Origin: an uncultured Pseudomonadota bacterium
Lineage (GTDB): Bacteria; Pseudomonadota; Alphaproteobacteria; RF32; CAG-239
Direction: 5' to 3'
NCBI GenBank assembly: GCA_949289935.1
Contig: CASEQD010000012.1
Location: 1-35,164 of the forward strand
Length of the DNA: 35,164 nt
Of the stretch, positions 1 to 35,164 are shown one piece after another (the stretch's first letter is position 1; the number at the start of each line of letters is the position of its first letter). Under the pieces are notes generated by a model. The model was given only the letters and a program-made list of their open reading frames with translations, did not search any database and was not told the DNA's origin. The position numbers and the translations under genes are program-made.

Positions 1-732
1 CTTGGTTATACCGAAACTTCCGATTCCGGAAATTGCATAAAATGTTTCTTTGGCAATTATTGGGCTTGCCCCGGAAAAAACACCGAAGAAGAACCGGAAG
101 AACCTGAAGCCGACGTTCTCGGTCAGTGTAACGGTTATGCCAAAAACTGCAAAATCGCCGATATATTGAACAGCGATGGAACTTGTACAAGCGATAAAGT
201 CAGCGGCAAAACGCCGATTGGTGTTGTGGTTTACATCAGCGATGGCACGGATAAATGCGGCTACGCTATGACCGCCAGTCCGATAGCAACAAATATTGGG
301 TGGTCAACAGAAGCTGTTGATACCGGTGTTTTTCAGTCGTCAAATAGTCAGAAAGCAATCAAAGATTTCAACGTCAGCAGCAATATGACTAAAATAATCC
401 AAGTGAGTAACGGCAACAGTAGTACATATCCGGCAGCCTATGCCGCATTGAACTATGCGCCAAGTGCGGCGCCGACCTCTAAGGGTAAGTGGATGTTGCC
501 GACAGCAGGGATTTTGGATAGTCTTTACACCAATCTGAATGCTGTCAATAACACCATATCCAAACTGGGCGGAACACAACTAACAAATGATAATGAGCAC
601 ATCTGGTCATCGTCCGAGGAATCACGCTACGCTGCGTGGGTCTTCTGTACAAATCGTGGCTACGGAGTGTACGGCAGCGGTAAGGGTAACTATAACGACG
701 ACTACGTCGTTCGCCCGGTGCTCGCTTTTTAA
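1..732 (+). CDS. Cys-rich protein with DUF1566/Lcl-like C-terminal domain, 5' end outside window
   Basis: The frame is open from base 1, so the N-terminus lies outside the window; a TTG at 166 is only an internal codon. About 243 residues are visible. A Cys module (C-I-K-C, then NYWACP) is followed by an acidic E/P-rich linker and a domain opening TPIGVVVY. That domain continues with YPAAYAA and KGKWMLP and ends with WSSSEE...AW...YVVRPVLAF. This matches the general pattern of DUF1566 / Fibrobacter-paralogue domains, which have a C-type-lectin-like fold and are usually exported. The Cys content suggests a disulfide-bonded surface or periplasmic protein, but no signal peptide can be seen. It is homologous to the genes at 4908-5692 and 33208-34146, and the first 73 bases are almost identical to 4985-5057. 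Ligand and function are unknown. Confidence 0.8.
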   Translation, partial: LGYTETSDSGNCIKCFFGNYWACPGKNTEEEPEEPEADVLGQCNGYAKNCKIADILNSDGTCTSDKVSGKTPIGVVVYISDGTDKCGYAMTASPIATNIGWSTEAVDTGVFQSSNSQKAIKDFNVSSNMTKIIQVSNGNSSTYPAAYAALNYAPSAAPTSKGKWMLPTAGILDSLYTNLNAVNNTISKLGGTQLTNDNEHIWSSSEESRYAAWVFCTNRGYGVYGSGKGNYNDDYVVRPVLAF

Positions 733-801
733 GTAAAGAGTTTTAACTGTCGGCTGTGGCCGGAACTTGTAAAAATGTTGCCCCATCATCACAAACAATC
801 A

Positions 802-842
802 GGGACAATAAACATTGTATAATATACTTCGTTTATTGTCCC
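802..842. terminator. 12-bp perfect inverted repeat, probable bidirectional terminator
   Basis: GGGACAATAAAC (802-813) is exactly complementary to GTTTATTGTCCC (831-842), with a 17-nt AT-rich loop. It lies 70 nt after the stop at 732 and 58 nt past the stop of the converging transporter gene. The stem is AT-rich and followed only by CTTTAT, so it is a weak terminator at best. A protein-binding site is possible. Confidence 0.5.
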
Positions 843-848
843 TTTATG

Positions 849-886
849 TTATAAACTCCGGGATGAAATGTCCGCGGAGCTTATAA
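849..886 (-). terminator. Imperfect inverted repeat after the transporter gene
   Basis: TTATAA-A-CTCCG (849-860) pairs with CGGAG-C-TTATAA (875-886), with one mismatch and a 14-nt loop. It begins 14 nt beyond the stop of the minus-strand transporter, as a terminator or 3'-stabilising hairpin would. There is no clear U-run. Confidence 0.35.
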
Positions 887-899
887 GCTATGCGAAAGT

Positions 900-2249
900 T
901 TATTCAAAATATTGAATATACAGCCACAGGCTGGAAATAATAACGCTGATGAGCATCACCGGGATAGACCATTTCAGGAACGGAATAAACCCGATATGTT
1001 GTCCTTTGCGTTGAGCCAGTCCGGCCACGATAACATTGGCAGAAGCGCCGATAAGCGTACCGTTTCCGCCGAAACAAGCGCCGAGTGACAAAGCCCACCA
1101 TACCGGCATCATCGCTTCGCGTCCGCCTAAAGCCGGTTCCATGGATTTTAACATCGGAATCATGGTGGCGACAAACGGAATATTGTCGATGGCGCTGGAA
1201 AAAATAGCCGATACCCACAAAATCAGCATCATGGTTTTTGAAATGCTGCCCGCCGTCAGATTGACAAAATAATTGCCGAGCATTTTCAAAACGCCTGTTT
1301 CTTCCAACCCATAAACAATGACGAACAAGCCGGTAAAGAAGAAAATCGTTGTCCAGTCGACCAGGGCAAAAATGTCGGCGGTTTTCTTGTCTCTTTCCTC
1401 ATGACTGTTTCCGAAAGTATACAAAAGCAGCAGAACCGAAGCGCCGCACAAAGCGATTGTTCCGTTGGCAAGATGCAGTTTTTCCGCCAGAATAAACGAA
1501 ACAATAACCCCGGCTAAAACCACCAGCGATTTAATCAGCAGCGATTTGTCGCTAATGGCGTCCGCCGCATTGATTTTCATCACCTGGGCACGCCGCTGGG
1601 CATTGGTAACCAAATGTTTTCCCCAGAAAAAGTCAAAGATAAGAATAATGACCAGCATGGTAACAAGCACAATCGGCGTCAGCTCATAAACAAAATCCAT
1701 AAATGAGAGGTTCAGCGCCGAGCCGATGAGAATATTCGGAGGATCGCCGATAAGCGTGGCAGTTCCGCCGATATTTGCGGCAAAAATTTCCAGAATCAAA
1801 TATGGATAAGGATTAACTTTCAATTTTTCCGTAATCTGAAAAGTAACCGGCACAATCAGCAGAACCGTGGTAACATTGTCCAGAAAAGCCGAGAAAAACG
1901 CCGTAACAAAAGCCATTACGGCCAGCAGTCCCCGTGGATTGGCGTGGACTTTTTTGGCGCCCCAGATGGCCACATATTGAAACATGCCCGATTTTTCGGC
2001 AATATTGACAATAATCATCATGCCGGTTAAAAGAGCCAGCGTGTTAAAGTCAATTCCCTGAAGGGCGGTGCTTTGGGTTAAAATGCCGGAGATAATCATG
2101 ACAGACGCGGCCAGCAGGGCGACGACGGCACGATTGAGTTTCTCCGCAAACAAAATAAGGTAGCATACCACGACAATGGCTGTCGCCACAATCTGCGGAT
2201 TGAATCCCCAGATTAAATTTGCCGCTGGTAAGGCTTCTACTGCATTCAT
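900..2249 (-). CDS. ArsB/NhaD-type ion transporter, copy 1
   Basis: A 449-residue polytopic inner-membrane protein of the ion transporter superfamily (ArsB/NhaD/P-protein branch). It has two half-repeats of hydrophobic helices. The first carries DNVTTVLL and GDPPNILIG; the second carries DNIPFVATMIPM and GACFGGNGTLIGASANVI. These paired Asp-Asn and Gly-rich hairpins are typical of the family. Relatives exchange Na+ for H+ or move arsenite or dicarboxylates; the substrate cannot be read from sequence. The start is the ATG at 2249, with a GAGGAT ribosome site. It lies 121 nt after a close paralogue of identical length (2371-3720). A hairpin separates the two, so expression may be partly uncoupled. 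Confidence 0.88.
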   Translation of the reverse strand: MNAVEALPAANLIWGFNPQIVATAIVVVCYLILFAEKLNRAVVALLAASVMIISGILTQSTALQGIDFNTLALLTGMMIIVNIAEKSGMFQYVAIWGAKKVHANPRGLLAVMAFVTAFFSAFLDNVTTVLLIVPVTFQITEKLKVNPYPYLILEIFAANIGGTATLIGDPPNILIGSALNLSFMDFVYELTPIVLVTMLVIILIFDFFWGKHLVTNAQRRAQVMKINAADAISDKSLLIKSLVVLAGVIVSFILAEKLHLANGTIALCGASVLLLLYTFGNSHEERDKKTADIFALVDWTTIFFFTGLFVIVYGLEETGVLKMLGNYFVNLTAGSISKTMMLILWVSAIFSSAIDNIPFVATMIPMLKSMEPALGGREAMMPVWWALSLGACFGGNGTLIGASANVIVAGLAQRKGQHIGFIPFLKWSIPVMLISVIISSLWLYIQYFE

Positions 2250-2338
2250 TTTGGAATATCCTCATAAATAATGGTTAAATACAATCTGATATATAACCGA
2301 TACATGCTAAGATTCTCTTAAAATTTAACATAAAAATT

Positions 2339-2360
2339 AAGGGAGCGGATTTCGCTCCCT
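2339..2360 (-). terminator. Intercistronic hairpin between the two transporters
   Basis: GGGAGCG (2341-2347) and CGCTCCC (2353-2359) form a stem, extended by the flanking A/T pair. Read on the minus strand it follows the upstream transporter stop (2371) and is trailed by TTAATTTTTATG, as in an intrinsic terminator or attenuator. Confidence 0.65.
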
Positions 2361-2370
2361 GCAATGTCGG

Positions 2371-3720
2371 CTACATAAAATGCCTGATATGCAGATACAA
2401 GGCCGCAACACCGACGCTTGCCAGCATAACCGGAATTGACCAGATGAGAAAACGCATAAAATGGATGGGGTGTCCTTCCCGCTGCGCCATACCGGCAACG
2501 ATTACGTTGGCTGAAGCGGCAATTAGCGAACCGTTCCCGCCGAAACAGGCGCCGAGTGACAAAGCCCACCACACCGGCATCATAACTTCTCTTCCGCCCA
2601 TGCCTGCCTCCATGGTTTTAATCATTGGAATCATGGTGGCGACAAACGGAATATTGTCAATGGCCGTCGATACAAAAGCCGAAATCCACACAACCAGCAT
2701 GGTTGCTTTTTCAATGCTGCCGTCGGTATAATCAATAAACTTGTTGCCGAGCAGGGTTAAAACGCCGGCTTGTTCCAGTCCGTAGACAATGGCAAACAAC
2801 CCCGCAAAGAAAAAGATTGTCGTCCAGTCCACCAGGTTAAAAGCTTCTTCCACTTTGTGGTCGCGCACGTCGTGCGTTGCGCCGAGAGTATAAACAAACA
2901 AAAGCACCACGGCGCCGAACATGGCAATTGTCCCGTTGGCGATATGCAAATGTTCCGCCGCCATAAATCCGGCAATAACCAGCACCAGCACGGTCAGTGA
3001 TTTCCACAGCAGCGGATAATCGGAGATGGCATCCGCTTCGTTCATTTTCATCACGGATTTGCGATCTTTTTCGGAAGCGGTGAATTTCCGTCCGTAAACA
3101 AAGTCAAAAGCTATAATCAGCAAAACCATCGTAACCGCCACCACCGGCGTCAGTTCGTTGACAAAGTCCATAAAGGAGAGGTTCAAAGCCGAACCGATGA
3201 GAATATTCGGAGGATCTCCGATAAGCGTGGCAGTTCCGCCGATGTTTGAAGCAAAAATTTCCAAAATCAGATAAGGGTAGGGATTAAGTTTCAGTTTGCG
3301 GGTAATTTGAAAAGTGACCGGAGCAATCAACAGCACGGTGGTAACATTGTCCAGCAGGGCGGAAAACATAGCCGTAACCACGGCCAGCACAATCATAATC
3401 CCGCGCGGATTGGCCTGCACTTTTTTTGCCGACCAGATGGCCACATATTGAAACATTCCCGATTTTTCGGCAATCCCGACAATAATCATCATGCCGATAA
3501 GCAGTGCCAGAGTATTAAAGTCAATGCCCTGAATGGCGGTTGTTTGGGTTAAAACGCCGGCAAAAATCATAACCGCCGCCCCGGCAATGGCAACAACGGC
3601 TCGGTTTAGTTTTTCGGTAAAAAGAATAATATAGCTGACAACCAGAATAGCCGTCGACACAATCATCGGATTCCATCCGAAAATTACCTGTGATGAAGAT
3701 ATCAAACTTTCGGCATGCAT
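2371..3720 (-). CDS. ArsB/NhaD-type ion transporter, copy 2
   Basis: A 449-residue membrane protein with the same motifs as copy 1: DNVTTVLL, GDPPNILIG, DNIPFVATMIPM, GACFGGNGSLIAASANVIVAG. The two copies share most residues over their whole length, including the loops after TM1. They differ mainly in the cytoplasmic loop around 205-235 and in transmembrane residues. The start is the ATG at 3720, preceded by GGAG. It follows the TrmJ-like gene by 63 nt and may share its promoter. Both copies look intact, so both are probably functional cation/proton or anion exchangers. Substrate unknown. Confidence 0.88.
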   Translation of the reverse strand: MHAESLISSSQVIFGWNPMIVSTAILVVSYIILFTEKLNRAVVAIAGAAVMIFAGVLTQTTAIQGIDFNTLALLIGMMIIVGIAEKSGMFQYVAIWSAKKVQANPRGIMIVLAVVTAMFSALLDNVTTVLLIAPVTFQITRKLKLNPYPYLILEIFASNIGGTATLIGDPPNILIGSALNLSFMDFVNELTPVVAVTMVLLIIAFDFVYGRKFTASEKDRKSVMKMNEADAISDYPLLWKSLTVLVLVIAGFMAAEHLHIANGTIAMFGAVVLLFVYTLGATHDVRDHKVEEAFNLVDWTTIFFFAGLFAIVYGLEQAGVLTLLGNKFIDYTDGSIEKATMLVVWISAFVSTAIDNIPFVATMIPMIKTMEAGMGGREVMMPVWWALSLGACFGGNGSLIAASANVIVAGMAQREGHPIHFMRFLIWSIPVMLASVGVAALYLHIRHFM

Positions 3721-3783
3721 GTTTTTTTCTCCGCAATTAATCCAAAATTATCAAAAGCATACATGCCTTCTCTGAAAATTTGG

Positions 3784-4512
3784 TTAAGTATTTTTACCTT
3801 GCGACAAATAATTGATAATGCCGTACAAAGTGTTGAGTTCCGGTTCCGTAATTTCACCGCGCAAAAAAATATTGTGCAGATTAACCAGCATGCGCGGGCG
3901 TTTCTCTTCATCCTGAAAAGCCCGGCAGCCGGAAAGTTTGTCATCCAGAAAATCAAAAAAACGGTTGATTTTTTCTTTGTCGGCAATTGCAGCGCCGTTG
4001 GTAACCAGTTGTACTTCGGGCACATCAAGCCGGTGTTTGTAAATTTCGTAACCGGCCAGCAACACCGCCTGAGACAGGTTAAGCGAACAATGTTCGGGGT
4101 TGAGCGGAATTTCAATAATCTTGTCTGCCAGAGCAACGTCGTCGTTGTGTAGCCCGGTACGCTCCGGACCGAACAAAATGCCGCACCGGACGCCGGAAGC
4201 ATTTTTCAGGGCGATTTCTTTGGCGGCGCCCTCCGCGGTTTCAACAATTTTAATCATATTGCGTCGGCGGGCGGTGGTGGCATAAACCAGTTCCAGATCG
4301 GCAACGGCTTCGGCTGTGGAAGCATATAATTTGGCATGATGTAAAATCTTGTCGGCGCCGGAAGAAGCGGCAACGGCTTTGTCGGAAAGGTGGAATTCGC
4401 GCGGAGCCACGATTCTCATTTCATAAAGGCCGCAGTTCATCATGGCGCGGGCGGACATGCCGATATTTTCCGCCATCTGCGGATGAACCAAAATCATAGC
4501 CGGATTATTCAT
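3784..4512 (-). CDS. trmJ: TrmJ/TrmH-family tRNA 2'-O-methyltransferase
   Basis: A 242-residue SpoU/TrmH (SPOUT) methyltransferase. The N-terminus PAMILVHPQMAENIGMSARAM matches the opening of TrmJ. The three SPOUT motifs are visible: NIGMSARAMMNCGL, ILFGPERTGL and IPLNPEHCSLNLSQAVLLAGYEI, which together form the trefoil-knot SAM site. A C-terminal helical extension (about residues 185-240) also fits TrmJ. TrmJ methylates the ribose of residue 32 in the tRNA anticodon loop; other TrmH paralogues look similar, so the target is inferred. The start at 4512 has a GGGAG ribosome site. It is first of three minus-strand genes behind the promoter at 4543-4571. Confidence 0.85.
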   Translation of the reverse strand: MNNPAMILVHPQMAENIGMSARAMMNCGLYEMRIVAPREFHLSDKAVAASSGADKILHHAKLYASTAEAVADLELVYATTARRRNMIKIVETAEGAAKEIALKNASGVRCGILFGPERTGLHNDDVALADKIIEIPLNPEHCSLNLSQAVLLAGYEIYKHRLDVPEVQLVTNGAAIADKEKINRFFDFLDDKLSGCRAFQDEEKRPRMLVNLHNIFLRGEITEPELNTLYGIINYLSQGKNT

Positions 4513-4542
4513 CAGTTAAAACTCCCGTAAATTTTTTTATGC

Positions 4543-4571
4543 ATTAAATATCAAGCCTTTCCGCCCGTCAA
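4543..4571 (-). promoter_or_regulatory. Candidate sigma-70 promoter for trmJ
   Basis: On the minus strand, TTGACG (4571-4566) and TTTAAT (4548-4543) are separated by exactly 17 nt. The expected start site is near 4536, about 24 nt ahead of the ATG at 4512. Confidence 0.55.
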
Positions 4572-4649
4572 CGAAAAAAAGAATAATGTTTCCAAAATCC
4601 TCTGAATCTTTTTCAATGACAGAGTCTGAAGTAGCTATACTTTACTCCT

Positions 4650-4793
4650 TTTCCCTCAGGGATGGAACTCTCTCTCCTCCTCCCCCTGAGTACTCCCCTC
4701 TCATTCCCTCCCTGAGTAGGGCTTTCCCTTTTCTCCTCCCCTGAGTACTCCCCTCATTCCCTCCCTGAGTAGGGAGGGTTAGGGAGGGTATGA
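4650..4793. repeat. GC-rich short-repeat array A
   Basis: Part of the gene-free stretch 4513-4904. Four good units and one degenerate unit (4650-4662) of a C-rich motif with core CCCTGAGTA alternate in two forms: CTCCCCTGAGTACTCCCCTC and TTCCCTCCCTGAGTAGGG. The pair is tandemly repeated at about 4676-4721 and 4734-4774. The array ends with GGGAGGGTTAGGGAGGGTA. Each unit is nearly self-complementary around TGAGTAGG, so single-strand hairpins are possible. Related arrays occur at 5706-5754 and 34895-35042, always beside Cys-rich/DUF1566 genes. No spacers or cas genes were seen, so this is not CRISPR; it resembles REP-type intergenic repeats. Confidence 0.8.
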
Positions 4794-4846
4794 TTTAAAC
4801 AAAAAAAATCCTCTTCATTTTTTTCACCTTTGCATGAAATTAGTGA

Positions 4847-4902
4847 TTGAACAATGATAAAATCCATGTTACACTAAAATCAGTGATGATAAAGTGTGGA
4901 GG
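4847..4902 (+). promoter_or_regulatory. Candidate promoter and ribosome site of the frameshifted Cys-rich gene
   Basis: TTGAAC (4847-4852) and TACACT (4870-4875) are spaced by 17 nt, a good sigma-70 arrangement. A strong GGAGG follows at 4898-4902. Two ATGs follow at once (4903 and 4908). The first reads four codons to a stop, the second 38 codons to a stop, and neither is in frame with the large reading frame downstream. Confidence 0.5.
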
Positions 4903-4907
4903 ATGAA

Positions 4908-5692
4908 ATGCGTGTGATTCTTTCCGCCGGCAAAAAGGTATATTTTACCCTGCTGGCTTCTTCGATACGCAGGACTGTCAAACCCTCGGATATACCGAAA
5001 CTTCCGATTCCGGAAATTGCATAAAATGTTTCTTTGGCAATTATTGGGCTTGTCCCGAACCGGCCAAACCCGAAGGAGCCGTTCTCGGTCAGTGCACCGG
5101 CTATGCCAAAAACTGTAATATTGCCGATATCCTTTACACAGACGGCACCTGTTCCGCCGATGTCGTCTCCGGTAAAACCCCGATTGCCGTCGTCGTTTAT
5201 ATCGGCGGAGACGGCTGCGGACAGGCCTTGGCTCTGGAAGGACTGAGAACCTATCAATGGTCAACGGAATATGTCGATATCCCGGATTTGTTCAATTACA
5301 GCAGCAAACCAGTCAATGATTTTGACAGCTGTGAGAATACCAAAACAGTTATTGATTACAGTTACAAGCAATATGGCGACAGCGCTTATAAGTATTACCC
5401 AGCTTTTTGGCAGGTATATAACTATGCCCCGTCAACCATGCCGGAAACCAAAGGAAAATGGTGTTTACCGGCCGGCGGCGTATTAAACAGCATCTATCAG
5501 AACAAAGCGGCTATTGACCAAAGCTTAACCAGAATTAACAAGGAAAATATCATCAACGATTGGTGGTCGTCGTCCGAGGAGAATAATTTCCACGCGTGGT
5601 ACTGGTACGCGTCTTCGGGTGTGTTCATCAACAGCAGTACCCGCAGCACTAAGAGAGTTGCCTACTATGTTCGCCCGGTGCTCGCTTTTTAA
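4908..5692 (+). pseudogene. Cys-rich DUF1566-like gene with disrupted start (frameshift or silent cassette)
   Basis: The large frame is open from just after a stop at 4904-4906 to the stop at 5690-5692, but has no ATG, GTG or TTG before the conserved Cys module. It encodes FFDTQDCQTLGYTE, a CIKC...NYWACP module, an E/P/A linker, TPIAVVVYIGG, KGKWCLPAGG, and the ending WWSSSEE...AW...YYVRPVLAF. The ATG at 4908, next to the GGAGG, reads MRVILSAGKK up to an A5 tract (4932-4936). One extra A there would join it to the large frame. It may therefore be a pseudogene, a phase-variable or frameshifted gene, a base-call error, or a donor cassette. No convincing signal peptide is visible. It is a close relative of the gene at 1-732. 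Confidence 0.7.
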
Positions 5693-5705
5693 CCCCGCCT
5701 TTTTT

Positions 5706-5754
5706 CTCCAACTCCTACTCAGGGGGAGAGAAAACGGAAAATTACTCAGAGAGG
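5706..5754. repeat. Short GC-rich repeats B
   Basis: CTCCAACTCC is followed by TACTCAGGGGGAGAG (5716-5730), and a degenerate ATTACTCAGAGAGG follows at 5741-5754. This is the same motif as arrays A and C in the reverse orientation, placed 14 nt after the stop of the frameshifted Cys-rich gene. The rest of the interval 5755-5875 shows only a small CACCT/AGGTG hairpin and no gene. Confidence 0.7.
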
Positions 5755-5875
5755 AAATAAAACCAATCTCTCCGCCGGTACAATCTGAGCATCGCGCCTT
5801 ATCCGCCCCGGAACAGGATACCGCTAACCTAGCGCTCACCTCGTCAGGTGTCCCCGCCCCGGATTCCTTCCGGTT

Positions 5876-7333
5876 TCATGATAGGGTTGGATGAAGATTT
5901 TTCAAAACTTCTTCGTGGTCGCTGAAAGGATGCATGACGCCTTTAACAATTTGCCCAGGCTCGTGCCCTTTGCCGGCCACAATCAACACATCACCGGAAT
6001 CAAGTTTTGCCATGGCGGTCTTAATGGCTTCGGCGCGGTTGCCGATGTTGATGCCTCCGGGACAGGCTGCCATAATTTCATCCCGGATGACGGCGGCGTC
6101 TTCGGAACGGGGGTTGTCATCGGTAACATAAACCACATCGGCAAGTTCGGCGGCAATCCTGCCCATTTGCGGACGCTTGCCTTTATCGCGGTCGCCGCCG
6201 CAGCCGAATAAAACCTGAAGTTTTCCGGAAGTATGAGGCCGCATGGCTCTTAAAACATTTTCAATGGCGTCCGGCGTATGAGCATAATCGACATAAACCG
6301 CCGCCCCTGAATCTGTCTGGCCGATAAATTCAAGCCGGCCTTTGGCGCCGTGTATTTTTTCAGCATATTTGACAATTTCAAAAGGCCGCCCGGTCAGTTC
6401 GGCCGCCAGCCCGAGCGCACACAAAACATTCATGGCCTGAAACTCTCCGGCCAGAGGAATGTTAAGGGAAATTTCCCGGCCGTAATAACGGAGATCAAGC
6501 TTTTGCCCGTGGGGCAGGGGCACGGCGCGGTACAGTTGAATCTCCCTGCCGTTATGCCCATAAGTAACGGGCTTTTTGCCTGTTTCAAGACAGGCTTTTT
6601 CCAAAACCGGAAAAACATCAATATCGGCGTTAAGAACGGCGCTGCCGCCCGGCATCAGCATGTCGGTAAAAAGAAGCTTTTTGGCTTCGAAATAATTTTC
6701 CATGGTTTTATGATAATCCAGATGATCGCGGGTAAGGTTGGTAAATCCGGCCGCCTGAAGTTTAACGCCGCCGATGCGGTATTGACAAATTCCGTGGCTG
6801 GATGCCTCCATAATCATATAATGATATCCTTCCGAAGCCAGTTGAGACAAATCCCGATGAATGGTGAGCGGATCAGGCGTCGTCATGGCATATTGCGGCT
6901 CTTCATTGTTTTTTATCAAACCGAGCGTGCCGAGACTGGCCGCTTTCAGCCCGGCGGATGTTAATATCTGTCGGACAAAATCGGCAATTGAGGTTTTGCC
7001 GTTGGTTCCGGTAACGGCGGCAATATGTTCCGGCTGCCGGGCATAAAAGGCGGCGGCAATTTTGGCAAAATCCCGGTGTGGATTGTCGGAAAGCAAAAAA
7101 ACAACGCCGGGACATTTGTCCGCAACGGAAAAGTCATCGGTCAAAACAGCGGCGGCGCCTTTGGCGGCCGCTTCCGGAATATAAGCATTCCCGTCAAAAG
7201 AAGTTCCCTTCAAAGCAGCAAAAAGAAAGCCTTTTTGTACCTGTCTTGAATCCGAAGCAATCCCGGAAATGTCGACATCGTCAGCGGGAACATTTTTCAA
7301 AGCAATATTTTTAACCAGCTCGGTAAGTTTCAT
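5876..7333 (-). CDS. murE: UDP-MurNAc-tripeptide synthetase MurE (meso-DAP type)
   Basis: A 485-residue cytoplasmic Mur ligase that adds the third amino acid to UDP-MurNAc-L-Ala-D-Glu in peptidoglycan synthesis. The N-terminal domain has SDSRQVQKGFLFAALKG (UDP binding). The central ATPase has TGTNGKTS (about 108-115) and MEASSHGI; the C-terminal part has VDYAHTPDAIENVL and DDNPRSED. The DNPR motif marks enzymes that add meso-diaminopimelate. The start at ATG 7333 (MKLTEL) has GGAG just upstream and gives the usual length; an earlier in-frame start at 7357 is less likely. It stands alone here, without ftsI, murF or mraY. It is divergent from the DUF1847 gene. Confidence 0.95.
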   Translation of the reverse strand: MKLTELVKNIALKNVPADDVDISGIASDSRQVQKGFLFAALKGTSFDGNAYIPEAAAKGAAAVLTDDFSVADKCPGVVFLLSDNPHRDFAKIAAAFYARQPEHIAAVTGTNGKTSIADFVRQILTSAGLKAASLGTLGLIKNNEEPQYAMTTPDPLTIHRDLSQLASEGYHYMIMEASSHGICQYRIGGVKLQAAGFTNLTRDHLDYHKTMENYFEAKKLLFTDMLMPGGSAVLNADIDVFPVLEKACLETGKKPVTYGHNGREIQLYRAVPLPHGQKLDLRYYGREISLNIPLAGEFQAMNVLCALGLAAELTGRPFEIVKYAEKIHGAKGRLEFIGQTDSGAAVYVDYAHTPDAIENVLRAMRPHTSGKLQVLFGCGGDRDKGKRPQMGRIAAELADVVYVTDDNPRSEDAAVIRDEIMAACPGGINIGNRAEAIKTAMAKLDSGDVLIVAGKGHEPGQIVKGVMHPFSDHEEVLKNLHPTLS

Positions 7334-7420
7334 CGATTCTCTCCTGAAAACAACCAAAAGGCTAACATAAAAAAACTAATAAACGGTTTAAGCTTGCATT
7401 TGCCCCGGAGAAAGGATAAC

Positions 7421-7915
7421 ATGCCAGAAAAACGAAAGAAAGGAAAAATGATGGCTGACGGGATGCTTTATTCGGAAGAAGATAAAAAACAGATGAAAGC
7501 AAGCTTTTTGGCATTAAACAAATCCCGCCTGCGGGAGCTCGTAAATTATGCGCGGCAGATGGAATACAGCCGCATCGGCATTGCCAGCTGTTTCAGTATG
7601 TATAAATATGCTTTGTTGCTGAAAGAAAAATTGGAGCAGGAAGGTTTTATGGTTTTTCTGAGCCATTGCAAGGAAAGCGGATTAAAAAACAACGACATTA
7701 TGGAAGGCTGCGGAACCGGACCGTCCTGCGATCCGGCGCACCAGGCGGAATATTTGAATGGAGCACAAACGGACTTAAACATAAATTTCGGGCTGTGTCT
7801 GGGGCACGGACTGATTTTTTCCGCAAAGTCCCGCGCGCCGGTTACGACGTTTGTCGTCAAAGATTTTGCGGCGGAACATAATCCTTTGCGCGAATTATTG
7901 CCCGAAAATGATTGA
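7421..7915 (+). CDS. DUF1847 metal-binding-type protein
   Basis: A 164-residue soluble protein matching the DUF1847 family. Conserved features include IGIASCFSMY, SHCKESG, MEGCGTGPSCDPAHQAEYLN, TDLNINFGLCLGHG and PVTTFVVKD. The five conserved Cys and the His residues are in places that suggest metal or cluster binding, but the biochemical role of the family is unknown to me. The ATG at 7421 is preceded by GGAGAAAGGA; ATG 7448 is an alternative. The 3' end overlaps the start of the ABC-F gene by 8 nt (ATGATTGA), implying translational coupling. Confidence 0.8.
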   Translation: MPEKRKKGKMMADGMLYSEEDKKQMKASFLALNKSRLRELVNYARQMEYSRIGIASCFSMYKYALLLKEKLEQEGFMVFLSHCKESGLKNNDIMEGCGTGPSCDPAHQAEYLNGAQTDLNINFGLCLGHGLIFSAKSRAPVTTFVVKDFAAEHNPLRELLPEND

Positions 7916-9749
7916 CCTTCAAAACATCACCGTCCGTATCGGCGCCAAAACGCTTCTGGAACAGGCCTCGGCTCACATTCCCGAACATCGGAAAATCGGT
8001 TTGGTCGGTCCGAACGGCTGTGGAAAATCAACTTTGTTCAGAGTGCTGCGCGGAGAACTGGAAACCGAAAGTGGCAGCGTCTCAATGCCGTCAGCCGCCC
8101 GGTTGGTTTCTGTTGAGCAGGAAATTGACAACATTTCGCTGCCGGTAATGGAATTTATTCTTTCAAGAGACAAAGAACGGACAGAACTTTTGCAGCGCCT
8201 GGAAACGGCCGGTGTGGAGGAATTAGGTGAAATCCATGAACGATTGAATGTCATCGGGGCGTCATCAGCGGAAGCGCGGGCGGCGGTTGTTTTAAACGGA
8301 CTGGGTTTTGGAAACGAAGATTTTTCGCGTCCCGTCCGGGAGTTTTCCGGAGGTTGGCGGATGCGTCTGGCTTTGGCGGCGGCGCTGTTTCAGCCTTCTG
8401 ATATATTGCTGCTGGACGAACCGACCAACCATCTGGATCTGGAAACCACGCTCTGGCTTGAAGATTACCTGAAAAAATATCGGGGAACTTTGCTGATTAT
8501 CAGCCACGACCGTCATATCTTGAATGAGCTGTGCGAATATATTGTCTGTTTTGAAAACAAAAAACTGGTTGTCTACGGCGGAAATTATGACACCTTTTGC
8601 CGCACGCGTGCCGAACAGAAAGAAACCCGCGAAAGATATCAGAAAAAACAGGAGCAGAAACGCCGGCATTTGGAAGCTTTTGTTGAACGGTTCAGATATA
8701 AGGCCAGCAAAGCCAAACAGGCGCAAAGCCGGCTGAAGCAGCTCGAAAAAATGCCGGAAACGGAGCTTTTGCCTGAAGATGCCGAAACGCATTTTAATTT
8801 TCCCGAACCGGATGAACTGCCGCCGCCGCTGCTCAATTTGGAAAATGTATCTGCCGGTTATGGCGAAAAAGTTGTGTTGCGCCGGTTGAATTTAAGCATC
8901 GGCAATGACAGCCGCATAGCGCTTCTCGGTGCCAACGGAAACGGAAAGTCAACGCTGGCAAAGCTCTTGTCGGGAAGAATAGCCCCGTTGTCCGGGAAAC
9001 TAAGCCGTACGCCGAAATTAAAAACCGGTTATTTTGCCCAACATCAGACAGAGGAATTGCCGCTTGAGCAAACTGCGGCGGAATATATGAAAACATTGAT
9101 GCCTGAAGCAGATGAAACCGGCGTCCGTACACATCTGGCAAGGTTTGGTTTGGAAAGAGAAAAAGCCCTGACCCGGATTGAACTTTTATCCGGCGGGGAA
9201 AAAGCCCGTTTATTGTTTGCCGCCATGTGCCGCAGTCGTCCTGAGCTTTTGATTTTGGATGAGCCGACCAATCATTTGGATATGAAGGCGCGGGAAGCAT
9301 TGGTTGAAGCTTTGAATAATTATAAAGGAGCCGTCATACTGATTACGCACGATTTGCACATCATCAGTCTGACGGCGGATGAATTATGGCTGGTGGATAA
9401 AGGAACTTGCCGCCCTTATGACGGCGATTTGAAAGACTATCAAAAAATGATACTTTCTTCCGGAGAAAAAAAGCCGCCGGAAACAAAAAACGCGGAAAAA
9501 GTCAAAAACAGGGAAAAAGCCGCCGCTGTCAAAGCCGGGCAAAAAGAGTTGAAAAAGGATTTGAAAAAAATTGAAAAACAATTGGAAATATTATCTTTCC
9601 GTAAAGATGAACTTGAAGAAAGTTTTCAAAAAAGTCTGCCCCCGGAAGAAATTATTGCGGCGCAAAAAGAGCTGAAAATATTAACCGGACAAATAGCCCA
9701 AGCCGAAGAAATCTGGCTTGAACTTGCCGGAAAACTGGAGGAAAATTAA
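7908..9749 (+). CDS. ABC-F family ATPase (Uup/YheS-like)
   Basis: A 613-residue protein with two ABC ATPase domains and no membrane segments, which defines ABC-F. Domain 1 has GPNGCGKST (about 34-42), SGGWRMRLALA and LLDEPTNHLDLE. Domain 2 has GANGNGKST, LSGGEKARLLFA and ILDEPTNHLDMK. The linker (about 240-300) is rich in Lys, Arg and Gln, as in the P-site tRNA-interaction motif. The last ~110 residues form a charged coiled coil, as in Uup and YheS. ABC-F proteins act on ribosomes (rescue, assembly, antibiotic protection). The ATG at 7908 inside the upstream gene is the natural start. Its stop overlaps the stop of the converging lipoprotein gene. Confidence 0.9.
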   Translation: MIDLQNITVRIGAKTLLEQASAHIPEHRKIGLVGPNGCGKSTLFRVLRGELETESGSVSMPSAARLVSVEQEIDNISLPVMEFILSRDKERTELLQRLETAGVEELGEIHERLNVIGASSAEARAAVVLNGLGFGNEDFSRPVREFSGGWRMRLALAAALFQPSDILLLDEPTNHLDLETTLWLEDYLKKYRGTLLIISHDRHILNELCEYIVCFENKKLVVYGGNYDTFCRTRAEQKETRERYQKKQEQKRRHLEAFVERFRYKASKAKQAQSRLKQLEKMPETELLPEDAETHFNFPEPDELPPPLLNLENVSAGYGEKVVLRRLNLSIGNDSRIALLGANGNGKSTLAKLLSGRIAPLSGKLSRTPKLKTGYFAQHQTEELPLEQTAAEYMKTLMPEADETGVRTHLARFGLEREKALTRIELLSGGEKARLLFAAMCRSRPELLILDEPTNHLDMKAREALVEALNNYKGAVILITHDLHIISLTADELWLVDKGTCRPYDGDLKDYQKMILSSGEKKPPETKNAEKVKNREKAAAVKAGQKELKKDLKKIEKQLEILSFRKDELEESFQKSLPPEEIIAAQKELKILTGQIAQAEEIWLELAGKLEEN

Positions 9750-10216
9750 ATTTCCTCATTGCTGAAAGGCGTGTTTTGCAAACGTTTTTGCGGCCGGTAA
9801 ATAAAGATGTTTGTCGTTGTCGGAATATTGTAACGCCGGTGCCAGTAGCCGCGTTTTTCCATACATATGCGATAATCAACCGGACTAATTCTTGTATCGT
9901 CGCGCAGTGAGTTGACCATAACCGGCTGAGCGCCGGGATAAGGCACGTAAGATGCCCAAATTCCTTTTTGTGAATGCCAGTCTGCCCGCAAATCCATTTT
10001 AACTTCTTCGGAATAAAACCACGACTTTATGTCGGGAATAAAGCTGAAGTCTTCCGCCTCGCGCATACATTCCGAATGATCTCTTGCAAATTTTTCGGCG
10101 CCGGTATTTTCTTTTTCCCAATGAAAAATAACCTGCCCGCGCCCGCGTGTCATCCACGATGAACAGGAACAGACAAGCAACATTGATAACGAAAGAGACA
10201 AAAGACTTTTTTTCAT
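9746..10216 (-). CDS. Putative lipoprotein
   Basis: A 156-residue protein starting MKKSLLSLSLSMLLVCSC. It has a short basic n-region, a Leu/Ser-rich hydrophobic core and a lipobox-like VCSC, so it is probably a lipidated membrane-anchored protein. The mature part has an HSECMREAEDFSF motif and a paired downstream Cys (YRICMEKRGYWHRR), a pattern common in small alphaproteobacterial lipoproteins of unknown role. The start at 10216 is one base past the stop of the GST gene, so the two are surely co-transcribed. The stop codon overlaps that of the converging ABC-F gene. Function unknown. Confidence 0.75.
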   Translation of the reverse strand: MKKSLLSLSLSMLLVCSCSSWMTRGRGQVIFHWEKENTGAEKFARDHSECMREAEDFSFIPDIKSWFYSEEVKMDLRADWHSQKGIWASYVPYPGAQPVMVNSLRDDTRISPVDYRICMEKRGYWHRRYNIPTTTNIFIYRPQKRLQNTPFSNEEI

Positions 10217-10217
10217 G

Positions 10218-10883
10218 CTAAAAATCCAGATTCGCATAATGTTTTGCCGGAAGAATGCCTTTGATATTATCTTTCAGGATATCCTTAAAACTTGGTCTGG
10301 ATTTTATTTTGGAATACCAGAGTTTGGCATTTTTATAGCCGTCCCAGGAAATGTCTCCCAGATAATCAATAACAGACAAATGCGCTGCGGCAGTAATGTC
10401 GGCCAGCGAAAATTCATCGCCGCCGAGATAATTCCGGCGCTCGGCGAGCCAGTCGACATATTCCATATGAAAAGCAAGATTATTCAATCCTGTTTTTAAA
10501 ATCCGCGAGTCCGGAGCCTTTCCCAAAGCAAAACGGCGGATAACTTTTTCATAAACAATATTCTTATAAACTTCACGATAAAACTTGTCGTCAAACCATT
10601 CTGTCAGACGGCGGATTTCCGCCCGCAGCTTAACATCTTTCGGCAGCAGACGAACATCTGCGCCGGCTTCTTCCAAAAATTCCGTAATGGCATAATTTCC
10701 GGCAATGACGTTTCCGTCAAACAAAAACACGGGCAAACTTCCGGCCGGATTGATTTTAAACAAATCCTGAGACAAATTCCACGGTTCTTCTTCTCTCAAA
10801 ACAAACAGCATCCGCTTTTCGCTCATCAAAATGCGGATTTTGCGGGAATAAGGCGAAATCGGATGATGTATTAAAAGAACCAT
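10218..10883 (-). CDS. fzlA: GST-fold protein, probably FzlA (FtsZ-binding)
   Basis: A 221-residue glutathione S-transferase-like protein. The N-terminal thioredoxin-fold half has HPISPYSRKIRI, FKINPAGSLPVFL and NYAITEFLEE. The helical C-terminal half has GGDEFSLADITAAAHLSVIDYLG. The extreme C-terminus, PAKHYANLDF, resembles that of alphaproteobacterial FzlA, which binds FtsZ filaments and promotes constriction; an acidic residue near the end is important there. A catalytic GST is the alternative. The start is ATG 10883, with GGGGG upstream. It is followed directly by the lipoprotein gene and preceded by the solute-binding protein gene after 71 nt. Confidence 0.7.
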   Translation of the reverse strand: MVLLIHHPISPYSRKIRILMSEKRMLFVLREEEPWNLSQDLFKINPAGSLPVFLFDGNVIAGNYAITEFLEEAGADVRLLPKDVKLRAEIRRLTEWFDDKFYREVYKNIVYEKVIRRFALGKAPDSRILKTGLNNLAFHMEYVDWLAERRNYLGGDEFSLADITAAAHLSVIDYLGDISWDGYKNAKLWYSKIKSRPSFKDILKDNIKGILPAKHYANLDF

Positions 10884-10954
10884 TTTTATCCCCCGGATTA
10901 ATTGCTGCAATCATACTAGCAACTTGAGCAAAAAGGTCAAGCGCCTTGCAAGGT

Positions 10955-11803
10955 TTATTTTGTAAAATCAGGCGCCACCACGCCGATATATTTTTGTTCG
11001 ACGCTGCCGATATAGTCAGCCAGCGCTTTTTTTATGTTTTGGCCGGTTTCCGGTTTTTCCACAATCCGCTGCAGACCGTTTTTAATTTGATTGCGGTAGC
11101 GGGAAACTTTGGATACGCCGAGAAAAATAGGAATGTTCCATAGCGGTTGTTTTGAAAAACTGAGCTGGTTGCGCAGTCCCATTTCGGCCAGAACAACACG
11201 GGCATTATATTCCGATGCCAAAACATAGTCAACCTCTCTGAGATAAAGCTTTTTATACAATTCATAAGGAGAGTCGATTTTGACAACATCAAGCTTGGCC
11301 AGTTCTTTCACGACAAAATCGCTGAGATGTTCGCCGCTGCCGATGGCGCCTTTCATCTTTTTCAGATCGTCTGTTGTTTTAACTTCGTTAATTCTGTTTG
11401 GAGGCATGACCACCACAATGGGATTGTTGATAAGCGCCGGAAAAACATAATCAAGTCCGTCGTACATTTCTGTATCGTGATAAATCCCTAAAATAATGTC
11501 GATTTCGCCGCCGCGCACTTTTCTGACAAGAGTTTCATAAGGAGAGTTAACGGAATAATCTATCAAAAAATTGGCTTCTTTGCCGTATTGATCCAGAATT
11601 TGCTTGAAAATACTTTCATAGGAATCCGGATAAAAACGGTTGGGAATATAACCAAAAGGGGGATAGTCCAAAAAGCCGGTTGCCCGAAGCTGCTTGACTT
11701 CTCTGTTTACGGAAGTGTTAAACTCAACCTGTGCAAAGCCTTCTTTAATAAAAAACACCTCGATGACAGCCAGAAAAAATAAAATTTTGCCAATTTTTAA
11801 CAT
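10955..11803 (-). CDS. Periplasmic solute-binding protein (family 3)
   Basis: A 282-residue protein with a signal peptide (hydrophobic segment about 6-22, probable cleavage after GFAQ). It has the bilobed family-3 binding-protein pattern: LRATGFLDYPPFGY, FKQILDQYG, LVRKVRGGEIDIILGIYHDTEM, and a second lobe with KKMKGAIGSG and YLREVDYVLASEYNARVVLAEMG. Relatives bind amino acids or other small polar solutes, often for ABC transporters. No permease or ATPase gene is adjacent, so it may work with distant partners or act as a sensor. The ATG at 11803 has AGAGG upstream. It is divergent from flaF. Confidence 0.8.
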   Translation of the reverse strand: MLKIGKILFFLAVIEVFFIKEGFAQVEFNTSVNREVKQLRATGFLDYPPFGYIPNRFYPDSYESIFKQILDQYGKEANFLIDYSVNSPYETLVRKVRGGEIDIILGIYHDTEMYDGLDYVFPALINNPIVVVMPPNRINEVKTTDDLKKMKGAIGSGEHLSDFVVKELAKLDVVKIDSPYELYKKLYLREVDYVLASEYNARVVLAEMGLRNQLSFSKQPLWNIPIFLGVSKVSRYRNQIKNGLQRIVEKPETGQNIKKALADYIGSVEQKYIGVVAPDFTK

Positions 11804-11903
11804 GACAAACCTCTAAAATTTTTATATTATTTTAATAAATACAACATAACATAACAACGTTAAAAAACTTTTTAAACAGGAAAATATTTTAGGTATAAAT
11901 TAA

Positions 11904-12314
11904 ATGGATTTGGCTCAGAAATATTCAGAGACGGAACTCAGCGGCCTAAGTCAGTCGGAATTGGAGGTCAGAGCATTGATACGTACGGCTTCGGCGCTGA
12001 ACATGATAAAAGAAAACTGGGAAGAAAAAAAGTCGGAACTGCCTCAGGCGCTTGAAAAAAACCGCCGGCTTTGGACAATTATCGCCTCGGCGATGGGAGA
12101 ACCGGACTGTCCCCAGCCGGAAGAGGTGAAAAAAAATATAATTAACTTGTCATATTTTATTTTTAAAAAAACCAACAATGTTTTGGCCGAAACGCATCCT
12201 GAGCCGAGTACACTGAATATTTTAATAGATATCAACATGAACATTGCCCGGGGGTTGTCCGAGGGAAATTCCAGAGGGCGCAACGCCACTGCAGGTGAAA
12301 ATAATAACGAATAA
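11904..12314 (+). CDS. flaF: Flagellar biosynthesis regulator FlaF
   Basis: A 136-residue protein matching FlaF. Diagnostic stretches are an N-terminal helix with YSETELSGLSQSELEVRAL, NRRLWTIIASAMGEPDCPQPEEVKKNIINLSYFIFKKT, and ILIDINMNIARGL. FlaF is confined largely to alphaproteobacteria; in Caulobacter it helps flagellin synthesis and secretion. The C-terminal tail (SEGNSRGRNATAGENNNE) is polar and probably disordered. The usual neighbours flbT and the flagellin genes are absent here. It is the only plus-strand flagellar gene in the window, and ends in a strong terminator shared with the converging operon. Confidence 0.88.
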   Translation: MDLAQKYSETELSGLSQSELEVRALIRTASALNMIKENWEEKKSELPQALEKNRRLWTIIASAMGEPDCPQPEEVKKNIINLSYFIFKKTNNVLAETHPEPSTLNILIDINMNIARGLSEGNSRGRNATAGENNNE

Positions 12315-12341
12315 AAAAAACGGCTGAAAGCCGTTTTTTTT
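12313..12341. terminator. Bidirectional intrinsic terminator
   Basis: A8-CGGC-TGAAA-GCCG-T8 (12313-12341) has a GC core with a 5-nt loop and A/T tracts on both sides, so it works for flaF (+) and for the long flagellar operon (-). The stop codon of the minus-strand J-domain gene lies within its right arm. Confidence 0.9.
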
Positions 12342-13515
12342 ATTCACCGGTATACACTTGGCTTCCCGGAGGAACGGGGATTCCCATGCCTTCTTCCAGA
12401 ACATTTGCATGCACAAAACCCATGTCGCCGTTATCCAGTGTAATTCTGAACCATGTTTTGTCCGGGCTGATTCCCGTAACCCGGACGGTTGTTCCGCTTT
12501 CCAGCCGGGTTAAAATGTCAAAATGATCGGAAGGCCCGTACATAACCTTGGCCTGTAGTCTGTCTTTCACATGATAAAGCATGTTACGGCTGTTGCTGTC
12601 TGTCCGGATATCTATGATTTTGGCAACAACGACATCGTCAAAGCTTTCCTGTCCGCCGAGATGCAGAACTTCACGATAATAATCAATTTTTTCGGGAACG
12701 CGGGGCAAACGGGAAAGAAAATACCCGGCGCCGATCGATAAAAAAAACGCACATAAAATTCCCCCCAGAACGGTTGGCGCCAGCAGCTGCAGACGTCGCA
12801 GACGGTCATAATTCCATCCGGCAGGAAGTTGTTGCGCGGTGCCGGGAAGCGCTTTAATAAATTTTTCCAGAAAAATTTTGGCTTCATCGTCGGCATATTC
12901 CCAGGCCTGACGGGCAGATAAGGAAGCCTGTGTGCTGAGGTGTTCTTGTTCATAAGCCAAAGCATTGTGAACAAGAAGGCAGAAATTATCCTGCCGGTTG
13001 GTTCCTGTGCCGGCATAATTGTTTTTTAAAACGGAAAAGTTTTTGACCAATGCGCCGGGAGACCACCACCCCAACAGACAGTTTAAAAAAGAATTTTTAA
13101 ATACGATTTTTTCCGCTTCTTTATAATTACAAATATATTGATTTTTTTTCAGGGTATATTTAAATATTTTTCCTCTCAGGGAAAAGAGGCTGAGACACCG
13201 GACAAAAACATTGTTTTGCCCGGAAACATCAGTCAGAATTTTAAGTGAAAAAATATCCGGAAAATTTTCGGCGGGATGCGAACGGGCCGCCAAATCATAA
13301 ACCAAACGGTTGTGTTCGTCGCTTAATATGTCATAAGCGGCAGAAATTTTTTGAAAAATTTCCATGGCTTCGGGCGACGGATTATGATCGGGATGCCACT
13401 TTTTTGCCATTTCCCTGTAATGCAGTTTAATTTCTCTCCCGTCAGCATCCGGAGACAAATTCAAAACGGCATAATACCCCAGAGGATCGGAAGAAAATTT
13501 TTTATCAATACTCAT
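12340..13515 (-). CDS. Membrane J-domain protein with C-terminal SH3 domain
   Basis: A 391-residue protein. It has an N-terminal J domain (about 12-75) with the intact HPD at 41-43, so it should stimulate an Hsp70. A helical middle region without G/F or zinc-finger parts follows (not DnaJ itself). A single transmembrane helix lies at about 244-267. The C-terminal SH3-like domain (about 328-376) includes GTTVRVTGISPDKTWFRI and GDMGFVHANVL. The orientation is probably J domain in the cytoplasm and SH3 in the periplasm, where SH3b domains often contact peptidoglycan. The start overlaps the stop of the preceding flagellar gene by 4 nt (ATGA), so it is translated with the operon. Role unknown; a chaperone for flagellar insertion is plausible. 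Confidence 0.8.
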   Translation of the reverse strand: MSIDKKFSSDPLGYYAVLNLSPDADGREIKLHYREMAKKWHPDHNPSPEAMEIFQKISAAYDILSDEHNRLVYDLAARSHPAENFPDIFSLKILTDVSGQNNVFVRCLSLFSLRGKIFKYTLKKNQYICNYKEAEKIVFKNSFLNCLLGWWSPGALVKNFSVLKNNYAGTGTNRQDNFCLLVHNALAYEQEHLSTQASLSARQAWEYADDEAKIFLEKFIKALPGTAQQLPAGWNYDRLRRLQLLAPTVLGGILCAFFLSIGAGYFLSRLPRVPEKIDYYREVLHLGGQESFDDVVVAKIIDIRTDSNSRNMLYHVKDRLQAKVMYGPSDHFDILTRLESGTTVRVTGISPDKTWFRITLDNGDMGFVHANVLEEGMGIPVPPGSQVYTGE

Positions 13516-15155
13516 ACCAATATTCCGTTAGACAAGCTCTTCTCTACCGGATTATCCCACGGTTTGATGAAATTTTCCTTAAATTTTATGCTGATGGTGC
13601 CGGTATATTTCATTTCATTCAGCGATTGGCTGAAAATATTTTTTATCATATTATTGATATCGGCCGGCAGAAGTTTTTCCGTACGGATAATCAGATCAAA
13701 GTGCCGTTTTTTTTCAAAAGACATTCCGTCGAACTGGATTTTTCCGAGAGCGCTGAGCGTCGTATCGACCATAAAGCGCGTTCCGTTTTCCTTACGCGGG
13801 GCTGAAGTGCTTTTTTTCTCGTCTTCTTTGCGCACGGCCATTTTTATATAAGAAATAAAATTGCCGGCAACAACCGGAATTTCAATCATCTTCCAACCGG
13901 CGCTTTCCCGGTTTGAGATATTCAGAAAAACATTAAGATTGTCGGAAACTTCTTTTGCTTCAACCGTTGATGAAGACAGTTGCAAAATCATATCTTTGCC
14001 CAGCCAGCGGGAAAGATTGTTTTCTTTGGCGGCTTTAACATAATTGACAAGAGTGGAAATAAAATCGTTTTTTGCCGGATTTGGAATTTTTTCAATAAGC
14101 TGCGGCAACAGCTTGAAACTTTCCACATTCCGGCGCAAAGGAGCCAGAATTTCAGGCAAAGAAAGTTTTTTGTCCCGGATATTTCCGGTTTGGGAAATAT
14201 CAAAGCCGGCATCCGGTGATAAAAGTTCTTTCAAAGTCAGTTCCGGCTGCGGAAGAATATTTTTTGCGGTTGGAACATTTTCCTGTCCTTTAACGGATAA
14301 CAAATAAAAAAATTGTTCAAGTCCGGCGCCTTCAGGCGAAAAACCGGCGGAATTTTGCAGCAGCCTGATAAACTGCACGGCAAAATCTCTGACAAGTTCC
14401 TCAAAATTTTCTCCTGTACGGTTCTGAAAACCGGATACGGACGGCATATTCAGCATAGCTGTCATAACTTGTTGTTTAATTTCTTCCGGCAGAGATGAAA
14501 AAAAAGCCGCGGCTTCAGACATAAGTTCAGGAAAAACATTCTCTGCCCGAAGGGCAAGCGGCAGAAATGCTTCTCCGGAACGGCCGGAATTTTTAACTGC
14601 CTGGCCGGTAATAACAGAAAAAGAAGGAATACCCTGTTGTTCCGGCAGGTTATTTTTTAAGGTTGAGGCGCCGGAAGAAAGTTCAATATTTACGGCCTGC
14701 TCAAAATTTTGCATTACTCCTGGACGGGAAGCGGCTAATTCCTGAAAAAAAACTTCAGGTCGCTTGTTATTGACGGAAGTCAGAACAACGGAAACACTTT
14801 TCCCCTCAGAAGGGGGCGAAACAACTTTTAATCCGAGTTGCAAATTCTTTTGTTCGGAAAGCAGATTTCCGGAAAGATTCAGCTTAATATTAAGAAAAGC
14901 TTCAACAACCGTTGCCGGGGTTTGAGATTTTTCAGCCTGAGGAGCAAAGGTCCCCTGCGGATAAAGGGAAATCTGAATTTTCCCGACAATGCCGTCTTTC
15001 AAGGCTTCTGAATCAATAAAATCAAGCAGCAGAAAATCATTGGCTTTCACGTTGCCCAAATCGGCGGGAAGTTTTTCGATTATTCCGCTGATTTGGCTGC
15101 TTTTTAACTGCAGCGCCAGTTCTGAGAGGCTGAGGGGTAAAACCGGGCTATTCAT
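13512..15155 (-). CDS. FliK-like flagellar operon protein of unclear role
   Basis: A 547-residue, largely polar protein. The N-terminus (about 1-120) is compact and beta-rich. The long middle is rich in Ser, Glu, Asn and Pro and looks disordered. The C-terminal ~100 residues contain LSALGKIQFDGMSFEKKRHFDLIIRTEKLLPADI and a closing TGTISIKF. This resembles the C-terminal domain of FliK-type hook-length proteins (strand-helix-strand with an LGxIxF pattern). Since a clear FliK lies at 27480-29240, this would be a second FliK-like protein. ATG 15155 overlaps the flhG stop (ATGAATAG) and is preferred over a TTG at 15176. Assignment is tentative. Confidence 0.6.
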   Translation of the reverse strand: MNSPVLPLSLSELALQLKSSQISGIIEKLPADLGNVKANDFLLLDFIDSEALKDGIVGKIQISLYPQGTFAPQAEKSQTPATVVEAFLNIKLNLSGNLLSEQKNLQLGLKVVSPPSEGKSVSVVLTSVNNKRPEVFFQELAASRPGVMQNFEQAVNIELSSGASTLKNNLPEQQGIPSFSVITGQAVKNSGRSGEAFLPLALRAENVFPELMSEAAAFFSSLPEEIKQQVMTAMLNMPSVSGFQNRTGENFEELVRDFAVQFIRLLQNSAGFSPEGAGLEQFFYLLSVKGQENVPTAKNILPQPELTLKELLSPDAGFDISQTGNIRDKKLSLPEILAPLRRNVESFKLLPQLIEKIPNPAKNDFISTLVNYVKAAKENNLSRWLGKDMILQLSSSTVEAKEVSDNLNVFLNISNRESAGWKMIEIPVVAGNFISYIKMAVRKEDEKKSTSAPRKENGTRFMVDTTLSALGKIQFDGMSFEKKRHFDLIIRTEKLLPADINNMIKNIFSQSLNEMKYTGTISIKFKENFIKPWDNPVEKSLSNGILV

Positions 15156-15960
15156 CGGCAGCCAGCTTTCGGGCAATATTAATAACGTCTTCGGCAGCTT
15201 CCGAAGTGGGAAAACGGTTAATAAGAGGCATTTGGTTGCGAATGGCGTCTCTCACCCGCGTATCACGCCGGACAATTCCCAAAAGGGGCGGGTTGATTTT
15301 CAAAAAATTCTGACAGGCTTTAAGCAGTGTTTCATAAGTACGTTGTCCTTCCCTGATGGAATTGGCCTGATTGACGACAATGACAATGTTGCATTTCGGA
15401 TATTGCAGCGTCATAATCTTGATAAAAGCATAAGCGTCTGTCAACGAAGTCGGTTCATCCGTACAAAGAACAATAATTTTCTCCGCCATGCCGGATAAAA
15501 TTCTGACGGATTTTTCTACCCCGGCGCCCATATCAAGAATAATTTTGTTGTAATTTGAAGCAAACAAAGCCAAATCTTCTCCTAAAATCTGCAAACGCCC
15601 CACCGGCATGGAGGCCAGCCCGGCAGAGCCGGAACGACCGGCAATCACGTCAAAATGTCCTTTTTCACAGGGGAAAACCACCTGGTTCAGCGTCAGACTG
15701 CCGTTAATGACGCTTCCCAAATCATATTTAACCATCAGGCCGAGTTGAATATCAATATTGGCCAGTCCCAAATCTCCGTCAAACAAAAGAACCTTTTGTT
15801 TAAAGGCGCTGAGTGCCTGAGCCAGTGTTATGGAAAACCAGGTCTTTCCGACGCCCCCTTTGCCCGAAGCTACGGCAATCATATTCCGGCCTTTTCTGAG
15901 ACTGTGCAGACCGCTGCCGCGCGGCATAACCTGAAGAGTGTCCTGATTCATATTGTTCAT
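15148..15960 (-). CDS. flhG: FlhG/FleN MinD-type ATPase
   Basis: A 270-residue ParA/MinD-superfamily ATPase that limits flagellar number. The N-terminal motif QDTLQVMPRGSGLHSLRKG corresponds to the DQAxxLR segment that activates FlhF. The deviant Walker A is GKGGVGKT (33-40), followed by LLFDGDLGLANIDIQLG (Walker A') and KIILDMGAG (Walker B). VVNQANSIREGQ and IVRRDTRVRDAIRNQMPL are typical of FlhG. The family usually ends in an amphipathic membrane-binding helix; here IARKLAADE ends early. It lies 22 nt after flhF, with a GAGG ribosome site, and overlaps the next gene. Confidence 0.92.
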   Translation of the reverse strand: MNNMNQDTLQVMPRGSGLHSLRKGRNMIAVASGKGGVGKTWFSITLAQALSAFKQKVLLFDGDLGLANIDIQLGLMVKYDLGSVINGSLTLNQVVFPCEKGHFDVIAGRSGSAGLASMPVGRLQILGEDLALFASNYNKIILDMGAGVEKSVRILSGMAEKIIVLCTDEPTSLTDAYAFIKIMTLQYPKCNIVIVVNQANSIREGQRTYETLLKACQNFLKINPPLLGIVRRDTRVRDAIRNQMPLINRFPTSEAAEDVINIARKLAADE

Positions 15961-15982
15961 TATAAACCTCGCCTTGATAATA

Positions 15983-16936
15983 TTATGTCAAAATAAGCCG
16001 GGCTAAAGAAAGGCTGTCGACATCAGCCAGCCCTGCGGCAATTTGTGCGCTGACGCCGGCGGCGCAGAAACTCATCCCCGTACATCCGGCGACTGTCAGC
16101 AATGAACCGGCTCTTCTGGTCAGATCCATTCGGGTCGGAAGAAAATATGTTGCGCCGGTCGAACAGAAAATATCCGCAGTCTCCGCCGCATCATAAGAAT
16201 TTTTTGCCGCATCCATGGTTAAGATCATGTCGGCTTTTACGGCTTCCGTCAGTCGGGAAAGTTTTTCAACTTCCTGTCCGATAAACGGATTAATACCGGG
16301 AGTGTCAATCAAAACATAATCGTAGTCTTTTCGGGCTTTTTCGGCGGCATCATGAAGCTGTCTGTCGTCTCCGGCACAAAAGAAGGGAACGGACAAAATA
16401 TCTGCAAAAGCCTTCAGCTGGCTGTTAGCGCCGGCCTTGACCGTATCCGCGCTGATAATGCATGAAGTAAACTTTCTGAATTTTCCCTGAGCGGCGAATT
16501 TTGCAATGACGGTCGATTTTCCGCTTCCCGGAACCCCCATAAACAGTTTGAGTTTTTTTCCGGAATCATAAAGACTGCCGAAACGGAACATTCGGCTGAA
16601 ACAGGCTTGCAGCAAAGCGGCGCTGTCGATATTTCTCTGCTCCTTGTAAATATTGCGAACCTGAGACAAAACCTTGTTTTGAACCACTTCGATAACGCCG
16701 TGATACGCCAAAGCTTCGCGAATGGCCGTATCGTCAAAAGCATTACGGGGCGGTATGGTCTGCAATTGTTCTTTTTCATCAAAAAAAACATCTTCGCTTT
16801 CGATGGCTGCCGTCAGACAAATTCTTCCGTCAGGAAGCTCTTCCGTAGAAACGATGACGGCGTCGGCGCCGAGTTCCTGCCGTACCAAAGCGAAGGCTTC
16901 TGACATATTCGGGGCTGTAAAAGGTTTTAATCGCAT
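15983..16936 (-). CDS. flhF: FlhF SRP-type GTPase
   Basis: A 317-residue SRP-family GTPase that sets where the flagellum is built. The N-terminal B-type region has MRLKPFTAPNMSEAFALVRQELGADAVIVST, the standard opening of FlhF. The NG domain has the P-loop GVPGSGKST (134-142), then SADTVKAGANSQLKAFADI (usually DTYR) and VLIDTPGIN. The guanine-specificity region near PTRMDLTRRAGSLLTV is the usual T(K/R)xD form. It is shorter than many FlhF proteins because the linker is short. It is 13 nt after flhA and upstream of flhG. Confidence 0.92.
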   Translation of the reverse strand: MRLKPFTAPNMSEAFALVRQELGADAVIVSTEELPDGRICLTAAIESEDVFFDEKEQLQTIPPRNAFDDTAIREALAYHGVIEVVQNKVLSQVRNIYKEQRNIDSAALLQACFSRMFRFGSLYDSGKKLKLFMGVPGSGKSTVIAKFAAQGKFRKFTSCIISADTVKAGANSQLKAFADILSVPFFCAGDDRQLHDAAEKARKDYDYVLIDTPGINPFIGQEVEKLSRLTEAVKADMILTMDAAKNSYDAAETADIFCSTGATYFLPTRMDLTRRAGSLLTVAGCTGMSFCAAGVSAQIAAGLADVDSLSLARLILT

Positions 16937-16949
16937 TTATTGTCCTTTT

Positions 16950-19073
16950 TTAAATCTGCCCGACGGTTTTGATTTTTGCTTTGGGATAAATTTCATTTTG
17001 CGACATAACCACCGTCATCGGCCGGAAGCGTTCAATAATAGACCTGACAAAAGGCCTGATGGCCGGACTTGTGAGCAAAACGCCGCTCTCGCCTTTGAGG
17101 GCCAGTTCTTCAAGCGTCTGACGCACTTTGGAAATAAAAGCTTGCAGCGCGGACGGAGCCATGGCCAGTTGGCGGTCGTCTCCTTCGCCCACGATCGATT
17201 CGGCAAAAGCCTGCTCCCATTCCGGGGAAAGAGTAACCAAAGGAATAATGCCGAGTTCATTGGTATTGGCGCTTGAAAGCTGCCTTGCCAGCCGTGAACG
17301 AACATGTTCCGTAATCATCATCAGACTTCGGGTCGAGGCGACGGCTTCCGAAATTCCTTCAAGAATTGTCGGCAGATCACGGATGGAAACACGTTCCTGC
17401 AGCAGATTTTGCAACACGCGCTGAATGGCGCCGATGCTGACTTTCCCCGGAACAAGCTCTTTAACAAGCTTTTGCTGTTCTTTGTCGAGTTCATCCAGCA
17501 GTTTCATGGTTTCGGCATAAGACAGAAGTTCCGGCATATTATCTTTGACCAGCTCTGTAATATGGGTGGTAACGACGGTTGCCGGATCAACCACGGTATA
17601 ACCGCGAAACATGGCTTCTTCACGGTATGAAGGATCAATCCACATGGCCTTTAATCCGAAAGTCGGTTCAAAAGTATTTTCTCCGGGCAGGTTTATTTGC
17701 TCTCCGTGCGGATCCATTACCAACAACTGGGTAGGCCTGAGTTCGCCCTGTCCTGATTTGACTTCTTTAATATAGATATTATATTCGTTGGGCTGAAGCT
17801 GCATATTATCCTGAATGCGGATGGACGGCATGACAAAACCGAGTTCCATTGCCAGAGAACGCCGCAAAGCCTTTATCTGATCAGTCAGTTTGCGGTTGGT
17901 TTCTTCATTAACCAGCGGCAACAAACCGTATCCGATTTCCAACCGGATAAGATCTATTTTTAAAGCATTGGCAATAGGCTCGTCCGACGGTTTTGCCAGT
18001 TTGCCCTGTTTGAGCTCCTGTTCTTTTTGTTCGGCCTGCCGCTGCCTGATCAACTGGTGCTGTTTATTGAGATAAAAGGCCGTACCGCCCGTCAAAACCG
18101 AAAGCAGCAAAAAAGGCAAAGCCGGCGTTCCCGGCAGCATGCCGAGACACAAAGCCAGAAAAGAACTCATGCCCAAAGCTTTCGGATAATTTGAAACTTG
18201 GGCAAATAAAACTTTGTCGGTAGCATCGGTCATTCCGGCTTTGGAAACCAGAATACCTGCCGAAACGGAAATAATCAGTGCCGGAACCTGAGCAACCAGT
18301 CCGTCGCCGACCGTCAGTCTGATATAAGTTTCGGCCGCGTCCGAAAAACTCATGTCATTTTGAACCATACCGATGATAATCCCGGCAACCACGTTGATAA
18401 AGGTAATAATTAAACCGGCAATGGCGTCTCCGCGCACAAATTTTGAAGCACCGTCCATCGCCCCGTAAAAAGAACTTTCTTTGGAAAGGTCTTCGCGCCG
18501 GGCTCTTGCTTCATCTTCCGTAATCAGTCCCGATGAAAGATCCGCGTCAATGGCCATTTGTTTGCCCGGCATGGCATCCAAAGCAAAACGGGCGGCAACT
18601 TCGGCAATACGCCCGGAACCTTTGGTAATAACGACAAAATTCACGATAACCAGAATGGCAAACACAATAACGCCGATAACAAAATTGTTTCCCATAATAA
18701 AGCCGCCGAAAGCTTTGATGACTTCTCCCGCTGCATCCGGCCCCTTATAGCCGTCGGATAAAATCAGCCTTGTCGAAGCCAGATTGAGGGACAGACGGTA
18801 CATGGTTGTAATCAGCAACACCAGAGGAAACGCATTAAACTCATTTGGTTTTTCAATAAAAATAGCCGTCATCAGCACCAGGCAGGCGATGGTAATGGAA
18901 AAAGCCAGAGCAATATCCAAAAGCCAGGCCGGCAGGGGCATAATCAAAATAACCAGCATCAGAATAATGGACAGGGCAAAAAAGATATCGCCGCGCTTAG
19001 TCGACGAAAGCAGCATTTCTTTAAGACTCTTTCCGCCAAAAACAGAAGCTGTATTTTGTGTCTTTTTTGCCAT
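16950..19073 (-). CDS. flhA: Flagellar export gate protein FlhA
   Basis: A 707-residue type III export-gate protein. The N-terminal half has about eight transmembrane helices. The FHIPEP signature region is present (RFALDAMPGKQMAIDADLSSGLITEDEARAR), followed by GAMDGASKFVRGDAIAG. The soluble C-terminal half binds chaperone-substrate complexes; it has LEIGYGLLPLV, the typical PYR-like LWIDPSYREEAMFRGYTVVDPATVVTTH, and a closing KAKIKTV. Full length for the family. ATG 19073 has a GAGG ribosome site just past the flbD stop. Confidence 0.96.
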   Translation of the reverse strand: MAKKTQNTASVFGGKSLKEMLLSSTKRGDIFFALSIILMLVILIMPLPAWLLDIALAFSITIACLVLMTAIFIEKPNEFNAFPLVLLITTMYRLSLNLASTRLILSDGYKGPDAAGEVIKAFGGFIMGNNFVIGVIVFAILVIVNFVVITKGSGRIAEVAARFALDAMPGKQMAIDADLSSGLITEDEARARREDLSKESSFYGAMDGASKFVRGDAIAGLIITFINVVAGIIIGMVQNDMSFSDAAETYIRLTVGDGLVAQVPALIISVSAGILVSKAGMTDATDKVLFAQVSNYPKALGMSSFLALCLGMLPGTPALPFLLLSVLTGGTAFYLNKQHQLIRQRQAEQKEQELKQGKLAKPSDEPIANALKIDLIRLEIGYGLLPLVNEETNRKLTDQIKALRRSLAMELGFVMPSIRIQDNMQLQPNEYNIYIKEVKSGQGELRPTQLLVMDPHGEQINLPGENTFEPTFGLKAMWIDPSYREEAMFRGYTVVDPATVVTTHITELVKDNMPELLSYAETMKLLDELDKEQQKLVKELVPGKVSIGAIQRVLQNLLQERVSIRDLPTILEGISEAVASTRSLMMITEHVRSRLARQLSSANTNELGIIPLVTLSPEWEQAFAESIVGEGDDRQLAMAPSALQAFISKVRQTLEELALKGESGVLLTSPAIRPFVRSIIERFRPMTVVMSQNEIYPKAKIKTVGQI

Positions 19074-19079
19074 GAAACG

Positions 19080-20405
19080 TTACCTCTGAGCTTCGCCGGG
19101 AAGGTTATAGCCTTCGGCTTCATATTGTTTGAGTTTGTTTCTGAGCGTGCGGATGGAAATGCCGAGAATGCTCGCGGCGGTTGTTCTGTTGCCGAGGGTA
19201 TGCTTGAGCGTGTCGATAATCAGCGTGCGTTCCATACTGGCAACGGTTTTTCCGACAAAACTGCCGTTAGGCGCCTCTTCGGAAGCTTCTTTGCGGATAA
19301 CCGCCTCGGGGTTATTGAGAACAACGGCTTCCGGCATAATCTTTTCGCCGGAGTTCATTAAAACGGCGCGGTGAATGGTGTTTTCCAGTTCACGCACATT
19401 TCCGGGCCAGAGATAATTTTTAAGCTTGGCTTCGGCGTCGGCAGATAACTCTTTGAGTGGCAAATCGTTCAGTTCTGAATATTTCTTAACAAAATGTTCG
19501 GCCAGCACCGGAATATCTCCGGGACGTTCTCTGAGAGGTGGAATATCAATATTCACCACGTTCAGCCTGTAATACAAATCCTGCCGGAAAGTTCCGTTTT
19601 TAACCGCTTCGGCCAGATTGCGGTTAGAGGTCGCAATAATGCGCGTATTAACCTTAACGGGAGCTTTACCGCCGATACGGTCGATTTCTTTTTCCTGAAT
19701 GGCGCGTAGCAGCTTTGATTGTATTTTTATATCCATTTCCGAAATTTCATCCAGCAGCAGCGTTCCGTCGCTGGCTTCCTCAAATTTTCCGATTCGCCGG
19801 GCTACGGCTCCGGTAAAAGCTCCTTTTTCATAACCAAACAACTCTGATTCCAACAAAGTTTCCGGAATTGCGGCACAGTTGACGGCAACAAACTTTTTGT
19901 TGTTTCTTTTAGAATTGTCGTGAATAAAGCGCGAAAAAATTTCTTTTCCCGTTCCGGATTCTCCGGTCAGCAGAATATTGGCTTCCGAAGGCGCAACCTG
20001 TTTGGCCAGTTTAAGGATGTTTTCGGTTTTCGGATCGCCGTAAATCAAGGCGTGGTTTTCGCGCGTGGCGGCAGCCAGCACGGCGCCGATAAGTTCGGGA
20101 TCCGGGGGAAGGGGAATATATTCTTTTGCGCCGGCCTTGATGGCTCTGACGGCCAGCGAAGTATCGTTGGCAACGCCGCAGGCAACCACCGGAACGGTAA
20201 TGCGTTCGCTCTCAAGCTGCTGAATAAAACGATAAACATCAAGTTTAACGTCAATCATAACCAGTTCGACAGCTTTTCCTGAACGCAGAATTTCAAGAGC
20301 CGGTTCAATATCGTCGGCAACGGAAACATATCCGCCCTGAGCAAAAGCGATTTTGCTGGCGGCGCCGATCTGACCTTCCAATGTTCCGACAATAAGCAGT
20401 TCCAT
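19080..20405 (-). CDS. flbD: FlbD-type sigma-54 activator
   Basis: A 441-residue NtrC-family regulator. A receiver-like domain (about 1-115) is followed by an AAA+ domain with GESGTGKE, the sigma-54 contact motif GAFTGA, DEISEMD and the arginine-finger region RQDLYYRLNV. A C-terminal Fis-type helix-turn-helix ends with NRTTAASILGISIRTLRNKLKQY. The receiver lacks the usual N-terminal acidic pair (GTLEG instead of DD) but keeps an Asp in MIDVKLD. In Caulobacter FlbD drives late flagellar genes and answers to FliX rather than a simple kinase; no fliX is seen here. Position between fliN and flhA is typical. It probably activates the sigma-54-like promoter at 29278-29295. Confidence 0.92.
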   Translation of the reverse strand: MELLIVGTLEGQIGAASKIAFAQGGYVSVADDIEPALEILRSGKAVELVMIDVKLDVYRFIQQLESERITVPVVACGVANDTSLAVRAIKAGAKEYIPLPPDPELIGAVLAAATRENHALIYGDPKTENILKLAKQVAPSEANILLTGESGTGKEIFSRFIHDNSKRNNKKFVAVNCAAIPETLLESELFGYEKGAFTGAVARRIGKFEEASDGTLLLDEISEMDIKIQSKLLRAIQEKEIDRIGGKAPVKVNTRIIATSNRNLAEAVKNGTFRQDLYYRLNVVNIDIPPLRERPGDIPVLAEHFVKKYSELNDLPLKELSADAEAKLKNYLWPGNVRELENTIHRAVLMNSGEKIMPEAVVLNNPEAVIRKEASEEAPNGSFVGKTVASMERTLIIDTLKHTLGNRTTAASILGISIRTLRNKLKQYEAEGYNLPGEAQR

Positions 20406-20424
20406 TTACGAGCCTCGTTTCGAC

Positions 20425-20778
20425 TTATTTGTTAACCGATTTGACAACTTCGGTCATGGTAATGCCGAGCTTGTTGTCAACCACCACGACTTCGCCTCGG
20501 GCAACCAGATTATTGTTGACATAAATATCAATAGCTTCGCCCACTTTGCGGTCGAGTTCGATAATTGCGCCTTTGTTGAGAGACAAAAGCTGGCTGACGG
20601 TCATTTTTGCCTTTCCGAGGATGGCCGAAACCTTTACCGGAATATCATAAACAGGTTCCAGATCTGCGGCCGAACTCGGAATGTCAAAGTTGTCAATATC
20701 ACTTTCTTTTCTCAAAACCGGATCATCTTCGGCGCCTTGGTTTTCGTTCATCTCGTCTAGCTTTAAATCTTCGCTCAT
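20425..20778 (-). CDS. fliN: Flagellar switch protein FliN
   Basis: A 117-residue protein with an acidic, disordered N-terminus (about 1-40) and a C-terminal SpoA domain. That domain has YDIPVKVSAILGKAKMTVSQLLSLNKGAIIELDRKVGEAIDIYVNNNLVARGEVVVVDNKLGITMTEV, the hallmark of FliN. It forms the base of the C ring and binds FliH for export. The start at 20778 has AGGAG upstream. It lies between fliH and flbD. Confidence 0.95.
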   Translation of the reverse strand: MSEDLKLDEMNENQGAEDDPVLRKESDIDNFDIPSSAADLEPVYDIPVKVSAILGKAKMTVSQLLSLNKGAIIELDRKVGEAIDIYVNNNLVARGEVVVVDNKLGITMTEVVKSVNK

Positions 20779-20799
20779 ATGTTTGCTCCTCTGTTTGCG

Positions 20800-21561
20800 C
20801 TACTCAGTATCCAATATTTTTATGGTTTTATCAAGCATATCCGTACTGTTTCTTTCCGCACCGCCGTTTTCCCATTCAACGCGGCAATCCTGCGGCGGCA
20901 GCTTGGCATCTTTATGCAGGGCGATTTTTCCTTCAAAATCGGCTGTTCTGGCCAACCGTGCAATAACTTCCTGCGCCTTGCCGATGACGGCGGGGTTAAA
21001 ATAAAATGCCAGTTTGGGTTCTGCTGCAAAATTTTTGAAATTCTCTTCTAAAAATTCGGCAATCAGATTTTCGGCATCTTTCTCAAGAAGCGACGGCACC
21101 AGCTTACTGACCAGAGCCTTGGCCATATCTTTAAATTGCAAATTCAGACTGTCCCGAAGCGACTTGTAATCAGACAAGGCTTTTTCCATGGATTCGGACA
21201 GCCGTTCCAGCATTTTTTTATCGCTTTCCGCAGCCGAAGCCGCCGCTTCATCCAGCCCTTTCTGAAATGCGGCAGCTTCTGCGGCTTTGATTTTTTCGGC
21301 AACTTCTTCTTCCGTATAGCCCTGAATAACGGGAGGAAGCTCAACCGCCGCCGAAGAAGCATACGATTCTTCTTTTTCATGAGCTTCTTCCCTGCTTTCT
21401 TTTTCTTCGGCCGGTTCCTCTTCTTCTGAAACAGGTACATTGTCAGCTTCTTCCGGAACGGACAGAGCCGTATCCGTTTCGGGAATCTCTATAAGAGGCT
21501 GAACTTCCTCCTTGTCTTGTATAACAAAATTATCAAACAAAAATTTCTGATATTGAACCAT
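20800..21561 (-). CDS. fliH: Flagellar export stator FliH
   Basis: A 253-residue protein of low sequence complexity. The N-terminus (about 1-12) is followed by a very acidic stretch (PVSEEEEPAEEKESREE). A long helical region follows (YTEEEVAEKIKAAEAAAFQKGLDEAAASAAESDKK) and then a C-terminal domain with GKIALHKDAKLPPQDCRVEWENGGAERN, which matches the end of FliH/YscL. FliH regulates the FliI ATPase and docks on FliN. Identification rests on this ending and the place between fliG and fliN. No fliI is in the window. Confidence 0.85.
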   Translation of the reverse strand: MVQYQKFLFDNFVIQDKEEVQPLIEIPETDTALSVPEEADNVPVSEEEEPAEEKESREEAHEKEESYASSAAVELPPVIQGYTEEEVAEKIKAAEAAAFQKGLDEAAASAAESDKKMLERLSESMEKALSDYKSLRDSLNLQFKDMAKALVSKLVPSLLEKDAENLIAEFLEENFKNFAAEPKLAFYFNPAVIGKAQEVIARLARTADFEGKIALHKDAKLPPQDCRVEWENGGAERNSTDMLDKTIKILDTE

Positions 21562-21576
21562 TGCCTGATAATATCC

Positions 21577-22599
21577 TTAATAAACCATTTCGTCGCTGTC
21601 TTTGCCTTCGCTGATGACGATTTCTCCGGCATTGGACAATTCCTTGGTGGTATTGACGATATATTGCTGAGCTTCTTCGACATCGCGCAGCCGAACCGGC
21701 CCCATGGCTTCCATGTCTTCTTTGATGATTTTTCCGGCGCGGGAAGACATATTGTTAAAGAACAGATTCTTAATGGTATCGGAAGCGCCTTTCAGAGCCA
21801 CGGCAAGTTTGTCTTTGTCAACATTGCGCAGCAAAATCTGAATTCCCTGAGAGTCGACCCGTACAAGGTCTTCGAATGTAAACATAAGCGATTTGACTCT
21901 TTCGGCCGATTCCGGATTCCTGTCTTCCAAAGCATCCATAAAACGGGTTTCCGTCCCTCTGTCCAACGAGTTGAAAATATCGGCAATAAGTTCGTGGGAA
22001 TCCCTGCGGGTCGATTTCGACAGGTTGCTCATAAACTCTTTGCGCAGCGTTTTTTCCAGGCCGTCCAAAACCTCTTTTTGCACCGAGTCCATCCGGAGCA
22101 TGCGCATGACGATTTCCATGGCAAAATTTTCCGGCAGCAGGGCAATGACCTTGGCGGCATGCTCAGGCCTGATTTTTGAAAGAATAACGGCAATGGTCTG
22201 CGGATATTCGTTTTTAAGATAATTGGCCAGAACATGTTCGTTGACATTGCCGAGCTTGTCCCACATTGTTCTTCCGGCCGGGCCTCTGATTTCTTCCATG
22301 ATGTTGGCAACGCGTTCTTTGTCTAACGCCTTTGAAAGCAGCCTTTCCGTCGATTCGTAAGTTCCGACCAGCGTACTGGCGCTGGAAAGCTTTTCGTTAA
22401 ACTCGTCAAAAAGCTGTTCCACCACATTGGAGTTTACTTTGCCCAGACTGGCCATAATAACGGACAATTCTTTGATTTCTTCGTCATCCATCAGCGAAAA
22501 AAGAATAGATGCCTTTTCTTCATCAAGCGACATCATCAGAATAGCGGCTTTTTGCTGTCCCGAAACCAGATTATAATCATCTATCACATTTTGTTTCAT
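21577..22599 (-). CDS. fliG: Flagellar rotor protein FliG
   Basis: A 340-residue C-ring protein with all three domains. The N-terminal part binds FliF (AAILMMSLDEEKASILFSLMDDEEIKEL). The middle has the FliM-binding EHPQ motif as EYPQTIAVILSKIRPEHAAKV. The C-terminal torque domain has the MFxF hinge as MFTFEDLV and the charged helix with SSRAGKIIKEDMEAMGPVRLRDVEEAQQ. The His-to-Tyr change in EHPQ is the one deviation. Start at 22599, 12 nt after fliF. Confidence 0.96.
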   Translation of the reverse strand: MKQNVIDDYNLVSGQQKAAILMMSLDEEKASILFSLMDDEEIKELSVIMASLGKVNSNVVEQLFDEFNEKLSSASTLVGTYESTERLLSKALDKERVANIMEEIRGPAGRTMWDKLGNVNEHVLANYLKNEYPQTIAVILSKIRPEHAAKVIALLPENFAMEIVMRMLRMDSVQKEVLDGLEKTLRKEFMSNLSKSTRRDSHELIADIFNSLDRGTETRFMDALEDRNPESAERVKSLMFTFEDLVRVDSQGIQILLRNVDKDKLAVALKGASDTIKNLFFNNMSSRAGKIIKEDMEAMGPVRLRDVEEAQQYIVNTTKELSNAGEIVISEGKDSDEMVY

Positions 22600-22611
22600 C
22601 TGTTCTGTGCC

Positions 22612-24234
22612 TCAGTTGTTGTCGTTTTGATAAAGCCATGAGCGGATAATGTTTACGGCGGCATCCGGATTTCTCTCTACCGTATCATTAATTTTCTTAA
22701 GCGAGGAAACCTTAATCCGCCCGTCAATTTTATTCATATTGATAAGTTCCTCAACCTCGTCGTTTTCATCACTCAGAAAATTGGAAAGCAGCAGGCTGTC
22801 TTCATCCGGATTGTCTCCGAGCAGCTTGGTGTCCCCGTTTTGGGAGCCTGAAATATCAAAGGCATTGTTGATTAAGGGCCTGATAACCAGCAGAATAACC
22901 AGAATTGCCACAATAGCCACGCCGATACCTTCAGCAATACGCATAATTTCCTCCTTTGTAAAACCCATAATCAACGGTTCCGGAGCTTTGTCCGGCTCAG
23001 GTTCAAGTGATGCAAAACGCATGTTTTCGACTTCAACGGCATCTCCGCGCTCGGCATCAAATCCGACGGCGGATTTTACCAAATCTGACAATTGTTTCAT
23101 TTCTTCTTCCGAGCGGGGACGATAAACATATTTTCCTTCACTGTTTCTTTCATAAGAACCGTCAACCACAACCGCTACTGTCAACCGGCGGATTGTTCCC
23201 GTATTTTTGACTTTGTTGCGGACGGTTTTGGAAATTTCATAATTTATGGTTTCTTCCGAACGGGAGTTCTGTGAATATGATCCTGAATTTTGTTGAGGCA
23301 TGTCTCCGTTGGGAATATTTTGAGCCACGGTTACCGTTCCGTCGCGGTCTGTACTGGAGGAGTCGTCGTTAATGGTGGCTTGCGAACGGACAACCTGGCT
23401 GTCGGGATCAAAAATTTCTTCATTTGTAACCACCTGGTCAAAATCCATGTCCAAATAAACCTGCGCCCGTACTTTGCCGGGACCGGTGGTCTTTTCCAGC
23501 AGATTTTGAATATTGCGGGCCATTTTCAATTCCTGTTCCTGACGGTTCAGCTCATTGCGTGCGGCCGTCAACGTGTTTTCATCTTCATAATTATCGGTCA
23601 GTAAATTTCCGAAACTGTCGGCAATGGCCACATTTTTAACATCAAGTTTGGGAACGGCTGCGGCAATCAGCTTTTGAATGGCGATAACGCTTTTGGGATT
23701 AAGCTTTCCTTCAGCGGTTGTAATAATGACGGAAGCCGAAGGCTGTTGTTCTTCTCTTGAAAACATTTCTCTTTTGGGCAGAACCAAATGGACGCGTGCG
23801 TTCTTGACGTTTTCCACGCTGCGGATTGTACGGGCAAGCTCTCCTTCCAGCGCCCGGATAAGATTGACATTCTGAATAAAATTGGTCGAACCGAGCGCGT
23901 CGGAGTGGTCAAAAATCTCATAACCGACATTGGCGCCTTTGGAGGCCAGAGCCAGATCAGCCGTATCAATGCGCATCCGGTTTACGTCTTCTTGCGGAAC
24001 AAGAATTTCTGTACCGTTGTTTTCCAGTTTGTATTTGACGTTTGAAGTTTCCAGCTGGGTAACAATCTGTTTGGCGTCTTCAAGTTCAAGATCGGAATAC
24101 AACACGGCATACTCGACGGAATTCATCTGCGAGGCAAGATATACGAAAAAACTGATTAAAAACAATATAACCGCCGCTAGGGAAGCCAGTCTCCCCGGCG
24201 ATAGATTCTTAATTGTTTGCACAAAATTATTCAT
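22612..24234 (-). CDS. fliF: Flagellar MS-ring protein FliF
   Basis: A 540-residue protein with an N-terminal transmembrane helix (about 17-37), then YAVLYSDLELEDAKQIVTQLE and the periplasmic ring-building motifs (NFIQNVNLIRALEGELARTIRSVENVKNARVHLVLPKREMF). A second transmembrane helix (near 435-460) precedes a cytoplasmic tail with the FliG-binding end IRSWLYQ. First gene of the long minus-strand flagellar run. The ATG at 24234 has GGGGA upstream. No sigma-54-type site was found in the 100 nt upstream, so it may use another promoter. Confidence 0.96.
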   Translation of the reverse strand: MNNFVQTIKNLSPGRLASLAAVILFLISFFVYLASQMNSVEYAVLYSDLELEDAKQIVTQLETSNVKYKLENNGTEILVPQEDVNRMRIDTADLALASKGANVGYEIFDHSDALGSTNFIQNVNLIRALEGELARTIRSVENVKNARVHLVLPKREMFSREEQQPSASVIITTAEGKLNPKSVIAIQKLIAAAVPKLDVKNVAIADSFGNLLTDNYEDENTLTAARNELNRQEQELKMARNIQNLLEKTTGPGKVRAQVYLDMDFDQVVTNEEIFDPDSQVVRSQATINDDSSSTDRDGTVTVAQNIPNGDMPQQNSGSYSQNSRSEETINYEISKTVRNKVKNTGTIRRLTVAVVVDGSYERNSEGKYVYRPRSEEEMKQLSDLVKSAVGFDAERGDAVEVENMRFASLEPEPDKAPEPLIMGFTKEEIMRIAEGIGVAIVAILVILLVIRPLINNAFDISGSQNGDTKLLGDNPDEDSLLLSNFLSDENDEVEELINMNKIDGRIKVSSLKKINDTVERNPDAAVNIIRSWLYQNDNN

Positions 24235-24334
24235 AGATTCCCCAATCTACTTTTTTTAATTTCCCCTCTGAACTTATTTATAATATTTTTTGGGGGAAAA
24301 GAATAGGAAATTGCAAAATATTAACAGATTGTCA

Positions 24335-24368
24335 TAAAAAACCCCGGACAATTCGTTGAAGCCGGGGT
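24335..24368 (-). terminator. Intrinsic terminator of the fliK-flgD-flgE operon
   Basis: ACCCCGG (24341-24347) and CCGGGGT (24362-24368) form a 7-bp GC stem. On the minus strand it is followed by TTTTTT. It lies 34 nt beyond the flgE stop and insulates fliF from read-through. Confidence 0.9.
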
Positions 24369-24402
24369 ATAACCTTAGGAAAAAAAGTCAAAAATACGGA
24401 TT

Positions 24403-26607
24403 TTAAACCATTCTGGTTAATTCATCCAGCATTTCATCCGCCGTTGTGATAATGTTTGTTGCCGCGGAATAAGCACGCTGGGTAACAATCATGTTTGAAA
24501 ATTCGGTTGCAAGATCGACGGTCGAACTTTCAAGAGCATTGGATGAAATTTCACCGGCACCGCTGGTTCCGGCGCGTTTAAGCAAAGCTTGTCCGGAACT
24601 GTCCGTCTCAATCCAGGCGTTGCCCGTCAGGGCTTCCATGCCGTTCGGATTGGAAAACGTTGCCAACGGCAGAATGGCAATCGGACGCGTTTCACCGTTG
24701 TCAAACAAAGCCGTAACAACACCGCTTTCATCAATTTGAACGCCTGAATAGCTTCCGAATTTTGCACCATCCTGATTAATATAGCTGGTGGTAAAATCGC
24801 CGGAAAGATTGGTCAGCCCGTCATTGGTACCGATATTTCCCATTTTCAGTTGAATTGTGGTGCCGTTTCCGAGAGAGCCGTCCATATTTTCAGCGCCGTT
24901 TGCCCATTGAATGGCCATTTCGTCGACATTAAAATATTTCGGCGTACCGTCGGAATTAAAACGGACGGCAGGAACCAGAGAACCCTGCTCAACCTCGTGG
25001 TTGCCGACGGAAAACTCGCTTCCGAGAGTAATTTCGGCGGCCAGATTCGTGCTCCAGCCGATATTCTTGTCGCGGGCGATTCCGCTGACGGCGGCGCCGA
25101 GCTCCTGTACGCTGAAAACAATATCCCCACCGGTGGATGAGGGCAAAATTTCAAGGCTCATGCCACTGGCGACAAAGCGTTCGGGCTCTGTGGCATTAAG
25201 ATTGAGAGCGCTGCTGAGCAGGGAAAGCATTTGCGGCACGTCAACCGTTGCGCCGCTGATGGCGCCGGCAAGATCAACCGTAATCTCATCGCCGCCGGCA
25301 ACGGTACCGTTTGTGAAAGTATAAGTTTTACCGTCGATGGTAATGCTTTTACCGACATAATCGGCCGCATTTTTTGATGTAAAGTCAATACGGGCGGAAT
25401 TTTTAATGTCTTCGTCAATCTCCGGAATTTCGAAAATTCCGGTCGGAATGCCGGTATCCTGTCTCGGATTGCAGGCGCTCTGAACACAGGAAAGCGTCTT
25501 GCTGGCATCAATGGTCAAAGCAGCCCCGGCCGTTGATTGAACGATGGAAATGGTATCGCCGCTTGCTGAAAAACGATTGGCGGAAGGAACATTTTCCTGA
25601 ATAGCCGTCAGAAAAGCATTGGTAAAATCTTCAATCGAGACGATTCCGGAAGAAAGATCTACGGCAATGTTTCCGGGCTGCACGGTATTGGGCGTATTTG
25701 TAAACTCGAAAGTATAAGTTGTCCCTGTCCCGGCATCCGTAATGGATATGGTTGAGCCGTTCTGCGGAATGGAGCTGAATTCAAGCTGTCCGGCTGCTGC
25801 ATAAACATCCGGCGTGGCGTCGATGGTGTTGCTGTTGCCGTACAGAATACTGTTGGCGGCGCCGCTGGGAACGCTGGACGACATATTCCAGCCGTTGGAG
25901 CTTGTTTTGGTAAAGTTAAGGCTCATATTGCTGGCGTTTCCCAAACTGTCATAAATCAGAGCCGAAACCTTCTGCGTGGAGCCGATGGCGTCCGTGCTGG
26001 GCAAATTGGCTCCGAAGCTGATTTGCTGCGTCGGAGTTGCCGTTCCGCCGATGGTTGCCAGATTAACAGGCTGCAGATTGCGGTTGTCAATGATGTTGTC
26101 ATTAATATAAACCGTGTTTCCGTTGCTGTCATAATAAGCCTTCATATAAGTAATACCGTTGATGTTTACGGTGCTGGCGTTGGCGTTTCCGTCCCAGGGA
26201 AGCAGAGACCAGCCTTGAGCATAAAAACCGCCGGTATTTACCAGATAGCCGTTGTTGTCAATGTCAAAATCGCCTGCGCGGGTATAAGCCCACAAATCGC
26301 CTTCGCCCGGATTGGCGGCCTGATTGACGACAAAATAACCGTTTCCGCTGATGGCAACCGCCGTTGAAGACGAGTTTGAAGCAAGCAGCCCCTGAACGTT
26401 AATTCCCTGTTTGCTGACCGGCTGAACGCCGCCCGGGGAATAATAACTGCTTGACGTTTGTTTTGTGACAAGCGTCTGAAACGAAGTGTTTGTGTTTTTA
26501 TAACCGACGGTGTTGATGTTGACGATATTGTCGGAAATAGCCCCCATCGCGTTCGACTGGGCAGCCAGTCCCGAAATACCTGATTGTAAAGCACCAAAAA
26601 TACTCAT
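24403..26607 (-). CDS. flgE: Flagellar hook protein FlgE
   Basis: A 734-residue hook subunit. The N-terminal rod/hook signature is SGISGLAAQSNAMGAISDNIVNINTVGYK. The C-terminal one is VDLATEFSNMIVTQRAYSAATNIITTADEMLDEL; together they form the coiled-coil core. Several NGYFVV and SVQ-type beta segments lie between. It is much longer than enteric FlgE (about 400 residues); the extra part (about 260-560) is Ser/Thr/Gly-rich surface-exposed sequence, and two Cys (CVQSACNP) may form a disulfide. AGGAG precedes ATG 26607, and FlgD is directly upstream. Confidence 0.94.
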   Translation of the reverse strand: MSIFGALQSGISGLAAQSNAMGAISDNIVNINTVGYKNTNTSFQTLVTKQTSSSYYSPGGVQPVSKQGINVQGLLASNSSSTAVAISGNGYFVVNQAANPGEGDLWAYTRAGDFDIDNNGYLVNTGGFYAQGWSLLPWDGNANASTVNINGITYMKAYYDSNGNTVYINDNIIDNRNLQPVNLATIGGTATPTQQISFGANLPSTDAIGSTQKVSALIYDSLGNASNMSLNFTKTSSNGWNMSSSVPSGAANSILYGNSNTIDATPDVYAAAGQLEFSSIPQNGSTISITDAGTGTTYTFEFTNTPNTVQPGNIAVDLSSGIVSIEDFTNAFLTAIQENVPSANRFSASGDTISIVQSTAGAALTIDASKTLSCVQSACNPRQDTGIPTGIFEIPEIDEDIKNSARIDFTSKNAADYVGKSITIDGKTYTFTNGTVAGGDEITVDLAGAISGATVDVPQMLSLLSSALNLNATEPERFVASGMSLEILPSSTGGDIVFSVQELGAAVSGIARDKNIGWSTNLAAEITLGSEFSVGNHEVEQGSLVPAVRFNSDGTPKYFNVDEMAIQWANGAENMDGSLGNGTTIQLKMGNIGTNDGLTNLSGDFTTSYINQDGAKFGSYSGVQIDESGVVTALFDNGETRPIAILPLATFSNPNGMEALTGNAWIETDSSGQALLKRAGTSGAGEISSNALESSTVDLATEFSNMIVTQRAYSAATNIITTADEMLDELTRMV

Positions 26608-26632
26608 AATTCTTCTCCTAAAGTTTTAATAA

Positions 26633-27466
26633 TTATAATAACCCGAGAGTGGCTGCCGCGGCGGCTGTTCGTGCAACGGCCGCAGCTGCTTCGGCAATGC
26701 CGGAGTCTTCTTCTCCGGAATTTTCTCCGCTTTCGGCAGATGAATCGCCGCTGCCTTCGGCGTCGCCGGCTGATGACTCACCTTTATCAAAATAGTCTTC
26801 ATTGCGGATTGTCAGAATATCGCTCAGATTGGCGGTCACCGCATCGCCGAGTCCGACATACACGCCGTTGGAATCACTGGCCACGCCGGTAACTTTTCCG
26901 AAAATACTGGTAATGACGCTGGCTTCTGTTTGTCCGGAAGGAACGGTTGTCGAAACCGAAATCTGATAAGCGCCGTCTTCCAGCTGATTGCCGTTGGAAT
27001 CTTTTCCGTCCCATGTAAATTCGTGAGTTCCGGCGCTGGTTTCGGCCGTTTCCGAATAAACAATCTTGCCGGACATATCTTTAACGGTAATAACAGCGGA
27101 AGAAACATCCTTATCCAGCGTATAAGCCGCTTTGGCTTTTCCGCCTTCCAGCGGCATAACGTCTCCCAGAACCTGAGCCACTTTTCCGATATAGGACACG
27201 GCCTGTGCACCGAGATTTGAAATGTTTAGCGACAACAGGCTGTCAAGCTTTTCATTGGTTTGAATGGCCTGTTCAACGCTGGAATATTGAACCAGTTGAT
27301 TGGTAAATTCTGCCGTATCCATCGGATCCAGCGGATCCTGATATTTCAGCTGGGTGGTCAGAAGGGTCAGAAAAGTGTCCATATCGGCTGACAAAGTCTG
27401 CGAAGCGGAATTTGTCGAAGATACGCCGGTTTGAACATAACCGTTAATCGAATTAACGTCAGACAT
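26633..27466 (-). CDS. flgD: Flagellar hook cap/assembly protein FlgD
   Basis: A 277-residue hook scaffold. The N-terminus has the FlgD core MDTFLTLLTTQLKYQDPLDPMDTAEFTNQLVQYSSVEQAIQTNEKL. The FlgD Tudor/Ig part has GKIVYSETAETSAGTHEFTWDGKDSNGNQLEDGAY. The last ~55 residues are unusual: an acidic Ser/Gly/Glu stretch followed by an Ala-rich end. AAAGGAG precedes ATG 27466. It is the middle gene of a three-gene hook operon. Confidence 0.94.
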   Translation of the reverse strand: MSDVNSINGYVQTGVSSTNSASQTLSADMDTFLTLLTTQLKYQDPLDPMDTAEFTNQLVQYSSVEQAIQTNEKLDSLLSLNISNLGAQAVSYIGKVAQVLGDVMPLEGGKAKAAYTLDKDVSSAVITVKDMSGKIVYSETAETSAGTHEFTWDGKDSNGNQLEDGAYQISVSTTVPSGQTEASVITSIFGKVTGVASDSNGVYVGLGDAVTANLSDILTIRNEDYFDKGESSAGDAEGSGDSSAESGENSGEEDSGIAEAAAAVARTAAAAATLGLL

Positions 27467-27479
27467 GGCTTTTCTCCTT

Positions 27480-29240
27480 TCATACTCTTATGTTGAGGGC
27501 GGATGTTCCGTCCCATACATCATAACTGGCCGATTCTTCGGCAAAGTTCTCATTTCCGGCTTCCCGGTTGAGGGCATCGCCCAAAAAGCTGCGCAGATTG
27601 CTGCCCTCATTTTGGCGTCCGGCTTGGGAATCATCCCTGAAACTGAAGCTGAAACTTCCGTTGTCGGTTTCAAAACCGGCCTCGTTAAAAGCCTTTTCCA
27701 ACGACGGAATTTCTTTTTGCAGCATATCCATTGTTTCCGGACGACTGGAAATAATATGTGCCTGCAGTTTGCCGTCTTTGGCTATCTGCATTTTAATTTC
27801 AATATGCCCGAGTTCTTCCGGCTTCAGCTGCACATTAATGGTATCTACGCCTTTAACCGCAGATTTTGTAATATTAACTTTGATTTGCTCGACGGCTTCT
27901 TTCCCCAATCCTTTGTAAACATCTCGGAAAGAGGTTTTGTTTTCGGTTTCGGCTCGTCCCTCGGTTTTAACGGAAGCGGACAAATCAGCGGCCAGCGAAG
28001 CATGTCCTGAAGAAGCCTGCTGCAGACCGCTTCCGGATTGAACATTTTGCAAAGTTTCGGTCTTGCCGGAAACTGCCGGATCAATCTGATTCTGCCCGGC
28101 GAAATTAAACAGATTGAGCTGCTGAGCTGTCTGAGGTTCGGATGTTTGAACGGAAGAACGTTCAACGGCGGAAGAAACAATATCGGTGTTTTTTTTGAGA
28201 GCAGGCTCTGTTTTGGTTTCATAAGCAGATTGCAAAACCTGCGTCGCGGAAAAATCTTCTTTTGCCGTTGCATAGGAAAAATTTTCCTCCGTAACGGAAA
28301 CATTGACCCTGGCTTTTTTGTTGCCGCCGATAACCTCGGACAATTTTACAGCCTCTTCGGCGGCAGTTTGGAGCGGCATTTCGGCGGACTGAGTGTTGGT
28401 TTGAGACATGGCAGCCGCATCCTGTCCTTTTTTGACAATGCGGGAAACTGGCGACAGCCCGCTTATTCCGGACATTTCAATATTTTCTTCCGGAGACGGC
28501 ATTTTGCCGGTATTGATTCCCTGATTTAATATTCCGGCAGCTTTGTCCTGTTGCCCGGATGATTTAAGATTTGCTGCGGCAACAAGTGTAATGTCCGATT
28601 TTCCGTCAAGGCTCTGAAAAGGAATCATACCGCTGTTTCCGTCGGACAAAAGCTGAGCCAGCTGTTTGCCCTGCATAACGGAATATTCGCCGGTCTCGGC
28701 ATTGAAAACGGTAACGGCGCCGGCCTGAGACAGTTCGGCCGGAGATATTTCGTCGCCGGTTGCCGGAAGCTGGAGCTGAACGGCGTCGGCAATGTCGTCC
28801 CCGGTGTTTTTGTCTTCATCCGCCGCCGGTTCTGAGGCAGTATCGGTAGTATCCTCGTGCAAACTTTCAGCCTTGTCTTCGGCCGGGGATGTTTTCTTGT
28901 CTTCGTTAACAGAAGAAGATTCTTCGGCAAACTTGTCTTCAGCCGGAATATCTTGCTTTTCTTCCCTGTCGGAAGCTTTTTCGGCGGTATTTTCCTTTTG
29001 GGCGTCCTGAACCGGATATTGTGATGAACTATCCCCGGAATTCTGATGGAAGGAAACCTGTTTTCCTGACGATGCGGCAATCTCGTTTCCGGCAGGACTG
29101 AAAAAATTTTTGCTGTTGATTAAATCAATAAACTCGGCGCCCGCGGAAGATTTTTTTGAAGTTTCTCCGTTTTGGGACGGTGAACCGGTCGTTCTTCCGG
29201 CCATCATATTGTTAATATTGTTTATATCTTTAATTTCCAT
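27480..29240 (-). CDS. fliK: Flagellar hook-length control protein FliK
   Basis: A 586-residue ruler protein. The first ~430 residues are disordered (rich in Ser, Glu, Ala and Gln). The conserved C-terminal Flg_hook domain (about 440-545) has INVQLKPEELGHIEIKMQIAKDGKLQAHIISSRPETMDMLQKEIPSLEKAFNEAGF. It senses hook length and switches the export gate from hook to filament substrates. ATG 29240 (MEIKDI) follows AAGGA; the longer frame from 29345 would read through the promoter and terminator and is rejected. First gene of the fliK-flgD-flgE operon. Confidence 0.93.
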   Translation of the reverse strand: MEIKDINNINNMMAGRTTGSPSQNGETSKKSSAGAEFIDLINSKNFFSPAGNEIAASSGKQVSFHQNSGDSSSQYPVQDAQKENTAEKASDREEKQDIPAEDKFAEESSSVNEDKKTSPAEDKAESLHEDTTDTASEPAADEDKNTGDDIADAVQLQLPATGDEISPAELSQAGAVTVFNAETGEYSVMQGKQLAQLLSDGNSGMIPFQSLDGKSDITLVAAANLKSSGQQDKAAGILNQGINTGKMPSPEENIEMSGISGLSPVSRIVKKGQDAAAMSQTNTQSAEMPLQTAAEEAVKLSEVIGGNKKARVNVSVTEENFSYATAKEDFSATQVLQSAYETKTEPALKKNTDIVSSAVERSSVQTSEPQTAQQLNLFNFAGQNQIDPAVSGKTETLQNVQSGSGLQQASSGHASLAADLSASVKTEGRAETENKTSFRDVYKGLGKEAVEQIKVNITKSAVKGVDTINVQLKPEELGHIEIKMQIAKDGKLQAHIISSRPETMDMLQKEIPSLEKAFNEAGFETDNGSFSFSFRDDSQAGRQNEGSNLRSFLGDALNREAGNENFAEESASYDVWDGTSALNIRV

Positions 29241-29277
29241 GGCAAAAATCCTTAAATTAAGTTGCTCTAAAAATAAA

Positions 29278-29295
29278 ATGCAAAAAACGTGCCAA
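29278..29295 (-). promoter_or_regulatory. Sigma-54-type promoter for fliK-flgD-flgE
   Basis: On the minus strand TTGGCACGTTTTTTGCA contains GG (29293-29292) and GC (29281-29280) separated by exactly 10 nt. This closely fits the sigma-54 consensus TGGCACG-N4-TTGC. The expected start is about 29268, 28 nt ahead of the fliK ATG. Its likely activator, FlbD, is encoded at 19080-20405. Confidence 0.82.
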
Positions 29296-29310
29296 ATATA
29301 TTTTTTTTTG

Positions 29311-29336
29311 CAAAAAAATCCCCCGTTTCCGGGGGA
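29311..29336 (-). terminator. Intrinsic terminator of the parvulin gene
   Basis: TCCCCC (29319-29324) pairs with GGGGGA (29331-29336). On the minus strand it is followed by TTTTTTTG and a further T-run. It sits between the parvulin stop and the fliK promoter. Confidence 0.88.
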
Positions 29337-29365
29337 GTTGGGCATAACAATAAAAAATCTGGCTC

Positions 29366-30202
29366 TTACTTCTTTTCTTCGGTTTGCGCCGGATCCTTAA
29401 TTTCCTTGCCGTCCAGAGAATATTTTTCTATTTTGGCTTTTTCATACAATTCGCCAAAAGTTTCCCCGATGGCCTGCTGGGTCAGAATACCCTTCAGCTG
29501 AGGCTCCATCTGCTTTTTGGGCAAAGGCTTGGCGTCTCTGATGTCTTCGACCAGAATAACATGATAACCGAACTGGGTTTTAACCGGTTTTTGAGAATAC
29601 TCGCCTTTTTTCAGGGCAAAAGCGGCTTCACCAAATTCCGGCACCATCATTTGTTTGGTGAAATAACCGAGATCGGCCGGTTCTTTGGAATAGGTCTGTG
29701 CCAGCTCGTCAAACTTTTCGCCTTTTTTCAGCTTGGAAATAACTTCTTTGGCTTTTGTTTCTGAATCGACCAGAATATGCTTGGCTTTGACTTCTTTTTG
29801 TCCTTTGAATTCTTTTTCATATTGTTTATACAGGTCGTCGATTTTATCCTGCGTAATCATCTTGTCGACTTTCTTTTCAAGATAAATTTTGCGGGCAATT
29901 TCTTCTTTGGCGTTTTGCACCTGCTTTTTATATTCGGGCGTGTCGGTTACTTCGGCTTCTTCAGCGGCCTGATACAACAGCTTGCCGTTAACATAGACGT
30001 CCAGAGCCTTGGCGTAAAAATCGTCAAAGTTGACGCGGCTGTTTATTTCCGGATTGTCTTTGTAGCCTTCACGCATCTCCTTAACCGTGATTTTTTCGCC
30101 GTTGACTACGGCCGCCACGCCGTCTTTTCCTTCGGCGCGGGCCGTAAGCGGGTTGAGTACCAGCAGGGAAAGGGCTGCTGCGGCCAATAATTTATTACGC
30201 AT
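29366..30202 (-). CDS. Periplasmic parvulin-type peptidyl-prolyl isomerase
   Basis: A 278-residue exported foldase. The signal peptide MRNKLLAAAALSLLVLNPLTARAEG ends at ARA. A SurA/PrsA-like N-terminal helical part follows (AAVVNGEKITVKEMREGYK), with the parvulin domain (about 140-240) showing KAKHILVDSETKAKEV, GEKFDELAQTYSKEP, DLGYFTKQMMVPEFGEAAFALKKGE, and TQFGYHVILVEDI. It catalyses prolyl isomerisation and assists folding of exported proteins. GGAGG six nt ahead of ATG 30202 decides the start over 30214 and 30262. Divergent from secA. Confidence 0.92.
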   Translation of the reverse strand: MRNKLLAAAALSLLVLNPLTARAEGKDGVAAVVNGEKITVKEMREGYKDNPEINSRVNFDDFYAKALDVYVNGKLLYQAAEEAEVTDTPEYKKQVQNAKEEIARKIYLEKKVDKMITQDKIDDLYKQYEKEFKGQKEVKAKHILVDSETKAKEVISKLKKGEKFDELAQTYSKEPADLGYFTKQMMVPEFGEAAFALKKGEYSQKPVKTQFGYHVILVEDIRDAKPLPKKQMEPQLKGILTQQAIGETFGELYEKAKIEKYSLDGKEIKDPAQTEEKK

Positions 30203-30299
30203 CTGTACCTCCATAAAAATTAACTCACGTTCATTTATAAAAGAAGTTGATTTTTTTTCCAAGCAATTTTTTTAGAAGTTTATAAATCTGTGCAAAGTA

Positions 30300-30339
30300 T
30301 TGACTTTATCCGGCATTGACACTAAATGTAGGATAATAT
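30300..30339 (+). promoter_or_regulatory. Candidate secA promoter region
   Basis: TTGACT (30300-30305) is followed at 17 nt by TAAATG (30323-30328). A second TTGACA lies at 30316-30321 and a TAATAT at 30334-30339, but those two are only 12 nt apart. One of these combinations probably drives secA; which one is not clear. Confidence 0.35.
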
Positions 30340-30370
30340 GTAAAAAGGTAATAAAAATTAAGGAATTATA

Positions 30371-33106
30371 ATGCTGGGAAAAATCGCAAAAACCATTTTT
30401 GGCAGCGCCAATGACAGATTTGTAAAAAGACAATATAAACTCGTTCAAAAAATAAATTCGCTGGAACCGGCGGCGGAAAAACTTTCCGATGAAGAATTAA
30501 AAAACAAGACGGAAGAGTTTCGTTCCCGCTTAAAAGAAGGTGAAACGCTTGACGATCTGCTGCCGGAGGCTTTTGCCGTTGTCCGCGAAGCGGCCAAACG
30601 CACGCTCGGCCAGCGCCATTACGATGTTCAGCTCATCGGCGGCATTGTTTTGCACCGCGGCATGATTGCTGAAATGAAAACCGGTGAGGGAAAAACGCTG
30701 GTCGAAACACTCCCGGCTTATCTGAATGCGCTGGAAGGAAAGGGTGTTCATATCGTTACCGTTAACGACTACCTGGCTCAGCGCGATGCGGAGTGGATGG
30801 GGCAGATATTCCGTTTTCTCGGGCTGACGGTCGGCTTCATTGTTCATGGCAAAAGCGATGAAGAGCGCCGCGAAGCTTACAATTGCGACATCACTTATGC
30901 CACCAACAACGAGCTTGGTTTCGACTATTTGCGCGACAACATGAAATTCAGCCTGCGCGAAATGGTGCAGCGCCCGTTTAATTATGCCATTGTCGATGAA
31001 GTCGATTCTATTTTGATTGATGAAGCGCGTACGCCTCTGATTATTTCCGGCGCCGCGGAAGATTCTTCCGAAAAATATATTTCGGTCAACCGCGTCATTC
31101 CGAGGCTTGTCCCGGCCGATTACGAAAAAGACGAAAAAGCGCGTACCGTTGTCCTCACCGAAGCCGGTATGACCCATGTTGAAGAATTGCTGCGCGAGGT
31201 CGGGCTGATTAAGGAAGGGGGACTCTACGATTTGGCAAACGTAACCCTTGTCCATCATGTCAATCAGGCGCTCAGGGCGCACAAAATGTTTACCCGCGAT
31301 GTTGACTATATTGTCAAAGACGGCAAGGTAATGATTATTGACGAGTTTACCGGCCGTATGATGGAAGGGCGTCGTTATTCCGACGGACTTCATCAGGCGC
31401 TGGAAGCCAAAGAAGGAGTTGAAATCCAGTCGGAAAACCAGACTCTGGCATCCATCACTTTCCAAAATTATTTCCGCTTATATCCCAAACTGGCGGGAAT
31501 GACCGGAACGGCCATGACCGAGGAAGCCGAATTTAATGAAATCTATAATCTGAATTGCATTGAAATACCGACCAACCGTCCGGTCGTGCGCAAAGATGAA
31601 CATGATGAAATCTATCGTACGGCAAAAGAAAAATACAATGCTATTATTGATACAATTCTGGACTGCCACCGCCGCGGCCAGCCGATTCTGGTCGGAACGA
31701 CCTCCATTGAAAAATCGGAACTGGTTGCAGATTTGCTGCGCAAGCGCTCGGATATTCATTTTGAAGTCTTAAATGCCCGCCACCATGAACGCGAAGCGGC
31801 GATTGTGGCGCAGGCCGGCGTTCCCGGTGCCGTAACCATTGCCACCAATATGGCCGGCCGCGGAACCGACATCCAGCTCGGCGGCAATCTTGACATGCGT
31901 CTGAAAAGCGTTTTGAAAGGAGACGAAACCGGGGCGGAAATTGAAAAGATTAAAGAAAAAATCAAAGCCGAAATTGCAGCCGGAAAAGAAAAAGCGCTGG
32001 CCGCCGGCGGTTTATATGTTCTCGGGACGGAACGCCACGAAAGCCGCCGTATTGATAACCAGCTGCGCGGACGTTCCGGACGCCAGGGAGATCCGGGAAC
32101 GTCAAAATTTTTCCTGTCTCTGGAAGACGACCTCATGCGCATTTTCGGATCCGAGCGGATGAGCGCCATGCTGCAGCGTCTCGGCCTGCCCGAGGGTGAA
32201 GCGCTTGTTCATCCGTGGATAAGCCGTGCTATTGAAAAAGCTCAGCAAAAAGTGGAAGAGCGCAATTTTGACATTCGTAAAAATCTTCTCAAATATGACA
32301 ATGTCATGAACGACCAGCGCAAGGTTATTTACGAACAACGCCGGGAACTGATGGAAAGTAGCGACGTTTCCGCCACTGTTGATGAAATGCGCGATGAATA
32401 TATTGAAGATGTTGTTTCGGCTTATGTGCCGCACGGCAGCATCCCGTCCGAATGGCCGTTAAAAGAGCTTAAAGCCGAATTGCTCCGCATTACCGGAACG
32501 GATCTTCCTCTGGAAGAATGGGCAAAAGAGCCGCAGGCCGATGCCGAGACAATGGCTGAACATATACTTAAAGCGGTGGCGGACGGCATTAAGGAAAAAA
32601 ACAGTGGCGTTCCTGCCGAATTGATGTCCATGGTCGAAAAAAGCATTTTGCTTCAGGTTCTGGATCAGTTGTGGAAAGATCATATCGCTGCGCTGGATCA
32701 AATGCGCCACACCATTGTTCTCCGTGCTTACGGGCAGAAAGACCCGCTGAACGAATACAAAAAAGAAGCGTTCAACATGTTTTCAAACATGCTGGATATG
32801 CTGCGTGAAAAAGTAACCTTTTTGGTTTGCCGCGCCCAAATTCAGATGGGTGATGCCGACGCGCTGCAAAACCGGGAAGTGCGCCATAAAAATGTCCGTG
32901 AAATTCATGAAACGCCGGAGGCTTTGGTTGGCGGCTCTTCCCGGGCGCCTGCGGAACCGGAACCGGCGGAAAAACGCTCGCCGTTTGTATATAATACGGC
33001 GGAATTCGATCCCAACCGTCCGGAAACCTGGGGCAAAATTTCCCGCAACGATCCCTGTCCCTGCGGCAGCGGCTTGAAATACAAACACTGCCACGGCAAA
33101 ATCTGA
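30371..33106 (+). CDS. secA: Preprotein translocase ATPase SecA
   Basis: A 911-residue, full-length Sec motor. NBD1 has [21 protein letters not shown] (Walker A) and [20 protein letters not shown] (Walker B). The preprotein-crosslinking domain and NBD2 follow ([47 protein letters not shown]). The helical scaffold contains [18 protein letters not shown]. The C-terminus carries an intact SEC-C zinc motif, CxCxxxxxxxxCH ([17 protein letters not shown]), which binds zinc and SecB. ATG 30371 follows AAGGA. It is transcribed alone; a small AAACC/GGTTT hairpin with a T-run (33107-33118) may end it. Confidence 0.97.
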
Positions 33107-33148
33107 AACCTGCGGTTTTTATTCAAACCTTGTTTTCCAATAACAAAA

Positions 33149-33178
33149 TTGTGCTCTCTTTCATAAAGGAGAGCACAA
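33149..33178 (-). terminator. Hairpin between secA and the converging Cys-rich gene
   Basis: TTGTGCTCTC (33149-33158) pairs with GAGAGCACAA (33169-33178), a perfect 10-bp stem with a 10-nt loop. On the minus strand it is followed by TTTTGTTATT, so it best serves the gene at 33208-34146. Confidence 0.8.
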
Positions 33179-33207
33179 GTGAAAATAAGGTATTTATCAA
33201 TCCGATA

Positions 33208-34146
33208 CTAATTTTGCACGGGTAATGCGACTTCGCGCACAGGCCGGACAGCAATTTTTTCAGCCATCTTGGTATTACACCTGCTTGAAATACAGTTGCC
33301 TTCATCATCCTTAGAAGGGACGTGTAAGGAATATGCACCGGAGCTAGCAGCTATAAAAGCATCATTAGCTGAATGTTCGGTTGATGTCCAATAATCACCA
33401 TAGTCACTACCCAAATCACCCACCCGTTGAAATTTATAGCCAAACATTTCACGGGCAACGCCCCCCGCAGGCAGGCACCAATCTCCGGGCTGGGTTTCTT
33501 CCGTACGATATTCATGAGCCGCCCAGGCCGCGGGATATTTATTTTTATCACCGGCGGCGATAAGTTTGGCCGTATTGCCGCAACTGTCCACATCAGACAC
33601 GGCCTCCTTTTCGGAAGCATAGTTTTTCAAACCGGGAACATCGTCATTCAGAGGTCCCCAGGTATAATAGCCTGCATGCTCCAGTGCGGCTATTTGTCCG
33701 TAGCCTTTACCGTCGGAATACACAACAATCCCGATTGGTTTCTTGACATCAACATCAATCAGTGACATGGAACAGGTGTTGTCACTGTAAAAAACGCTGC
33801 CGACGCGGCAATCTGTAATTTCAACGCAGCCTTTTCCGTCTTGCCACTCAAATCCGTCATAACATTCGCACTTAACATATTTTCCGTTGCAGGGCTCTCC
33901 AATGCCTTTACCTTCTAAATATCCTCTGCCGAAACAGGTATAGGGAAAATCCTTGCATTCGCCGCCGTTTAAATTTTCGGGACAATACCAATAATTTCCG
34001 AAAGGACATTTGAGCCCGCCGTCACAACTCAAACTGCTGCTATATCCCATATCTGTACAAGCCGGAGTTTGAATGCAGGCAGCCCTTGGTTGGGAAATAC
34101 CGCAGCAAAAAACAAGAGCGGTTGTTGTAAATAAAAATTTTCTCAT
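33208..34146 (-). CDS. Secreted Cys-rich protein with DUF1566/Lcl-like domain
   Basis: A 312-residue exported protein. The start ATG 34146 (MRKFLF) has a perfect AAAGGAGG site and gives a clear signal peptide ending near QPRA-A. An N-terminal Cys-rich region follows (CTDMGY, KCPFGNYWYCP, GEPCNGKYVKCECYDGFEW). A DUF1566-type domain then runs from KPIGIVVYSDGKGYGQIAAL through YPAAWAAHEY and GDWCLPAGGV to DYWTSTEHSANDAF and AVRPVREV. It is homologous to the genes at 1-732 and 4908-5692, but with a longer loop before the VRPV ending. It lies 17 nt after another Cys-rich gene, so the two form a unit. Function unknown. Confidence 0.82.
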   Translation of the reverse strand: MRKFLFTTTALVFCCGISQPRAACIQTPACTDMGYSSSLSCDGGLKCPFGNYWYCPENLNGGECKDFPYTCFGRGYLEGKGIGEPCNGKYVKCECYDGFEWQDGKGCVEITDCRVGSVFYSDNTCSMSLIDVDVKKPIGIVVYSDGKGYGQIAALEHAGYYTWGPLNDDVPGLKNYASEKEAVSDVDSCGNTAKLIAAGDKNKYPAAWAAHEYRTEETQPGDWCLPAGGVAREMFGYKFQRVGDLGSDYGDYWTSTEHSANDAFIAASSGAYSLHVPSKDDEGNCISSRCNTKMAEKIAVRPVREVALPVQN

Positions 34147-34163
34147 CTTTTCCTCCTTTGATT

Positions 34164-35066
34164 TTATATGGCGCAATAGCCGCAATAATCGGTATAACCG
34201 TTCTGACAGCCGGTCGGATACCATAAGCCCGAACATTCCTCATAACGGCAAATTGTTCCTTCCGGACAAGAGGCATATTCGCCGAGGTTAGGACAAGGTT
34301 TGCAGTTTTCATATTTTGTAACCGTACCGGAAAGACATGTTTTTGCACCGGATTCTCCGCCCATTGTCCCGCAATCAATAAAGCCGTCGCAGGGATTAAT
34401 TTTGATTTTGTATTTAGTTTGTCCGTTACAGGCTGAGCAGGCGTTTCCGTCCTGAACATACCCATCGGGAATTGTTGTGTAGTCATAACCTTCGCATAAC
34501 GAGCAGCATTCCTTGTATTTTCCGCCGCACGCCGAACCAACTCCTTGTTCGCCCGCACCGTTGCAAACCTGATTATATTCTGCCGCACATTCGCAGACGG
34601 AATGATAAGACGCGTCATACGGACAATAACTGTCGGGAAATGCGCCTTCCGGACACGGCGTATTCACAAATCCCGCATCCCGGCATAATTCCTCCGGCGT
34701 CCCATAATCCGGATCGCCGGAACCGCTGCTTTTATCTGTATTCCCGAAACCGTTGCTGGAACAACTCCCCGCATCCGTAACAAAACACACCGACGCCACC
34801 CGAACTTCCTTGCCGCCGGCACAGGGCGCACGCAGTGCTTCCTTTGCCCCATACCAACCAGCGGCGGACAGACGGGGTGAAGCTGCCCCAGCTTCTCTCC
34901 CTCTGAACAGCTTTCCGCTTTCTCTCCCCCTGAGTAGAGCGCTTTCTTCTCTCCCCCTGAATAGAGCACTTTTTTCCCCTCCCCTGAGTAGGGCTCCCCC
35001 ATTTTCCCTCCCCCTGAGTAGGGGGAGTTGGAGGGGGTATGAATCCTCTAAAAAATCAGCTTTCAA
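34164..35066 (-). CDS. Cys-rich secreted-type protein with repeat array fused to its 5' end
   Basis: The frame is open from 34164 up to the window edge at 35164; TTG 35066 is only the first usable start inside the window. The first ~20-70 residues are translated GC-rich repeats (LLRGRE-type units of 9-10 residues), probably not genuine protein. The rest (about 200 residues) has some 25 Cys in EGF-like spacing, with modules like GSACGGKYKEC and CPNLGEYASCPEGTICRYEEC. It resembles the Cys-rich part of the adjacent gene but lacks a DUF1566 domain. No ATG precedes the Cys region and no signal peptide is visible. The true start may be missing (pseudogene or cassette) or beyond the edge. Extracellular location is inferred from Cys content. 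Confidence 0.6.
   Translation of the reverse strand: MKADFLEDSYPLQLPLLRGRENGGALLRGGEKSALFRGREESALLRGRESGKLFRGREAGAASPRLSAAGWYGAKEALRAPCAGGKEVRVASVCFVTDAGSCSSNGFGNTDKSSGSGDPDYGTPEELCRDAGFVNTPCPEGAFPDSYCPYDASYHSVCECAAEYNQVCNGAGEQGVGSACGGKYKECCSLCEGYDYTTIPDGYVQDGNACSACNGQTKYKIKINPCDGFIDCGTMGGESGAKTCLSGTVTKYENCKPCPNLGEYASCPEGTICRYEECSGLWYPTGCQNGYTDYCGYCAI
34895..35042. repeat. GC-rich short-repeat array C
   Basis: Five units with core CTCCCCCTGAGTAGAG or close variants begin at about 34895, 34921, 34949, 34977 and 35007, 27-30 nt apart. They end with GGGGGAGTTGGAGGGGGTA. Unit spacing is a multiple of three, so the minus-strand Cys-rich reading frame passes through without a stop. Same motif as arrays A (4650-4793) and B (5706-5754). 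Confidence 0.82.
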
Positions 35067-35164
35067 AGCTTCAGAGGGCCGGTATATGTGTGTGATAACG
35101 TGTGGATGTGTGAGATGTAAAACCGGCCCGTCGGAAAAATCAGAAACCGGAGAATACGACGCCA

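Follow-up and report, generated by a model that had tools for sequence, protein, structure and literature searches.

In the diversity-generating retroelement (DGR) of Bordetella phage BPP-1 (bRT, Avd, TR and the target Mtd), a single template operates in cis, a structured spacer lies 3' of TR, and the avd 3' motif ends reverse transcription (PMC12875486). In Treponema denticola, one reverse transcriptase (RT) serves genome-scattered targets, two to seven per isolate, among them relics whose template has been lost or belongs to a different type (PMC4891356). Genome surveys describe DGRs with several templates, such as the Stenotrophomonas SKA14 element with two TRs and six VRs, and DUF1566-type targets (PMC6642488). 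In Thiohalocapsa PB-PSB1, targets of incomplete loci match the template of another locus at all non-adenine sites, and loci have undergone duplication and decay (PMC10907252). Finally, a large survey made it a requirement that a repeat be no more than 1 kb away from the RT (PMC8144416), so that remote template cassettes would be missed.

The alphaproteobacterial DGR inferred herein resembles, and departs from, several of these systems. It shares with BPP-1 a DGR-type RT, Avd, an AAC-rich template, A-to-N change and a variable C-terminal tail on a C-type-lectin-fold protein, but its structured element lies 5' of each template (short 3' regions fell outside the structure analysis), its templates occur in arrays and its RT is located elsewhere. 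As in Treponema denticola, a lone RT appears to serve dispersed targets, and leftover targets remain; unlike that system, the target domain has 79 matches in the genome, 62 tails could be read, and the two templates lie outside the RT locus. It has in common with the surveyed multi-template DGRs both the plurality of templates and the DUF1566-type targets, whereas no description of tandem leader-template units of constant period, up to seven in number, was found for those DGRs. Last, it parallels Thiohalocapsa in its cross-locus template matches and in its apparent duplication and decay, although other loci are complete there and no complete cassette exists in this assembly. Because multi-template and trans-acting DGRs have been reported before, neither feature is in itself a novelty; what makes this DGR a new form is that its templates belong to arrays, that a leader lies 5' of each of them and that the RT is encoded apart from them. 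We found no earlier description of tandem template arrays, or of a DGR of this lineage, in the open-access literature, but most subscription papers lay outside that search, and the absence of such a description is not established.

We consider it highly probable that the variable tails described below are variable repeats (VRs) of a DGR that acts in trans, its targets being a large family of secreted proteins with a C-type lectin fold. Under this model, a leader-template RNA would be copied by the RT together with Avd, template adenines would be misread during copying, and the resulting cDNA would replace the tail of a gene sharing the end boxes (WSSSE...RPV(L/I)); the AAY codons of the template could in this way come to encode nearly every residue, yet would not yield a stop. 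The assembled sequence itself demonstrates the components, two clean template-target pairs, the two template classes of the window tails and, within this assembly, an RT that lies apart from the templates. Retrohoming itself is inferred from these data rather than observed, and current activity is likewise an inference that has not been shown, since no population data are available.

Reverse transcriptase, Avd and template-target pairs

The window, that is, the whole 35,164-nt stretch of DNA analysed, is an entire contig (C12) of a draft genome of 1.72 Mb in 67 contigs, with completeness rated 100%, whose named relatives are uncultured Alphaproteobacteria such as 'Azospirillum sp. CAG:239' and deer caecum bins. 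A first-pass annotation had read two gene tails in the window as possible DGR targets and had called for a search of the genome for a DGR-type RT and an A-rich template with the same 24-nt end. The genome does contain such an RT (C30:6594-7958, + strand), the sole RT in it with an RVT_1 match above cut-off. It matches the PHROG 1423 RT profile (2.8e-95), carries the motifs IGNLTSQ and YVDD, and has as its best PDB match 8ub7 (1.4e-30), which we take to be the BPP-1 enzyme. By these motifs and profile and PDB matches, although without an RT tree, it meets the test for membership of the DGR clade. The single avd gene (122 aa; C26:29798-30163, - strand) is supported by Pfam bAvd (1.6e-17, above cut-off) and PHROG 3206 (8e-23); a PDB sequence search with its product gave no match. 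Downstream of avd, at a period of 261 bp, lie two AAC-rich copies of a tail, TR1 (C26:29568-29694, - strand) and TR2 (C26:29295-29430, - strand), which are stop-less, are not followed by a stop and have no lectin domain upstream, thereby meeting the test for adenine-rich non-coding templates. The A-rich template was found in this sense, but neither TR1 nor TR2 fits the tails in the window at all non-A sites.

The fit is far closer elsewhere. Specifically, the VR of a gene on C39 (L013) differs from TR2 at 20 of 38 adenines and at none of 73 other positions, and that of a gene on C60 (L220) differs from TR1 at 24/38 adenines and 1/64 other positions (P about 1e-11 to 1e-12 for the two pairs). 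A related genome (G005) has an array in which two templates can each be paired with a target changed at adenines alone (21/38 A and 0/70 non-A; 19/38 A and 0/64 non-A). The adenines changed in the TR1 and TR2 targets are those of AAY codons, none of the four adenines of the AAG codon being changed in the clean pairs, and no A bias was detected in the 200 nt upstream of the VR of window gene 1. As far as substitution patterns can reveal past events, the two pairs show that the DGR mechanism has worked in this genome. It is very hard to reconcile them with an account that dispenses with a retroelement altogether, in which paralogues diverged under diversifying selection while gene conversion kept the end boxes identical. 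The large paralogous family with its mosaic genes, and the indels between tails, would suit such a history, but the restriction of changes to template adenines, seen in two target genes that are not linked, would not, nor would the existence of an RT, Avd and AAC-rich stop-less templates in the genome, nor the conservation of third codon positions inside template classes where positions 1 and 2 vary.

Two minor features of the tails can be recorded here. The AAG codon is retained in 44/55 tails, and its constancy could reflect either selection or a sequence context that the RT reads faithfully. Further, L013 carries a near-perfect 16-bp hairpin after its stop codon, behind the VR; among four tails folded, it was the only one with a strong, BPP-1-like hairpin behind the 3' box.

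The two window tails and their lectin-fold family

Gene 1 of the window (1-732, + strand) is the C-terminal part of a lectin-fold target gene truncated by the contig start, its frame open to the stop at 730-732. Its Lcl_C match (E 6e-4) falls under the curated cut-off, and its paralogues with the same domain begin with a signal peptide. Comparison with TR1 and TR2 delimits VR 1 (604-730, + strand), the part matching the C26 templates, which belongs to a template class marked by AWVFCT. Gene 2 (4908-5692, + strand) has a signal-peptide start at 4908 but is frameshifted: alignment with an intact paralogue (L056) reveals a 37-bp deletion near 4963, in the signal-peptide region, which shifts the lectin domain, read in the frame that ends at 5692, away from the frame of the ATG at 4908, and no in-frame start was found for this domain. 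VR 2 (5564-5690, + strand), delimited from the columns of 17 aligned class members, belongs to a second class, AWxWxASSGxF. Stretches of roughly 37, 29, 47 and 71 bp, their lengths not divisible by three, are missing from gene 2 and from three further lectin genes of this genome (L002, L017 and L021), all in one short zone around the signal-peptide end (window 4908-5000); these genes may be silenced copies, or the zone a recombination hot spot.

Recounting bore out the basic measurements on which the first-pass annotation rested: both tails span 30 codons, of which 23 (tail 1) and 22 (tail 2) end in C or T, close to the three quarters estimated, and the endings at 709-732 and 5669-5692 (both + strand) are identical over exactly 24 nt (GTTCGCCCGGTGCTCGCTTTTTAA). 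The 17-nt core of this box has 14 exact matches in the 1.72-Mb genome and 24 with two or fewer mismatches, compared with 0 for a reversed control pattern, so its recurrence is not due to chance. The box is common to both window genes, most other targets and the templates (in these as far as GCTTTTT), and it is the site at which homing initiation would be expected.

A C-type-lectin-like domain had also been proposed for these genes, and the predicted structure upholds it. The lectin domain of gene 2 was modelled from 51 sequences with a pLDDT of 95 (an earlier prediction from 11 sequences, at pLDDT 39, was unusable). The model matches 4eps (Z 15.4, rmsd 2.8, 158 aligned), the Legionella Lcl domain 8q4e (Z 12.2, rmsd 2.2, 109 aligned) and many further C-type lectins, meeting the test for a C-type lectin fold as far as a predicted structure allows. 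The same domain has 52 matches in one genome of the genus (G006) and 6-54 in the other nine, including 9-23 in each of three that lack an RT (G004, G007 and G010). A WSSSE-type box occurs in 55 of the 62 distinct tails, and intact members appear to start with a signal peptide, judged by appearance and without a predictor. Encoding dozens of lectin-fold proteins for secretion, a part of which several templates could rewrite, this small gut genome would constitute a large natural repertoire of variable binders, the ligands of which are unknown.

The tails differ from each other at 17, 18 and 20 sites at codon positions 1, 2 and 3, respectively. The 20 differing third positions, as counted in the first-pass annotation, had there raised doubt about a single template, and this doubt was justified: the tails belong to different template classes, so that one template for both is ruled out and the differences at third positions are explained. 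Tail 1 differs from TR1 at 19/36 A and 4/57 non-A positions with six codon gaps, and from TR2 at 20/37 A and 10/65 non-A positions with three. The scoring of these gapped comparisons tolerated A changes, and the A bias is therefore somewhat inflated. Slippage has been invoked to explain reported gains and losses of three bases within the AAC runs of DGRs (PMC12875486). Given the codon gaps and real non-A changes, tail 1 was written from a relative of TR1 and TR2 or has drifted since.

The class of tail 2 comprises about 30 tails. Among the 17 aligned members, the hypervariable columns fall on positions 1 and 2 of codons of the AAC/AAT type, and GCG TGG, TGG, GCG and TTC show little or no change; one pair (L003 and L015) has 13, 10 and 1 differences at codon positions 1, 2 and 3. 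Across the class, differences are distributed 38/37/25% over the codon positions, compared with 24/14/62% just upstream. No class-2 template was found in this genome (120-nt BLAST and leader model) or in 152 family genomes (23-nt pattern with three mismatches and leader model). The AAY codon pattern would nevertheless imply a template, one that is absent from the assembly; tail 2 may be the work of a template that has been lost or was not assembled.

As the exact templates of both window tails are missing from the assembly, their DGR origin rests on pattern and family. We judge it an even chance that they are fossils, once written by the DGR but now subject, their templates gone, only to ordinary mutation and gene conversion, such that only the TR1 and TR2 targets are still writable. 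Neither tail has a matching template, gene 2 is frameshifted, tail 1 departs from both templates by codon gaps and at non-A positions, and three genomes of the genus retain their 9-23 lectin genes without an RT, all of which agrees with fossil status. Against this, MAG assemblies break at repeats, so the templates may simply be unassembled, and tail 1 has both end boxes in common with the living templates, which could therefore still overwrite it. Whichever holds, reading the tails as DGR targets is supported through the RT, Avd, the A-rich templates and the two clean pairs.

Two further features of the window were noted. A short motif (CCCTGAGTACTCCCCTC / CTACTCAGGGG) builds, by eye, intergenic stretches at window 4660-4800 and in L027 at 12600-12800, close to lectin genes and adjoining a template cassette. 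Tandem related genes of 449 codons each (900-2249 and 2371-3720, - strand) resemble ion-transporter membrane proteins.

Tandem template arrays and their 5' leader

In relatives, tandem leader-template units sit between avd and the RT at a period of 245-298 bp, with seven units in G006, four in G018, three each in G005 and G016, and two in G001. Each template is preceded, on its 5' side, by a conserved structured leader with three covariation-supported helices, in which 14 of 21 pairs have changed on both sides and 96.6% of helix cells are paired, compared with 27-46% in slid controls. No Rfam match was found for it in the four loci searched. A covariance model of the leader has matches in 24/152 family genomes, and the two copies in this genome both lie before the templates. 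An RNA function of the leader is inferred. By analogy with the role of the avd 3' motif in BPP-1, it may mark the cDNA end of each unit and thereby keep neighbouring templates within an array distinct, though this is a guess. Being conserved and separable, the leader could also help to locate RT-less templates and offers a straightforward way to test what the complex of RT and Avd recognises.

Templates may not be immune to the process they feed. In G095, two of three leader-bound units resemble A-mutated copies of the third (11/26 A compared with 5/64 non-A, P 3e-4; 15/26 compared with 5/64, P 1e-6), and a unit in G016 has a weaker A bias (13/29 compared with 8/58, P 2e-3). This pattern suggests that templates can themselves be overwritten by the mutagenic process, albeit on the strength of one small array and the weaker support from G016. 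Adenine-poor leader-bound units, with templates that look like mutated copies of a neighbouring template, were seen in G095:C132 and C43 (L290 and L291), G016:C22 (L097) and the second unit of G006:C129 (L090).

Separation of the RT from its templates

Most relatives have avd, templates and RT at one locus, with a template within 1 kb of the RT; this assembly, with the RT on C30 and avd, TR1 and TR2 on C26, fails that requirement, and no template or leader was found on C30. C30 keeps the downstream synteny of the family DGR locus but lacks avd and templates, save for a remnant in which the promoter region of avd and some 15 of its first codons run on into the RT frame. This remnant is identical to the C26 copy at 140/171 aligned positions, with indels, and the two are thus long diverged. 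On C26, TR2 is followed by a hairpin and then a convergent tolB-like gene, and the contig ends about 1.6 kb upstream of avd.

One potential explanation is that the split is an artefact of assembly and that a single cassette exists, as in most relatives. A draft in 67 contigs, one of which stops so close to avd, leaves this conceivable, but we regard it as highly improbable, given the retained synteny and diverged remnant on C30, the hairpin and convergent gene after TR2 on C26, and the recurrence of RT-less template units in G018 and G095 with the RT on another contig. The comparison of the two contigs points instead to a putative duplication followed by complementary loss, rather than to misassembly. 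RT-less units are present in G018:C72, G114:C3 and G095:C132/C43, each in a genome with its RT on another contig, and leader copies persist without an RT match in G062 and G077. Conversely, avd and RT stand side by side in G002:C43 (L093) and G003:C50 (L094), where no template was found between them and no leader in either genome.

We tentatively propose, with somewhat less than even confidence, that the DGR of this clade is a modular library: leader-template units, in arrays of up to seven, detach from the RT, duplicate, get lost or are even overwritten by the mutagenic process, and the repertoire of writable lectin tails is renewed not only by adenine mutagenesis but also as templates are gained and lost.

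As a separate observation, the RT-less leader-template units of G018:C72 (L285) and G114:C3 (L286) are near-identical despite belonging to two different genera, and the G018:C72 unit is adjoined by a stop-terminated template copy that is unmutated over the stretch read.
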